The notes: a model not told the origin generated them from the sequence alone. Counted from the stretch's first letter, positions 1 through 64,000 are shown. The stretch is DNA of 64,000 nucleotides from an uncultured Maricaulis sp. (GCF_905480005.1 NZ_CAJQOO010000008.1:1-64000); one strand, 5' to 3'. Numbers and translations are program-made.

Positions 1-1
1 C

Positions 2-1105
2 GCGGAAGGCGTGAAGGTCAATGCCGTGATCGCCGTGCTGCTGGAAGAGGGCGAGACGGAAATTTCCGAAACCCCGAGCGAGGCACCGGCCCCGGCTCCC
101 GGCAAGAGCGAAACATCCGAGCCTGCACCTGTCGCCGCGAAGAGCGAGGACCGTGCCCCGGCCAAAAGCCGCAACGACGCCGGCGCCAGCGCGGGCGACC
201 GCGTGAAGGCCAGTCCGCTGGCCAAGCGGATCGCTGCCGACAAGGGACTGGACCTCAAAACCATCGACGGATCAGGTCCCTATGGCCGGATCGTGAAGCG
301 CGATGTCGAGCATGCCCAACCGTCCCGGGCGGCGGCGTCCGCGACCTCCGATGCACCTGCACCCAAGCCGGTCGACATGGAAGACCCGCTGGCTGCCTAC
401 GGGATCGCCCGCGACCGCTACGATGTGGAGAAGGCCGACGGGATCACCAAGATTTCCGCCAAGCGCCTGTCTGAAAGCTTCCGCGACATCCCGCATTTCC
501 CGCTGACCGTGGATTGCCGTATCGATGCGCTGATGGATTTCCGCAAGCGCGTGAATGCCGCCGCCGAGAAGGATGGCGCCAAGGTTTCGGTCAATGACAT
601 CCTGATCAAGGCGTCCGGCCTCGCCCTGAAGAAGGTCCCGGCCGCCAATTCATCCTGGATCGAAGGCGGCATGATTGCCCGCCACAAGCATGCCGACGTT
701 TCCATGGCCGTCGCCATCGAGGGCGGTCTGATCACGCCGATCATCACGGATGCGGATCAGAAGGGTCTGGTTGAAATTTCGCGGGAGTCGAAAGACCTCG
801 CCATGCGGGCCCGCGATCGCAAGCTGAAGCCGGAAGAATTCCAGGGCGGCACTTTCTCGCTGTCCAATCTCGGGATGTTCGGCATCGACAGCTTCGCCTC
901 CATCATCAACCCGCCCCAGGGCATGATCATGTCGGTCGGCGCTGGTGAACAGCGCCCGGTCGTCAAGGATGGGGCGCTCGCCATCGCAATGGTGATGACG
1001 GTGACGCTCACCTGCGATCACCGTGTCGTCGATGGCGCCACCGGCGCGAAATGGCTGCAAGCCTTCAAGACCTATGTCGAAGACCCGATGACGATGCTGA
1101 TGTAG
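2..1105 (+). CDS. pdhC: Pyruvate dehydrogenase complex E2 (dihydrolipoamide acetyltransferase), 5' truncated by window edge
   Basis: End of lipoyl domain, Ala/Pro linker, E3-binding motif ([34 protein letters not shown]), catalytic [10 protein letters not shown]. Confidence 0.93.
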
Positions 1106-1149
1106 CCACGGGGCGCGGTGGCTCCGGATCGCAAACCGTTTGGCTGTGA

Positions 1150-2103
1150 TCAGGGGCGCGTCTGGCCACACGCCGTTTCCAGCTGGGTGACCGCTTCCGC
1201 GAAGGCCTGTCCCATCTGGAGATAGGCCGCCGTGTCATAGTGCCAGGCGTCATCGCTGTGTGAGTAGGTCTCGATTTCCGTCACATAGGCTGCACAGGAA
1301 TCGCTGTCGACATAGGCCGCCTGTGCGGCCAGCACGGTGTCGATATAGGGCATCATCTGGCCGTCCTCATTCATGCCGCTATCGCTGATCCGACCGATGA
1401 CAACCGGGAGGTCATCCCGGTGCAGGGCCGCCCGGAACAAATCCATCATCCGGCGCAGATTGTCCTGATACGCGGCGGCCGTCTCGTGGCTGGCAAAGGC
1501 GTCGCTCTCGCCCTGCATCCAGATGATCCCGGCCGGTTCAAGCTGGTCCAGCCGGCCATCACCATCAATATCCCGCGCCGCCAACGCGTTCCTGATGGTC
1601 GCCAGCGCGAAATCATACTGGTTGAGATCATCCGCGCCGCCCGCTTCGGGGAACCAGTCGCTATAGCCGGCCCCATCGGCCAGCGAGGTGCCACCGCGGG
1701 AGTATTTGATCAGGGCGATTGGCTGGTCGGAGTTGGCGGCCAGCGCGCGCCCGAAGCTGAGCTCAGGGCCGAAACGATCACTCAGGGCATTCGTTTCGCC
1801 ATCAGTAGCGAAACCGGTCCCATGGCCGGGGGTGAGGGGGCCCCAATAGCCGATACTGCCGCCAGCTTCGCCATCCCAGGCGCCATTGCCGGTGTAGATA
1901 TAGGCGTTGGCGACGGGCCCGGTCTGATCTTCGGAGAGCTCCGAGACGTGACCATATCCGTCCATGTTGGACTGTCCGCCCAGATAATAGACCTTGTAGG
2001 TCTGGCCGCCTTCCCGGGTTTGCCCGCCGCCAGTATCTCCGGTCTGCGGGCCGGCGCTGCACGCGGCCACCAGACCTGCCAGACATGTCATCACAAAGCG
2101 CAT
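1150..2103 (-). CDS. Sialate O-acetylesterase/SASA-type carbohydrate esterase, lipoprotein
   Basis: Lipobox LVAACS, GGQSNMDGYG, IIWMQGESDA, DAWHYD motifs. Confidence 0.8.
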   Translation of the reverse strand: MRFVMTCLAGLVAACSAGPQTGDTGGGQTREGGQTYKVYYLGGQSNMDGYGHVSELSEDQTGPVANAYIYTGNGAWDGEAGGSIGYWGPLTPGHGTGFATDGETNALSDRFGPELSFGRALAANSDQPIALIKYSRGGTSLADGAGYSDWFPEAGGADDLNQYDFALATIRNALAARDIDGDGRLDQLEPAGIIWMQGESDAFASHETAAAYQDNLRRMMDLFRAALHRDDLPVVIGRISDSGMNEDGQMMPYIDTVLAAQAAYVDSDSCAAYVTEIETYSHSDDAWHYDTAAYLQMGQAFAEAVTQLETACGQTRP

Positions 2104-2261
2104 CTCAGCCCCCATCCGTATCAACGCGACAAGTCAGGGTGACCCGCGATCTAACGGAACGTCAATCTCCCGGCCAAGTTGAGGTTGGTCGACATCACTA
2201 TCCTGTCACCCGGGACTGGTCCGGCGTGCGGATCGGTCGGCACACCGAAATGGGGGACACT

Positions 2262-3344
2262 ATGACACTCAAAACCACATGGACCGGCTCCGTGGCCGGG
2301 CTTGGCCTGATCGCCATCGCGATGTCCGGCGCAGCGTCCGCGCAGGAGGATCGCTGCGAGACCTACCCGCTGCCAACCGCGACGGCGCCGGCCGAGCTTG
2401 GCTGGACTGCAAACGAATTGTCCGGGCTCGACGCCCTGGCGAATGAGTTGAATTCCACGGCCCTGATGGTCGTGCAGAACGGGCAGGTCGTGTTTGAACA
2501 TGGCGAGACCGATCGCCTGATCATGGTGCACTCCTTGCGAAAGTCGCTGATGAGCGCCCTGATCGGCCTGCTTGTCGATGCAGGCGCGCTGTCACTCGAT
2601 GCCAGCCTGGCGGATCTCGGGATTGATGACCTGGCCGGACTGACCGATGAGGAGCGCACGGCCACGGTTCGCGATGTGATCATGGCGCGCTCGGGGGTCT
2701 ATATTCCGTCTGCTGCAGAGACCCCGCAAATGCGCGAGTCACGGCCCGAGCGCGGCGAGTTCGCGCCCGGAGAGCACTGGTATTACAATAATTGGGACTT
2801 CAACGTTGCCGGACACATCTTCGAGCGCGCGTCCGGCCGCAATTACGATTCGGCCTTCCTGCGGGTCTTTGCCGAGCCGCTCTGCATGCCCGATTTCGAC
2901 GTCTTCGAAACGCATCGCCAGCATGCGCCGGGGACCATGTTCTCCGCCTATCACATGCGCCTGTCGGCCCGGGATACAGCCTTGTTTGGTCAGCTCTTCC
3001 TGCAGGAAGGTGAGTGGGAGGGCGAACAGATTCTCTCCGCGGACTGGGTGCGCGAAAGTACGGCGGATTATTCCGACACCGGCTGGCCCGGGGCCTGGAT
3101 GGGCGGTTATGGCTATATGTGGTGGCGCCCGGCCGATGCCGAAATCGCTGACGAGCATGGTCTCGCGGCGGACATATATACCGGGGCCGGTTATGGGGGC
3201 CAGTATGTCACCGTCATTCCGAGCCTCGACCTAGTCATCGTCAACCGAATGAATACTGACATTCCGGACGGGCCCCGCATGGGCGGTCGTGACTATACCT
3301 CGATCCTGAGGGCCGTGATTGCTGCGTCGATGTCTGACGATTGA
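2262..3344 (+). CDS. Serine hydrolase (beta-lactamase/class C family), secreted
   Basis: Signal peptide, HSLRKSLMSALIG (SxxK), YYNNWDFNV (YxN), GYGGQYVTVIP. Confidence 0.85.
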   Translation: MTLKTTWTGSVAGLGLIAIAMSGAASAQEDRCETYPLPTATAPAELGWTANELSGLDALANELNSTALMVVQNGQVVFEHGETDRLIMVHSLRKSLMSALIGLLVDAGALSLDASLADLGIDDLAGLTDEERTATVRDVIMARSGVYIPSAAETPQMRESRPERGEFAPGEHWYYNNWDFNVAGHIFERASGRNYDSAFLRVFAEPLCMPDFDVFETHRQHAPGTMFSAYHMRLSARDTALFGQLFLQEGEWEGEQILSADWVRESTADYSDTGWPGAWMGGYGYMWWRPADAEIADEHGLAADIYTGAGYGGQYVTVIPSLDLVIVNRMNTDIPDGPRMGGRDYTSILRAVIAASMSDD

Positions 3345-3416
3345 TAACCGAAACGAAGGCGGGGCTGGCCCCGGGAGCAGAATCCGCGCACCGACAGGCG
3401 CAAGGAGTTCCTGTTC

Positions 3417-4199
3417 ATGACCCAGCCGCGCCATCTCGCCGAGATCCGTCACGCCGATCTGATTTTCCCGCACCAGACCAATCATCAAGGCAGTTATTTC
3501 GGTGGGGCGGCCATGGCGGAAATGGACAAGGTCGCCTTCCTTGTCGCGGCCCGGCACGCCCGGCGGCCCTTTGTGACGGCCTCCTGCGACAAGCTGGATT
3601 TCGTGGCACCGGCCCATCTCGGCGACCTGGTTGAACTGACCGGTCAGGTCCGCATGGTCGGACGGACCTCCTTGATCGTCGATGTCGAGCTGGCAGCGGA
3701 GAACCTGCTGACCGGGGTCCGGCATATCTGTACGCGCGGGGCTTTCACCATGGTGGCGGCCGATCGCAAGACGAATCCGGACCGTCTGCCACCGTCTCCC
3801 GACGCCAAGCCGGACTTCGCCGCCAGCCCGCCTGGCTATGCCCGCACGCTGCAACTGGTCTTCCCGGGCGACACCAATCATCTTGGACAGCTCTTCGGCG
3901 GCAATGCGATGTCGATCATGGGCAAGGCCGCCTATATCGCGGCCTCGCGTCATACGCGCTGTGATGTCGGCATGGCAGCCTCGGACAAGATCGACTTCAT
4001 TGCCCCGACCCAGGAGGGCGAGATGCTGGACGTCGTCGCCACGATTGCCTCGGTCGGCCACACATCGATGACAATCGGGGTTTTGGCCGAAGCGGAAAAC
4101 CTGTTGACCGGCGAGCGCCGCAAGGTCGGCGAGGCGGACTATGTCATGGTCGCGCTGGATGAGAATGGCCAGCCGACGCGCGCGAACCCGCTGGGCTAG
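3417..4199 (+). CDS. Acyl-CoA thioesterase, tandem hotdog domains
   Basis: Two copies of the pattern TNHxGxxFGGxAMxxMxKxA. Confidence 0.85.
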   Translation: MTQPRHLAEIRHADLIFPHQTNHQGSYFGGAAMAEMDKVAFLVAARHARRPFVTASCDKLDFVAPAHLGDLVELTGQVRMVGRTSLIVDVELAAENLLTGVRHICTRGAFTMVAADRKTNPDRLPPSPDAKPDFAASPPGYARTLQLVFPGDTNHLGQLFGGNAMSIMGKAAYIAASRHTRCDVGMAASDKIDFIAPTQEGEMLDVVATIASVGHTSMTIGVLAEAENLLTGERRKVGEADYVMVALDENGQPTRANPLG

Positions 4200-4888
4200 G
4201 GCGCGATCGGCAGGGCCCGGACCTGGAGCGCCGGTGCAAGGCCAAGATCATTGCACCGATGCCAACCGGCGATCGAGAAACGCTCGCGGTGCGAGATGGT
4301 GACCTCGTGCGGTATTTCCTCTGACAGGAAAACAGCCAGGGTCGCGAATTCCGGGCGGAGTTCGCCCAGCACGCAGTCACCCTCGCCATAGATCCGCAAA
4401 TGCCCGCCATCGCCCTCGCGCCAGTCCGGGTTGAGGTAGAGCACCGTGGACAGCACCCGGTTTCGAGCGCCGCGAAAACTGTCGACATGGCGCTTGTAGA
4501 AGCCGCCGGACTCATAGACCGCAAAATGCGCCTCGAACGCGAACAGGCCGAGCATGAGGCGTGCATTGACGTTCTGACGGAGGGCTTCGGCAAAGGCCAG
4601 ATAGGCGATCTGGCCCGGGGTTGAGCCGTCCAGCCATTTCGTCTTGTCGCGGCGCACGCCGGCGATCAGCTCGTGATCCTCAGCCCGGCCTATGCCGGCC
4701 GGCTTGAGTGCATCATCCTGCCACAGCGCTCTGGCCTCCTGGCGCAAGGCTCCCAGCATTTCGGTATCTGTCAGACGCACCGCGATATATCCGGGCCCGG
4801 CGAGGGCATCGCAGACAATGCCGATATCGAAGGCAGGCAGGCCGGTCAGGCCCGAGAGGGGAAGGCTCACGCGCGGTGGTCCGATCAA
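4196..4888 (-). CDS. 2OG-Fe(II) oxygenase
   Basis: GGFYKRHVDSF (HxD), NRVLSTVLYLNPDWREGDGGHLRIY, SEEIPHEV, RFSIAGWHR. Confidence 0.85.
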   Translation of the reverse strand: MIGPPRVSLPLSGLTGLPAFDIGIVCDALAGPGYIAVRLTDTEMLGALRQEARALWQDDALKPAGIGRAEDHELIAGVRRDKTKWLDGSTPGQIAYLAFAEALRQNVNARLMLGLFAFEAHFAVYESGGFYKRHVDSFRGARNRVLSTVLYLNPDWREGDGGHLRIYGEGDCVLGELRPEFATLAVFLSEEIPHEVTISHRERFSIAGWHRCNDLGLAPALQVRALPIAP

Positions 4889-4925
4889 TCAGGGTCCGCG
4901 CTGGTACGACCGCCGGGGGACCGGG

Positions 4926-5342
4926 TCAATCGAATTCGCGGCCACTGGTCCGGGCGAGGGCCTTGAGCGCGGCCAGGGCATCGCCCAGCCGGTCCTCGGG
5001 TACGAAGACATGGTCGTGGAAATAACCGGCCACGGGATTGCAGCCGATCCCCTCGGCAGCCAGCGTGGCCGCGACCTGCGCCATGAAGCCGACCGCTTCC
5101 AGCGATGAATGGATGGCCAGGGTAATCCGGCGACAGGCAAAGACCGGATCCAGTCCCGCGGCCTCGGCGGCCTCGAAGGGCAAAATGAGCGTCGTTCCCT
5201 CGGCCTCGACAAAGCGCATCAGCGCGGTATCGGCATGCGGCGCGAGCGCGGCATCCGGCCCGGTGACGAAGCCATAACGGACCGGATCCGGTTCCGGACG
5301 CAGTCCGGCAAGCAGGGTGCTGAGATCACTGATACCGGTCAT
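4926..5342 (-). CDS. ACT-domain protein
   Basis: ACT-like fold pattern LEAVGFMAQVAATLAAEGIGCNPVAGYFHDHVFVPEDR. Confidence 0.75.
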   Translation of the reverse strand: MTGISDLSTLLAGLRPEPDPVRYGFVTGPDAALAPHADTALMRFVEAEGTTLILPFEAAEAAGLDPVFACRRITLAIHSSLEAVGFMAQVAATLAAEGIGCNPVAGYFHDHVFVPEDRLGDALAALKALARTSGREFD

Positions 5343-5421
5343 TTGGCTGGCTCCATTCAGCGGTTAGGGTCATTGCCACACGCGACAGTGATACGTGAGT
5401 CGCGATTTCGGGGAGAAAGCG

Positions 5422-5793
5422 ATGACTGTTCAAACCATCTCGCTGGGCGAGAAACACAGTCAGTTCGACGATGTATGGTCGCCCAAGCGCATCGCCAAGC
5501 TGGACAATTACGAGCTCAAGCTCGCGAAGGGCGAGGGCGCCTTCGCCTGGCACAGCCATGTTGACGAAGACGAGTTGTTCCTCGTTACCCAGGGCATATT
5601 GCGCATCGAGATCGAGGGGCAGGATTCGATTATCCTGGGGCCCGGCGAGCTGTGCGTCATCCCCAAAGGGGTTCGCCACCGCCCGGTGACGCAGACCGAG
5701 ACGGTCCATATCCTGCTGATCGAGAAGGCGGGCGTGACCAATACCGGTGACAACCCCGACAGTGATCTGACCCAGACGATCGAGGACCTGTAG
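5422..5793 (+). CDS. Cupin-domain protein
   Basis: WHSHVDEDELFLVTQGILRIEI ... GELCVIPKGVRHRP. Confidence 0.85.
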   Translation: MTVQTISLGEKHSQFDDVWSPKRIAKLDNYELKLAKGEGAFAWHSHVDEDELFLVTQGILRIEIEGQDSIILGPGELCVIPKGVRHRPVTQTETVHILLIEKAGVTNTGDNPDSDLTQTIEDL

Positions 5794-5853
5794 CGGTTCG
5801 CGACTTGTCCCGACCGCTTTTCGACGTCAGGGTACGGAAAACGGGAGGTCGTG

Positions 5854-6456
5854 ATGTCCACGCATGATGAAAACGCGCCGCGCGCCGGATTTGCCGCCAT
5901 GGAAGAGGGGACTGCCGAGGATTGGGGCGTTATCGCCAGCCAGTTCGGTCCATTTGCCAAGAAGCTGCCGGAGCGTGTGCTGGATCACCTGCGCCTGCTC
6001 GATGGCGATTTCGGCGGTTTCCCGATCGACCGCCTGCAGCATTCCCTGCAGACCGCGACGCGCGCCCATCGTGACGGACGGGATGAGGAATATGTCGTGA
6101 TGGCTCTGCTGCACGACATAGGCGACACATTGGGCAGCTATAATCACCCCGATATCGCTGCTGCCATTCTCAAGCCCTTCATCAGTGAGGAGAACCACTG
6201 GATTGTTGCCAATCACGGCATCTTCCAGGGCTATTACTTCTTCCATCTTATCGGCGCCGACCGGGACATGCGCGAGCAATTCCGCGATCACCCGTATTTC
6301 GGGGCCTGCGAGGAATTCTGCGCCAAATACGATCAAGCCGCCTTCTCGGCCTATTATAAGAGCGAGCCGCTCTCCTTTTTCGAACCCATGGTCCGGCGCG
6401 TCCTGTCAGCGCCCAGGCGATCGATCTATGCCGATGCCGACAGGGCTGCCGAATAG
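5854..6456 (+). CDS. HD-domain protein (PhnZ/MIOX-like family)
   Basis: HSLQTATRA, VVMALLHDIGD, IVANHGIFQGYYF, YDQAAFSAYY. Confidence 0.75.
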   Translation: MSTHDENAPRAGFAAMEEGTAEDWGVIASQFGPFAKKLPERVLDHLRLLDGDFGGFPIDRLQHSLQTATRAHRDGRDEEYVVMALLHDIGDTLGSYNHPDIAAAILKPFISEENHWIVANHGIFQGYYFFHLIGADRDMREQFRDHPYFGACEEFCAKYDQAAFSAYYKSEPLSFFEPMVRRVLSAPRRSIYADADRAAE

Positions 6457-6570
6457 GAACCTTCTAACGCGCGCGGCCGAAGGTTACCGGATTGATCCTG
6501 AGCGGTCAGACTGGTATCCCGCTGATACAGGGACCGGTTTTGGTTCGCTAGCGAAATAAATGAGGATGCC

Positions 6571-7971
6571 ATGAGCGCAGGCGCTTTCGACGTGATCGTA
6601 ATCGGCGGTGGACCCGGGGGTTATGTGGCAGCGATCCGTGCGGCCCAGCTGGGTCTCAAGACCGCAGTGGTCGAGCGCGACAATCTCGGCGGCATATGCC
6701 TCAACTGGGGTTGTATCCCGACAAAAGCCCTGCTGCGCTCAGCCGAGGTCTATCATCTCATGCAGCATGCGTCCGATTTCGGCCTGTCCGTCGACAGGAT
6801 CGGGTTCGACATTAAGGCAATCGTGCAGCGTTCGCGGAAAGTCTCCTCCCGCCTCACGGGCGGTATCGGCATGCTGATGAAGAAGCACAAGATCACCGTC
6901 ATTGAAGGCAGTGCGGCCCTCGAAAAGGGCAAGGATGCGCCCACGGTTGTGGTCGGCAAGGACCGGTATGCGGCCAAGCACGTCATTCTCGCGACCGGCG
7001 CACGGGCGCGGACCATTCCGCAAGCCGGGCTGGAACCGGATGGCGACAAGATCTGGACCTATCGCGAAGCGATGGTTCCGGACGCCATGCCGAAATCGCT
7101 TCTGGTCATCGGGTCGGGCGCAATCGGGATCGAGTTTGCCAGCTTCTACAAGACAATGGGCGCCGATGTGACCGTCGTCGAGATGATGGATCGTGTCCTG
7201 CCGGTCGAGGATGCCGAAATTTCGGCCTTCGCCGCCAAGAGTTTCAAGAAGCAGGGGCTCAACCTGATGGTTTCGGCCCAGGTCGAGAAGCTTGAGAAGA
7301 CCGCCAATACGGTGAAGGTCCACGTCAAGAACGCCAAGGGCAAGGTCGAGGTGATCGAGGTTGAAAAGGTCATCATGGCCGTCGGCATCGTCGCCAATAT
7401 CGAGAATATGGGCCTGGACACGCTGGGCGTGAAGGTCGATCGGGGCCATGTCGTCAATGACGGTTTCGGCCGCACCAATGTCAAAGGCCTCTACGCCATC
7501 GGCGATGTCGCGGGCCCGCCCTGGCTCGCCCACAAGGCCAGCCATGAGGGCGTTGTGTGTATCGAGAAGATCGCCGGCGAGAATGTGCATGCCTTCGAGA
7601 CCGGGAATATTCCCGGCTGCACCTATTGCCATCCGCAGGTCGCTTCGGTTGGCCTGACTGAAGCCAAGGCCAGGGAAGCCGGCCATGATGTCAAGGTCGG
7701 CCGCTTCCCCTTCGTCGGCAATGGCAAGGCGATTGCGCTTGGCGATGACCAGGGCCTGGTGAAGACCGTTTTCGACGCCAAGACCGGGGAATTGCTGGGC
7801 GCCCACATGGTCGGACCGGAAGTCACCGAGATGATCCAGGGCTATGTGGTCGGGCGTCAGCTCGAGACGACCGAAGCCGAACTCATGCACACCGTCTTCC
7901 CGCATCCGACCCTGTCGGAGATGATGCATGAGAGCGTGCTGGACGCCTATGGACGAGCGCTTCACATCTGA
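6571..7971 (+). CDS. lpdA: Dihydrolipoyl dehydrogenase
   Basis: GGGPGGYVAAIRAAQLG, GGICLNWGCIPTKALL, HPHPTLSE-type C-terminus. Confidence 0.96.
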   Translation: MSAGAFDVIVIGGGPGGYVAAIRAAQLGLKTAVVERDNLGGICLNWGCIPTKALLRSAEVYHLMQHASDFGLSVDRIGFDIKAIVQRSRKVSSRLTGGIGMLMKKHKITVIEGSAALEKGKDAPTVVVGKDRYAAKHVILATGARARTIPQAGLEPDGDKIWTYREAMVPDAMPKSLLVIGSGAIGIEFASFYKTMGADVTVVEMMDRVLPVEDAEISAFAAKSFKKQGLNLMVSAQVEKLEKTANTVKVHVKNAKGKVEVIEVEKVIMAVGIVANIENMGLDTLGVKVDRGHVVNDGFGRTNVKGLYAIGDVAGPPWLAHKASHEGVVCIEKIAGENVHAFETGNIPGCTYCHPQVASVGLTEAKAREAGHDVKVGRFPFVGNGKAIALGDDQGLVKTVFDAKTGELLGAHMVGPEVTEMIQGYVVGRQLETTEAELMHTVFPHPTLSEMMHESVLDAYGRALHI

Positions 7972-8055
7972 TGGCTGAAATTATTTTCGCCTGATTGCAT
8001 CCGATTGGCGTCAGCGCGGCATCCAAGGTTCAAACCCGAGCTTTGTGAGGATGCC

Positions 8056-8718
8056 ATGCTGACCCGACTTCTGCTTTCTGCCACTGCCGCCATCGCCCTG
8101 TCCGCCTGTACCTATTCGGTGTCGGGACACGGTGAGGGGCAATCGGTTGAATCGGCCGGCCTGGTTGCCTCCCGCAATGTCGATGTGCCGGGCGATGCCG
8201 AGTTTTCCGGCATGCTGGTGGGGGCAGATGGTCATGTCGGCGGCGATCTCGACTTGGCCGGCGCCAGTGTCCGCTCCGATGCCCGTGTTGGCGGCAATCT
8301 GAGCGCCGCCGGCGGTCGGGTGCGCTTTACCGGAGAAGTTGACGGCGACGCCGAGATCGATGCCGGAACCGGCTATGTCGATGCCGTCATTCGCGGAGAT
8401 GTCACCATCGCCGCCGGCCGTATCACCCTGGACGGCACTATTGGCGGTGGTCTGGAAATGGATGCCGGACGAATGGATTTGCGGGCCGATATTTCCGGCC
8501 CGGTTCACCTGCGCGGCCATGGTCGAGGCGATCATGGCAATGGCCGGGTGGAAGTGTCCGGGCGCCTGCAGCAGGGCGGAACGATCTGCGCGGCTGAGGT
8601 GGAAATTCGCCGCAATGCGCGGATCGAGGGCGAATTGCGGGTGATCTCCGATCGCCGGCCGGATGGCGATGGCTTCACCTATGAGGCGCTCGCAGGCCGC
8701 GATTGCGATCACCTTTAG
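8056..8718 (+). CDS. Bactofilin-like polymer-forming repeat lipoprotein
   Basis: Lipobox ALSACT; repeated V/IxGDxxxxAGxxxxxGxIxG beta-helix pattern. Confidence 0.7.
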   Translation: MLTRLLLSATAAIALSACTYSVSGHGEGQSVESAGLVASRNVDVPGDAEFSGMLVGADGHVGGDLDLAGASVRSDARVGGNLSAAGGRVRFTGEVDGDAEIDAGTGYVDAVIRGDVTIAAGRITLDGTIGGGLEMDAGRMDLRADISGPVHLRGHGRGDHGNGRVEVSGRLQQGGTICAAEVEIRRNARIEGELRVISDRRPDGDGFTYEALAGRDCDHL

Positions 8719-8871
8719 ATACAGGTTTTGAAAGTTGTGCCGGCGCTTTTCTGATCAACGCCGGCATGTCCCTCCGGGGTCTGTCACACTCGCTTTCCGC
8801 AAGGAAGGTCCGCCGGGTCCAGCTCCCTCTTGTTCCGGCGGTGTGTGGCAGGCCCCGGTTTCCTGTTGGGC

Positions 8872-10539
8872 CTATTCGGCGGGTTCCGCGACCGGCTTGG
8901 CACTCTCGGCCATCATCGCCTCCACGGTCTTTTGAACGCTGCCGTAATCGGTCTTTCCGGTTCCCAGGACGGGAATGCTCTCGACCTGGATGATCTTGCG
9001 CGGAATGGCGAGATCGGAGATTCCGTGATTGCGGGCGAAGGCGACCAGATCAGCGCGATCCGCCTTGGCGTAATCGGTGAGCAGGACGACCTGCTCGCCC
9101 TTGCGCTTGTCCGGAATTGCCGCAGCGGCATGCATATTGTCGGGCCACAATGAAGTCGCACAATTCTCGACCACGGCCAGGGACACCATCTCACCGCCAA
9201 GCTTGGCAAAGCGCTTCACGCGGCCGCGGATGGAAATATAGCCTTCCTCGTCAATGGAGACGATGTCGCCGGTGTCGTGCCAGCCACCGGCTGGTGCATC
9301 GAGAACGAGCGGCGCATCTGGGCGAATATAGCCCCTCATGATGTTCGGCCCCTTGATGTGCAATTGGCCGCCATCCGTAATGCCGTCGACTTTCACCAGT
9401 CTGGCCTGGCAGCCGGGCATGATCTGACCGACGGTTCCGGGCCGGTTATTGTCCGGCTGATTGACCGAGAAGACCGGCGCGGCCTCGGTCAGGCCATAGC
9501 CTTCGACAATCTCCAGATTGAATCGCCGCCGCAGCGAGGAGCGGGTCTCGTCCTTGACCCGCTCGGCACCACAGACGGCCATGCGCAGGGATGAGAGATC
9601 ATCGGCGTCCGCAGCCCGGGCGTACTGGTTCATGAAGGTGTCGGTGGCGAACAGGATGGTCGCCTTGGTTTCGGCGATCCGTTTGACGATCGTCTTGGCC
9701 TGTAGCGGCGTGGGATGGCAGATCGCCGGAACGCCGAGGCCGAGCGGGACCAGCACACCGCCGGTCAGCCCGAAGCAATGGAAGGTCGGCAGCGGGTTGA
9801 ACAGGATATCGGTCGGCAGGATCCGGATATGGTCGCGGACCTGTTCCACATTGGCCAGGAGATTGGCGTGGCTGAGAACAACGCCCTTGGGATCCCCTTC
9901 AGTCCCGGAGGTGAAGAGATAGACGGCCGGACTGTCCGGATCGGGATGCGCCCGAACCAGAAAAGGCGCCACCATGCCGACGGCTGCCGCGATCTTGTCC
10001 TTGATCGACAGGTTTTCGCGTACGTCTTCCAGATAGATCAGCTCATGATCTTCCTTGAGCGTGGCTTCGAGCTCCTGGAGTTCGCCCAGTTCAATGAAAC
10101 GACGCGCGGTGACGATGCGCTTGGCCTTGCAGGCCCGGCATGCGGCTTTCAGCGCCCGTTCGCCGGCGGTGAAATTGAGCATGGCCGGGACACGGCCATA
10201 GGCAGACACGGCGTAGAAGGAGATGATGGCGCCGACACCGGTTGGCAGCAGAACGCCAACGGCTTCGCCCTTTTCCGTCCCCGCCTTGAGGGCATGGCCC
10301 AGCGCGAAGACAGCTTTGGTCAGGTCTCCGAAGGACAGTTCGCGACCATCGGCATCGACCGCAGCGAGCTTCTTGCTGCCATACCGACGCTTGGAATCGA
10401 GCAGAGCGGCAAAGACCGATTTACGGATCCTCTTGAGATTGAAGTCCGGCCCGTTGAAAACTTCACCGATCTCCGGCGCATTGGTGTCCGCGGCAACGGT
10501 TCCGGCTGGCATGTCGCCAGCGGCTGCAGTGTCAGCCAT
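8872..10539 (-). CDS. AMP-dependent acyl-CoA/acyl-ACP synthetase
   Basis: YLFTSGTEGDPKGVVLSHANLL, EGYGLTEAAPV, WHDTGDI, GTGKTDY. Confidence 0.9.
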   Translation of the reverse strand: MADTAAAGDMPAGTVAADTNAPEIGEVFNGPDFNLKRIRKSVFAALLDSKRRYGSKKLAAVDADGRELSFGDLTKAVFALGHALKAGTEKGEAVGVLLPTGVGAIISFYAVSAYGRVPAMLNFTAGERALKAACRACKAKRIVTARRFIELGELQELEATLKEDHELIYLEDVRENLSIKDKIAAAVGMVAPFLVRAHPDPDSPAVYLFTSGTEGDPKGVVLSHANLLANVEQVRDHIRILPTDILFNPLPTFHCFGLTGGVLVPLGLGVPAICHPTPLQAKTIVKRIAETKATILFATDTFMNQYARAADADDLSSLRMAVCGAERVKDETRSSLRRRFNLEIVEGYGLTEAAPVFSVNQPDNNRPGTVGQIMPGCQARLVKVDGITDGGQLHIKGPNIMRGYIRPDAPLVLDAPAGGWHDTGDIVSIDEEGYISIRGRVKRFAKLGGEMVSLAVVENCATSLWPDNMHAAAAIPDKRKGEQVVLLTDYAKADRADLVAFARNHGISDLAIPRKIIQVESIPVLGTGKTDYGSVQKTVEAMMAESAKPVAEPAE

Positions 10540-10792
10540 GTAATCCTCCCATCAACGCTCATCTTACGCGAGCGTTTGCTTGATCCGGGATATTACGCCT
10601 GGCTGACGTATAGGGAAGGGGGAGGAATGATTCACATCACTCCGATGCAGATTACATCGCGATATACGGAAATAATTTATCGAAAAACGAAAAAACCGGT
10701 TGATATCGAAATTCGATAATGTAAGCTCCGTCTCAACGCTGGGGAGCGTCTGACCGGGGCTTCGAACGCCCTGACTTGTACGGGAGACTGAC

Positions 10793-11566
10793 ATGCAAAA
10801 GGTCCTGCTGGCCGCTTCGGCCATGACCACTGCGCTGATGACGTCGGGCTGCGTGATCGTGGTCGATGGTGACGACGACAGCAAGATGCTGCGCGGCCAT
10901 GGAATGCGGACTGTCGACGGCTATGTCGTTCTGGACCGCGATGGCGATTACAGCCGTCTGGCCGGCGACGTGAATCTGCGCGGCCGTATCGGCGGCGATC
11001 TCAGCCTGGTTGCAGGCGATGTGGATGCCGATGACCTTCAGGTTGGCGGCGATGTCTCGATCGCTGGTGGCGATATCAATTTTTCCGGTCGTATCGGTCG
11101 TGAGGCGTCCATCGCAGGCGGTGAAATCACCTTTGCTGCCGATGTCGGCGACGAACTCAACCTGGCCGGTGGCGAGATCGACTTCTCCGGCCGTGTCGAA
11201 GGCGAGGCAGCTCTGGCAGCCGGCGAGATGACGGTTGGGGGCTGGTTCGGCGATGAGCTTCATGCCCAGGCTGACGAGATCCGCTTTACCGGTGAGGCGA
11301 CCGGTCCGGTCAAGCTCGTGGCGGCCGAGGACCTCAACCGCAATCGGCGCAATAATCAGCGCGGTCTCATCGAGATCAGCGGCTCGCTGACCGGTGGTGG
11401 CCAGATCTGTGCGATCGACGTCGTGTTCACCGAAACGGCGCGCGTGCGAGATGGCGTCACGGTCTGGGCGGAAAACGCTCCGGTCACGCAATCCGGCGCC
11501 CAGGTGTCCGGCCTTGACTACCAGCCGCGCAATGGTCGCGATTGCGACGATCTGACCGAGGACTAA
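10793..11566 (+). CDS. Bactofilin-like polymer-forming repeat lipoprotein (paralogue)
   Basis: Signal/lipobox MTSGCVI; repeats GGDVSIAGGDINFSGRIG...; C-terminus RNGRDCDDL matches the AGRDCDHL end of the 8056-8718 product. Confidence 0.7.
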   Translation: MQKVLLAASAMTTALMTSGCVIVVDGDDDSKMLRGHGMRTVDGYVVLDRDGDYSRLAGDVNLRGRIGGDLSLVAGDVDADDLQVGGDVSIAGGDINFSGRIGREASIAGGEITFAADVGDELNLAGGEIDFSGRVEGEAALAAGEMTVGGWFGDELHAQADEIRFTGEATGPVKLVAAEDLNRNRRNNQRGLIEISGSLTGGGQICAIDVVFTETARVRDGVTVWAENAPVTQSGAQVSGLDYQPRNGRDCDDLTED

Positions 11567-11626
11567 TCCCAAGCCAATAGCGGTTCAATCCTGACCTGAT
11601 CGCCGGGGGGCGCAGGGAGATTCAAA

Positions 11627-12931
11627 ATGAACATCATAAAGATGCGGAAAATGGTGATGGCCGGGGGGCTGGCCATTTCCCTTTTAACCGGTGCCGCGAC
11701 CGCGCAGGTCATAGGCGGCGAAGTGGATGTCGAAGGCAGCAGTAATGACGTCATCTTCCTTGGCGGGGAGATGAATGTCCGCGGCCTGGTCGATGGCGAT
11801 ATCAAGGGCATTGCCGGCGTGATCCAGGTCGATGCCGATGTGCGCGGTTCGGTGCAGCTGGTCGGCGGCGAGATCGATGTGTCCGGCACGATCGGCAATG
11901 ATCTCGACATCGCCGGTGGCGACGTGCAATCCGATGCCGCCGTGACCGGAGATGTCAATTTCGCCGGTGGTGACAGCCAGGTTGGCGGCACGATTGGCGG
12001 CATGCTGAACAGCGCGGCCGGCTATCTGGAAATCAGCGCGCAGATTGGCGGCGATGCCAAGCTGGCCGGTGGCTATATCGAAACCACCCGCTCAAGCAAT
12101 ATCGCCGGGTCGGCCGAGATTGTCGGCGGGGAGGTTCACCTCGCGGGCCAGATTGACGGGCCTGTTGATATCGAAGGTGGCGAGATTCACCTGTCCGGCA
12201 CTTTCCTGGGCGATGTCGAGGTCACGGCCGAAGAAGTCTATGTGCTCGACGGCACCCGGGTGTCAGGCGAATTGCAGATCCGCTCACCCAGTGATCCGGT
12301 CATTGCCGACGGCACGAGCTTTGGCAGTTATGATTACGAATATGAGCGTTTCAATTTTGGCGCCCGCGACTGGAAACAGGTCGATTTCGGTCCGGAGTTC
12401 GATTTTCCGACCGGCGTCTTCAGCCTGTTCATTCCGGGCGCAGCCTTCCTGCTGGCAGCCCTTGCCTGCATGATAGCGCCGAGTGGTTGCGCGTCGGTGG
12501 CGACGAAGTTCCGCGAGCAACCTGTTGTCACCGGATTCCTGGGCTTCATCAGCTTCGCCCTGTCGCCGATCTTCCTGATCATGATGACCATCTTGCTGGC
12601 CATTACGGTGGTGGGCATCCTGCTGATCCCGATCATGTGGCTCATTTTCTGGCCCTTCATGCTGCTCTGCATCGGTCTGGGAGCCATTTCCGTCGGCGAC
12701 ATGATCTTCAATCGAGAGCCGGACGAGAAGAGTCTCGGCCTGGGCATGCGCCTGCTCTCGACCTTTGCGGTCGTGGCCGTTTTCGCGGCTCTGGGAGCCT
12801 TGCCGGTAGCCGGTGTGCTCGCCGGTTTCTTCTTGCTCTTCATCGGTCTGGGTGCCTGGGTGATGTCGCTCGGGAAGCGTCGACCGACGGCCCCGGTGAT
12901 GGGGGCAAGTGCCACCGCATCGGCAGAGTGA
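11627..12931 (+). CDS. Bactofilin-like repeat protein with C-terminal transmembrane domain
   Basis: Signal peptide; ~10 repeats of GDVxxAGGxxxxxGxIGG; hydrophobic helices from ~aa 265 onward. Confidence 0.75.
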   Translation: MNIIKMRKMVMAGGLAISLLTGAATAQVIGGEVDVEGSSNDVIFLGGEMNVRGLVDGDIKGIAGVIQVDADVRGSVQLVGGEIDVSGTIGNDLDIAGGDVQSDAAVTGDVNFAGGDSQVGGTIGGMLNSAAGYLEISAQIGGDAKLAGGYIETTRSSNIAGSAEIVGGEVHLAGQIDGPVDIEGGEIHLSGTFLGDVEVTAEEVYVLDGTRVSGELQIRSPSDPVIADGTSFGSYDYEYERFNFGARDWKQVDFGPEFDFPTGVFSLFIPGAAFLLAALACMIAPSGCASVATKFREQPVVTGFLGFISFALSPIFLIMMTILLAITVVGILLIPIMWLIFWPFMLLCIGLGAISVGDMIFNREPDEKSLGLGMRLLSTFAVVAVFAALGALPVAGVLAGFFLLFIGLGAWVMSLGKRRPTAPVMGASATASAE

Positions 12932-13032
12932 GTCACTCCGCATCATGACAATGCGGAAAGGCGGGGGTGACCTTGCCGGGTGCGCGCGCTAAATCTCCCC
13001 GTGAATGTCCCACAGCAGGGGTAATGGGGAAT

Positions 13033-15468
13033 ATGCGTACTCTTCACATGATTGCATTGGCTGCAGCGACCGCAACGTTCAACGTTGCGGTCGCCCAGCC
13101 TGTCCAGCAGACCGTCAATGACTGGCGGGATGCTTTCCGACAGCTCGAAGACGAAGACTGGCCGTCGCCAAATCGCGAACGCCGCGCCACCGGTGCGCCG
13201 GGACCGGATTACTGGCAGCAGCAGGTCGATTACGACATTGATATCCGGCTCGACGAAGAGGCCAAACACCTCTTTGGCACCGAGACGGTGACCTATACCA
13301 ACAATGCTCCGGACACGCTGGACTTCCTGTGGTTCCTGCTCGACCAGAACCGTTTCCGTCCGGATTCCATCGCCGTGATGACCGAAACGGTCGGCGGTGG
13401 CGGGCGGGCCTCGGGCCGCGTGGGTGAGTCGATGCCCGAAGGCATCTCCGCCCGGTCCATGCGTCGCCGCCAGATGCTTGATGAGGACGGTTACGGCTTC
13501 AACATCACCGGGGTCACCGACGCCGATGGCGCGCCGATGGACTTCACCATCGTCGATACGCTTCTGCGTCTCGATCTGGATACGGACCTGGAGACCGGCG
13601 ACAGCGTCACCTTTACCATTGAATGGGACTACCGCCTCGTGGAGACCCAGGTCATTGGTGGCCGGGCCGGCTGGGAATGCTTCGAAGAGACCGAGGATAC
13701 CGGTGCCGACTGCATCTATCAGATCGCACAATGGTTCCCCCGTGCCGCGGTCTTCTCCGACTATGAAGGCTGGCACAACAAGGCCTTTCTCGGTCGAGGG
13801 GAATTCGGCCTCGAATTCGGCGATTACGACGTGTCGATCCGCGTGCCGCAGGACTTCATCGTCTCGGCCACGGGCGTGCTTCAAAATGCCGACGAGGTCC
13901 TGACCGAACCGCAGCGTGAGCGTCTGGAAGAGGCCCGCACGGCTGATGAGCCGGTCTTTATCGTCACCCCGGCGGAAGCCCGCGCCAATGAGCGTCGCGG
14001 AACCCGTTCGATGGCGACCTGGGAATTCCGGGCCGAGAATGTCCGCGATTTTGCCTGGGCCGGTTCACGCAAATTCATCTGGGACGCGGTCGGTGTCGAA
14101 CAGGACGGGGAGGGCGATGCGCCCGACCTGGTCATGGCGATGTCCTTCTATCCCAATGAGAGCGAGCCGCTCTGGTCGACCTTCTCGACCCGTGCCGTCG
14201 AGCACACGCTTGCTGTCTACAATGATTTCGCCTTCCCTTACCCGTACCCGGTCGCGCAATCGATCGCCGGCCCGCAGGGCGGGATGGAATACCCGATGAT
14301 CACCTTCAATGGCGGCTCCTATGGCCGTCCGATGGTCGATGATGACGGTAATCTCAGCTATTCGCTGGGTTCCAAGCGTGGCCTGATCGGCGTCATCATC
14401 CACGAGATCGGTCACATCTACTTCCCGATGGTCGTCAATACCGATGAGCGCCAGTGGACCTGGATGGATGAAGGGGTGAACTCCTTCCTGCAATTCCAGG
14501 CCGAGCGTCAGTGGGAAGAAAACTTCCCGGTTCGCCGCGGCGACCCGCACTCGATCACGTCCTACATGGCATCAACCAACCAGATGCCGATCATGACGCA
14601 ATCAGACTCCATTCTTCAGTTCGGACCGAACGCCTATTCCAAGCCGACCATCGCCCTGGTGGTTCTACGTGAGACGGTGCTGGGACGCGAATTGTTCGAC
14701 GAGGCCTTCCGGGCCTATTCCGAGCGTTGGCGTTTCCGTCGCCCGACCCCCTATGACTTCTTCCGCACGATGGAGGAGGTTTCCGGGGTGGATCTCGACT
14801 GGTTCTGGCGGGGCTGGTTCTACTCCACCGATCATGTCGACATCTCCCTGGACCGGGTGATCGAGGGGACGTTCGATACCGAGGATCCGGGCATCGAGAA
14901 CATGCGTGCCCGTGAGCAGGCTGCCAGCGAACCGGAGAGCCTGACCCAGGCCTCCAACCGCGAAAACGGTGTCGCTCTCTATGCGGACAGCAATCCGGAA
15001 GTGCTGGATTTCTACTCCGAGAATGATCGTCACACCGTCACCAATCGCGAGCGCGAAGCGTATGAGAGCCTGCGCGAAGGGCTGGAAGACTGGGAAGCGG
15101 ACATCCTCGACAGCGGTGATCGCGTCTACTATCTCGACTTCACCAATGAGGGCGGGGTGGTCATGCCGATCATCCTCGAATTCACCTTCGCGGATGGGTC
15201 CACCGAGATGGTGCGCATCCCGGCTGAAGTCTGGCGCTACAACCCGCGCAATGTGACCTGGACCTACGTCTCGGACCGCCAGGTCATGTCCGTGGAGCTG
15301 GATCCGCTGTGGGAAACGGCCGATGCCGATCGCACCGACAACTATTATCCGCCCCGCATCGAACCGACGCGTCTCGAGCTCTACCGCTCGTCCAGCAACC
15401 CATCCAGCATGATGGACGATCTGGACCTGCGGGTGACCCGCGACAGCGTCAATACGCGTCCGGAATAG
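13033..15468 (+). CDS. M1-family metallopeptidase, secreted
   Basis: GGMEYPMI, HEIGHIYFPMVVNTDERQWTWMDEG (HExxH-x18-E). Confidence 0.9.
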   Translation: MRTLHMIALAAATATFNVAVAQPVQQTVNDWRDAFRQLEDEDWPSPNRERRATGAPGPDYWQQQVDYDIDIRLDEEAKHLFGTETVTYTNNAPDTLDFLWFLLDQNRFRPDSIAVMTETVGGGGRASGRVGESMPEGISARSMRRRQMLDEDGYGFNITGVTDADGAPMDFTIVDTLLRLDLDTDLETGDSVTFTIEWDYRLVETQVIGGRAGWECFEETEDTGADCIYQIAQWFPRAAVFSDYEGWHNKAFLGRGEFGLEFGDYDVSIRVPQDFIVSATGVLQNADEVLTEPQRERLEEARTADEPVFIVTPAEARANERRGTRSMATWEFRAENVRDFAWAGSRKFIWDAVGVEQDGEGDAPDLVMAMSFYPNESEPLWSTFSTRAVEHTLAVYNDFAFPYPYPVAQSIAGPQGGMEYPMITFNGGSYGRPMVDDDGNLSYSLGSKRGLIGVIIHEIGHIYFPMVVNTDERQWTWMDEGVNSFLQFQAERQWEENFPVRRGDPHSITSYMASTNQMPIMTQSDSILQFGPNAYSKPTIALVVLRETVLGRELFDEAFRAYSERWRFRRPTPYDFFRTMEEVSGVDLDWFWRGWFYSTDHVDISLDRVIEGTFDTEDPGIENMRAREQAASEPESLTQASNRENGVALYADSNPEVLDFYSENDRHTVTNREREAYESLREGLEDWEADILDSGDRVYYLDFTNEGGVVMPIILEFTFADGSTEMVRIPAEVWRYNPRNVTWTYVSDRQVMSVELDPLWETADADRTDNYYPPRIEPTRLELYRSSSNPSSMMDDLDLRVTRDSVNTRPE

Positions 15469-15493
15469 GCTAGCAGGAGGGCCGCGAAACAGC

Positions 15494-16003
15494 ATGCGCA
15501 TCCGTTCGACCCTCCTGACCGCTCTGGCGGGGCTGTCCCTGGTGACAGCCCCGACCCTTGCCCACCGCATGCATGCCGGCGTCACCGAGATCGCCGTCAA
15601 TGAACGCACGGGCGAGCTCGAAATCATCCACCGGGTCTATGGTCATGATCTGATGGAGGCGCTGGACCGGACCGATCTGGACGCCGACACCTACCTGGCC
15701 ACGCCCGAGGGCCTGGCTGCGGTCGGCGCCTATGCCGGCCGGACCTTCCGCATGGCCGATACCGACGGCGAGCTTCTCGAATTATCCTATGTCGGTGCCG
15801 AGGCCGATGGTGAGTTCACCTGGATCTATTTTTCGGCCGCCATCCCGGCCGAACAAGCCAGTTTCATCGTCGATAATGACCTGCTCGCCGAGACGTTCGA
15901 CGACCAGGTCATGATGACCAATCTGCGCTTCAATTCCGCCGTTCGCACGGCGATGCAGGGGCCGGGGCAACGCTCACCGGTCCGCGTTCGCTTCAGCGAC
16001 TAG
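15494..16003 (+). CDS. DUF6702-like secreted protein
   Basis: Signal peptide; HRMHAGVTEIAVNERTGELEIIHRVYGHDL pattern; downstream of M1 peptidase. Confidence 0.65.
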   Translation: MRIRSTLLTALAGLSLVTAPTLAHRMHAGVTEIAVNERTGELEIIHRVYGHDLMEALDRTDLDADTYLATPEGLAAVGAYAGRTFRMADTDGELLELSYVGAEADGEFTWIYFSAAIPAEQASFIVDNDLLAETFDDQVMMTNLRFNSAVRTAMQGPGQRSPVRVRFSD

Positions 16004-16013
16004 ACCGACCCGC

Positions 16014-16796
16014 CTAGACCTTGTGGACAAGCGCCGGGCAGCGGCACGTGAATGCGCCGGCCAGATCGCCTTCCGTGCGGGTATAATCAAACGTCACTTC
16101 CTCACCCGCTGCCAGATCGCGCAGCGCCACCAGGGTGGGCAGGGCGGTCTCCTGGTCATAGATGATTTCGCAACTCGGCTCGCAGGCGTGATTGACGAAA
16201 TGGCCATAGCCCGTGGGTTCGATATGGCGGCCATCATCGGTGCGGAAGGAATAGGGCGTCTGGCGCGCGCCGACGGGCCCGTAGATCCCCAGCACCGTCT
16301 CGCCCGCCGTCACCGCCATTTCCAGGACCGTGCCCCAGCCATGGGTGGGTGAGCGGTCCAGCCGCGCCGCGGGCGCATGGGCCATCACATAGGGCTGCGC
16401 CGCCGGTGCGCTGGCCTCGCCGGCCTGCGCGCCGGGCCTTGCCTGACCGGCAATGCGGCCCACCAGGGCAGCGCCATGGCGCCGTGCCTCGGGCGCGAGG
16501 TCGAGCATGACGCCGGCCTCGGCTAGCGTTGTTCCATCTGCAAATTCAAGCATCAGGGCGAGCTGGTCACCCATAAGGAGCCCGCGTGCCTCGGCCGGTC
16601 GCGCCAGCCCGTCACGCTCGGCAATCCGGTCGACCCGGCCCGATACCCGACCATCCGCCTCGATCACCAGCGCCAGGCGATCATAAAGCCGCGTCCCGTC
16701 TGCCGCGACATGAAACCCGATCAGATGGACCGGCACAGACTCCGGTCCGGTAGCCCCAAGAAACCCCAGCATGCCCAAATCCCCCAACACAAACAA
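16014..16796 (-). CDS. SET-domain protein
   Basis: GYGHFVNHACEPSCEIIYDQETALPTLVALRDLAAGEEVTFDYTRTE...FTCRCPA (SET/post-SET-like). Confidence 0.75.
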   Translation of the reverse strand: MFVLGDLGMLGFLGATGPESVPVHLIGFHVAADGTRLYDRLALVIEADGRVSGRVDRIAERDGLARPAEARGLLMGDQLALMLEFADGTTLAEAGVMLDLAPEARRHGAALVGRIAGQARPGAQAGEASAPAAQPYVMAHAPAARLDRSPTHGWGTVLEMAVTAGETVLGIYGPVGARQTPYSFRTDDGRHIEPTGYGHFVNHACEPSCEIIYDQETALPTLVALRDLAAGEEVTFDYTRTEGDLAGAFTCRCPALVHKV

Positions 16797-16895
16797 TAAG
16801 GTGAAGTGAGGTTAGGGGATTTGCCTGGATGAACAAGGCTGAAGGGAGAATTCTGACTATTCGCCGAGGTGATGTCCGGGTCCCGACGCGTATGG

Positions 16896-17627
16896 TTATA
16901 CGCCCTGCCGGCCACGTTCGTCAGCCAGGCGCACAAGGATGGCCTCGATCCGGGCGCGCAGGGCAATCAGGACCAGATGGGAATTGTCCTGGGTGATATA
17001 GGCGCCCTGCAGGGCGTCCAGGATTTCCGGGTCCTCCAGCAGCACCGCGCGATCGACAGCCTCGACACTGCCAAGCTGCTCGAAGGTCTCGGATGGCAGG
17101 CCCGTCAGTTCCAGAGTTTTGGCGCGTATGATAACGCGGCCCAACTCATTGATCGAGCTTGTGAATTGCGAAAACTGGTCGCGCAGGAAGCTGACATTGC
17201 TGTCATAGGTGTAGAGTTCGTCCCGAAGGTCTTCATTCCGGATGAGGCGCAAGCGGCCCGTCGACACCATTTCCTGAAAGGCCACGGATGGCCCCGGCAT
17301 CGTCGCCACGGAATCCACCAGGGCGAGATCAGCGGCAAGGTTCGCCTCGTCCAGCTGGCCGGCCCGAATCCCGGCGATCAGACGCCCGGTGACGTCCAGA
17401 TAGAGTAATTGCCGCTCTATACCCCGCTCGGTCAGTGCCAATTGTTGTTCGAAATCACGCTCCAGTCGTTCCAGAAGGCTATGCGTCTCGATCCGCTCCT
17501 GGCGGGCCTCATTCCAGTTATTGACCTGCAGACCGATGAAGACACCGAACACCACGATCAGCGTTTCGATCAGCACGGTAAACCAGTCCTGCTTGCGCAG
17601 GGCGATAACCAGACGACGCAAGATCAT
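16896..17627 (-). CDS. DUF6090-like membrane-anchored protein
   Basis: N-terminal TM (VLIETLIVVFGVFIGLQVNNWNEAR) followed by helical domain. Confidence 0.65.
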   Translation of the reverse strand: MILRRLVIALRKQDWFTVLIETLIVVFGVFIGLQVNNWNEARQERIETHSLLERLERDFEQQLALTERGIERQLLYLDVTGRLIAGIRAGQLDEANLAADLALVDSVATMPGPSVAFQEMVSTGRLRLIRNEDLRDELYTYDSNVSFLRDQFSQFTSSINELGRVIIRAKTLELTGLPSETFEQLGSVEAVDRAVLLEDPEILDALQGAYITQDNSHLVLIALRARIEAILVRLADERGRQGV

Positions 17628-18187
17628 GTAGTCCCCCCCGGGGCCGTTTTGACCCGTCTCCAAAGAGCGCGTTGTGGTCAGCAAGGCAAGCATGGGCGGG
17701 ATTCCGCGCACAGCGTCGGGAAGAAAAGAGAGCCGCCGCCTTCTCCTCTGCCCAGGGAGAGGGGGAAATCCCGGTGCCTGAACCCCAATCTCCTCCCATC
17801 CCCCAATCATTTTTCCCGGGCGGAGACCCGGGACCCACAGAGCGATCAGTCGAGCGATGTGTTTCCAGCAGGTCCCGGATCGCGCCGAGGCGCGTCCGGG
17901 AAAATGGGGGGGCGTGGGGCTCCTATTTCAGTCCGCTTTGTCACAGGAGTCGACATTGGCGGCACTCGAGGTGTGGATTTTTATGACGTTATTCTACCGG
18001 GCAGTGAGCTTTGTCGCGGTCGGCTGCTGGTTTGAGAGCATTGAATGGCCTGCTTGCGTTGTACCGGTTCAGATGGCGCATTCGACTGGTTCTCTGGGTG
18101 CCGGATAAGACCTATGGGATGCTGGCCGCATGAATGTGTCTCTGGACTGCCGCCCGTAAAGTGGTCCGTAGTCCGAGAGCGAGACGG

Positions 18188-19213
18188 CTAAACGAGCGCG
18201 GGAACGGCCTTTCGTTCCATCGCCAGATTAAACATTTCCAGAACCACCTCCCCATAAGACAGATCTGCATCAATCCGGCATGCTTCTGGATAATAGCTGC
18301 TGTCTCTCGTCATTCCCGGAACCAGATTGGCCTCCAGAAAGTGAGGCATGCCTCGCGAGTCCATCTTAATATCGATCCGCCCGTAATCTCGTGCGCCCAG
18401 AGCAATAAACGAGCGCAACGCAAACTCTGCAACTAGAGTCCGAAGATCCCCGTGGACAACTTGAAGAACCTCCTGATTCTCCGCTTTCGCCCTGGCGCCC
18501 AGGATTCTGTCCCCATGCTGGTTGGGCTGGGCAATAATTTCTACAGGCATTACACGCGGCGGCTGATGGGCACCCTTGGCGAGAATGGCGACCGTAAATT
18601 CTCTTCCCGTTAGGACCCGTTCAACAAGGGCCACACGACCAAAGCTTTGAACGACGGAACGAATTTTCGCCTCGAGGCTGGGAAAATCATGAACAATTGA
18701 ACTGTCATCGATGCCATTCCCGTTTGCTGCGTCCAGAGGTTTTACGAAGAGAGGAAACGCGAGCGGCAACCCACGTTCGGCGCTATACTGTTCAGGGCGC
18801 GCGAGAAAAAAATCAGCCGTTGCGATGCCTTTGTTTCGAAGGAATGTTTTCGCGACGCTCTTGTTGGAATCAAAGTCCAATGTCTTGATGTCTGACCCTG
18901 AGTGAAAAACGTCATTGCGATCGAAGAAGTCAGACAGCCAAATTGGCTCGCCGCTGAGATCGTCAATAATGTATTTGACGCAAAGGATTACCAGATCAGG
19001 GCGTCTATCAACGATGTTCCGGAGGTCGCTCTTCGACGCAACGAGATTGAACCGAACAGCTGAATGCTTATCGCCGAGAATATCTGCGATGCCCCGGCAA
19101 GTATCGACGGTGCCGAAACCGCTCTCTCGCATGCCCGTATTGACGGTTGTTACTACTTCTATTCCACCAAATTGCGTTGCGGATGGCTGAAGGTTTCTCC
19201 TGCGAGTTTTCAT
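18188..19213 (-). CDS. ATP-grasp enzyme, D-Ala-D-Ala ligase-like
   Basis: FPLFVKPLDAANGNGIDDSSIV, ALVERVLTGREFTVAIL, GARDYGRIDIKMDSRGMPHFLEANLVPGMT. Confidence 0.8.
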   Translation of the reverse strand: MKTRRRNLQPSATQFGGIEVVTTVNTGMRESGFGTVDTCRGIADILGDKHSAVRFNLVASKSDLRNIVDRRPDLVILCVKYIIDDLSGEPIWLSDFFDRNDVFHSGSDIKTLDFDSNKSVAKTFLRNKGIATADFFLARPEQYSAERGLPLAFPLFVKPLDAANGNGIDDSSIVHDFPSLEAKIRSVVQSFGRVALVERVLTGREFTVAILAKGAHQPPRVMPVEIIAQPNQHGDRILGARAKAENQEVLQVVHGDLRTLVAEFALRSFIALGARDYGRIDIKMDSRGMPHFLEANLVPGMTRDSSYYPEACRIDADLSYGEVVLEMFNLAMERKAVPALV

Positions 19214-19899
19214 CGGTTTTCGCTAACGCATCGACCGGACAGTTCTTCAAAAAGGGGATTGCAACGCCAACCATCACCCGAGTTTGTCAAATGAGCATTT
19301 TCGGGAACAATGACCGCTACGCATTCCGATGCGCGAGCGGAGAATCCTCGTAGACACTCCCACCCAGTTCCATGTGACATATCCGTAAGATAGCCGTTTT
19401 CGGGCACATCAATCGCCGAACACTCATTGCGGATTTTTCGGTATCCACGTGAGCACGCCCACCCATCTCCATAAGTGCTTCTAGACAGGTATCCGTTTAT
19501 CGGGACATCAATCTGCAGACAGGTGTCGCTCTCTGTTGCAAAACCGCGCTCTCTTGCGAAACCGCGCTCACACTCCCAGCTCCAGCCATTTTCCTTTAGG
19601 TAGGCATTCGCAGGAAGGGCGATTTCTCGACACTCTCCATTCATGACCTCGAACCCGCGATGGCAGTCCCAGCCGGTGCCAAAACGCCTGTCATTGAGAT
19701 AGGCATTTGTCGGAGCAACCACGGCCACACATGTGTCGGCAGTTTCTCGGTACCCGATGTCACAGGACCAGCCCTGACCGTAGTTTTGTTGGGTGGCGTT
19801 GTCAGGAACGGGCGTGGTTATTGTCGTTTGCGCTGAGGCGGAAGCAGCCGATGCGAGCAGTAGCAGCGTTGCAGATGTGACCCTGGCGATCTTATTCAT
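19210..19899 (-). CDS. Secreted W/C-rich tandem-repeat protein
   Basis: Signal peptide MNKIARVTSATLLLLASAASASAQ; six repeats of GxGWxCxRGF...C..I.VPxNAYL; RBS-like GGAG before ATG. Confidence 0.8.
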   Translation of the reverse strand: MNKIARVTSATLLLLASAASASAQTTITTPVPDNATQQNYGQGWSCDIGYRETADTCVAVVAPTNAYLNDRRFGTGWDCHRGFEVMNGECREIALPANAYLKENGWSWECERGFARERGFATESDTCLQIDVPINGYLSRSTYGDGWACSRGYRKIRNECSAIDVPENGYLTDMSHGTGWECLRGFSARASECVAVIVPENAHLTNSGDGWRCNPLFEELSGRCVSENR

Positions 19900-19927
19900 G
19901 ATGGAGCTCCACAGAAAGTTGCAATAG

Positions 19928-20254
19928 CTATTCACTCCCTGTTTCCTTGTTTGAGGTTGTTCGAGCGCTGCCGGCGGAGCGCCCAAATTCGTGGAAACGA
20001 TCGGAGTCTGCTTCGATCGCTCGCGCCAAGGCCTCGTGATCCACGGACCAATAATGGGAAAGGCCCGGCTTTCCTTTTGGGGGACGTTTCACAAGGATCG
20101 TCTCGATGTGCCGATAGGCCTGAAACGACGATCCGAGGATCGTCTCCTCTTCGGTTTCGACCGTGTATGTTCCAGCAGGAAACCGCTTTTCAATGTCGTC
20201 AATGACGAAGGAAAACTGGAAGGCAACCAGGTTCTTGTTGACCCTTTTGTCCAA
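19928..20254 (-). CDS. Small hypothetical protein (FPAGTYTVETEEE motif)
   Basis: ORF with FPAGTYTVETEEETILGSSFQAYRH pattern, upstream of the repeat-protein gene on the same strand. Confidence 0.55.
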   Translation of the reverse strand: MDKRVNKNLVAFQFSFVIDDIEKRFPAGTYTVETEEETILGSSFQAYRHIETILVKRPPKGKPGLSHYWSVDHEALARAIEADSDRFHEFGRSAGSARTTSNKETGSE

Positions 20255-20295
20255 GCGCGTTCTCCCATCGTCAGACTATCGGATCCAACCAAGCC

Positions 20296-20355
20296 GCAGG
20301 TGCGCGCACGGGCCTCAACGACGCCGCAGGCGCGCGCAGGGGCCTCAACGACGCC
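20296..20355. repeat. Two tandem copies of a 30-bp unit
   Basis: gcaggtgcgcgcacgggcctcaacgacgcc / gcaggcgcgcgcaggggcctcaacgacgcc, 28/30 identical. Confidence 0.9.
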
Positions 20356-20566
20356 GAAATACCGGAGCCAGAGCGCTAGTTAAATTGTTCGATTTGGCCG
20401 CCAGGTCGCAAATGACCAGCGCTTCTTCCAGAAGCGCAAGTAATGGCCTGCTCGCTATATAGGTGGGCACGGCTGAGATTACAATGATAACTTGTGATCG
20501 GCAGCTTTTAGGATAGCGATGCTGGCCGGAAGGCAAGCCTGGGTGAACTTTCCTCCCCACACCGTC

Positions 20567-20600
20567 GGGAGGTGGATCGTCCGTCAGGGCGAGACGGAGG
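20567..20600. repeat. Dispersed intergenic repeat, copy A
   Basis: gggaggtggatcgtccgtcagggcgagacggagg, 33/34 identical to 22060-22093. Confidence 0.9.
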
Positions 20601-20617
20601 GGCTTGTACCCGCCCGA

Positions 20618-21763
20618 CTAGGCGACAGCCGCGTGCGGGTAGTCCGGATCGCGGTTCTGGAATGACAGGATGGCGGGCTTCACCACGATGCCGGCATCCA
20701 CATTCACCGCCCGGCGGATGGTCTCGCTCCCGGCCCATTCATCACGCCCGCCAATCACTACGGGCAAGTGCACCACCAGGGCAGCGGAAATCGAGCGTGT
20801 GGCGCTTTCCCAGAGATAGCTGGGGGTGTGATCAACTGCGTAATAATCCGCTTTGCCGACCCGGATCATCGGCGCGCTGAAGCTGGTCGGCCGGGCGAAG
20901 TAAAACCCCATACCCTCATCGCAGCTGACATCGATGATCAGGCTACGGGGTCTGATATCGTCCTTTTCCGCCTCGGTGACGAACATGGTCGGGTGACCGG
21001 TATTCTGCAGCAGCCCGTTCACGATGATATCGGCCTCGCCGATCAGGGCCGAGAGGGGGCGTTCGGACCCGTCATGTTCGATCACCATCATGCGCGCTTC
21101 GCCCGCGCCGCCTTCGCGCAATCTCACATAGTGACAGTCGAGTACCTCTTCTCGCACCTCGTGATCGGGGCGTTGGATACAAATGGTGATGTCGCGAAAA
21201 CCATGCGCTTTCAGCGCATAGATCGCGCCGCGGCTGACGGCCCCGAAGCTGAAGATGATCGCCTTGCGCTGATTGCCGTAATGCCCGTCTATCCCCTTCA
21301 GGCGCAGGGCATGCAGGACCGCACAATAGCCGGCCATTTCATTATTCTTGTAGAATGTGTGACGCCCGACCTGACCGGACGGCCCCCAGACAAACATGTC
21401 CTCGAAGGCAATCAGGGTAAGGTGCCGGTCAATCGCAGCCTGGGTGATGGCACGCTGTTGGGCACAATGGGGATAGCCCCACAGGATACCGTTTTCACGC
21501 AGCCCCTGCAGATCAGACTGTGTGGGCTTGGCAATGATCACATTGCCGATCTCTGCCAGCAGATCAGCGCGCGGCGCAACGCCGCCCGTCTGCGCGGCAA
21601 TCTGTGAGTCCGAAATGTCAAAGGGCGCACCATAGCCTTCTTCAAAGATCAGATGCTGGCGATCGTCTTGCGGTATGCGCGCCAGGTGATCGGGGTGAAT
21701 GGGCAGGCGTTGTTCATCCGGCTTGTTGGAAGTCCCGATGACTCCGAAGGTCAGTTTGCTCAT
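20618..21763 (-). CDS. Alanine dehydrogenase/PNT-family enzyme, N5-(carboxyethyl)ornithine synthase-like
   Basis: GVIGTSNKPDEQRLPIHPDHL N-terminus, FGAVSRGAIYALKAHGF nucleotide-binding region, IDVSCDEGMGFYFARPTSF. Confidence 0.7.
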   Translation of the reverse strand: MSKLTFGVIGTSNKPDEQRLPIHPDHLARIPQDDRQHLIFEEGYGAPFDISDSQIAAQTGGVAPRADLLAEIGNVIIAKPTQSDLQGLRENGILWGYPHCAQQRAITQAAIDRHLTLIAFEDMFVWGPSGQVGRHTFYKNNEMAGYCAVLHALRLKGIDGHYGNQRKAIIFSFGAVSRGAIYALKAHGFRDITICIQRPDHEVREEVLDCHYVRLREGGAGEARMMVIEHDGSERPLSALIGEADIIVNGLLQNTGHPTMFVTEAEKDDIRPRSLIIDVSCDEGMGFYFARPTSFSAPMIRVGKADYYAVDHTPSYLWESATRSISAALVVHLPVVIGGRDEWAGSETIRRAVNVDAGIVVKPAILSFQNRDPDYPHAAVA

Positions 21764-22047
21764 TTTGGTGCCTTTTTGCGGGGAAGCCGTCCGGGGTCAG
21801 GATGATTGTCCGGGATCCGGAAGGTCCCGACGACGGACGGCATGAAGGTGCACGCCTCATCCGCCGCCGGTCGCGAGCGCAAGGCGCTCAATCCGCGAGC
21901 AATGATGGGTGTGGCTGCAGTGGCGATGAGTTGGGCGTGTCAACGACAAGCGTGCCAGTGCTACGCCACAATCCCGGCAATAGCCAATGAATACGGATTT
22001 CAGCGCCAGCCAGGCCGAAGGCCCGGGGAGGGGCATCGTCGTTTCCG

Positions 22048-22189
22048 CCCCACAAGGTGGGGAGGTGGATCGCCCGTCAGGGCGAGACGGAGGCGCCGCC
22101 GCAGGCGGAGTGCCACGCACCTCCTCGCTAACGCTCGGCCCTATCGACCCGACGCTGCGCGCCGGCCCACTTCCCCACAAGTGGGGAAG
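22048..22189. repeat. Dispersed intergenic palindromic repeat, copy B
   Basis: CCCCAC-aag-GTGGGG and CTTCCCCAC-aa-GTGGGGAAG hairpins bracket the 34-bp core shared with copy A. Confidence 0.8.
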
Positions 22190-22399
22190 AAAAGAGCGGC
22201 GCGTCTTTCCCTCTGCCTTGGGAACGAGGTCGGGGGCCGGATAAGCCGGAAAATCCTGGTGCCTGTCGCTGGCCCCCTCATCCGTCGCTCCGCGACACCC
22301 TCTCCCCAAGGAGATGGAACGTGCCGGCTGCCGTGACACCCTCAACTCCAAACAGCCCCCAACCTTGCCACATCGCGCCTGTCGTCATACATCGCCTTC

Positions 22400-23377
22400 A
22401 TGGCCAATCTGATCGATAACACCACCCGCTCTGCCGCCTCTGACGCGCGCGCGGCCCGGCATCCGGAGAAGCAGAAGCGGGCGGATACGCCGGTGCTTCG
22501 CAAGCCGGACTGGATCCGGGTCAAGGCGCCGCTCGGCAAGACGTTTTCCGAGACCCAGAAAATCGTCAAGGATGGCGGTCTGGTGACGGTGTGCGAGGAG
22601 GCGGGCTGTCCCAATATCGGTGAGTGCTGGGAGCAAAAGCACGCCACGTTCATGATCCTGGGCGATACCTGCACCCGCGCCTGTTCCTTCTGCAACGTCA
22701 AGACCGGCCTGCCGGCCGCAGTCGACACGGACGAGCCGCGCCGTGTGGCCGAGGCCGTCGCGCAGATGGGGCTCAATCATGTCGTGATCACCTCGGTGGA
22801 CCGGGATGATCTCGATGATGGCGGGGCGCAGCATTTTGTTGATGTGATCGAGGCGATCCGCGCCGCGACGCCGAAGACCACGATCGAGATCCTGACCCCG
22901 GACTTCCTGCGCAAGCCCGGCGCCGCCGAAGCGGTGATCGATGCCAAGCCGGACGTCTTCAACCATAATCTGGAGACGGTACCGCGGCTCTATCTCTCCA
23001 TTCGCCCGGGCGCGCGCTATTATCATTCCCTGCGGCTCCTGGAGCGCGTGAAGGATCGCGACCCGGCGCAATTCACCAAGTCCGGCATCATGGTCGGTCT
23101 GGGTGAGAGCAAGGAAGAAGTGATGCAGGTGATGGACGACATGCGCTCCGCCGGCATCGATTTTCTCACCATCGGCCAGTATCTCCAGCCGACCCGCAAG
23201 CATGCCGCGGTCGACCGCTTCGTGCATCCCGACGAGTTCAAGGCCTATGAGACGATCGCGCGGGCCAAGGGCTTTTTGATGGTCTCGGCCACGCCGCTGA
23301 CCCGCTCGAGCCACCATGCCGGGGATGATTTCGCCAAGCTGCGCGCCGCCCGCGAGCAGATGATGGTACGCGGCTAG
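22400..23377 (+). CDS. lipA: Lipoyl synthase
   Basis: [22 protein letters not shown] (radical SAM), [15 protein letters not shown]. Confidence 0.97.
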
Positions 23378-23410
23378 TTTCAGAAGGCCGGTCCAGGAGC
23401 AGGCGCGAAA

Positions 23411-23914
23411 ATGGTCGTAGAAGTCCGCGAACGCCTGCGCCTCTTCCATGCGCCCGAAGACCTGTTCGCGCTGGTCAGCGATGTCCGGCGCTATCCCGAA
23501 TTCATTCCCCAGATTACCGCCATGCGCCTGCTGGACGAGCGTGAGGAGGGTGAGGTCCGGCACATGACGGCCGAAGCGCGCGTGCGCTATAAATTCGTCA
23601 CCGAACGCTTCACCTCGCGGGCCACGGCCGATGCCCGAGCGCACACGATCGTGGTCAGCTTTGTTGCCGGGCCGTTCCGCGTGCTGGAGAATAACTGGCG
23701 GTTTATCGCCCTGTCGGACGGGTCCTGCCTGGTCGATTTCTCGATCCGGGCCGAATTCAGGAATGCCATCCTGCAAATGTTGCTGGAGAGCAATCGCGAG
23801 CGCGCCGGCCGCATTCTGATCGAGAAATTCTCCGCCGAGGCCAAGCGTCGTTACGAGGCCACCGGCGATCCCGCCCTGGACCTAACCGAAGAGATCAACG
23901 CCCTCGGCCAATAG
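23411..23914 (+). CDS. RatA/Coq10-like START-domain protein
   Basis: LFALVSDVRRYPEFIPQ, CLVDFSIRAEFRNAILQMLLE. Confidence 0.85.
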   Translation: MVVEVRERLRLFHAPEDLFALVSDVRRYPEFIPQITAMRLLDEREEGEVRHMTAEARVRYKFVTERFTSRATADARAHTIVVSFVAGPFRVLENNWRFIALSDGSCLVDFSIRAEFRNAILQMLLESNRERAGRILIEKFSAEAKRRYEATGDPALDLTEEINALGQ

Positions 23915-24382
23915 ATCGAGCGCCGTGGCGACACTGGCCAGGCGGACCGCATCGCGGCCGCGATCGCCGAATCGGCAGACATGGGTCTTCGTCGCCCCGT
24001 CACGCCGGGCCATGGCGAAATGCACCAGGCCGGCCGGTTTGTGCTCGGATCCGCCCGGACCGGCAATGCCCGTGATCGACACCGTGATGTCGGCGTTCGA
24101 GCGCAGCAGGGCTTCTTCGGCCATGCGCCGGGCCACCTCGACCGAGACCGCGCCATTGGCCTCGATCACGCGGGCCGGAATGCCCAGCATCTCGGTCTTG
24201 GCGGCGTTGGAATAGGTCACGAAACCACGATCGACGACATCGGAAGAGCCCGGAATCTCGGTCAGGAGCGCGCTGACCAGCCCGCCCGTACAGCTTTCCG
24301 CCGTCGCAAGCATCACGCCGGCCGTTCGCGCCCGGTCGATGAGGGTTTCGGCCTGGTCGATCAGGGAATGGGTGAAGATCAT
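23882..24382 (-). CDS. CinA C-terminal family protein (nicotinamide-nucleotide amidase-like)
   Basis: MLATAESCTGGLVSALLTEIPGSS, ITGIAGPGG; start chosen at the overlap with ispDF stop. Confidence 0.9.
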   Translation of the reverse strand: MIFTHSLIDQAETLIDRARTAGVMLATAESCTGGLVSALLTEIPGSSDVVDRGFVTYSNAAKTEMLGIPARVIEANGAVSVEVARRMAEEALLRSNADITVSITGIAGPGGSEHKPAGLVHFAMARRDGATKTHVCRFGDRGRDAVRLASVATALDLLAEGVDLFG

Positions 24383-25533
24383 GGGGTCAGTCTCGCTGTG
24401 ATGATGGCCTGGGCTGCGAGGCCTTCGCCGCGCCCGGTAAAGCCGAGTTTTTCCGTGGTGGTCGCCGCGATATTGACCCGCTTTTCCGGCAGGCCCAGCA
24501 GCGACGCCACCCGCGTCCGCATGGCGTCGCGATGGGGGCCGATCTTGGGCCGCTCGGCGATCAGGGTGATGTCGGCATGGACGAGCTCGCCGCCGGCCTC
24601 GTGCAGGCGTTTGATCGCGTGCAGCAGGAAGGCATCCGAGCGGGCGCCCTTCCATTGCGGGTCGGAAGGCGGGAAATGCTCGCCGATATCGCCAGCCCCG
24701 GCCGCACCGAGAATGGCATCGGTGAGCGCATGCAGACCGGCATCGGCATCGGAATGTCCGACCAGGCCCAGCCCGGCGCGGATCTCGATCCCGCACAGCC
24801 ACATCACCTCCGCCGTCTCCAGCCGGTGAACGTCAAACCCCTGTCCGGTGACGGTGATCGCCTCGCTCATCAACATCCTTTCCGCGCGGATGAAATCCTC
24901 CGGCGTGGTCAGTTTGAAATTCTCCGCCTCACCGGCCACCAGCGCAACCTCACCGCCCGCCGCGCGGACGACTGCCGCATCATCGGGCAGGGCGGTCCCG
25001 CCGAGTTGCGCATAGGCGTCGAGCAGCGACGCAAGGTGGAAAGCCTGCGGCGTCTGCGCGGCCTGGAGACCGTCCCGCGATACCGGTTCACCCATCGCGC
25101 CACCATCACCGACACGAAGAAGCGCATCGCTGACGGGCAGGGCCGGGATGACCGCCTGATGGCGCTCGAGCGCGTCGACGAGGCGATCGATGAGCGCGGG
25201 CGAAACGAAGGGGCGGGCGGCGTCATGAATGAAAACCGCTTCGGCACCGGTTTCGGACGCCGCTTCGAGGCCGGCGCGGACCGAGGCGGTCCGGGTGGCC
25301 CCGCCGGGGATCGTATCCAATCTGAAACCGAGTTCGCCCTCGACCGCGTCGATGTGGTCACGATCAAGCGGGTTGACCACGACAATGATGCGCATGAAGA
25401 CACCACATTGATGCAGACGATGAACACATCGTGCGAGCACGCGCTTTCCGGCCAGGTCGCGATACTGTTTGGGCACACCGCCGCCCGCGCGTTCACCGCG
25501 TCCGGCAGCGACAATGACAGCAGCGATCTTCAT
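24379..25533 (-). CDS. ispDF: Bifunctional IspD/IspF
   Basis: [67 protein letters not shown]. Confidence 0.96.
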
Positions 25534-25616
25534 CTACAGGCCTCGTGGATTGCCGCAGCGCAGCATACTCGCTAGCCTTCGGCCATACGACGCACACCGA
25601 GGATTTGTCCAGCCGC

Positions 25617-26615
25617 ATGCGCTTCTCGATCGACACGCACAGCATTGAAATCCCGGCCATACTTGCACCCATGTCCGGGGTGACAGACCTGCCTTTCCGT
25701 CGCCAGGCCCAACGGTTTGGGGCCGGCATGGTCGTGTCCGAAATGGTCGCCTCAGATGCCCTCGCTGCCGGTCGCCGGGACATGATCCGCAAGGCCGCAC
25801 TGGACGCCTCCCTCAAGCCCTGCGTGATCCAGCTCGCCGGCCGCGAAGCCCGCTGGATGTCCGAAGGGGCCCGAATTGCCGAGGATGCCGGCGCGGAAGT
25901 GATTGATATCAATATGGGTTGTCCGGCCCGCCAGGTGACCAAGGGCCTGTCCGGCTCGGCCTTGATGCGCGATCTCGACCATGCGCTCACCCTGATCGAA
26001 GCCACGGTCGCCGGGACCAGCAAGCCGGTCACGCTGAAAATGCGCCTGGGCTGGGATCATGACAGTCTCAATGCGCCCGACCTCGCCCGCCGGGCCCGGG
26101 ACGCCGGAATCCGCCTCGTCACCGTGCATGGTCGAACCCGCCAGCAATTCTACAAGGGCGAGGCCGACTGGTCCGCCGTGAGGGCGGTGGTGGAGGCCGT
26201 GGATATCCCGGTCGTGGTCAATGGTGACATCCACACCGTCACCCATGCCCGTGACGCCCTGGAGCAGTCCGGCGCGCATGCCGTGATGATCGGCCGTGCC
26301 GCCCAGGGGCGGCCCTGGCTGGTCGGCGAAATCGGCCGTGAACTCGCCGGTCTGCCGCCGCTTGAAACCCGCTGGACTGACAAGATCACCGCCCTGTCGG
26401 ATCAGTTCGAAGACAGTCTCGCCCATTATGGTCCCCACTTGGGTAGCCGCATGATGCGCAAGCATTTTGCCAGCTTTTGTGATGTCGAATGTGGCTCCGG
26501 GGATCGCGACTGGGTCCGTGCCCAGCGCGCCAGCCTGTGCCGCTCGGATGAGGCATCCGACGTCCATGCCGCACTCGATGGCCTGCGCCAGCTTGACGGG
26601 CGTGCGGTCGCATGA
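25617..26615 (+). CDS. dusB: tRNA-dihydrouridine synthase
   Basis: [57 protein letters not shown]. Confidence 0.95.
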
Positions 26616-27661
26616 CGACGCTTGATCCCCCGGGCTCGGCCCATCTGGCGGCGGACCAGGCGGCCATCCCGATCCTGGTCTTTTGTGCCGAGGCGCGCTG
26701 TGTGTGGGCCAATACCCAGGCAGAAGAATGGCTGGGATTGTCGATCCGGCACATGCGCAAGGGTCGTTTCGGGATCCTGTCCCCGGCCTGCGCTCATCTT
26801 GCCGACATTATCGAACAGGCCTGCGGCACTCGCCGTACTGTGGTGGCGCTCGGCCGGATGCTGGGCGGGGACGGGCCCTTTGACGTTCATGCGCGCTGGT
26901 CAGACGAGCATGAACAGCTGATCCTGTCTGTCCTGCCGCACCAGGAGGTGGGCGCCAAGGCGTCCGAAGCGCCCGCGCTGGGTTTTGGCCGAATGCTGGC
27001 ACACGAGCTCAAGAACCCCCTCGCCAGTGTCCGCGGCGCGGCGCAGCTCATCCGGCGCGAAACCGACATGGAAGGGGCTCGCGACCTGGCCCGCCTGATC
27101 ATCCAGGATGTCGACCGGATCACGCGCCTGGCGGATCATTGGAGCCGGGTTGGTGATATCCAGCTCGGACCGCGATCTGAGATCAATCTCAATCTGTTGG
27201 CCGTCAGTGCCATGGACAGTCTGCACCGCGCCGATACAGCGACGCGGGGCGTCATGCGCGATAATTTCGATCCGTCCCTGCCAGTGATCGCCGGCGATCC
27301 GGACCTGTTGATGCAGGCCGTGCTCAATTTGCTGCAGAATGCCTTCGATGCCGTTCGTACAGATCCATCGGCGGAAATCGTGGTAGAAACCCGTTTTGAT
27401 GCCGGCCCCAAGAGCCGAACGGGCGGCAATCCGACGCCACTCGTCCTGTCAGTCCGTGATAATGGTCCGGGTATTCCCGAAACGCTGGGATCGGGTATCT
27501 TCACCCCCTTCGTGACCACAAAGCCGGCAGGTGAGGGGCTCGGACTGGCCTTCTCAGCCCGGATTGCGGCTCTGCATGAGGGTCAGATTGATTTCGAAAG
27601 CCAGGCGGGCCGGACCGTCTTCAATATTCGATTGCCGATTGCCCGGAAGGATCCAAAGTGA
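26612..27661 (+). CDS. ntrB: Nitrogen regulation histidine kinase NtrB
   Basis: [38 protein letters not shown]; position between dusB and ntrC. Confidence 0.92.
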
Positions 27662-28923
27662 GCGCCAGAATTCTGCTGCTGGAAGACGATGAAAGCCTGA
27701 AACTCATCCTGTCACGCGCACTGGGGTCAGCGGGATACCAGGTCCGGGCGACCGCCTCGCCGGACACGGCGCTGAACTGGATCCGCAATGGTGAAGGCGA
27801 TCTCCTGCTGGCCGATGTGCTTCTGGACGGCTCGAACTTCCTCGAGAATCTGGGCCTTGTCGCGCGTCTGCGTCCGCAAATGCCGGTCATTGTGATGAGC
27901 GCGCAGGCGACGGCCTCGACGGCAATCAATGCGGCCAAGGGCGGCGTGTTCGAATATTTGCCGAAGCCTTTTGATCTCGACGACATGATCGCGGCCGTTG
28001 GTGCTGCCCTGGGCGATGAGGCCAAGACCGGGCGCTCGAAAGCGGCCGATGAGCCCACCGGCTTTATTGGCCAGTCCGCCGCCATGCAGTCGGCTTTCAA
28101 GGCGATCGCCCGCGCCGCCACCAGCCAGGCGCATGTGATGATCATGGGCGAACCCGGGGTGGGAAAACGCCAGGCCGCCGAGGCCCTGCTTCGGGCACGC
28201 GGCATTTCCGCTGATGACGCCGTCGTCGTGACACCATCAAACACCGCCACAGAGGTTTTCGGTTCGACCAAGGCCGCCCGCCAGGTGGTCTGGCTGCGCC
28301 TTGAAGAGTGGAATGCCGAACAGCAACGCGCAGCCCGCGACGCGCTGGATGCCGGGATTGGTCGCGTCATCGCCACGGCCTCCCATTCACCGGACGCCGG
28401 ACTGGACACACGACTGGTTGCGCGCCTGTCGGAGTGCGTCATCGCCGTGCCGCCCTTGCGGGAGCGCCGCAGCGACATCCCGGCCTTGTGCGAAGCGTTC
28501 CTCGCCCAATTTGCCCGGCGCGACAAACAGGACCGGGTCCGGCTCTCGAAAGAAGCGGTCCAATACCTTCAGGGCTCGGCATGGACCGGGAATGTCGTCG
28601 AGTTGCGATCGGTATTGTCGCGGCTGTCGCTTGCCACGCGGGGTCGGGTTGCCGGTCTCGATGATGTGCTGGTGGCGTTTTCGGCTGATGCCGGGGATTC
28701 GCGCGAGGACCTTGATGTCCATGCCAATGCGATCGCGGCCCTCTCACTGAGCCGGAAGAATGCCCGCAATGTTGCAATCGACGCCGTTGACCGTGCGCTT
28801 TTCAGCCAGGCGCTGGATCGATGCGGCGGAAACCGCTCCCGGGCGGCAGAGATTTTGGGCCTGAACCGCAATACCCTGGCCCGGCGATTGGCTGAGCTGG
28901 AAGGCGATCCGGACGATATGTGA
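27658..28923 (+). CDS. ntrC: NtrC-family response regulator with degenerate AAA+ domain
   Basis: REC domain (LLEDDESL, PVIVMSAQATAS), GEPGVGKR, PPLRERRSDIPALCEAFL, Fis-type HTH (CGGNRSRAAEILGLNRNTLARRL). Confidence 0.88.
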   Translation: MSARILLLEDDESLKLILSRALGSAGYQVRATASPDTALNWIRNGEGDLLLADVLLDGSNFLENLGLVARLRPQMPVIVMSAQATASTAINAAKGGVFEYLPKPFDLDDMIAAVGAALGDEAKTGRSKAADEPTGFIGQSAAMQSAFKAIARAATSQAHVMIMGEPGVGKRQAAEALLRARGISADDAVVVTPSNTATEVFGSTKAARQVVWLRLEEWNAEQQRAARDALDAGIGRVIATASHSPDAGLDTRLVARLSECVIAVPPLRERRSDIPALCEAFLAQFARRDKQDRVRLSKEAVQYLQGSAWTGNVVELRSVLSRLSLATRGRVAGLDDVLVAFSADAGDSREDLDVHANAIAALSLSRKNARNVAIDAVDRALFSQALDRCGGNRSRAAEILGLNRNTLARRLAELEGDPDDM

Positions 28924-28948
28924 CCTGTGCAGCACGGGTGTTGATTAT

Positions 28949-31216
28949 TTGCAACAACAGGGTAATGATGCCGTTCTGCAACATGTGAGCTCACACTTGC
29001 CGAACACTCTATCGAAGCCCCTGATCCGGAACATCTCACCGCGATCCGCCGCACTTTTCGGCATCGGCTTCGTCACATCTGCGATCCTGCTCACCATCGC
29101 CGCGACCGGATTGCTGGGCGATAACGGGCTCATGCGCCTGAATGATCGCAATGCGATGGCGCTTCTGGTCGGCAATGCGGTTCTGATCCTCGGTCTTGGC
29201 GGTGTGGTGGTTGTCCGCTTTGTCCGCCGGGTGAGGGCGCGCCGGTTTGGCGAACCGACGCCGCGTCTGCACCTGCGCTTTGTTGCCTTGTTCTCCCTCG
29301 CTGCGGCAGCGCCGGCCGTCCTCGCCGCGCTCTTTCTGGGGGCCGTCCTCAATCGCGGCGTCGACTATTGGTTCGGAGAGCGGATTGCGACGGTCGTCGA
29401 CGGGACTGCCATCGTGGCGGGCGAAATCTATGAGCGCGAGGTCAACGCGGCCGGCAACCGGTTGAGCGCGATGGTGGAGGCGCTCAACCAGCCGGATGCG
29501 GTCGAGGCGTTCAGCTCGAGCCGGATCCAGTATGTCTGGGGACTGAGTGCTCTTGCGGCACAGCAGAATTTTTCCGCAGCCTATGTGGTCGACGGTCGGG
29601 GCAATCTGCTGGCGCGTACCCGCTTCCAGGAAAACGAGCCCTATGTGGTGCCATCGCCGCGGCTCTACGAACTGGCCAATGAAGGCGGGGGCGGGGTCGC
29701 CGTATCGACCCCGGAATTCACGCCTGTGGGCACGGATGTGGTTCGCCTCCTGACCCAACTCAGCGGCTATGAAGACGCCTTTCTCTACGCCTCGATCCCG
29801 ATGAATGTGGACCTGTTCCGGCAAATGGAGGAGGCGCGGGTTGCCCTGCGTCGGGCGGACGAGCAGGAGACCTCGATCCGCCAGACTTTTTTCCTGCTCT
29901 ATTTCGAGGTTGCGGCTCTGATCCTGATCGGCTCGGTCTGGCTGGGATTAAGCGCCGCGACACGGGTCGTCACACCGATTTCACGCCTCGTCGCCGCCGC
30001 GGAGCGGGTGCGGCGAGGGGATCTCGAAGCGCGTGTCCAGATGGGGCGCGATGATGACGAGATTGCGGCCCTGGCGCGCGCATTCAACCGGATGACCCGG
30101 CAATTGCGGAGCCAGCGTCGTGAGCTGATCGAGAGCCATGCGGAAAGCGAACAGCGCCGGGCCTTTATCGAAGCCATTCTGGCCGGGGTTCGCGCTGGCG
30201 TGATTGGCCTGGACAAGGATGACAAGGTCACCCTGATCAACCGCTCGGCCATCGGGATTCTGTCGGCGGGTTCGGATGATCAGATCGGCATGCAGCTTGA
30301 TGATATCACGCCAGCCCTGAGTGACCTGGTCACGGAAGCGCGCCGCCGCCCCGGCGCCGTCGCCGAAGCCCAGATTGACCTGACTATGGCCGATGAACAG
30401 ATCCGCCATATCACCGCGCGCGCCTCGATGGATGAGGAGGCTGGCCTCGTCATCACGTTCGACGATGTCACGCGCCTGGTCACTGCACAGCGCAATGCCG
30501 CCTGGCGTGAGGTTGCTCGCCGCATCGCCCATGAGATCAAGAATCCGCTCACACCCATCCAGCTCTCAGCCGAGCGGATCCGTCGCAAATACCGCAAGGA
30601 AATCGAAAGCGATCTGGAGACCTTTGATCGGTGTACCGAAACAATTATCCGACAGGTCAGTGATATCGGCCGGATGGTGGATGAATTCTCGTCCTTTGCC
30701 CGCATGCCCCAGCCCAAGGTCGAGGAAGTCGAGCTCGGCGAATTGACCAAATCGGCAGTGTTCGCGCGACGGGTGGCCTCGGCCGCGATGGAGGTCCGCT
30801 TCGACAAGCCGGATCAACCGGTCCTGGGTTTGTGTGACTCGCGGCTTGCAGGTCAGGCGCTCGCCAACATTCTCAAGAATGCCTCGGAAAGCGTTGAAGC
30901 GCGTATGGAAAAAGACGGTGAGGCGGGTGCGATCTCGGTCCAGTTGACCGAACGCGACGGGTTCGCGGTGATCGAGGTCAGCGACAACGGGCTGGGTTGG
31001 CCGACTCCCAATCGGGAGCGCTTGACCGAGCCCTATATGACGACCCGCGAGAAGGGTACCGGCCTTGGCCTCGCCATCGTTAAACGCGTGATGGAAGACC
31101 ATAAGGGCCGGCTGGAGCTCGATGTGCCCCGCGAGGGAAGCGGCGCCGTCGTTCGGCTGATCTTCCCGCTCGCAGACCAGACAGAACAAGACATTCAAAG
31201 CATACAGGAGGCCTGA
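28949..31216 (+). CDS. ntrY: Membrane sensor histidine kinase NtrY
   Basis: N-terminal TMs, HAMP, PAS, RRIAHEIKNPLTPIQLSAERIRRKY, GTGLGLAIVKRVMEDHKG. Confidence 0.95.
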   Translation: MQQQGNDAVLQHVSSHLPNTLSKPLIRNISPRSAALFGIGFVTSAILLTIAATGLLGDNGLMRLNDRNAMALLVGNAVLILGLGGVVVVRFVRRVRARRFGEPTPRLHLRFVALFSLAAAAPAVLAALFLGAVLNRGVDYWFGERIATVVDGTAIVAGEIYEREVNAAGNRLSAMVEALNQPDAVEAFSSSRIQYVWGLSALAAQQNFSAAYVVDGRGNLLARTRFQENEPYVVPSPRLYELANEGGGGVAVSTPEFTPVGTDVVRLLTQLSGYEDAFLYASIPMNVDLFRQMEEARVALRRADEQETSIRQTFFLLYFEVAALILIGSVWLGLSAATRVVTPISRLVAAAERVRRGDLEARVQMGRDDDEIAALARAFNRMTRQLRSQRRELIESHAESEQRRAFIEAILAGVRAGVIGLDKDDKVTLINRSAIGILSAGSDDQIGMQLDDITPALSDLVTEARRRPGAVAEAQIDLTMADEQIRHITARASMDEEAGLVITFDDVTRLVTAQRNAAWREVARRIAHEIKNPLTPIQLSAERIRRKYRKEIESDLETFDRCTETIIRQVSDIGRMVDEFSSFARMPQPKVEEVELGELTKSAVFARRVASAAMEVRFDKPDQPVLGLCDSRLAGQALANILKNASESVEARMEKDGEAGAISVQLTERDGFAVIEVSDNGLGWPTPNRERLTEPYMTTREKGTGLGLAIVKRVMEDHKGRLELDVPREGSGAVVRLIFPLADQTEQDIQSIQEA

Positions 31217-31219
31217 TCC

Positions 31220-32608
31220 ATGGCTCGCGACATTCTGATCGTGGATGATGAGGCAGATATCCGTGAATTGATCGGTGGGCTGCTGGAAGATGACGGGTAT
31301 GAAACCCGCGAAGCGGCTCACGCAGATGGCGCCCTCGACGAGATCCGGGCCCGCAAGCCGTCCCTGGTCATTCTCGACGTCTGGCTGCAGGGCAGTCGAC
31401 TGGACGGGATCGAATTGCTCGACGAGTTCCGGGCCATTGACCCGAACATGCCGGTCATCGTGATTTCCGGTCATGGCACGATCGAGACCGCCGTCGCGGC
31501 GATCCGGAAGGGTGCTTATGACTTTCTCGAAAAACCCTTCAAGAGCGACAAGCTTCTCTTGACCGTGACGCGCGCGCTGGAAACCAGCCGATTGCGTTCG
31601 GAGAATGCCGAACTGCGCGCTCGCAGTGAGGCGCAAAGCTCGTTGATCGGGGATTCCAGCGGAATTGTTCAGGTCCGCCAGCTGATTGATCGGGTCGCAC
31701 CGACCAATAGCCGGGTGCTGATCCGTGGGCCGTCGGGCGCCGGCAAGGAATTGGTGGCGCGCCTGATTCACGAGAGCTCACCGCGCAATGAAGCCGATTT
31801 TGTTGCCGTGAGCGCTCCGGGCATGTCACCGGAGGGTGTGGAAGAAGAGCTTTTCGGCCGCGAGAATGAGGATGGCAGCGTCAAGCATGTGGGCCTGCTT
31901 GAGCGGGCGCATGGCGGGACGCTCTATCTCGATGAAATCGCTGACATGCCGAAGGATACGCAGAGCAAATTGCTGCGTCTTCTCGTCGAGCAGCGCTTCC
32001 GCCGGATTGGTGGCGCAGCAGATGTGCAGGTGAATGTCCGGGTGATCTCCTCGACAGCCCAGGACCTGGCCGGCCGCATCCAGGGCGGATTGTTTCGCGA
32101 GGATCTCTACCACCGTCTGGCGGTCGTTCCGGTACAGGTTCCGCCGCTCGCCGATCGCCGCGAAGACATTCCCGCACTGGTCACCCATTTCGTCGAACGC
32201 CTGACCAATTCGGCCGGCTTGCCGCGCCGACGGTTCGGCGATGATGTCATGGCGGCCTTGCAGGCCCATGGCTGGCCGGGCAATGTCCGTCAATTGCGCA
32301 ATAATATCGAGCGCCTGCTGATCCTGGCGACCGGCGCGATGGAAGAACCGATCACCCTCGATTCGCTGCCATCAGAGGTCGTGACCCGGGAAAATCAGGA
32401 TGTCGGTTTTGATTCCGAGAAGATGATTGCCCTGTCACTGCGCGAGGCCCGGGAGAATTTCGAGCGTGAATACCTCAAGGCCCAGATCGACCGTTTCGGT
32501 GGCAATATCTCGCGCACTGCGGCCTTCATTGGCATGGAGCGCTCGGCCTTGCACCGCAAGCTCAAATCTCTCGGGGTTGGCAGCCCGCAACGCGAAGGCG
32601 CGGCCTGA
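31220..32608 (+). CDS. ntrX: Response regulator NtrX
   Basis: DILIVDDEADIRELI, GPSGAGKELVARLIH, GGTLYLDEIADMP, FGGNISRTAAFIGMERSALHRKLKSL. Confidence 0.95.
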   Translation: MARDILIVDDEADIRELIGGLLEDDGYETREAAHADGALDEIRARKPSLVILDVWLQGSRLDGIELLDEFRAIDPNMPVIVISGHGTIETAVAAIRKGAYDFLEKPFKSDKLLLTVTRALETSRLRSENAELRARSEAQSSLIGDSSGIVQVRQLIDRVAPTNSRVLIRGPSGAGKELVARLIHESSPRNEADFVAVSAPGMSPEGVEEELFGRENEDGSVKHVGLLERAHGGTLYLDEIADMPKDTQSKLLRLLVEQRFRRIGGAADVQVNVRVISSTAQDLAGRIQGGLFREDLYHRLAVVPVQVPPLADRREDIPALVTHFVERLTNSAGLPRRRFGDDVMAALQAHGWPGNVRQLRNNIERLLILATGAMEEPITLDSLPSEVVTRENQDVGFDSEKMIALSLREARENFEREYLKAQIDRFGGNISRTAAFIGMERSALHRKLKSLGVGSPQREGAA

Positions 32609-32629
32609 CGCCGGCTGGAGGGAGCTGAC

Positions 32630-34003
32630 ATGAAAGCGATTGTCTGCGGAGCCGGACAGGTCGGTGTGGGTATCGCCCGCGCGCTCGCCCGCGAAGGAAA
32701 TGCGGTCACGGTCGTCGACTGGTCGACCGAGCTGATCGACAATGTGGTCACCGACCTCGATGTCCAGGGCGTCGTCGGGCATGGCTCGCATCCGGACGTG
32801 CTGGAACGCGCAGGGGCCCGGCAGGCGGACCTGCTGGTCGCCGTCACGCATTCGGACGAAACCAATATGGTGGCCTGCCAGGTCGCCCATTCGCTCTTTC
32901 AGACGCCGATGCGGATCGCCCGTGTCCGCGCCCAGAACTATCTCGACCCGGCATGGGGCGATCTGTTCTCGACCGGGAATATGCCGGTTGATGTCGTGAT
33001 CTCGCCGGAACTGGAAGTGGGTCTTGCCATACTCCAGCGGGTGGAGACGCCGGGCGCGTTCAACACGGCTGTCTTCTCCGGCGGCCGGGTCCAGTTGCTC
33101 GGACTGCGTCTCGACGAGAATTCACCGGTGGCGGGCTCGACCACCGAACAGGTCATGGAACTCTTCCCGGACCTGCGCCTGGCCGTCGTTGGGGTGCAGC
33201 GCGAGCAGACCCTTTTCATTCCCAAACTTCACGACCCGCTCCTGGCCGGGGATGATGTCTATATCGTCACCGAGAGTCGCCAGGTGCGCCGAATTCTCGA
33301 TATTTTCGGACGCAATGCCGAGCAGATCCGGCGCGTTGTTGTCGTCGGCGCTGGCAATATTGGCGTCTATGTCGCCCGGGCGCTCGAGCGTGCCGGCGGC
33401 GTGAAGGTCCGCTTGATCGAGGCCAACAAGGCAAGGGCTGAAGCTGCCGCGGAGCGGTTGAAACGCACTGTCGTGCTGCACGGGGACGGGCTCGACGCTC
33501 GCCTGATGCATGAGGCCGGCGTCAGCGAGGCCGAGCTGGTCGTTTGTGTGACCAATGACGACAAGGTCAATATGCTTTCCGCCGTCATGGCCAAGCGGGA
33601 AGGGGCCGAGCGGGCGCTCTCCCTGATCAATGACCGGGCCTTTGAGAGCCTCCGTGACGCGCTGGATATCGACGTCCTGATCGACCCGCGCGCAACTACG
33701 GTCTCGACCATTCTCCAGCACATCCGTCGTGGCCGGATCACCGGGCTGCAGAGCCTGGGCGGCGGGCAGGCAGAGGCCGTGGAAGGCGTCGCGCTCTCGA
33801 CCTCGCCCCTGGTCGGCAAGACCCTGGACGAGCTGGAATTGCCCGACGGTGTCGCCCTCGGCGCTGTGGTACGCGGCGACAAGGTCATCCTGCCTTGCGA
33901 TGAAGGTCGCATCCGCGAGAATGATCGCGTCCTGCTATTTTGCAATACGGCGCTCATCCCCAAGGTCGAGCACCTCTTCCGCGTCAGTCTCGAATACTTC
34001 TAG
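32630..34003 (+). CDS. trkA: Trk system potassium transport regulatory subunit
   Basis: Two Rossmann/TrkA-C repeats: AIVCGAGQVGVGIARAL; VVVGAGNIGVYVARAL. Confidence 0.95.
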   Translation: MKAIVCGAGQVGVGIARALAREGNAVTVVDWSTELIDNVVTDLDVQGVVGHGSHPDVLERAGARQADLLVAVTHSDETNMVACQVAHSLFQTPMRIARVRAQNYLDPAWGDLFSTGNMPVDVVISPELEVGLAILQRVETPGAFNTAVFSGGRVQLLGLRLDENSPVAGSTTEQVMELFPDLRLAVVGVQREQTLFIPKLHDPLLAGDDVYIVTESRQVRRILDIFGRNAEQIRRVVVVGAGNIGVYVARALERAGGVKVRLIEANKARAEAAAERLKRTVVLHGDGLDARLMHEAGVSEAELVVCVTNDDKVNMLSAVMAKREGAERALSLINDRAFESLRDALDIDVLIDPRATTVSTILQHIRRGRITGLQSLGGGQAEAVEGVALSTSPLVGKTLDELELPDGVALGAVVRGDKVILPCDEGRIRENDRVLLFCNTALIPKVEHLFRVSLEYF

Positions 34004-34006
34004 GCC

Positions 34007-35410
34007 ATGACGCCCGTCGCCTTTCTCCGGCCGCTTGGCGCGCTCTGGGTCCTGTTCGCGGGCGTGGCCCTGTTTGCGGCATTTGTGGCGGCAGCGGTGG
34101 GTGAACCGCATCTCGCGCCATTGTTCGGGACGACGGCCTTGATCGCCTTCGTTCCGGGCATTTTCATCCTGACCGCGACGCGCGGGCTGAAATCCAGGGC
34201 CAGCGCTCTCGATGCCCTCGGCCTCGCGCTGTTGTCGTGGATCACGGCACCGGCCATGGCGGCGCTGCCATTCTGGCTGACCGGGTATTTTGATCCGATC
34301 GATGCGGTCTTCGAAGCCTATTCGGCGGTGACCACGACCGGCGCGACGCTCCTGCCTGCGGATGATCTGCCACGCTCCCTCATCTTCTGGCGGGCCATTC
34401 TCGGCTGGCTCGGCGGCTATGCGACGCTCTTGCTGGCAATCGGTGTCTTTGCCGCGCTGGACAGGGATGTCCCGGCAATTCGCAAATCGGCCTTGCTAAC
34501 CCTGCGCTCGGACAATGTGTTCTCGCATCTCCCGCTCGCCGCCAGACGCGTCGCGATCATCTATTCCGTGCTCACCTCGCTGGTCTGGCTGGGCCTGTTG
34601 TTTGCCGGCAATGGCCTGTTCAATGCCACCGTCCTGTCGATGAGCGCGATTTCGACCAGCGGCTATACACCGACGGATGGCGGGCTGCTGGAGAGTATCG
34701 GGCCGATCTCCACCGTCTGGGTCATGATGGGCTGTCTCGTCGGCGCACTGAACATCGCCCTGTTCTGGGATGTCCTCCGCGACCGGTCCGTCCTCCGCGA
34801 TCCCGACATTCTGGGGATATTCGCGCTCATTGTCGGCCTCGGCGGCTTCTTCGTCCTTGCCCGACCAGGCACGCCGTTCTCGGATGTGCTGGATGCGACC
34901 TTCATCGTGACCACGAGCGGATTCTCTGCCGGTGGCGGGGTCATTCCGGCGCTGGCCGCATCAATCTTCGTGGCCCTTATCGGCGGCGCGGCGGCATCGA
35001 CGACGGGCGGGATCAAGGTCTCGCGCATCCTCTTGCTCTGGAAACGAATGGGCGCCGAGCTGGCCGTCCTGTCCGACCCGCGCAGCGTTGTGCCCGTCAG
35101 CTTCCGCGGTCGTCGTGTTCAGGAAAGCGCTCTGGTTGGCATCTGGGCCTATGTCCTGGCTTTCGTGGCCGCGATCGGCGTCGGAACCATTGCCCTGGCC
35201 TCGGTCGGACTTGATTTCGAGACGGCCTTTCTTGCGATGACGGCGGCCCTTGCCAATATCGGTCCCATGCTGGATCAGTCGGATGCCTTGACCAGCTGGC
35301 GCCAGATACCCGACGAGGCCAAGCCGATCCTTATTTCAGCCATGATCCTCGGGCGTCTGGAAGTGTTGGCCGCGATCGCCGCCATCTGGGCCCTGTTCAA
35401 GAGGAAGTAA
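34007..35410 (+). CDS. trkH: Trk potassium transporter membrane subunit
   Basis: Polytopic; FEAYSAVTTTGATLL, GAAASTTGGIKVSRIL. Confidence 0.93.
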   Translation: MTPVAFLRPLGALWVLFAGVALFAAFVAAAVGEPHLAPLFGTTALIAFVPGIFILTATRGLKSRASALDALGLALLSWITAPAMAALPFWLTGYFDPIDAVFEAYSAVTTTGATLLPADDLPRSLIFWRAILGWLGGYATLLLAIGVFAALDRDVPAIRKSALLTLRSDNVFSHLPLAARRVAIIYSVLTSLVWLGLLFAGNGLFNATVLSMSAISTSGYTPTDGGLLESIGPISTVWVMMGCLVGALNIALFWDVLRDRSVLRDPDILGIFALIVGLGGFFVLARPGTPFSDVLDATFIVTTSGFSAGGGVIPALAASIFVALIGGAAASTTGGIKVSRILLLWKRMGAELAVLSDPRSVVPVSFRGRRVQESALVGIWAYVLAFVAAIGVGTIALASVGLDFETAFLAMTAALANIGPMLDQSDALTSWRQIPDEAKPILISAMILGRLEVLAAIAAIWALFKRK

Positions 35411-35419
35411 CGAACGACC

Positions 35420-36265
35420 ATGCGCTTTGCCTATGTAAATGGCCGGTTTCTCCCGCACGGCGAGGCCTCGATCCATGTCGAGGACCGTGGTTTCCAGTTT
35501 GCCGATGCCGTCTATGAAGTCTGGAGCGTCCGCGAGGGCAAATTGATGGACGCCGACGGACATTTTGACCGTCTTGAGCGCTCCCTGGGCGAGCTCCGGA
35601 TACCGACGCCGAGGAGTCGGGCTGCGCTGGAACACATTATTGGTGAATTGCTGCGACGGAACCGGATTCGCAATGGTCTGGTCTATCTCCAGATTTCACG
35701 CGGTCAGGCGCGTCGGGACCATGCTTTCCCGAAACAGGCGGTTCAACCGACCATCGTGCTGACCTGCAAGCGGCTGGATCACGCCGCGGCGGAAGCCCGA
35801 GCCGAGCGCGGAATTGCCGTTGTCACGGTGCCGGATCAGCGCTGGGCGCGCTGTGACATCAAAACCGTGAACCTGTTGCCAAATGTCCTCGCCAAGCAGG
35901 CGGCCCACGAAGCAGGGGCTGTCGAGGCCTGGCAGGTCGATCGGGACGGGCGCATCACGGAAGGCAGCTCGACCAATGCCTGGATCGTCACCAAGGCCGG
36001 AAAACTGGTCACCCGGCAAGCGGATCACGGCATCCTGCATGGCATCACGCGAGCTCGAATTTTCAAATGCGCTCAAGATGTTGGACTGGAAATCGAGGAG
36101 AGGGGCTTTACCCCGCAAGAGGCCTATGAGGCGCGCGAGGCCTTTCTGACATCCGCCACATCCTTCGTGACCCCGGTTGTGTCGATAGACAACCATAGCA
36201 TCGCCAATGGAGAGCCGGGCTTACTGACCCTGTCGCTGCGCGAGGCCTATCTGGGGGAGGCTTGA
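35420..36265 (+). CDS. D-amino acid aminotransferase-like (class IV PLP)
   Basis: [52 protein letters not shown]. Confidence 0.9.
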
Positions 36266-36371
36266 GCGCACGCTCCAGCTTCCCATGCAAAATGAAGTGG
36301 TTGCAGCCTCATGCAAGGCCTGTATACCCTTGATACGAATCGCTGATCAAAGCGACGCATGCGGAGCCAAC

Positions 36372-36644
36372 ATGTCGCACGATAAAAAACAAAATCTCCA
36401 GGATGTCTTCCTCAACTCTGTGCGTAAAACGAAGACGCCCCTGACCATCTTCCTCGTCAATGGTGTGAAGCTGCAGGGTGTCGTCACCTGGTTTGACAAT
36501 TTCTGTGTCCTGCTTCGTCGGGACGGGCTTTCGCAGCTCGTCTACAAGCACGCCATTTCGACCATCATGCCGGCCGCGCCGGTATCCTTGTTCGAAGACG
36601 ACAAGGCGGACGAGGATGCGGCGGAAGAGAGCGCCACGGATTGA
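36372..36644 (+). CDS. hfq: RNA chaperone Hfq
   Basis: [58 protein letters not shown]. Confidence 0.98.
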
Positions 36645-37993
36645 TTGAGCGCGAGGCGCCGGTTTCACGCGCCCTTGTCATTCATCCCGCCAGCCGAGAC
36701 ACGATGGGCCGCGCCGAGGCGCGCCTGGAAGAAGCCACCGGTCTGGCTGAAGCCCTCCACCTTGTCGTCGGGGACGCCTTCATTTTGCCCATCCGCAAGA
36801 TCGATGCGGGTCGATATTTCGGACGCGGCAAGCTGGATGAATTGCGCGACTTGCTTGTCGAGCTTGAGGCCAATGTCGCGGTAATCGACGCGGCACTATC
36901 GCCGGTCCAGCAACGAAATCTCGAAACAGCCCTGAATGTGAAAGTGGTCGACCGGACCGGTCTGATCCTGGAAATCTTCGGTCAACGTGCCCGCACCAAG
37001 GAGGGCGTGCTTCAGGTCGAACTGGCCCGCCTGGCCTATGAACGCTCGCGCCTGGTCAGGACCTGGACGCATCTCGAGCGGCAGCGGGGCGGCGGCGGCT
37101 TCCTCGCCGGGCCGGGTGAAACGCAGATCGAGACTGACCGCCGCCTGCTGAGCGAGAAGATGTCGAAATTGCGCCGCCAACTTGAAGACGTCCGGCGGAC
37201 GCGCTCCCTTCACCGGTCCAAACGCCAGGATGTACCGTTTCCCACGGTCGCGCTCGTCGGCTATACGAATGCCGGAAAGTCCACGCTTTTCAACAAGCTG
37301 ACTGGCGCGGGCGTCTTTGCGCAGGATATGCCCTTCGCGACACTCGATCCGACGGTGAGGGCGGTTGACCTGCCCGGCGGCACTCGAATTCTCCTGTCTG
37401 ATACGGTTGGATTCATTACCGATTTGCCGACAGAACTCATCGCGGCCTTCCGGGCCACGCTGGAAGAGGTTCGCGAGGCGGACCTTCTTGTCCATGTTAT
37501 CGATTCCTCAGATCCGGACCGTGAGGGCCGTATCGAGGACGTGGAAGGCGTGCTCGACGCGATAGAGGCCGGCCCGGTCCACGAACAGGCCATGCTGGAA
37601 GCCTGGAACAAGGCGGACCAGTTGGATGAAGATGGTCGAGAGGATCTGGGGATTACCGTCCAGATGGCCAATCTCAAGGCAGGGCGGCCGATCAAGCTGG
37701 CCCTGTCGGCAGTGACGGGTGAAGGCGTCGAAATTCTCGTCGAAGCCATTGAACGCGCTCTGTCACAAGAGAATGAGCGCCTGGAAATCACCATTCCGCC
37801 GCAGGACGCGCGTGCGCTCGCCTGGCTCCACGCGCATGGTGATGTTCTGGCGAGCAAGATGGACACCAAGACAGGCGCCAGCACTCTTCAGGTCCGCTTG
37901 CACCCGGTCGAGGCAGGGCGGTTCCGGTCTCAATTCCCCGATCTGGCGATCCCCAAGGGGATTGGCGATGTCGAGGATGAGGATGATTTCTAG
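36641..37993 (+). CDS. hflX: GTPase HflX
   Basis: [49 protein letters not shown]. Confidence 0.96.
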
Positions 37994-38019
37994 CCGTCGG
38001 ACCTGCCCGGGATAGACAA

Positions 38020-38841
38020 TCAGGCGGGGTCAACCACGCCCTTTTCAATCTTCTTGGCGTCGTCCCAGAGCGCTTCCATCTCGTCCAGTGTCGCGTCGGA
38101 TGTTGTCCGACCCTGCGACTCAAGTGTTTGTTCTATATGCCGAAACCGGCGCTCGAATTTGGTGTTGGCGCTGCGCGTGGCCGCCTCGACATCGACCTTC
38201 ATCTTGCGGCCCAGATTGGTGCAAACGAAGATCAGGTCGCCGATTTCCTCGGCCACCGCATCCGCATCGCCCGCCGCCATCGCTTCACGCACTTCGGCCA
38301 ATTCCTCGTCGACCTTGTCCAGGACACGATCCGCTGTCGGCCAGTCAAAGCCGACCGTCGCCGCCCGCTTTTGCAGCTTTTGCGCACGCTTCAGCGCGGG
38401 CAGGGCGATGGGGACATCATCGAGCAGGCTCTCACCCTTGTCCGACGCCTTCCGTTCGGCCGCCTTGATAGCCTCCCATTCGGCGGTTTGGGTCACACTG
38501 TCCCGCGTGCTGGCATCGCCAAAGACATGCGGATGACGGCGCACCATCTTGTTATTGATCGCCTGTGCGACGTCATCAAATCCGAACAGGCCGGCTTCGC
38601 GCGCCATCTGACTGTGAAACACGACCTGGAGGAGGAGATCGCCAAGCTCGTCCTTCAGCTCGTCATGGCGTTTGCGCTCGATCGCATCCGCAACCTCATA
38701 AGCTTCCTCGATCGTATACGGCGCGATGCTCGCGAAATCCTGTTCCAGATCCCAGGGGCAGCCGCCATCCGGGTCGCGCAGCTTGGCCATGATTGCGAGG
38801 AGGCGGTCGATCGGGGGCAGGGTTTCAGACGGCGCGGACAT
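38020..38841 (-). CDS. mazG: Nucleoside triphosphate pyrophosphohydrolase MazG
   Basis: LRDPDGGCPWDLEQDFASIAPYTIEEAYEVADAI, ELGDLLLQVVFHSQMA. Confidence 0.95.
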   Translation of the reverse strand: MSAPSETLPPIDRLLAIMAKLRDPDGGCPWDLEQDFASIAPYTIEEAYEVADAIERKRHDELKDELGDLLLQVVFHSQMAREAGLFGFDDVAQAINNKMVRRHPHVFGDASTRDSVTQTAEWEAIKAAERKASDKGESLLDDVPIALPALKRAQKLQKRAATVGFDWPTADRVLDKVDEELAEVREAMAAGDADAVAEEIGDLIFVCTNLGRKMKVDVEAATRSANTKFERRFRHIEQTLESQGRTTSDATLDEMEALWDDAKKIEKGVVDPA

Positions 38842-39151
38842 GTCGGGCTCCGATTGCTGACGCGAAACTGGTTGAGCCGACCATAGTCCGATTTGCCGGA
38901 GTGTAAGCCCGCCGGAGATACTTAAAGCAGGATAGAAATTCCGACCTCTCATACCACGCGAACGAAAACTCTAATGAGATGACACATCCAATAGCCTCCA
39001 GAAACGATTGAAATAGTTCTGTTATGGTGAATTGCGGGAGGGTGGAGCTTTGGCGCATGGCCCGGTTGTATCGCATCAAAATCGCGCATAATAAATATTA
39101 TGAGAAATAAAATGTGGCCAGATCACGAAGCCGCAGGACCGGCATTGCGCA

Positions 39152-40003
39152 TCAATCGCGGATAAAAACAGCCCCGTTTCGGGATTCGATTGTGAGGCCG
39201 TCATGCGCTGGACGAATCCCGGCCGGCAATCGTGCGGCAAGCGCGGCGTGATCGAGCGTGATGTGGAGATTGGTCAGGACCGCCTGCGGGACGCCGATCC
39301 GTTTGATCGCGGAAAGCGCATCATCGACATTGAAATGTGTCGGGTGCGGTTCATCGCGCAAGGCATCGACGACCCAGCACTGGATACCATCAAGGATCGC
39401 AGCACTGTCATCGGGCAAAGCGTTGATGTCGGCCGAGTAAGCCAGGTCGCCAACCCGGAAGCCCAATGAGCGAATCCGACCATGTTCCTGGTCAAAAGGT
39501 ATGATCGCAACCGCGCCGCCCGGGCCGTCGATTGTAACGGTCTCGCCGCAAGCCGGCATCGGTTTGAGGTCGAGGATGGGTGGATATCCCGAGCCCGGCG
39601 GTGCCTGGAAGGTGTAGCTGAAGCGGTTGGTGAGACTGTCAGCGGTCGGCTTGTCCATCCAGACCGGAATTCTCTGGCGCTGGAGATAGGCAAAGGCGCG
39701 CAGATCATCGATTCCATGCGTCTGGTCTGCATGATCATGGGTCATCACCACGCCATCGACCCGCCGGACGCCGGCAGACAGCATCTGTTCGCGGAAATCC
39801 GGTGAGGTATCGATGACAATCCGCGTGACCGCCTCTCCGTCCGCCAGCGCGGCTTCGGTGGCAGCCTGCTCGATCAGGGCTGCGCAGCGACGGCGGCGAT
39901 TGCGCGGATTGTCCGGATCGCAATCACCCCAATCACCATTGGCCCGCGGCACGCCGCCTGACGAACCGGTTCCCAGCAGGGTCAAACGGGTAACGCCCGT
40001 CAT
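39152..40003 (-). CDS. MBL-fold metallohydrolase
   Basis: LGTGSSGGVPR, MTHDHADQTHGIDDLR. Confidence 0.88.
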   Translation of the reverse strand: MTGVTRLTLLGTGSSGGVPRANGDWGDCDPDNPRNRRRRCAALIEQAATEAALADGEAVTRIVIDTSPDFREQMLSAGVRRVDGVVMTHDHADQTHGIDDLRAFAYLQRQRIPVWMDKPTADSLTNRFSYTFQAPPGSGYPPILDLKPMPACGETVTIDGPGGAVAIIPFDQEHGRIRSLGFRVGDLAYSADINALPDDSAAILDGIQCWVVDALRDEPHPTHFNVDDALSAIKRIGVPQAVLTNLHITLDHAALAARLPAGIRPAHDGLTIESRNGAVFIRD

Positions 40004-40782
40004 GGTCTCGGGACCCGGTCAAACAGACGGAAAAAATTCTCGGTGGTGCGCTGTTCGCACACCTCGTCGGTCCAGCCCTTAACCTGGGCCAGGCCATGGG
40101 CGACATCCGGCAGGAAGGCCGGTTCGCAACGCCTGCCGCGGTGCGGGACCGGCGCGAGATAGGGACAATCGGTCTCGACGATCACCCGGTCATCGGCGAC
40201 CTCATCGCGAAACACAGCGCGAACATCCTCGGCCTTCTTGAAGGTGATGATGCCGGACGCTGCGAAATAGGCGCCGAGTTTGGAGGCCCGATGGGCTAGT
40301 TCAGTCCCGCCGGTATAGCAGTGCAGCAAGGGGCGAAAGGCCCCCTTCCCCATTTCGTCTTCCAGCAGGTCCGCCATCGCCCGATCGGCTTCGCGGGTGT
40401 GGAGAATGAGCGGAAGATCGGTTCGGCGCGCGGCATCGATATGGGCTGTCAGGGACTGGAATTGCTCTTCCCTGGGTGAATATCCGTAATGGAAATCGAG
40501 CCCGGTCTCCCCGATTCCCACGACTTTGGGATGCCCTGCGATCTCGATCAGCTCGTCCGCGGTTATGTCCGGGCGATCCTTGGCATGGTGGGGATGCGCC
40601 CCGATCGTGCACCAGATATCCTCATGGGCTTCAGCAATCGCGGAAACGGCTTCAAAATCAGAGAGCTGGCAGCAAATCGTGATCATGCGGCCGACGCCAG
40701 CCGCGCGGGCGCGATCGATGACGGCATCGAGATCCTCGGCAAATTGCTCGCCGTGCAGATTGACGTGGCTGTCGATATACAT
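40000..40782 (-). CDS. TatD-family hydrolase
   Basis: YIDSHVNLHG, IGETGLDFHYGYSPREEQ, HTREAD, ETDCPYLAPVPHRGRRCEPAF. Confidence 0.94.
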   Translation of the reverse strand: MYIDSHVNLHGEQFAEDLDAVIDRARAAGVGRMITICCQLSDFEAVSAIAEAHEDIWCTIGAHPHHAKDRPDITADELIEIAGHPKVVGIGETGLDFHYGYSPREEQFQSLTAHIDAARRTDLPLILHTREADRAMADLLEDEMGKGAFRPLLHCYTGGTELAHRASKLGAYFAASGIITFKKAEDVRAVFRDEVADDRVIVETDCPYLAPVPHRGRRCEPAFLPDVAHGLAQVKGWTDEVCEQRTTENFFRLFDRVPRP

Positions 40783-40784
40783 GC

Positions 40785-41834
40785 TCAGGCGCCGGCCTTT
40801 TCCTTGCGCGCCACATTGCGGACCTGGCCGAGCGCGCTCAAGATGGTTTGTCTCGGGTCGAGATAGAGCGCGTTGGCATCGCGGACAAGCGCGTTGAGGT
40901 CTCGCCAACTGTCCAGCCAGGCTGTTGGGTCGCGACCGGCTTCAGCGCGTTCGCGGGCCTGGCCGCGAATGGCATTGGCAAGAACCTCGTAAAACAGGTC
41001 GCGCATCTCCTCCTGTCCTTTCAGGCTGAGACGTTCGGCAATCTTGCGAATATCGGCATCACTGGCGGTCGCGCCCCGGTCGACGAGGAGATTGACCTCG
41101 GCCGCCAGCGCCACGCCGCCGCCGGAAATCAGTGCCAGGGCTCGCCCCGGTGCGCCACCGGCAAGACGCGCTGCCGCAAGCGCTGCGCCGGCGTCCGGAG
41201 CCGCGCCTGTTTGCTCCAGCCAGCTGGCGGTCGTTTCGGCCGACGGTGCGCGCAGGCTCAAGCGACGGCAGCGAGAGCGGATCGTGGCCGGAAGCCGTCC
41301 CGGCGTATGGGTTACGAGAAACAGCACGCCACGATGCGGCGGCTCTTCCAGCGTTTTCAGCAAGGCGTTCGCGGCATTGTTATTCATGTCGTCAGCGCAA
41401 TCCACGATACAGACGCGCCAGCCGCCGCCTCCGGAACTCATTTCGAAGAAATGCGGCGCACGTCGGGCTTCCTCGACCGTGATTTCGGCCCGCCAACGCT
41501 TGCGCTTGTCGTCCCAGGGGCGGCGCAGGAGCAGGAGATCCGGCGTGGCCTGGGACTCGATCAGTTTGCAGACCGGGTCCTGGGCGCTGGCGCCGAGCGG
41601 GCCCGCTTCCGGCATCGGCCGGGCGCCCAGCACACGCCGCGCTGCCCGCCAGGCGAGACTCGCTTTGCCGACGCCGCGTGGTCCGGTGATCATCCAGGCA
41701 TGGTGCAGCCGCCCGCTCTCCCAGGCCGAGGCAAATGCCTGTTCTGCCGCGTCATGCCCGAACAAATCATAGCGCTCGCGCGGTGGCAGACAGCCCGGCT
41801 GAACGTCAGACCCGATATCGGGATCCGTGCTCAT
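40785..41834 (-). CDS. holB: DNA polymerase III subunit delta'
   Basis: LHHAWMITGPRGVGKASLAWRAAR, VCIVDCADDMNNNAANALLKTLEEPP; adjacent to tmk. Confidence 0.93.
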   Translation of the reverse strand: MSTDPDIGSDVQPGCLPPRERYDLFGHDAAEQAFASAWESGRLHHAWMITGPRGVGKASLAWRAARRVLGARPMPEAGPLGASAQDPVCKLIESQATPDLLLLRRPWDDKRKRWRAEITVEEARRAPHFFEMSSGGGGWRVCIVDCADDMNNNAANALLKTLEEPPHRGVLFLVTHTPGRLPATIRSRCRRLSLRAPSAETTASWLEQTGAAPDAGAALAAARLAGGAPGRALALISGGGVALAAEVNLLVDRGATASDADIRKIAERLSLKGQEEMRDLFYEVLANAIRGQARERAEAGRDPTAWLDSWRDLNALVRDANALYLDPRQTILSALGQVRNVARKEKAGA

Positions 41835-42466
41835 GCCGTTGCGAACAAACGGGTACGCACGGCGGCCAGGGCCGCGGTCAGGACGGCCTCGGACGGCTGG
41901 CTGCCATCGAGAACAACACAGCGCTCCGGCTCTTCCTCGGCAATATCCAGGAAGGCCTGGCGCAGGCGCTCGTGATACTCGGCGTCGAATTTCTCGAAGC
42001 GGGTGATCTTCTCGCCGCGCTTGATGGTGCGCTCAAGACCGATCGCCGGCTCAAGGTCGACGATCAGCGTCAGGTCAGCATGGAAATCGTTGAGCGCGAA
42101 ATGCTGGAGTTCGGCCAGGTCCGCAGCTCCCAGACCACCGCCAACACCCTGATAGGCGCGTGTGGAATCGGCGAAACGGTCGCACAAGACCCAGGCGCCG
42201 CGATTCAGGGCCGGCTTGATGCAGCGTTCGACATGATCAACCCTGGCGGCATACATCAACAGCGCTTCGGTACGGGAGGACCAGCGCTCGACATCTCCAT
42301 TCAGAAGCAGGTCTCGCAGGAGTTCTGCGCCGGGCGTTCCCCCGGGTTCGCGGGTCACAAGCGTAACAATGCCGAGATCGGCCAATGCGTGGGTCAGACC
42401 GCGAATGAGCGTGGTCTTGCCTGCGCCCTCACCGCCTTCCAGCGTGATGAATTTTCCCCTGGTCAT
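41831..42466 (-). CDS. tmk: Thymidylate kinase
   Basis: GKFITLEGGEGAGKTTLIRGL, VLCDRFADSTRAYQG. Confidence 0.96.
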   Translation of the reverse strand: MTRGKFITLEGGEGAGKTTLIRGLTHALADLGIVTLVTREPGGTPGAELLRDLLLNGDVERWSSRTEALLMYAARVDHVERCIKPALNRGAWVLCDRFADSTRAYQGVGGGLGAADLAELQHFALNDFHADLTLIVDLEPAIGLERTIKRGEKITRFEKFDAEYHERLRQAFLDIAEEEPERCVVLDGSQPSEAVLTAALAAVRTRLFATA

Positions 42467-42471
42467 GCGTC

Positions 42472-43617
42472 TCAGCCCCGCAGCATGTGGGCAATCGCCG
42501 CACCAATCCGTCCCATCAGACCCTTCTCGGACACACTCTCGGCGGCCAGGAGGTCGTATTCGCGAGCCTCATAGTCCGGGGCCTCGACGATCAATGTGCC
42601 GACCACATCACCTTCCTGGATCGGCGCAACCAGCGGTCCGTCATAACTGACCGTAACAGTCAGGTCGCGACGCGCACGACGGTGCAGGCCGGCGGTGACA
42701 TCATCGGCGACCCGCAAGCTGACCGTGTCGCTGTCCCCCATGAAGACTTCGGCCCGGTGATCGACATCATCGCCGGCGGCAAAGAGGTGATAGAGACTAT
42801 AATCGCTGAGCGCAGCGCGCATCATCCGCTCGGCTTCCGTCGCACGCGCCGCGTTCGAACCCATGCCATTGAAGACGATGATGCGGCGTTCGCCATCCCG
42901 TTCGGCTGACCCCACAAGGCCATAGCCGCTCTCCTCGGTGTGGCCGGTCTTGAGGCCATCGGCGCCGGAAAACACGCCCAGGAGCGGGTTGCGATTATAC
43001 TGGCGGATACCGTTATAGGTGAATTCGCGCTCGGCCCAGATCCCGTAATACTCGGGATGGTCCTCGATCAGGATGCGCGCCAGCCGCGCCAGATCAATGG
43101 CACTGATACGATGGTCGGGATCCGGCCAGCCGGTGGCATTGGCGAAGCTCGCGGAGGTCAGACCGAGCTCGTGGGCGCGGTCGGTCATCATGTCGGCGAA
43201 GGCCGCTTCCGTCCCGCCAATGGCTTCCGCCAGAACAATGCAGGCATCATTGCCGGACTGGATGATCACGCCACGCAGCAAATCCTCGACGCGAGCACGC
43301 GAATTGACCTCCAGGAACATGGTCGAGGAGCCGGAGGCGGCGCCACCTGTGCGCCAGGCATGCTCGGAAACCGGCAATTCATCATCCAGAGACAAGGAGC
43401 CGGCCTCAAGTGCTTCAACCACCATCAGCACAGTCATCATCTTGCTCATGGATGCGGGCGGCATCGCCTCATCGCCATTGAGGGCGTAGAGGATTTCCCC
43501 GGTCTCCACATCCAGGATGGCCGCATGACTGGCCTCGGTCTGGTAAGTGTTCTGCGCCTGGAGGGGCGCCGTGATCACAAGCGAGAAGAAGAAGGCTAAA
43601 GCTGAAAATGCGCGCAC
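42472..43617 (-). CDS. D-alanyl-D-alanine carboxypeptidase
   Basis: PPASMSKMMTVLMV (SxxK), SGNDACIVLAEAIGG, KTGHTEESGYGLVGSA. Confidence 0.94.
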   Translation of the reverse strand: MRAFSALAFFFSLVITAPLQAQNTYQTEASHAAILDVETGEILYALNGDEAMPPASMSKMMTVLMVVEALEAGSLSLDDELPVSEHAWRTGGAASGSSTMFLEVNSRARVEDLLRGVIIQSGNDACIVLAEAIGGTEAAFADMMTDRAHELGLTSASFANATGWPDPDHRISAIDLARLARILIEDHPEYYGIWAEREFTYNGIRQYNRNPLLGVFSGADGLKTGHTEESGYGLVGSAERDGERRIIVFNGMGSNAARATEAERMMRAALSDYSLYHLFAAGDDVDHRAEVFMGDSDTVSLRVADDVTAGLHRRARRDLTVTVSYDGPLVAPIQEGDVVGTLIVEAPDYEAREYDLLAAESVSEKGLMGRIGAAIAHMLRG

Positions 43618-43729
43618 GTCGAGACGCTCCCTGGCCGGAATCGGTAGTGGTTCGAGGCGAAGAAAGCATTGAAGCGCGGCAAGACGATGACGTCCAGCGT
43701 CGCGGTCACGACCGGGGCAGTCTTTCTGC

Positions 43730-44668
43730 TCAGTTCGTGGTCACGATGCGGGCGTCATAGACGCCCCAGTCCGCGAGCGTGCCCCGGGCCGCGTGGGCAG
43801 AATTGCGATCCGCCCATCGGCCGACGAAGACACGCCAGACACGACCGGCCTGGGAGGCACCGGGTTCAACCCAGACATCCCCGGCCCCGTCCAGGCGCCG
43901 TGCGAAATCCTGGGCATTGCCCTGATCGGAAAAGGCGCCAACCTGCAGGGAAAACTGCCCGCCCGGGCCGGAGCCTGGCTGCCATGCGGGCGTCGGTTCA
44001 ATCGTTGCCGGCTCAGCGACCGCGACCCGGGCCGGCTGAGGCCGGACGGCGGGCGTTGGCGCCGCATTGGCCTGATAGACCCGCTCCGGCGGAGCGCCAT
44101 GCTCGTGGGCCGGACCGAGATAACGGACCCGCACATGGGCCAGCCCCGCGCCGATGTAATCGAGTTCGGTCGCTGCCGCGCGGCTGAGATCGATCACTCG
44201 ATTGGCCACAAAGGGACCGCGATCATTGATCCGCACGATGACGGAGCGGCCATTCTCGAGATTGGTGACCTCGGCGATCGAAGGAATCGGCAAGGTCGTG
44301 TGGGCCGCGGTCATCATATGTTGGTCAAAGACCTCACCATTGGCGGTCGGACGGCCGTGAAAATTCGGGCCATACCACGAGGCAATACCAGTTTCGTCAT
44401 AATTATCATCCCGTTGAGGGCGATATGTCCGGCCGCCCACCGTGTAGGTTCTGCCAACTTTCTGGTGCTCGCTGGACGCGGCAATCAAGCCCCGTGCATC
44501 AACCGGACGCGCGGCACGCGTGGAATCGCCCGAGGCCGGCGCCCAGCCTCCCGAACGGCTCGGCGCAGGTCCGCTGCCGGAATAATGGCGCATCTGATCC
44601 GGGGTCGAGGAACAGGCCGCAACCAGGCTCAAAGCCAGTCCTGCCAGTAAAAGTCGCCAGTTCTGCAC
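43730..44668 (-). CDS. rlpA: RlpA-like septal ring lytic transglycosylase (DPBB + SPOR)
   Basis: GIASWYGPNFHGRPTANGEVFD, VRINDRGPFV, SPOR FSLQVGAFSDQGNAQDFARRL; GTG start giving a lipoprotein signal (LVAACSS). Confidence 0.88.
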   Translation of the reverse strand: MQNWRLLLAGLALSLVAACSSTPDQMRHYSGSGPAPSRSGGWAPASGDSTRAARPVDARGLIAASSEHQKVGRTYTVGGRTYRPQRDDNYDETGIASWYGPNFHGRPTANGEVFDQHMMTAAHTTLPIPSIAEVTNLENGRSVIVRINDRGPFVANRVIDLSRAAATELDYIGAGLAHVRVRYLGPAHEHGAPPERVYQANAAPTPAVRPQPARVAVAEPATIEPTPAWQPGSGPGGQFSLQVGAFSDQGNAQDFARRLDGAGDVWVEPGASQAGRVWRVFVGRWADRNSAHAARGTLADWGVYDARIVTTN

Positions 44669-44790
44669 GCCGTTTCCACTCCTGTCCGGCCCCCCGACCT
44701 TCACCCTGTTTAGCGCAGAATGGTGAAAGGAGGGTAAGCTGCAAGTAGACAGTTGCGCAGACCGGTCATTGCCCGCTAAGTGAAGCGGAC

Positions 44791-44878
44791 GGAGGGGTGG
44801 CAGAGTGGTCGATTGCGGCGGTCTTGAAAACCGTTGAGCCGCGAGGTTCCGGGGGTTCGAATCCCTCCCCCTCCGCCA
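44791..44878 (+). tRNA. tRNA-Ser (anticodon TGA), CCA encoded
   Basis: Acceptor GGAGGGG/CCCCTCC, anticodon loop ctTGAaa, long variable arm, T-loop TTCGAAT, G-CCA end. Confidence 0.96.
44864..44878. repeat. attL (tRNA-Ser 3' end)
   Basis: CCTCCCCCTCCGCCA identical to 49299-49313. Confidence 0.85.
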
Positions 44879-45008
44879 CCGGATCAAAGATTTCCAAATA
44901 AATTTCAATCTTTTGCCCTCTTAGAAAGAGTATCTACCCCATCAATTACCCCAACTTGGCGCGTTGCAGGTAACAACGGACAGGTTGCCCCTCCTCCCTA
45001 AATTCCGG

Positions 45009-45296
45009 CTAGGCGACACACCCCCCGAGGATCTGCTTGCCGGTTTCCAAGTTCTTTTTACAGAGGGTCGAAAAACAATCTTCGCCACGCTCCTGCAACC
45101 GCGTGCTCAGCGTCTCTGCCGTCATGCCGAATATGTTGCAGATCTCGTCTTGGGTACACTGGATCTTGACCATGCCGACAAGGCGGTCGAAGTCCTCGTC
45201 CGAAAGCTCTTTGCGCGGTCGCCCGCCCTTGTTCTTCGTGATGTCCGCCTCGCGATTCTGGAAGGAGCCTTGCCCCGTTCCACTAGACTTGCGCGT
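45009..45296 (-). pseudogene. Terminase small subunit-like/phage packaging-type HTH ORF lacking a start codon
   Basis: Manual translation: TRKSSGTGQGSFQNREADITKNKGGRPRKELSDEDFDRLVGMVKIQCTQDEICNIFGMTAETLSTRLQERGEDCFSTLCKKNLETGKQILGGCVA*; upstream TAG and no ATG/GTG/TTG before the conserved GRPRKE block. Confidence 0.6.
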
Positions 45297-45340
45297 CTAG
45301 CGTGCGTACCCCTTGGCTATTGATCCATCAGGGGAACAAA

Positions 45341-45583
45341 ATGAGATTGTTGATTGTGTGCGGCGCAGGCTTGGCACTTGCCGGGTGTGATATGGGCAGT
45401 CAGTCTGTAAACCTTGAGGGCTGCGCTCTGGACTCGCCAGGCGGGGCGCTTGAGCGCGTAGCCACGTCTGACCTAAGGCTTGAGGACGGGGCAATCACTG
45501 CCGTTGACGACGAAGGCCGGGAAACCCGCCATATATCCTACGGGGCCGGCGTTCTGGTGTGCGTTAAAACTCCCGAGGACTAG
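45341..45583 (+). CDS. Small lipoprotein of unknown function
   Basis: MRLLIVCGAGLALAGCD lipobox; AGGGG RBS-like 8 nt upstream. Confidence 0.65.
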   Translation: MRLLIVCGAGLALAGCDMGSQSVNLEGCALDSPGGALERVATSDLRLEDGAITAVDDEGRETRHISYGAGVLVCVKTPED

Positions 45584-45835
45584 GCGTCGTCTCGACGGTT
45601 TGTGTCCGTGCCGTTGTCGAACTCGACTTCCAGATGAGCCGTGCCGTCTGCCTCGATCCACGCCGCAGCACCAATAGCACCGGGCGGCGGGCTCTATCGC
45701 TATCCGATCCCCTGACCGTCTGGTCTGTTAGCTCTGCTTGACCGAATGGGCTCTGCGACTCCGGCATATATACAATAGAACAAACAGGCGGCTCAGAGCG
45801 GATCCTCGCCAGAATCGGAGCGCCTTTAACCTATT

Positions 45836-45854
45836 AATACCTAAAGTATTTTTT
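45836..45854 (+). terminator. Possible intrinsic terminator
   Basis: AATAC-ctaaa-GTATT hairpin followed by TTTT. Confidence 0.35.
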
Positions 45855-45887
45855 GGGCTGACTCGGCGATTTGTACCCGAGGGCAGT

Positions 45888-46628
45888 TCAATTCGTCGGG
45901 CGTTCTGTGCCAAATTTCCGGGCGGCGAATTTAAGCGGCGGGATCCATCGCTCGTAGCGCCAAGCCTCTGCCGGCCTGTAAGGCGTCGGGAACTGGGACA
46001 GGGAGTATACGCCAGCGCCACAGCCAGACGCGGAATCCTGACAAAACCAGCCGACACGATCCAGTTCCGATAGAACTCGATAAGCGGTCACGCGACCGCA
46101 ACCGGCCCGACTGACAACCGCTTTGGCGTCCAGCTTCCAAAGGTTCTCCCCGTCGTCATCATGCCTTGCGAGGGTGTCCACAAGCAACTTGGTCGCGGGA
46201 GGGCTGAGCAATCTCCATGCGGGCAGTGCCAGCCAATGCTCCGGGATTCGGCCGAACGGCATTCTCGAATATGGCGGAGCGAGGTGTCGGCCTGCTGGAT
46301 AGGTCACAAGCTCGATCATACGGGTCCGGGCGCATCTTGGCCCTCGCAGACCGCCCTGACGATGTAGCGAGAGAAACCCAAGCCGCCTTAAGGTGTCTAC
46401 GGACTTTGCAGCTGTATCGGAGTGCGCATTCACAACCCTGGCCGCATTGGCGTCGGTGAATGGGATCGTGCCCGGCGCCCCCGGCCGCCACCGTGCCAGC
46501 AGATGGACTAGCAACCTGACGGAGCGGCCGTCTAGGGCCTTCCACGCATCAGTTTTGAGCCAATGCCGGTAAACCCGGGCATGGGGGAGGTTTGGTGTCT
46601 GGCGCATGGCGAAATTGCGCTGGGGCAA
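45888..46628 (-). CDS. Double winged-helix island protein (replication/regulatory type)
   Basis: LPHARVYRHWLKTDAWKALDGRSVRLLVHLLARW...TIPFTDANAARVVNAHSDTAAKSVDTLRRLGFLSLHRQGG; second HTH DAKAVVSRAGCGRVTAYRVLSEL. Confidence 0.65.
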   Translation of the reverse strand: MPQRNFAMRQTPNLPHARVYRHWLKTDAWKALDGRSVRLLVHLLARWRPGAPGTIPFTDANAARVVNAHSDTAAKSVDTLRRLGFLSLHRQGGLRGPRCARTRMIELVTYPAGRHLAPPYSRMPFGRIPEHWLALPAWRLLSPPATKLLVDTLARHDDDGENLWKLDAKAVVSRAGCGRVTAYRVLSELDRVGWFCQDSASGCGAGVYSLSQFPTPYRPAEAWRYERWIPPLKFAARKFGTERPTN

Positions 46629-46711
46629 CGCTCAGTCGTATCGCACTCGGGATAGGCCACGCTTCGCGCGCGCGTGCGTACTGCTCCGAAAACGTCGCCC
46701 CAGCGATCCGG

Positions 46712-46969
46712 CTATCTAATCAGGCCGGTCGAACGCGCTTGATGCTCCGCATTGGAAACGGCTTCAAGCAGGGCGGGAAGGTGCTGCACTGAAAGCGTTA
46801 GCCCTTTCCTCGTGGGCTTCCAGCTTCCGTCTCCGGCCGCGTAGTAGGTTCGGGCTGAAAAAACCGGCGTGCCTTGGTAGATGTCCAGATGGACCCGCAC
46901 ACTTTCTTTTGCGTTCTTTGCCCAGTGCGCGATTTCTATCGGCAAGGCACAGCTACCGTTATTCGTCAT
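46712..46969 (-). CDS. PC4/YdbC-like ssDNA-binding-type protein
   Basis: IEIAHWAKNAKESVRVHLDIYQGTPVFSARTYYAAGDGSWKPTRKGLTLSVQHLPALLEAVSNAE matches the bacterial PC4 pattern. Confidence 0.7.
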   Translation of the reverse strand: MTNNGSCALPIEIAHWAKNAKESVRVHLDIYQGTPVFSARTYYAAGDGSWKPTRKGLTLSVQHLPALLEAVSNAEHQARSTGLIR

Positions 46970-47378
46970 TGGCGGCCTCGCAAGCTGCGTCGCGAACCAC
47001 ATGAACCTCAGCGTCGAGAATATACCGACCAACCCATGAACCATCAGAAGTGTGCTCCCGGCGCGTTACTATCGGGACGCCCAAAACTCGCAGACCTCGA
47101 ATGTATTCGCTGGTCCGGCGCGCCCAACGGTAAACGGACGCCTCCCCGCTCGTGAAGCCACGCGCGCCGTGCAATATTAGAAGGCGCATAGTTTCCGCCG
47201 CACGTCCTCCGGGAATCGAAACCGGATCGCCATCCGGGAGCACCCGGATCGTGATTCCGGGTTTTACATTGCGCGCGGTGTGGCTATGTTCGTGAAGCGA
47301 GAGGGTTGTCAATTCTATCGTATCGGCCCGGGTTGGCGTTGCACCGCCACTCGGGCCATTTTCGTTACTGATGGTCAT
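46959..47378 (-). CDS. Winged-helix-like hypothetical protein
   Basis: AETMRLLILHGARGFTSGEASVYRWARRTSEYIRGLRVLGVPIVTRRE pattern; overlaps neighbours in an operon-like array. Confidence 0.6.
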   Translation of the reverse strand: MTISNENGPSGGATPTRADTIELTTLSLHEHSHTARNVKPGITIRVLPDGDPVSIPGGRAAETMRLLILHGARGFTSGEASVYRWARRTSEYIRGLRVLGVPIVTRREHTSDGSWVGRYILDAEVHVVRDAACEAANDE

Positions 47379-47580
47379 TAGTCGTGCCTTTCGTATTGGA
47401 GAGGTTGTCGAGAAGATTGGTGACTGCATCGCAGCGGATCAGCCGACGCGATCCAATCTTGAGCGAGGCCAGCTCGCCTTTCTGCATGAGCCGATAAACG
47501 GTCGCACGGCTTACGCCCAACTGGGACGCCGCAGCGACAACCGAGAACGCGGCGGGTTCAGACTTCACTTCCATGAGCAC
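47365..47580 (-). CDS. AlpA/Xis-type HTH_17 excisionase-like protein
   Basis: FSVVAAASQLGVSRATVYRLMQKGELASLKIGSRRLIRCDAV. Confidence 0.85.
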   Translation of the reverse strand: MLMEVKSEPAAFSVVAAASQLGVSRATVYRLMQKGELASLKIGSRRLIRCDAVTNLLDNLSNTKGTTNDHQ

Positions 47581-47898
47581 TCCTTTTGATACGCCCTGGC
47601 CTCCGCTGACGATTCAGCGGGCTTGCAGATACAAGGGATAGGCAAACGCGCGCGAAGCCAACCCAAAAGACTCAGGCCAAACGCATAGACCGGCACACCC
47701 ATCAACGCCGATTCTTCCGGCACCATTTACGCCCTGAATTTGAATGGAAATTTCGACCAACAGACGTCTGGATATTTGAATCCATGCTACAGCTTTTTGA
47801 CGGCCACGTTCCGGTTTTGTTCAAATATGCGCGCAACTGGACCCTCGATATTGCAGAAATCACAAATCGGCGAGCGTCGTTGCGATGGGATCGGGGGG

Positions 47899-49155
47899 TT
47901 ATGGCGTAGCCCGATTGCCCGATTGGGACATTGGAATCACGTTCGAGTCACCGCTTCCGGTCAGGTATGCCCGCCAATGATCGACTAGGTGTCTCCGCCG
48001 GTCCAGCGCATCGCCGCGCCGATAGGCACGCTCGGTTTTGCTTCCCACGACGTGCGCCAGCGATATCTCGATGATTTCCCGGGAGTGCTTGGTCTCTTCA
48101 AACGCCCAGTCTCGAAAGGCCGACCGGAAACCATGAACAGTCGCCTTGGTATTGGGCACGGCCATTCGGCGCAGGACGGCGCTCAGGCTCGAATTTGAAA
48201 GCGGCCTACCCCTTTGCCCCGGAAAAACCAGATCTCCATCAGCGCCCCCTGATAGCGGCCGAATGACATTTAGAATTTCAAGGGCAGAGGTGCTGAGCGG
48301 GACGCGGTGAGGCTTACCGGTTTTCATGCGCTCGCCCGGGATGGACCAGACCTCCTTCTCAAAGTCTATTTCCTGCCAAGTCGCCCCCCTCACTTCTCCA
48401 GATCGCGCAGCGGTCAAAATCAGGAATGCCAAGGCCATCGCGGAGACGCCTTCCCGCTTCTTTAGGGCGTCGAAAAACTCTGGCACTTCTGCATAGGGCA
48501 TGGCGGTAAAATGTGCGGTGTCTGGCCTGCTCGATTTGTCGAGGCGATGCTCAAGCCCGCCCTTCCAACGCGCCGGATTTGGTCCGGTGATAAATCCGAG
48601 CGCCAAGGCCCTATCCATAACGCGTTCGATCCGCCCACGCGTGCGTCTGGCGGTTTCGGGCTTCGTGGTCCAGATCGGCCGCAGCGTGTCTGCAACGTCC
48701 TCAATGGTGATGTCATCAACCCGCTTCTTTCCAAGGGCGCCGGCCACCTTGAGAAGCGTAGTGCGCCATTGTTGGCGGTGTTTCGAGTTCTTCCAGTCAT
48801 CCTCATTGAGCGATAGAAAATCCTCCGCCAGCTTTTCAAATGTCGGGCGGGCGCGGAGCGCATTTCGAGCCGCAATAGGATCGACCTCGTTTTGAACCTG
48901 CGTGCGTGCGGCTTCTGCTTTCGTGCGGGCATCGCTTAAGCCAAGGCCGCCCCTATTGAGTTCGGACGCCCGCCCAAGTCCCATTTCCCGGGTTCGGCCA
49001 TTCCAGCGGTAGAGGAGCACCCATCGGCGAGACGCGCCTGGCCCAACAACCAAGTACAAACCGCTCCCGTCGCTATGCCTGCCCGGTTTGGCATCCTCCC
49101 GAAGGAGCGCGGAGAATTGGCCGCTCGATATCTTGTGTTTTGGTCGGCTCGCCAT
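47899..49155 (-). CDS. P4-type tyrosine recombinase/integrase
   Basis: DUF4102-like N-terminus (KPGRHSDGSGLYLVVGPGASRRWVLLYRWNGRTREMGLG); LTAARSGEVRGATW; HGFRSAFRDWA; AHVVGSKTERAYRRGD. Confidence 0.96.
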   Translation of the reverse strand: MASRPKHKISSGQFSALLREDAKPGRHSDGSGLYLVVGPGASRRWVLLYRWNGRTREMGLGRASELNRGGLGLSDARTKAEAARTQVQNEVDPIAARNALRARPTFEKLAEDFLSLNEDDWKNSKHRQQWRTTLLKVAGALGKKRVDDITIEDVADTLRPIWTTKPETARRTRGRIERVMDRALALGFITGPNPARWKGGLEHRLDKSSRPDTAHFTAMPYAEVPEFFDALKKREGVSAMALAFLILTAARSGEVRGATWQEIDFEKEVWSIPGERMKTGKPHRVPLSTSALEILNVIRPLSGGADGDLVFPGQRGRPLSNSSLSAVLRRMAVPNTKATVHGFRSAFRDWAFEETKHSREIIEISLAHVVGSKTERAYRRGDALDRRRHLVDHWRAYLTGSGDSNVIPMSQSGNRATP

Positions 49156-49298
49156 CTTCTACCCCAAAAAATACCCTAAATTGTTGGTGAGATATTGGGG
49201 CACAAACGGAGACAGGTCTAGACACGAAACACCAGTCTGGACAGGGATTTTCGCCCCATCAGTACCGCCTGATACAGTAGAGTATGACGGTGGCGCGG

Positions 49299-49313
49299 CC
49301 TCCCCCTCCGCCA
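49299..49313. repeat. attR
   Basis: CCTCCCCCTCCGCCA identical to tRNA-Ser 3' end. Confidence 0.85.
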
Positions 49314-49558
49314 TCAGTCTTCCGGATCACACATACTTCAGAGCCCCGGCGTCAGAGCCTCGGCTTCAGGGCCCCCGGGCTGGCTGGCGCCACCAGTTCG
49401 AACAAGTCTGGCAGACCTGACCGTATCTCCCGCAATCTCCTAATCCTGCTCAAGCGAGGGTCACGTCATCCCGCTATTTCATCACGAAAGCGTGGAAGGG
49501 GCAGACGTCCGTGAAAATTGCCCTAGGTTCTGTCCAGAGAAGGCACGGATATCGACAC

Positions 49559-50545
49559 ATGTTCATTCCCAAACAGCGCCCCTGGCAAAGTCCCGAAGCC
49601 GATGTGACCCCCAAGGGACTCTATCTCAACCGCCGCAAGATCATCGCCTCGGGCGGCGCGCTTGCCCTCACCGGCTTGAGTGCCTGCGAGGCGCAATCGG
49701 ATCAGGACAGCGCCGCGTCGATGCCAACGGGATCGAGGCCAGCGAGTGGCGAACTCGCGCATCGCACGACAGACTATCAGGTCGCCGACCCTCTGACGCC
49801 TTATCCCGCTGTGACCGGCTATAATAATTTCTATGAATTCGGCATCGGCAAGGACGATCCGGCTCGCTATGCCAGCGCTCTTACAACTGACCCCTGGTCG
49901 ATCGAAGTCGAAGGCCATGCGGCCCGGACAGGCCGGTTTGCGCTGGAAGATGTGGTCGATTTCTCCAACCTGGAAGAACGCATTTACCGTCTGCGGTGTG
50001 TCGAGGCCTGGTCGATGGTCATCCCGTGGATCGGCGTCTCGCTCGCATCCGTCCTGGCGAGCTTCGAGCCGACATCCGATGCCCGCTATGTGCAGTTTGT
50101 GACGGATCTGGACCGCGACGAGATGCGCGGCACCCGCTTCCCGGTGCTGAACTGGCCGTATGTTGAGGGATTGCGCATGGATGAGGCGATGAATGAGCTC
50201 GCCTTTCTCGCAGTCGGCCTCTATGGCGAGGTCCTGCCGAACCAGAACGGTGCCCCGATCCGCCTCGTCGTGCCGTGGAAATATGGCTACAAATCGATCA
50301 AGTCGATCGTAAAAATACGCTTTGTTTCCGAGGAACCCGAGACCAGCTGGAACCGCTCGGCCCCGCACGAGTACGGCTTCTACTCCAACGTCAATCCGAA
50401 CCGCGCGCATCCCCGCTGGAGCCAGCGTTCGGAGCGGGTGATTGGCGGCAATGTCTTCGCGCGCCGGGATACCGAGATGTTCAATGGCTATTCCGAGCAG
50501 GTCGCGCACATGTATGCCGGCATGGATCTGATCGAAAACCACTAG
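49559..50545 (+). CDS. msrP: Protein-methionine-sulfoxide reductase catalytic subunit MsrP
   Basis: Tat signal NRRKIIASGG; LRCVEAWSMVIPWIGVSL; PWKYGYKSIKSIVKI. Confidence 0.95.
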   Translation: MFIPKQRPWQSPEADVTPKGLYLNRRKIIASGGALALTGLSACEAQSDQDSAASMPTGSRPASGELAHRTTDYQVADPLTPYPAVTGYNNFYEFGIGKDDPARYASALTTDPWSIEVEGHAARTGRFALEDVVDFSNLEERIYRLRCVEAWSMVIPWIGVSLASVLASFEPTSDARYVQFVTDLDRDEMRGTRFPVLNWPYVEGLRMDEAMNELAFLAVGLYGEVLPNQNGAPIRLVVPWKYGYKSIKSIVKIRFVSEEPETSWNRSAPHEYGFYSNVNPNRAHPRWSQRSERVIGGNVFARRDTEMFNGYSEQVAHMYAGMDLIENH

Positions 50546-50565
50546 CCGGCATCGAGCTCCAACCC

Positions 50566-51240
50566 ATGGCCCGCAATCCGCTGCTGCGCACCGTCAGCCG
50601 TCATTTCCTGAAGCCGCTCACCTTCTGGCTCCTCGCCCTGCCGGGGCTCTGGCTCGGCTGGCAGTGGGCGATGCTGCTCAATGGACAGGCGCATGGACTT
50701 GGCTTCAATCCGATCGAGACCACGCATCGCTTTCTCGGCGACACCGCGATCCGGGTCCTGCTGATCTCATTGGCGGTGACGCCTGTCCGGGACCTGACCA
50801 AATGGGGGCCGATCATGATGGTCCGCAGGCGGATCGGTCTGGCGGCCTTCTGGTACGCCCTGCTGCACATCCTCGCCTATCTCGGGCTCGACCTCTTCAT
50901 CGAGGCGGGCACAGTGACCGGCGCCCTAGCCGGCTTGTGGCGGGATGTCACCGACCGGATCTACATCACGCTGGGCATGAGCGCCTTTGTTCTGCTCATT
51001 CCGCTGGCGATCACCTCATTCAACCGGATGCAGCGCTGGCTGGGCGCGCGCCGCTGGCAGGGCCTTCATCGTATCGTCTACCCATTGGCAATCCTGGCTG
51101 TCCTCCATCATGGCTTCATGGTGAAAGGCTTCCAGCTTGCCCCCTGGATTCATGGCGCCATCCTCGCCGCGCTGTTGGCCTATCGGTTGGTCGGGATAAA
51201 GGCGCGGAAAACGCCACATCCAAGCGCCAGCAAGTCCTGA
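50566..51240 (+). CDS. msrQ: Heme-binding membrane subunit MsrQ
   Basis: RRRIGLAAFWYALLHILAYLGLD, GARRWQGLHRIVYPLAILAVLHHGFMVKG. Confidence 0.94.
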   Translation: MARNPLLRTVSRHFLKPLTFWLLALPGLWLGWQWAMLLNGQAHGLGFNPIETTHRFLGDTAIRVLLISLAVTPVRDLTKWGPIMMVRRRIGLAAFWYALLHILAYLGLDLFIEAGTVTGALAGLWRDVTDRIYITLGMSAFVLLIPLAITSFNRMQRWLGARRWQGLHRIVYPLAILAVLHHGFMVKGFQLAPWIHGAILAALLAYRLVGIKARKTPHPSASKS

Positions 51241-51665
51241 CGCTTGATCACCAGCAAGATGACGCAGGACAGCCAGACCAGGCAGGCCGCGACGAAAAGG
51301 CCGCCGCCATCGGCATTGGGATCAATGCCCAACGGTGTGAAGAGATGGAAGCTTATCGCCCCGCTCATGATTGCGAGTCCGAGTGCGCTGCCGGCGACCT
51401 GAAAACGCCGGAAAGCAGGTATAAATCCGATCAATAGCAATGCGGAAGCAAGGAGTTCTGCTGATCCGATCACGTATTGGCTAAAGAGACCGCTATGGTC
51501 AAACAGGCCCGCCGCGCCAAAACTGGCCGCCCAGCCATCAAGCCTGCCAAAGATTTCCTGTGTCTCCGGTGCGTCCGTGAACTTGTATCGCAGGGAGTCG
51601 AGAAAGATTGCCGAGACAAAGAGCGGCAGTCCGAAGCGGATGATGCGCGATAGCCAGATCATCAT
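51180..51665 (-). CDS. DoxX-like membrane protein
   Basis: Four-TM pattern; RYKFTDAPETQEIF, SAELLASALLLIGF. Confidence 0.7.
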   Translation of the reverse strand: MMIWLSRIIRFGLPLFVSAIFLDSLRYKFTDAPETQEIFGRLDGWAASFGAAGLFDHSGLFSQYVIGSAELLASALLLIGFIPAFRRFQVAGSALGLAIMSGAISFHLFTPLGIDPNADGGGLFVAACLVWLSCVILLVIKRQDLLALGCGVFRAFIPTNR

Positions 51666-51802
51666 GATGTGTATCTCCCGAGCTGACGCCCCGGGGCGTC
51701 ATTCAACAATCCTCGACGCAGGTGCGCCATCGATTGGCCGTGCGATATGGTCTATCAGCTTCACACGCGAGTCACCCTTTAGCGATCAATGCGGAGCGCC
51801 TC

Positions 51803-52933
51803 ATGCCACTTCACATCACCGACGCCTTCGACAGCGGCAATATCGCGGTTCTGGACGCAGCCGATCCGGGACGGGTCCGGCTGGAGATTCGCCGGGACAA
51901 GGACTCCGACTTCTATCAATGGTTCCATTTCCGGGTAACCGGCGCGATGGGCGAACAGCTCACCATGGCCATCGAGAATGCCGGCGGTGCAGCCTATCTG
52001 GAAGGCTGGCCCGGCTATCTGGCCTGCGCCTCTTATGACCGTGAGACCTGGTTCCGGATCGACACCGACTATGCCGAGGGCGTCCTCACCCTCCACCATA
52101 TCCCCGAAACTGACACAGTCTGGTTTGCCTATTTCGCGCCCTTCTCCATGGAGCGTCATCAGGACCTGATCGCCTGGGCCCAGCTGCATCACGCTGTCGA
52201 ACTGGAAGTCATTGGCGAGACGCTGGACGGCCAGAGCATGGACTTGCTGACGGTTGGCGAGGCCGACAGCGCGACGCGGACGATCTGGGTCACGGCGCGC
52301 CAGCACCCCGGCGAGACCATGGCGGAGTGGTGGATGGAGGGTTTTCTCGGTCGGCTCCTCGATGATGATGATCCCGTCGCCCGCAAGCTGCGCGAACACG
52401 CCGTCTTCCATATCGTGCCCAACATGAATCCCGACGGCTCCAAACGGGGTCATCTGCGGACCAATGCCAAGGGCGTCAATCTGAACCGGGAATGGGACAA
52501 GGCCTCGCTGGAGAATTCGCCCGAGGTCTTCCACGTCCTCAATCGCATGCGCGAGACCGGTATTGACCTGGCACTCGACGTCCATGGCGATGAGGCCCTG
52601 CCCTATAATTTCATCGCCGGCGGCGAAGGCGCGCCGAATTTCGATACACGCGGCCAGGAATTGCTGGACAGCTACAAGGACGCGCTCTGCCTCGCCAGCC
52701 CGGATTTCCAGACCGAGCATGGCTATGATGTTGATGCGCCGGGCACGGCGAACCTGTCTGTCTGCACCAACTACCTCGCCAATGAATTCAAATGCCTGGC
52801 GATGACGCTGGAAATGCCCTTCAAGGACAATGCCGATCTGCCCGATCCGGAATTCGGCTGGTCGCCGGAGCGGTGCCGCAAGCTGGGCGCCGCCAATCTG
52901 GATGCCATGCTGGCCCTGGTTCGCGAGCTTTAG
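51803..52933 (+). CDS. M14-family zinc carboxypeptidase (cytosolic CP-like)
   Basis: WVTARQHPGETMAEWWMEG, NMNPDGSKRGHLRTNAKGVNLNREW, LDVHGDE. Confidence 0.92.
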   Translation: MPLHITDAFDSGNIAVLDAADPGRVRLEIRRDKDSDFYQWFHFRVTGAMGEQLTMAIENAGGAAYLEGWPGYLACASYDRETWFRIDTDYAEGVLTLHHIPETDTVWFAYFAPFSMERHQDLIAWAQLHHAVELEVIGETLDGQSMDLLTVGEADSATRTIWVTARQHPGETMAEWWMEGFLGRLLDDDDPVARKLREHAVFHIVPNMNPDGSKRGHLRTNAKGVNLNREWDKASLENSPEVFHVLNRMRETGIDLALDVHGDEALPYNFIAGGEGAPNFDTRGQELLDSYKDALCLASPDFQTEHGYDVDAPGTANLSVCTNYLANEFKCLAMTLEMPFKDNADLPDPEFGWSPERCRKLGAANLDAMLALVREL

Positions 52934-52936
52934 ATC

Positions 52937-53383
52937 ATGACCATCTATGTCGATGCCGATGCCTGCCCGGTGAAGGATGAAATCATCCGTGTCGGTGAGC
53001 GCCACCGATGCGAAATGCTCTTTGTCTGTGATGGTGGACTGAGACGTCCCAATTCGCCGTGGGCGCGCCTGGTGATCGTCGAAGGCAAGCTCGATGCCGC
53101 CGATGACTGGATTGCCGAGCATATCGGGCCGGGCGATGTCTTTGTCACAGCGGACATCCCGCTGGCCGACCGTTGCATCAAGGCCGGCGCGATCGGCATT
53201 GATCCGCGCGGCAAGCTGTGGACAGAGGACAATATCGGGGCCTCGCTGGCGACCCGAAACCTGATGACCGATCTACGGGAGACCGGCGCCATGACCTCTG
53301 GTGCCAGACCCTTTGGCCCGAAAGACCGCTCTGCCTTCCTTGACGGAATGGAACGTGTCATGCGCGCGGCGGCAGCCCGATAG
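52937..53383 (+). CDS. YaiI/YqxD family protein (DUF188)
   Basis: [28 protein letters not shown]. Confidence 0.93.
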
Positions 53384-53498
53384 CCGACAAAGCCCCGTTA
53401 TGCGCACACATTTGCGTGGGAACGTCTTGACGTGCACGGCAAGGCCCTCAGGATAGCAAACGATAGCCAATCCTGCCTTGAGCGGCAGATGGGGAGAA

Positions 53499-55367
53499 AT
53501 GATCATGAAACGATTGATGGCAGGCGTCGCATCCGGCGCCGTTTTGGCCGTACTGGCCGGTTGCAGCGCGCCGACAGACACGCCGGCCGCTGGCGATGAT
53601 AGCCAGGCTGCGAATACACCCGGTGAGACAGCCGTGACAGTGGCCGATGCAGGCCGCTTTCTGACCGATGCGGAAAGCGAGCTGCGGGAGTTCAGCGAAT
53701 TCGGCGCCCGCACGGCCTGGGTGCAGAATAACTTCATCACCTATGACACCAACTGGCTGCTCGAGCGCATGTCGACCCAGGGCACGGAAATGGCTGTGCG
53801 CCTGGCCACCGAGACCGCGCGCTATAATGAGCTCGACCTGTCGACCGAGATGGCGCGCAAGATGAACGTCCTGCGGGCCGGCATCACCCTGCCCGCCCCG
53901 TCGGACAGCGCCGCTGCCGCCCGTCTGTCCGAACTGACAACGCGCATGGGCTCGGCCTATTCCACCGGCCTGATGGAGATCGACGGCGAGATGGTCGATC
54001 ACAATGAGCTGGAAAACATCATGCGGACCAGCCGTGACCCTGAATTCCTGTCGCACGTCTGGGCTGGCTGGCGGGACAGCTATGCACCCGACCAGATGGC
54101 GACGGATTATGCCGAAATGGTTGATATCGCCAATGCCGGCGCCCGCGATCTGGGCTTCTCCGACCTCGCGGAAATGTGGCTCTCGAACTACGACATGCCG
54201 GCCGCCGAGATGGAAGCGGAAGTCGAGCGTCTCTGGGGACAGGTCGAACCGCTTTACGAGCAGCTTCACTGCTATGTCCGTGACGATCTCAGCGAGCTTT
54301 ATGGCGAAGACGTCCAGTCGGCCGACGGCCCGATCCGGGCTGACCTGCTTGGTAATATGTGGGCCCAGTCCTGGGCGGCGCTCAGCGATGTCGCCTCGGT
54401 CAGCGATGCGGGTCCGGCCTATGACCTGACCCAGCTACTGGTCGATGCCGAATATGATCCCATCCGGATGACGGAAACCGCTGAGACCTTCTTCACGTCA
54501 CTGGGGATGGCAGAGCTTCCGGACACGTTCTGGGACCGCTCCTTGATCACCCAGCCGCGCGATCGCCAGGTCGCCTGTCACGCCTCGGCCTGGAATCTGG
54601 ACAGCGAGGAAGATCTCCGCATCAAGATGTGCACACGCGTGAATGCGGACGATTTCGTCACCGTGCACCACGAGCTGGGACACAATTTCTATCAACGTGC
54701 CTATAATGATCAGGACTTCCTGTTCCAGGGCGGTGCCCATGACGGTTTCCACGAAGCCATTGGTGATTTCATCGCCCTGTCGGTGACGCCGGATTATCTG
54801 GTTCAGATCGGTCTGCTTGAGGCCGCTGATGTCCCTGACGCTTCCGCCGATCTCGGCCTGCTGATGGATACGGCGCTCGACAAGATCGCCTTCCTGCCCT
54901 TCGCGGTGATGATGGATCAGTGGCGCTGGCGTGTGCTGCGCGGCGAGATCCAGCCGGAAAACTACAATGAAGCCTGGTGGGAATTGCGCGAAAGCTATCA
55001 GGGTATTGTCCCGCCGGTGGATCGTGGCGCCAATGCCTTCGACCCGGGGTCAAAATACCATATCGCGAATAACGTGCCCTATCTGCGCTACTTCCTGAGC
55101 TTCATCATGCAGTTCCAGTTCCACGAAGCGGCTTGTGAGATGGCTGGCTGGGAAGGGCCTCTGCACCGTTGCTCGATCTACGGCAATGAAGAAGTCGGCG
55201 CGCGCTTCAACGCAATGATGGAAATGGGCGCCAGCCAGCCCTGGCCGGACGCGCTGGAGGCCTTTACCGGTACCCGCGAGATGGATGGCTCTGCCATCAT
55301 CGCCTACTTCCAGCCTCTGATGACGCATCTGGAAGAGCAGAACGCCACACGCGATTGCGGCTGGTAA
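53499..55367 (+). CDS. M2-family peptidyl-dipeptidase (ACE-like) lipoprotein
   Basis: Lipobox VLAGCS; VHHELGHNFYQRAYNDQDFLFQGGAHDGFHEAIGD. Confidence 0.93.
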   Translation: MIMKRLMAGVASGAVLAVLAGCSAPTDTPAAGDDSQAANTPGETAVTVADAGRFLTDAESELREFSEFGARTAWVQNNFITYDTNWLLERMSTQGTEMAVRLATETARYNELDLSTEMARKMNVLRAGITLPAPSDSAAAARLSELTTRMGSAYSTGLMEIDGEMVDHNELENIMRTSRDPEFLSHVWAGWRDSYAPDQMATDYAEMVDIANAGARDLGFSDLAEMWLSNYDMPAAEMEAEVERLWGQVEPLYEQLHCYVRDDLSELYGEDVQSADGPIRADLLGNMWAQSWAALSDVASVSDAGPAYDLTQLLVDAEYDPIRMTETAETFFTSLGMAELPDTFWDRSLITQPRDRQVACHASAWNLDSEEDLRIKMCTRVNADDFVTVHHELGHNFYQRAYNDQDFLFQGGAHDGFHEAIGDFIALSVTPDYLVQIGLLEAADVPDASADLGLLMDTALDKIAFLPFAVMMDQWRWRVLRGEIQPENYNEAWWELRESYQGIVPPVDRGANAFDPGSKYHIANNVPYLRYFLSFIMQFQFHEAACEMAGWEGPLHRCSIYGNEEVGARFNAMMEMGASQPWPDALEAFTGTREMDGSAIIAYFQPLMTHLEEQNATRDCGW

Positions 55368-55388
55368 GCGACTTCAATCGACACGCTG

Positions 55389-55419
55389 AAAAGGCGGCTC
55401 CTCCCGGGGCCGCCTTTTT
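55389..55419 (+). terminator. Intrinsic terminator downstream of M2 peptidase
   Basis: AAAAGGCGGC...GCCGCCTTTTT hairpin plus T-run. Confidence 0.85.
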
Positions 55420-55426
55420 GCGTGGG

Positions 55427-56017
55427 CTATCCGCCGAGGAAGACGCGTTCGATGCTCCACCACAGCGCCATCAGCGCAATCAGCCCGGAGGCGATCCGGA
55501 CCAGCCATGGATACCAGGCGGCGTCGGCAAACCGGTGCAATGCCAGCCAGCACGCGGCGATGATTGTCAGTTGCCCGGCTTCGACTCCGACATTGAAGCT
55601 CAACAGCGAGGGCAGGATCTGGTCCTGCGGCAGGCCGTAATCGGTGAGGACACCGGCGAAGCCCAGACCATGGAAGAGACCGAAGCCGAAAACGATCGCC
55701 GGGCGCCAGCGAGGCATGTCCTTGAAGACCAGATTCTCGATCGCCACAAAGGCGATGGACAGGGCAATGATCGGCTCGACAATTGCGGCATCGAGACTGA
55801 CATAACCGAGGACGGCAAGGCCCAGCGTGATCGTGTGCGCGAGGGTGAAGGCCGATATCTGCCAGATCAGCGGCCTGATGCGTGTCGAGGCAAAGAAGAG
55901 CGCGAGCACAAAAAGGATATGGTCCAGTCCGCGCGGCAGGATGTGGATATAGCCCTGCTGCAGATAGAGCCCGATGACATCCCACACTGTCTGTTCGCTT
56001 GCGGCTTCCATCGCCAC
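55427..56017 (-). CDS. HupE/UreJ-family membrane protein
   Basis: GLDHILFVLALFF, FTLAHTITLGLA, GFGLFHGLGFAGVL. Confidence 0.88.
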   Translation of the reverse strand: MAMEAASEQTVWDVIGLYLQQGYIHILPRGLDHILFVLALFFASTRIRPLIWQISAFTLAHTITLGLAVLGYVSLDAAIVEPIIALSIAFVAIENLVFKDMPRWRPAIVFGFGLFHGLGFAGVLTDYGLPQDQILPSLLSFNVGVEAGQLTIIAACWLALHRFADAAWYPWLVRIASGLIALMALWWSIERVFLGG

Positions 56018-56174
56018 CTCCCCGGAAGTTCCGCGGCAAGCTAGGCAAGCCCCGGGCCGGCTTCAAGCGTCGCGCGCGGTTGCCAGTACGCCGACTTAAC
56101 CCCTACACCTTCGACAACGACGACGGTGCCGGCGAGTCGCTCAGGCTTGCGGCCGGAGAACGGGGAGTATCGGT

Positions 56175-57023
56175 ATGAGCGAGACGTTTTCGTCCCGGGT
56201 GGACGTGTCCGGCGAGGACATTCACTGGGACTTCAAGGACGAGATGTCCTATGGCGGCTATCTCGCGCTCGACACCCTGCTCGCCGCGCAAAAACCGTTG
56301 ACCGATGAGCATGACGAAATGCTGTTCGTGGTCATCCATCATGTCGCCGAGCTCTGGATGAAACTCGTTCTCCACGAGACCGAAGCCGCAATGGGCGATC
56401 TGTGCCGTGATGATGCCGGTCCAGCGCTCAAGAAATTCGCCCGCGTCAGCCGTATCCAGGAGCAGTTGATCCAGGCCTGGGATGTTCTCGCGACCATGAC
56501 CCCGGCCGATTATCTGGCCTTCCGGGACAAGCTCGGCGCATCATCCGGCTTCCAGTCCTTCCAGTATCGAACGCTGGAATACCGTCTCGGCAACAAGAAT
56601 GCCGCCCTTGCCCGCGTCCATGCCAGCAATCCGCCCGCGCGCACGATGGTGGAAGGCGCCCTGAACGCGCCGAGCCTGTGGGATGAAACCCTGCGCTGGC
56701 TCAGCCGCAAGGGCTATGACATCCCCGCCGACAAGCTCGAGCGTGACTGGTCCGAGCCCTATGAGGCGAGCGAGGCGGTCGAAGACATCTGGCGCACGAT
56801 CTACCGCGATAGCGACACCCATTGGGAGGCCTATGAGCTGGGCGAAAAACTCGTCGATCTCGAGCATAAATTCCAGCAATGGCGTTTCAACCACATGAAA
56901 ACCGTCGAGCGGATTATCGGCTATCGCCGCGGAACGGGCGGGACGGGCGGCGTGTCCTACCTGGTAAAGGCGCTCGATCTCCGCTTCTTCCCGGAAATCT
57001 GGACCGTCCGGACCTCGCTCTGA
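56175..57023 (+). CDS. kynA: Tryptophan 2,3-dioxygenase
   Basis: SYGGYLALDTLLAAQKP, HDEMLFVVIHHVAELWMKL, GFQSFQYRTLEYRLGNK, GTGGTGGVSYL. Confidence 0.97.
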   Translation: MSETFSSRVDVSGEDIHWDFKDEMSYGGYLALDTLLAAQKPLTDEHDEMLFVVIHHVAELWMKLVLHETEAAMGDLCRDDAGPALKKFARVSRIQEQLIQAWDVLATMTPADYLAFRDKLGASSGFQSFQYRTLEYRLGNKNAALARVHASNPPARTMVEGALNAPSLWDETLRWLSRKGYDIPADKLERDWSEPYEASEAVEDIWRTIYRDSDTHWEAYELGEKLVDLEHKFQQWRFNHMKTVERIIGYRRGTGGTGGVSYLVKALDLRFFPEIWTVRTSL

Positions 57024-57028
57024 TCGCC

Positions 57029-57658
57029 ATGGCCAAGCTCTGGGACATCTCTCAAACCCTGCGCGCCGGTTTGCCCGTCTGGCCCGGCGACACCGCATTC
57101 GCCTGCGATGAAGTCTGGACTATCGGGCCTGATTGCCCGGTCCGGGTCTCGCGCCTGACCTTGTCGACCCACAGCGGTGCCCATGCCGATGCGCCCAGCC
57201 ATTATGACCCCGCCGGGGATGACATGGCGGCGGCGGACATCGCCCTCTATGTCGGGCCCTGCCGCCTGATCACGGCGCAAGGCAATAGCGCCCATGTCCG
57301 TCCGGAGGATATTGATTGGGCGATTATCGGCCCGGCGGAGCGCGTACTGATCCGCACCTATTCGCATTTCCCCCATGAGACATGGGACAGTCGGTTTCGG
57401 GCCATTCACGCGGACACGATCACGGCACTGGCTGCCGCCGGATGCCGGCTCGTCGGATTGGACTCGGCCTCGCTGGACCCCGAAACCTCCAAGACAATGG
57501 ACGCTCACCATGCAGTGAAGCGACATGGCATGCGGATATTGGAAGGGCTCGTCTTCGACGACGTTCCGGACGGTGCCTATGAATTGATCGCCCTGCCCCT
57601 GAAGATTGCCGGCGCCGATGCCGCGCCGGTCCGGGCTGTGCTGAGAGAGCTGACATGA
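57029..57658 (+). CDS. kynB: Kynurenine formamidase
   Basis: WDISQTLRAGLPVWPGDT, STHSGAHADAPSHYD. Confidence 0.95.
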   Translation: MAKLWDISQTLRAGLPVWPGDTAFACDEVWTIGPDCPVRVSRLTLSTHSGAHADAPSHYDPAGDDMAAADIALYVGPCRLITAQGNSAHVRPEDIDWAIIGPAERVLIRTYSHFPHETWDSRFRAIHADTITALAAAGCRLVGLDSASLDPETSKTMDAHHAVKRHGMRILEGLVFDDVPDGAYELIALPLKIAGADAAPVRAVLRELT

Positions 57659-58884
57659 AAACACGCGACGATATCAAGGCCCTCGATGCCGCCGATCCCC
57701 TGACGGGCTTCAAATCCCGTTTCGACCTGCCCGATGGTGTCATCTATCTGGACGGTAATTCGCTCGGCGCGCGACCCGCCAGTGTCCCGGCTCGCATGGA
57801 ACAGGTCCTGCAGCAGGAATGGGGCGAGGACCTGATCCGGTCCTGGAATACGCATGACTGGATCAATGCCCCGCGCCGGCTGGGTGCCAAGATTGCCAGA
57901 CTGATCGGTGCAGACGCCGATGAAGTGCTGGCTGGCGAATCGACCTCCGTGAATATTTTCAAAGCCTTGTGCGCCTGTCTTCAACTTGCACCGCAGCGAT
58001 CCGTCATCCTTTCGGAAACCGGAAATTTCCCGACAGACGCCTATATGATGGAGGGGCTGGCGACACTTTCGGGCGGCCGCATCCGGCAGCGCCTGGTCGA
58101 GACATCCGAGCTCGCCAACGCGCTCGATGACGAGGTCGCGGCATTGCTCCTGACGCACACGAATTACAAGTCGGGACGCCTTCACGACATGAAGGCATTG
58201 ACCGGCCTGGCCCAGGCCAGGGGCATTCCGGTGATCTGGGATCTCAGCCATTCAGCCGGCGCCCTTCCCGTTGAACTCAATACCTGCGGTGCCGATTTTG
58301 CCGTTGGCTGCGGCTATAAATACCTCAATGGCGGCCCGGGTGCGCCAGCCTTTCTCTTCGTGGCCAAACGCCATCAGGAAACGGTGTCGCCCGTCCTCTC
58401 AGGATGGCTGGGCCATGCCCGCCCCTTTGCGTTCGAAGAGCATTATGCGCCGGCGCCGGGCATTGACCGCTTCCAGTGCGGAACGCCGGCCATTCTCGGC
58501 ATGGCAGCGCTGGAGTGCGGCCTCGACATCATGCTGGAAGCCGACATGGACGCGATCCGGGCCAAGTCACAGGCCTTGGGCGATCTATTCATTGAGCAGG
58601 TCGAAGGCAGGCTGGACGGGTTCGAGCTGCGCAGCCCGCGTGACCCGGCGCAGCGCGGTTCGCAGGTCTCCTTCGCCCATCCGGACGGCTATCCGATCAT
58701 GCAGGCCCTGATCGCGCGCGGCGTGATCGGTGACTTCCGCGCGCCGGATATTCTGCGCTTCGGGTTCACGCCGCTTTATGTGGGCTATGAGGATGTTGCC
58801 CGGGCTGTGGATCATCTGGTCGAGGTCATGACCGCGCAGGAGTGGCGAGAGCCCCGCTTCAACCAGCGAGCCGCGGTCACTTGA
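57655..58884 (+). CDS. kynU: Kynureninase
   Basis: IYLDGNSLGARP, WDLSHSAGALPVEL, CGYKYLNGGPGAPAFLFVA. Confidence 0.96.
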   Translation: MKTRDDIKALDAADPLTGFKSRFDLPDGVIYLDGNSLGARPASVPARMEQVLQQEWGEDLIRSWNTHDWINAPRRLGAKIARLIGADADEVLAGESTSVNIFKALCACLQLAPQRSVILSETGNFPTDAYMMEGLATLSGGRIRQRLVETSELANALDDEVAALLLTHTNYKSGRLHDMKALTGLAQARGIPVIWDLSHSAGALPVELNTCGADFAVGCGYKYLNGGPGAPAFLFVAKRHQETVSPVLSGWLGHARPFAFEEHYAPAPGIDRFQCGTPAILGMAALECGLDIMLEADMDAIRAKSQALGDLFIEQVEGRLDGFELRSPRDPAQRGSQVSFAHPDGYPIMQALIARGVIGDFRAPDILRFGFTPLYVGYEDVARAVDHLVEVMTAQEWREPRFNQRAAVT

Positions 58885-59018
58885 GCCCAGCCGAATTTCG
58901 CACTGGCGAAGGCCCGTCGAGCCTGTCACACAGGCGCTTCAACCGGCCTCGACTTGCCGATACTGTCCCACCAGCCCTGCCGCTTTGATCGCGGCCGCTT
59001 GAGCCCGAGGAGTTTTCC

Positions 59019-59285
59019 ATGCGCCAGTTCTACGTCTTCATCAAATGCGAGCTCGGCCACACCTATGACGTTGCGGCCAAACTGGTCGACAATCTCGACG
59101 AGGCCCCCATGGTCCACTCCATCTCCGGCGCATTCGACCTGCTGGCCCGCTTCACGCTCCAGGACGAGGCCGATATCGGTCGTTTCGTGAATCAGAAGGT
59201 GCAGACCATCGCGGGCATCAAGGATACGCAGACCATCATCTGCTTCAACGCCTTCACGCGCGATCAGGGTCTGGGAGACGACTAG
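59019..59285 (+). CDS. Stand-alone Lrp/AsnC ligand-binding (RAM) domain protein
   Basis: FYVFIKCELGHTYDVAAKLVDNLDEAPMVHSISGAFDLLARF; no HTH. Confidence 0.85.
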   Translation: MRQFYVFIKCELGHTYDVAAKLVDNLDEAPMVHSISGAFDLLARFTLQDEADIGRFVNQKVQTIAGIKDTQTIICFNAFTRDQGLGDD

Positions 59286-59340
59286 TCGAGCGTCAACGAC
59301 GCGTCCCTACCTTCATCATCGCAACTCAGCGAGTACCGCC

Positions 59341-60726
59341 ATGCATTTCGGTGTTTTCGACCTTTTCAAGATCGGCGTCGGCCCATCCAGCTCGCACACC
59401 GTCGGGCCGATGAAGGCCGGCAAGGTCTTCGTCGAGCGCGTGATGGCGGAAGAGGCGCAGCGCCCGATCGCACGCCTGCAGACCGAACTCTACGGATCCC
59501 TGGCCCTGACCGGGCTGGGCCATGGCACAGACACGGCCGTCCTCCTGGGACTGGAAGGCCATGATCCGGCGCGGATCAATCCGGACACCATCCCGGACCG
59601 ACTTGCGCGCATCCGCTCCGAACACACACTCCGCCTCAGCGATGGTCGGCAGATTGCGTTCGAGGAGCGCAAGGATCTCGATTTCCGCGGTGATATCCGC
59701 CTTCCCTTCCATTCCAATGCGCTCAAATTCCGGGCTCTCGATGACGCCGGCGAGATCATCCGCGAGGAGATCTGGTATTCGATCGGCGGCGGCTTCGTGA
59801 TCGACGAACACGAGGCGGGGCGCAATTCCGCCGCTGATGTGAAGGAAGGCGAACCCTATCCTTTCAACTCGGCCGCAGAACTGCTGGAGATCGGCGAGCG
59901 CACGGGCCTGTCCATCTATCGCATCATGCTGGCCAATGAACGGACATTCCTGCCCGACGACACGATCCGCGCGGGTATTGAAGGCCTATGGCGAGCCATG
60001 GAGGACTGCATTGACCGCGGCCTCAAGCAGGATGGCGTCCTGCCTGGCGGCCTCAATGTAAAGCGTCGCGCGCCCAAGATGAATCGCGACCTGATTGCCG
60101 AGCCGGTCGATCCCAAGACGGACCCGCTCGCCGCCATGGACTGGATCAATCTGTGGGCCATGGCCGTGAACGAGGAGAACGCCGCCGGTGGACGTGTGGT
60201 GACGGCCCCCACCAATGGCGCCGCCGGGATCATTCCGGCCGTCGCGCGCTATTTCGACAAATATCACCGGGACCAGGATGATGAGGAGGCGCTGCAGCGT
60301 TTCTTCCTGACCGCCGCGGCGATCGGGTCCCTTTACAAGAAAAACGCCTCCATCTCCGGGGCTGAAGCAGGGTGTCAGGGGGAAGTTGGCGTCGCCTGCT
60401 CCATGGCCGCTGCCGCGCTCGCGGCTGCCATGGGGGCGAATAACGCCCAGATCGAGGACGCGGCTGAGATCGGCATGGAGCACAATCTCGGCCTGACCTG
60501 CGACCCGGTCGGCGGTCTCGTGCAAATTCCCTGTATTGAACGCAATGCCATTGGCGCCATCAAGGCCATCGACGCCGCGCGCCTTGCGCTTAGAGCGACC
60601 TCATCGGACATGAAGGTTTCGCTCGATCAAGTTATTGAAACGATGCGCCAGACCGGTGTCGACATGCAGGAAAAGTACAAGGAAACGAGCCAGGGCGGAC
60701 TGGCCGTGAACGTGGTCGCGTGTTGA
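59341..60726 (+). CDS. sdaA: L-serine ammonia-lyase (single-polypeptide)
   Basis: [55 protein letters not shown]. Confidence 0.96.
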
Positions 60727-61788
60727 TCAGGCGTCCTCGCCGAGCTCGCTGACCGTGCGCCCCTCGGCCAGGGTTTCCGCGCCGGAGACCACGACCCGCT
60801 GGCCAATCTCCACCTCGCCATCGATCGCGATAAAGCCATCTGTCCGAACGCCGGGCACGACCGCAATCTGGTGTGCGACATCCTCTTCATCGACGACAAA
60901 GACGAAATTCCCGTTTGCCCGCAGGATAACCGCATCATATGGCGCGGCGAGTTGTGTCCGGGGTGTCTCGGTGGGCAAGGCGACCCGCGCCGCCGATCCG
61001 ATGATCCAGTCGGAGCCCTCCAGATCAATGCGAACCTCAAAAGTGCGCGAAACGGCATCGCCGACCGGGATGATTGCGCGGATCGGCGCCCGCACTGACG
61101 TGCTGTCCGACAAGGACAGCGTGACATCCATCCCGACCTGGAGATACGGCGCAACAGCCACCGGGACCTGCGCCACGGCTTCCTTGTGCTCGATATCCAC
61201 CAGGCGAGCGATATCACGCCCCGGCGCCGATAATTCACCGACCTGGATCAGGCGCTCTGCCACCCGTCCGGCGAAGGGCGCACGGATCTGTGTACGCTCC
61301 AGAGCCAGTTCGGCGCGATCGAGGGCTGAACGCGACTCGCGCGCATCCTGGACCGCAAGATCACGGGCCAGCTCGACCTCACGCAAGCGCGTGGCCGGCA
61401 CTGTGCCGTTTTCTGCCAATTGTTGATAACGCGACGCCTCGGCATTCTGATAGCTCGCATTGGCTGCGGCGCGGGTATGGCGCGCGCGGGCGGATTCAAG
61501 CTCGATACGCGCCTGGCGATCATCCATCTGGGCGATCAATCCCCCCTCTCCGACTTCATCACCGGGCTCGGCAATGAAGGTGATCCGGCCGGACGCCTCC
61601 GCGGCGATCTGGGCATCATTGCGCGACATCACGCTCGCCGGTGTGTTGATCGTCCGCGACATGTCGAGCGAGACGACTTCCGAGGTTCGAACGACGGCCG
61701 GTGGCGGCGCCTGTTGCGCCAGAGCAGCCGGGCTGGCCAGGGCCAGGGTCAGCGGCGCGAGCGCCAGGGTGAGAGTACGAGCCAGCAT
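60727..61788 (-). CDS. RND efflux periplasmic adaptor
   Basis: GRITFIAEPGDEVGEGGLIAQMDDRQARIEL, IRAPFAGRVAERLIQVGELSAPG. Confidence 0.93.
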   Translation of the reverse strand: MLARTLTLALAPLTLALASPAALAQQAPPPAVVRTSEVVSLDMSRTINTPASVMSRNDAQIAAEASGRITFIAEPGDEVGEGGLIAQMDDRQARIELESARARHTRAAANASYQNAEASRYQQLAENGTVPATRLREVELARDLAVQDARESRSALDRAELALERTQIRAPFAGRVAERLIQVGELSAPGRDIARLVDIEHKEAVAQVPVAVAPYLQVGMDVTLSLSDSTSVRAPIRAIIPVGDAVSRTFEVRIDLEGSDWIIGSAARVALPTETPRTQLAAPYDAVILRANGNFVFVVDEEDVAHQIAVVPGVRTDGFIAIDGEVEIGQRVVVSGAETLAEGRTVSELGEDA

Positions 61789-61809
61789 GGTGTGTCTCCG
61801 CAGATCAGC

Positions 61810-64000
61810 CTATTCGGCCGGTTGGATTTGGGGGTCAGCTTGTGTCAGGCGCGCTTTTGCACCCTCGCCAAGCCTGAGAAGGCAGGGGATCAGGATCAGG
61901 GTGAAAACGAGGCTGATACTCATCCCGCCCACAATGGCCGCGGCCAGACCGCGATAGATCGCACTGCCGACACCGGGAACAAGCAAGAGCGGGAGCATTC
62001 CCAGCAAGCTCGTCATGGTCGACATGAAGATCGGCCGCAAACGCATGCGCAGCGCGGCCTCGACCGCGTCGCGGCGTCCAAGCCCGTCCCGTTCGCCCTG
62101 GCGTGTCTGATCGACCAGGAGAATGGCATTATTGATCACCAGACCAAGCAGGATCACGAAGCCCATCATGGTCAGGAGGTCGAGCGGCTGGGTGACGAAG
62201 AGGTTGAGAATCTGCAGCATTGCAATCCCGCCCACCCCGGCCAGCGGGATCGAGACCAGGACGAGCACAGCGTCCCGCAAGGAACGGAACATGCCGGCGA
62301 GGATCAGGAAGAGGATCACCATCGCCATGCCCATATTCATCAGCATGGTGTTGATCGCGCGGTCGAGACTGTCGGCACTGCCGCCGTAAACGACAGACCC
62401 GTCTGCCGGCAGTTCGGCACGAATGGCCGGTTCGACCTCTTCCTGGACAACGGTCAGGATTTCCTCGAGCGAGACGCCGTCCGGCTGATTGATATTGATG
62501 GTCACCGTCCGGCGGCGATTGAGACGCTGAATGCCCCCGACACCCACCTCCTCGCGGATCTGAACCAGATCGCCCAGCGGCACGACCGCTCCGGTCGGCG
62601 TCGCGATCGGCAAGCCGGCCAGCTGATCCGGCGTGTCCCAGCCCTCCGAGCGGAGGATGATATTCATCCGGCTCTCACCGTCGAAATACTCGCCAATGAA
62701 CTGGCCATCCCCGAGCATGGAGATCATGCCGGCCACATTGCGCCGGGCCCAGCCGGCTTCCTGGATCCGACGATCATCGGGCACCAGGGTCAGGCGTGGC
62801 TGGGTTGATTGCGGCGGCGGATTGGCATTGATGTTCACGCCGGGGAAGCGCTCCCGCAGCATTTGCAGGCCGACCTGGGTCGCCCGGGCACGGGCCCCCT
62901 CATCCGATGACTGGATATTGACCTGGATATTGCCACCCTGGGCGAAGCCGCCAAAGAGATTGCCCTGCTGGGCAAAGCCGATGACATCCGGGATTCCGGT
63001 GATGATTTCCTCGCGGACAATGCGTTCCAGTTCGCCCACACGTGACTGGTCCTGCACACGAATACCCGCAGTCGCCCCGCCGCCGCCCGGGAAAGTGCCG
63101 AAATAATAGTTCCGCAAGGCTGGTTCGCGCTCGCCCGTCATATAGGGCTCAAGCCGTTCAATGACCGTCGCAGCGACTTCCTCCTCGACCCAGTCGAGAT
63201 TGGAACCGGGCGGGAACATGAAGAAGGCATCGACCGCATCACGGCGAACCGGCGGGAGATAATCCATGTCCGGACGCTGGAACCAGCTGAACACCATCGG
63301 CAGGACGATCAGTGCAGTGACTATGCCGATCCGGCGACGCGGACTATCGCTGACCATAAGCACAAAATCGGCAACCCGATTGAGAACGGGCTGGGCTGTA
63401 GCCGTCTTGCGGTCCCTCACCCAATGCTTCACCGCAACCGGCAGGACCGTCACCGCCACAACCATCGAGATGGCGACACCCACCGCAATGGTGACCGCGA
63501 GATCCGCGAAGATCTGCCCCTCCGCGCTGCGCGTGAAGATGATGGGCAGGAAAATGGCCACGGTCGTCGTCGTTGACGCAAGCAAGGCACCCCAGACTTG
63601 TCTGGCACCCTTGTCGGAGGCGGTATCGGGATCCTCGCCCGCCTCCCTTCGCCGGATTATGTTTTCCAGCACGATGATCGCGGCATCCATGACCATGCCG
63701 GTGGCAAAGGCGAGCCCGGCCAGTGAAATCACATTGAGCGAACGACCAAGGAGGAAGAGGACGATCAGGGTTGAAAGCAGGGAGACCGGGATGGCGAGCG
63801 AGATGATCAGCGTCGCCCGTGCCCGACGCAGGAAGAGCCAGAGACCGAAGATAGCCAGCACCACGCCCAGGAGCAGATTGGTCCGCAAGAGATCGATCGC
63901 GCGCATGATGAAGACGGAGGCATCAAAGGATGGCGCCATGACCAGCTGGCGCTCGGCCAGCAGGGTTTCGTTGATCTCGGCGACTTCCGCCTTCACGGCA
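61810..64000 (-). CDS. RND efflux permease (AcrB/HAE1-like), N-terminus beyond window
   Basis: GRSLNVISLAGLAFATGMVMDAAIIVLENI; MMGFVILLGLVINNAILLVDQTRQGE; MSTMTSLLGMLPLLL. Confidence 0.95.
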   Translation of the reverse strand, partial: AVKAEVAEINETLLAERQLVMAPSFDASVFIMRAIDLLRTNLLLGVVLAIFGLWLFLRRARATLIISLAIPVSLLSTLIVLFLLGRSLNVISLAGLAFATGMVMDAAIIVLENIIRRREAGEDPDTASDKGARQVWGALLASTTTTVAIFLPIIFTRSAEGQIFADLAVTIAVGVAISMVVAVTVLPVAVKHWVRDRKTATAQPVLNRVADFVLMVSDSPRRRIGIVTALIVLPMVFSWFQRPDMDYLPPVRRDAVDAFFMFPPGSNLDWVEEEVAATVIERLEPYMTGEREPALRNYYFGTFPGGGGATAGIRVQDQSRVGELERIVREEIITGIPDVIGFAQQGNLFGGFAQGGNIQVNIQSSDEGARARATQVGLQMLRERFPGVNINANPPPQSTQPRLTLVPDDRRIQEAGWARRNVAGMISMLGDGQFIGEYFDGESRMNIILRSEGWDTPDQLAGLPIATPTGAVVPLGDLVQIREEVGVGGIQRLNRRRTVTININQPDGVSLEEILTVVQEEVEPAIRAELPADGSVVYGGSADSLDRAINTMLMNMGMAMVILFLILAGMFRSLRDAVLVLVSIPLAGVGGIAMLQILNLFVTQPLDLLTMMGFVILLGLVINNAILLVDQTRQGERDGLGRRDAVEAALRMRLRPIFMSTMTSLLGMLPLLLVPGVGSAIYRGLAAAIVGGMSISLVFTLILIPCLLRLGEGAKARLTQADPQIQPAE

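What the first reader, a model, noticed from the sequence alone, without database searches (positions are those of the whole stretch)
44864..49313. Minimal (~4.45 kb) tRNA-Ser island with satellite-like organisation
Seen: an exact 15-bp direct repeat (CCTCCCCCTCCGCCA) at the tRNA-Ser 3' end and at 49299. Between them lie a P4-type integrase beside attR, an AlpA/Xis-type HTH, two wHTH proteins, a PC4-like protein, a lipoprotein gene and a TerS-like ORF beside attL. Known: Gram-negative phage-inducible islands (PICIs) use an int-alpA-rep-...-terS layout. Inference: this could be a very small or decayed PICI/satellite; the lipoprotein is then the only evident cargo. It is much smaller than described PICIs and no primase was recognised.
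Basis: partly seen in the sequence, partly recalled or inferred. Interest (0 to 1): 0.7.

Follow-up and report, generated by a model that had tools for sequence, protein, structure and literature searches.

The report
Tiny satellite-like tRNA-Ser island
A 4.4-kb mobile DNA element sits in a tRNA-Ser gene of this (apparently alphaproteobacterial) genome and belongs to a widespread family, with no name that I could find, of very small islands that share the integration and early-gene module of tailed phages but carry no virion genes, so it most likely travels as a stripped-down phage satellite.

Summary
An intact 4,435-bp island lies between the 3' end of tRNA-Ser(TGA) and an exact 15-bp repeat at 49299. 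Order: int - alpA - HTH_91 winged helix - PC4 ssDNA-binding protein - REP (a tandem-duplicated winged helix) - lipoprotein/TerS fragment - tRNA. alpA, HTH_91 and PC4 overlap, which suggests an operon. The island is not a one-off. I delimited 19 relatives in tRNA genes (4.0-10.3 kb). All have their own att duplication and paired arm-type repeats; cargo varies, including restriction systems and superinfection immunity. Their integrases mostly group apart from those of prophages. The same int/HTH_91 early module starts real prophages with terminase genes; there the REP slot can hold a Prim-Pol primase. No virion genes were recognised in the islands. TerS-type genes occur in three (two terS-homologous, one DUF5681); the window's copy is a fragment without a start codon. 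PICI, PICMI and P4 membership tests fail (size, primase, attachment site). Best reading: a minimal helper-dependent, satellite-like element with a functional-looking core, not a decayed PICI. Excision, replication and packaging remain untested.

The parts
44791..44878 (+). tRNA-Ser(TGA), the integration target
   Evidence: ARAGORN; Rfam RF00005
44864..44878 (+). att core repeat at the tRNA 3' end (15 bp)
   Evidence: exact repeat
44933..44958 (+). arm-type repeat pair, tRNA side (TACCCCA boxes at 44935 and 44947)
   Evidence: 81% repeat of 49158-49183; boxes 12 bp apart; analogous pairs in 19 related islands
45012..45296 (-). TerS-family fragment (95 codons open, no start codon before codon 42, C-terminal part missing)
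   Evidence: 36% identity over 69 aa, E 5e-6, to the ORF next to TerL of Psychrobacter phage pOW20-A, which matches PHROG TerS at 2e-13; alignment
45341..45583 (+). 80-aa lipoprotein (lipobox LAGC-D), orphan cargo
   Evidence: signal/lipobox read from sequence; no homologue in 137 family genomes, phages or plasmids
45888..46628 (-). REP: 246 aa, two tandem winged-helix domains (46266-46607 and 45924-46265); predicted replication initiator/organiser
   Evidence: homologous halves; single-domain homologues at the same place in other islands
46712..46969 (-). PC4-like single-strand-binding protein
   Evidence: Pfam PF02229 1.2e-9; profile matches PDB PC4 structures
46959..47378 (-). HTH_91 winged-helix protein; start overlaps alpA, stop overlaps PC4 start
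   Evidence: Pfam PF22324 3.6e-11; sequence
47365..47574 (-). AlpA/excisionase-type HTH
   Evidence: TIGR01764 7e-11 over cut-off, HTH_17
47899..49155 (-). tyrosine integrase with arm-binding N-domain (P4-type)
   Evidence: PF13356, PF22022, PF00589 over cut-off; clade of tRNA-island integrases
49158..49183 (+). arm-type repeat pair, int side (boxes at 49160 and 49172)
49299..49313 (+). distal att core repeat

Best explanation
A complete, minimal integrative element that works as a helper-dependent satellite. SHOWN by sequence: integrase-made insertion at the tRNA-Ser 3' end, with att cores and arm sites at both ends; a compact early cluster alpA-HTH_91-PC4-REP with overlapping reading frames; the same core in att-bounded islands of 4-10 kb in many tRNA genes, with exchangeable cargo; the same int/HTH_91 early module in prophages that have terminases; no virion genes recognised in the islands. 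INFERRED: a helper (phage infection or induction) switches on alpA; AlpA and Int excise the circle through the arm sites; REP opens or organises the origin, with PC4 coating single strands, and recruits host or helper replication; the DNA is packaged by a helper terminase (the TerS remnant and the TerS-type genes in relatives point that way); after injection Int re-integrates it. The lipoprotein would be the cargo that benefits element or host, for example by surface exclusion (weak guess).
For: 20 att-bounded islands with conserved order and paired arm-type repeats near both ends of every one. Island integrases cluster apart from prophage integrases (6 label changes against 12.8 shuffled, 0 of 500 as low; window in a 99/99 clade of six islands). 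Two islands with the same core (88-93% identical DNA) but different middles sit in two tRNA-Ser genes of one genome. Prophages with Terminase_6N/6C or Terminase_2 carry HTH_91 in their early region, and the REP slot in such prophages holds a wHTH or a Prim-Pol primase. PHROG hits of REP homologues are mostly replication initiators or helicase loaders, best 3e-4; plasmid RepA N-domains are among the PDB and Foldseek hits. TerS-type genes: window fragment, L066 Terminase_2 over cut-off, L220 DUF5681. Defence cargo in relatives. Experimental precedent for int-alpA-prim elements of this size as satellites: PICMI (PMC10803314).
Against: No helper, packaging site, excised circle or particle seen. 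Most relatives show no terS that I could recognise. Single-protein scans of IMG/VR found no free mini-island (close relatives only). MarR/CRP-type regulators score as well as RepA in structure and profile comparisons, so REP could be a regulator. The REP model is of low confidence (pLDDT 63). The TerS ORF is broken. The host genome is a draft of 189 contigs.
Confidence: 0.52

Rival explanations
1. A site-specific integrative island that can excise and re-integrate but has no dedicated transfer route: it spreads passively by generalised transduction, natural transformation or gene transfer agents; HTH_91/PC4/REP are regulators rather than a replication module.
For: No packaging gene in most members; REP profile also matches MarR/CRP regulators; the host genome carries a portal-terminase cluster on a 4.75-kb contig that looks GTA-like, and a 4.4-kb element could fit a GTA particle (GTA sizes from own knowledge).
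Against: REP homologues sit where prophages carry a Prim-Pol primase or other wHTH; three TerS-type genes in the family; conserved early cluster like that of satellites.
Confidence: 0.33
2. Remnant of a larger prophage that lost its late genes in place.
For: Shares the early module with prophages; broken TerS fragment.
Against: Nineteen other islands of similar size with att and arm sites at both ends; a late-gene deletion would have to spare the distal att each time; integrases form mostly separate lineages.
Confidence: 0.08
3. An integrative replicon (plasmid-like), mobilised by a conjugative helper.
For: REP resembles plasmid RepA N-domains weakly; some relatives lie on megaplasmids.
Against: No relaxase recognised among window or relative ORFs; an oriT was not searched for; module homologues are in phages.
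Confidence: 0.07

Closest known systems
PICMI (phage-inducible chromosomal minimalist islands, Vibrionaceae; PMC10803314)
   Same: [quoted passage not shown] similarly small (Vibrionaceae elements average 6.7 kb); no capsid-remodelling or terS genes needed; cargo with phage defence
   Different: prim is mandatory and absent here (REP wHTH instead); PICMIs sit at fis, this family at the 3' ends of tRNA genes; other class of bacteria; helper unknown
Gram-negative PICI (PMC6092414)
   Same: int, alpA regulator, putative replication module, no structural genes, terS in some members
   Different: 4.4 kb not 12-15 kb; no pri-rep; window terS broken; own integrase, HTH_91 and PC4 set; helper untested
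P4-like satellites
   Same: P4-type arm-binding integrase, AlpA/Vis-type HTH, tRNA att site
   Different: no alpha primase-helicase, no sid/delta/psu recognised, less than half the size (P4 features from own knowledge)
Early module of HTH_91-bearing prophages in IMG/VR (L111, L129, L138, L152, L180)
   Same: int - HTH - HTH_91 - replication gene order; HTH_91 in PHROG phrog_25676
   Different: prophages continue into terminase and other late genes; integrases mostly of other clades

Membership tests
Site-specific tRNA integrative element | att duplication restoring the tRNA 3' end, cognate integrase and arm-type sites | tested here: met
Site-specific tRNA integrative element | unoccupied target site in relatives | tested here: inconclusive
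   G063, G064, G065 and G069 have no integrase of this kind next to the same tRNA, but they are other species and the downstream gene block is missing in the window genome, so the junction cannot be compared base by base
Gram-negative PICI | integrase + transcription regulator + replication module order | tested here: inconclusive
   int and AlpA-type HTH met; replication role of REP is inferred only
Gram-negative PICI | primase/replication gene of pri-rep type | tested here: not met
   no primase in the island
Gram-negative PICI | size about 12-15 kb | tested here: not met
   4,435 bp; relatives 4.0-10.3 kb
Gram-negative PICI | no phage structural or lytic genes | tested here: met
   window ORFs; none among the 25 commonest PHROG families of 78 cargo ORFs from the islands, 20 rarer families not shown
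Gram-negative PICI | attachment site never used by prophages | tested here: inconclusive
   an IMG/VR prophage-type contig (L144) has an integrase 0.2 kb from a tRNA-Ser(TGA); its att was not mapped
Gram-negative PICI | induction and packaging by a helper phage | not testable with these tools
   needs culture
PICMI | co-located int, alpA and prim | tested here: not met
   prim absent
PICMI | insertion next to fis | tested here: not met
   insertion in tRNA-Ser
P4-like satellite | alpha primase-helicase plus psu/delta/sid | tested here: not met
   none among window ORFs

The most novel reading that the evidence does not exclude
A class-wide family of minimal phage satellites (about 4-10 kb) integrated in tRNA genes, in which a winged-helix initiator with a PC4-type ssDNA-binding protein replaces the usual primase; the 4.0-kb member (L068, int and REP the only core genes detected) would be among the smallest satellites known.
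Probability: 0.4. Interest if true: 0.75.

Novelty: new variant of a known kind. Interest (0 to 1): 0.57.

Why it matters
If it is a satellite, it lowers the apparent minimum for a helper-dependent phage parasite to integrase, AlpA, small DNA-binding proteins and one non-primase initiator, and adds a carrier of defence genes across many families of one bacterial class, where I found no such satellite family described. Even if it is not packaged, it defines a recurrent mobile module (int-alpA-HTH_91-PC4-REP plus arm sites) that lets such small islands be recognised and delimited automatically.

Tried and rejected
Primase or helicase in the island: none. REP246 against phage and plasmid records by tblastn: nothing useful. 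IMG/VR by single proteins PC4, HTH_91, REP: none; INT: one distant contig; only a degenerate HTH_91 motif scan reached relatives, so absence of free islands in viromes is weak evidence. Alignments A1 and A2 were too diverse for the search for related loci. Iterons: no convincing repeat array. Sigma-70 promoter and terminator scans at chance level. Lipoprotein homologues: none. Structure of the first REP domain: low-confidence winged helix, fold matches non-specific. Decayed-prophage reading rejected because 20 islands keep both ends. PICI, PICMI and P4 membership rejected on tested features.

Full report
OBSERVATION. tRNA-Ser(TGA) lies at 44791-44878. Its last 15 bases recur exactly at 49299-49313, giving a 4,435-bp insert. 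TACCCCA occurs three times in the 64-kb window on both strands, all in these arms. This is the expected anatomy of a tyrosine-integrase attP with core and arm sites, and the integrase has an arm-binding domain (PF13356).

GENES. On the minus strand from the distal end: integrase 47899-49155; an excisionase/AlpA-type HTH 47365-47574 (TIGR01764 over its cut-off; Phage_AlpA itself only E 0.032); HTH_91 winged helix 46959-47378; PC4 46712-46969; and a 246-aa protein 45888-46628 called REP here. alpA and HTH_91 overlap by 14 bases, HTH_91 and PC4 by 11, so the three are probably translated from one message. REP is two copies of one winged-helix domain; in the other islands it is single. An orphan 80-aa lipoprotein (45341-45583) faces the other way. 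Next to the tRNA is an open frame (45012-45296) homologous to phage TerS. Its best relative is the ORF immediately upstream of TerL in Psychrobacter phage pOW20-A (E 5e-6), which is PHROG TerS at 2e-13. The window frame begins right after a stop and has no standard start before codon 42, and it ends where the TerS C-terminal part should begin. So the TerS claim is right by homology, but the gene looks dead.

RELATIVES. Searches with REP, HTH_91 and PC4 in 137 family, 398 order and 385 class genomes and in plasmids led to islands, mostly beside tRNA genes. Mapping the tRNA 3' end to its second copy delimited 20 islands including the window's. Targets are Ser (TGA, CGA, GCT, GGA), Lys, Thr, Met, Gly, Val and Arg tRNAs; sizes 4.0-10.3 kb. 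All have an integrase; 17 have REP; L221, L222 and L078 have no REP hit, and L221 has a weak REP_ORF2-G2P (rolling-circle type) match near that slot (below cut-off). Every one of the 20 has a pair of roughly 11-12-bp-spaced repeats near both ends, within about 145 bp of the tRNA end and about 95-205 bp from the distal end; shuffles reached the score in 0 of 200 for 17 islands and in 1, 2 and 4 of 200 for the other three, the window being the 4 (block shuffles, so rough). Box sequences differ between islands. In one genome, two islands with the same core (88-93% DNA identity) but different middles occupy two tRNA-Ser genes. HTH_91 was found almost only within the window's class: 9 of 399 phylum genomes over the cut-off, all same class or closer, none in 14 control genomes. 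The class is taken to be Alphaproteobacteria because the named plasmid hits (Sinorhizobium, Tritonibacter, Paracoccus, Shinella, Microvirga) are; the genome itself is unnamed.

LINK WITH PHAGES. A degenerate HTH_91 motif in IMG/VR gave 98 stretches; 28 encode HTH_91, many with a neighbouring integrase. Several come from contigs with terminase genes: Terminase_6N/6C in L138 and L180, Terminase_2 TerS in L152. In these contigs the gene after HTH_91 and a small ORF is a REP homologue (L129, whose terminase-like ORF has no Pfam hit), another wHTH (L180) or a Prim-Pol primase (L152, PF09250 5e-12; L111 looks the same by sequence). This positional exchange is my main reason to read REP as a replication initiator; PHROG hits of REP homologues are weak (best 3e-4) but point the same way. 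PC4 proteins bind ssDNA (established for the family; profile matches). An integrase tree of 31 island and 15 phage-type rows needs 6 label changes against 12.8 for shuffled labels (0 of 500 as low); the window falls in a 99/99 clade of six islands.

CARGO. Relatives carry, among others, a type IIG restriction-modification enzyme (L063), type I restriction (L067, and a partial match in L071), a candidate defence nuclease (L070), a protein with a superinfection-immunity domain and an intact Terminase_2 TerS (L066), and DUF5681 (L220). Among 78 cargo ORFs of the islands the 25 commonest PHROG matches include one terS and no capsid, portal, TerL or tail family; 20 rarer families were not shown. 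The window's lipoprotein has no homologue in the collections searched.

MECHANISM. The anatomy parallels PICMIs, where int, alpA and prim are needed for excision and replication, alpA-up1-prim form the phage-activated early regulon, and no terS was found (PMC10803314). I infer the same cycle here with REP/PC4 in place of prim. Nothing here shows excision, replication or packaging. The host genome also has a portal-terminase cluster on contig C12 that looks like a gene transfer agent, so passive carriage of a 4.4-kb element is a real alternative.

MEMBERSHIP AND NOVELTY. By the published Gram-negative PICI criteria (PMC6092414) size and primase fail; PICMI fails on prim and fis; P4 fails on alpha and the capsid genes. 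I found no paper describing this set (open-licence papers only). I therefore call it a new variant of a known kind: satellite-like minimal integrative elements.

SITE HISTORY. Relatives G063, G064, G065 and G078 (and, as far as the printed part shows, G069) carry a gene block (RimK-like ATP-grasp, GNAT, carbon-nitrogen hydrolase; a small entericidin-like lipoprotein gene in some) between this tRNA and the MsrP-type gene. These genes were not found in the window genome beyond weak 25-33% matches. Sequence right of the distal att is unmatched for about 130 bp, then matches the MsrP upstream region. The block was thus probably lost beside the island; whether island activity caused it cannot be told.

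Noticed in passing
window 49314-49558: The RimK-like / GNAT / carbon-nitrogen hydrolase block that lies between this tRNA-Ser and the MsrP-type gene in several related species is missing here and was not found elsewhere in the 94%-complete genome; the deletion ends within about 130 bp of the distal att site.
   Followed up: partly
L071 (own genome, contig C187, tRNA-Leu CAG) and L067: The same genome has a second, diverged island of this family in tRNA-Leu(CAG), with int next to the tRNA; a relative 77-79% identical over its core lies in a tRNA-Leu(CAG) of another genus.
   Followed up: partly
L221 and L222: Two islands with 88-93% identical cores but different middles in two tRNA-Ser genes of one genome: duplication or double acquisition with cargo exchange.
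   Followed up: partly
L067, L071, L100, L218, L221, L222, L223: A recurrent cargo protein (about 170-220 aa, motif GG.RWW..CP) is shared by seven islands; the members tested had no Pfam or PHROG match.
   Followed up: partly
L096 (Microvirga terrae plasmid pR24_3, 39.7 kb): HTH_91 directly upstream of toprim-domain and AAA-ATPase genes on a circular 40-kb replicon: another replication-linked context for HTH_91.
   Followed up: no
L231 (own genome, contig C12): Terminase large subunit, portal and protease-like genes resembling a gene transfer agent cluster on a 4.75-kb contig.
   Followed up: partly
window 45283-45300: Perfect 6-bp-arm inverted repeat CTAGAC-ttgcgc-GTCTAG exactly at the 5' edge of the TerS fragment, between it and the divergent lipoprotein gene.
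   Followed up: no
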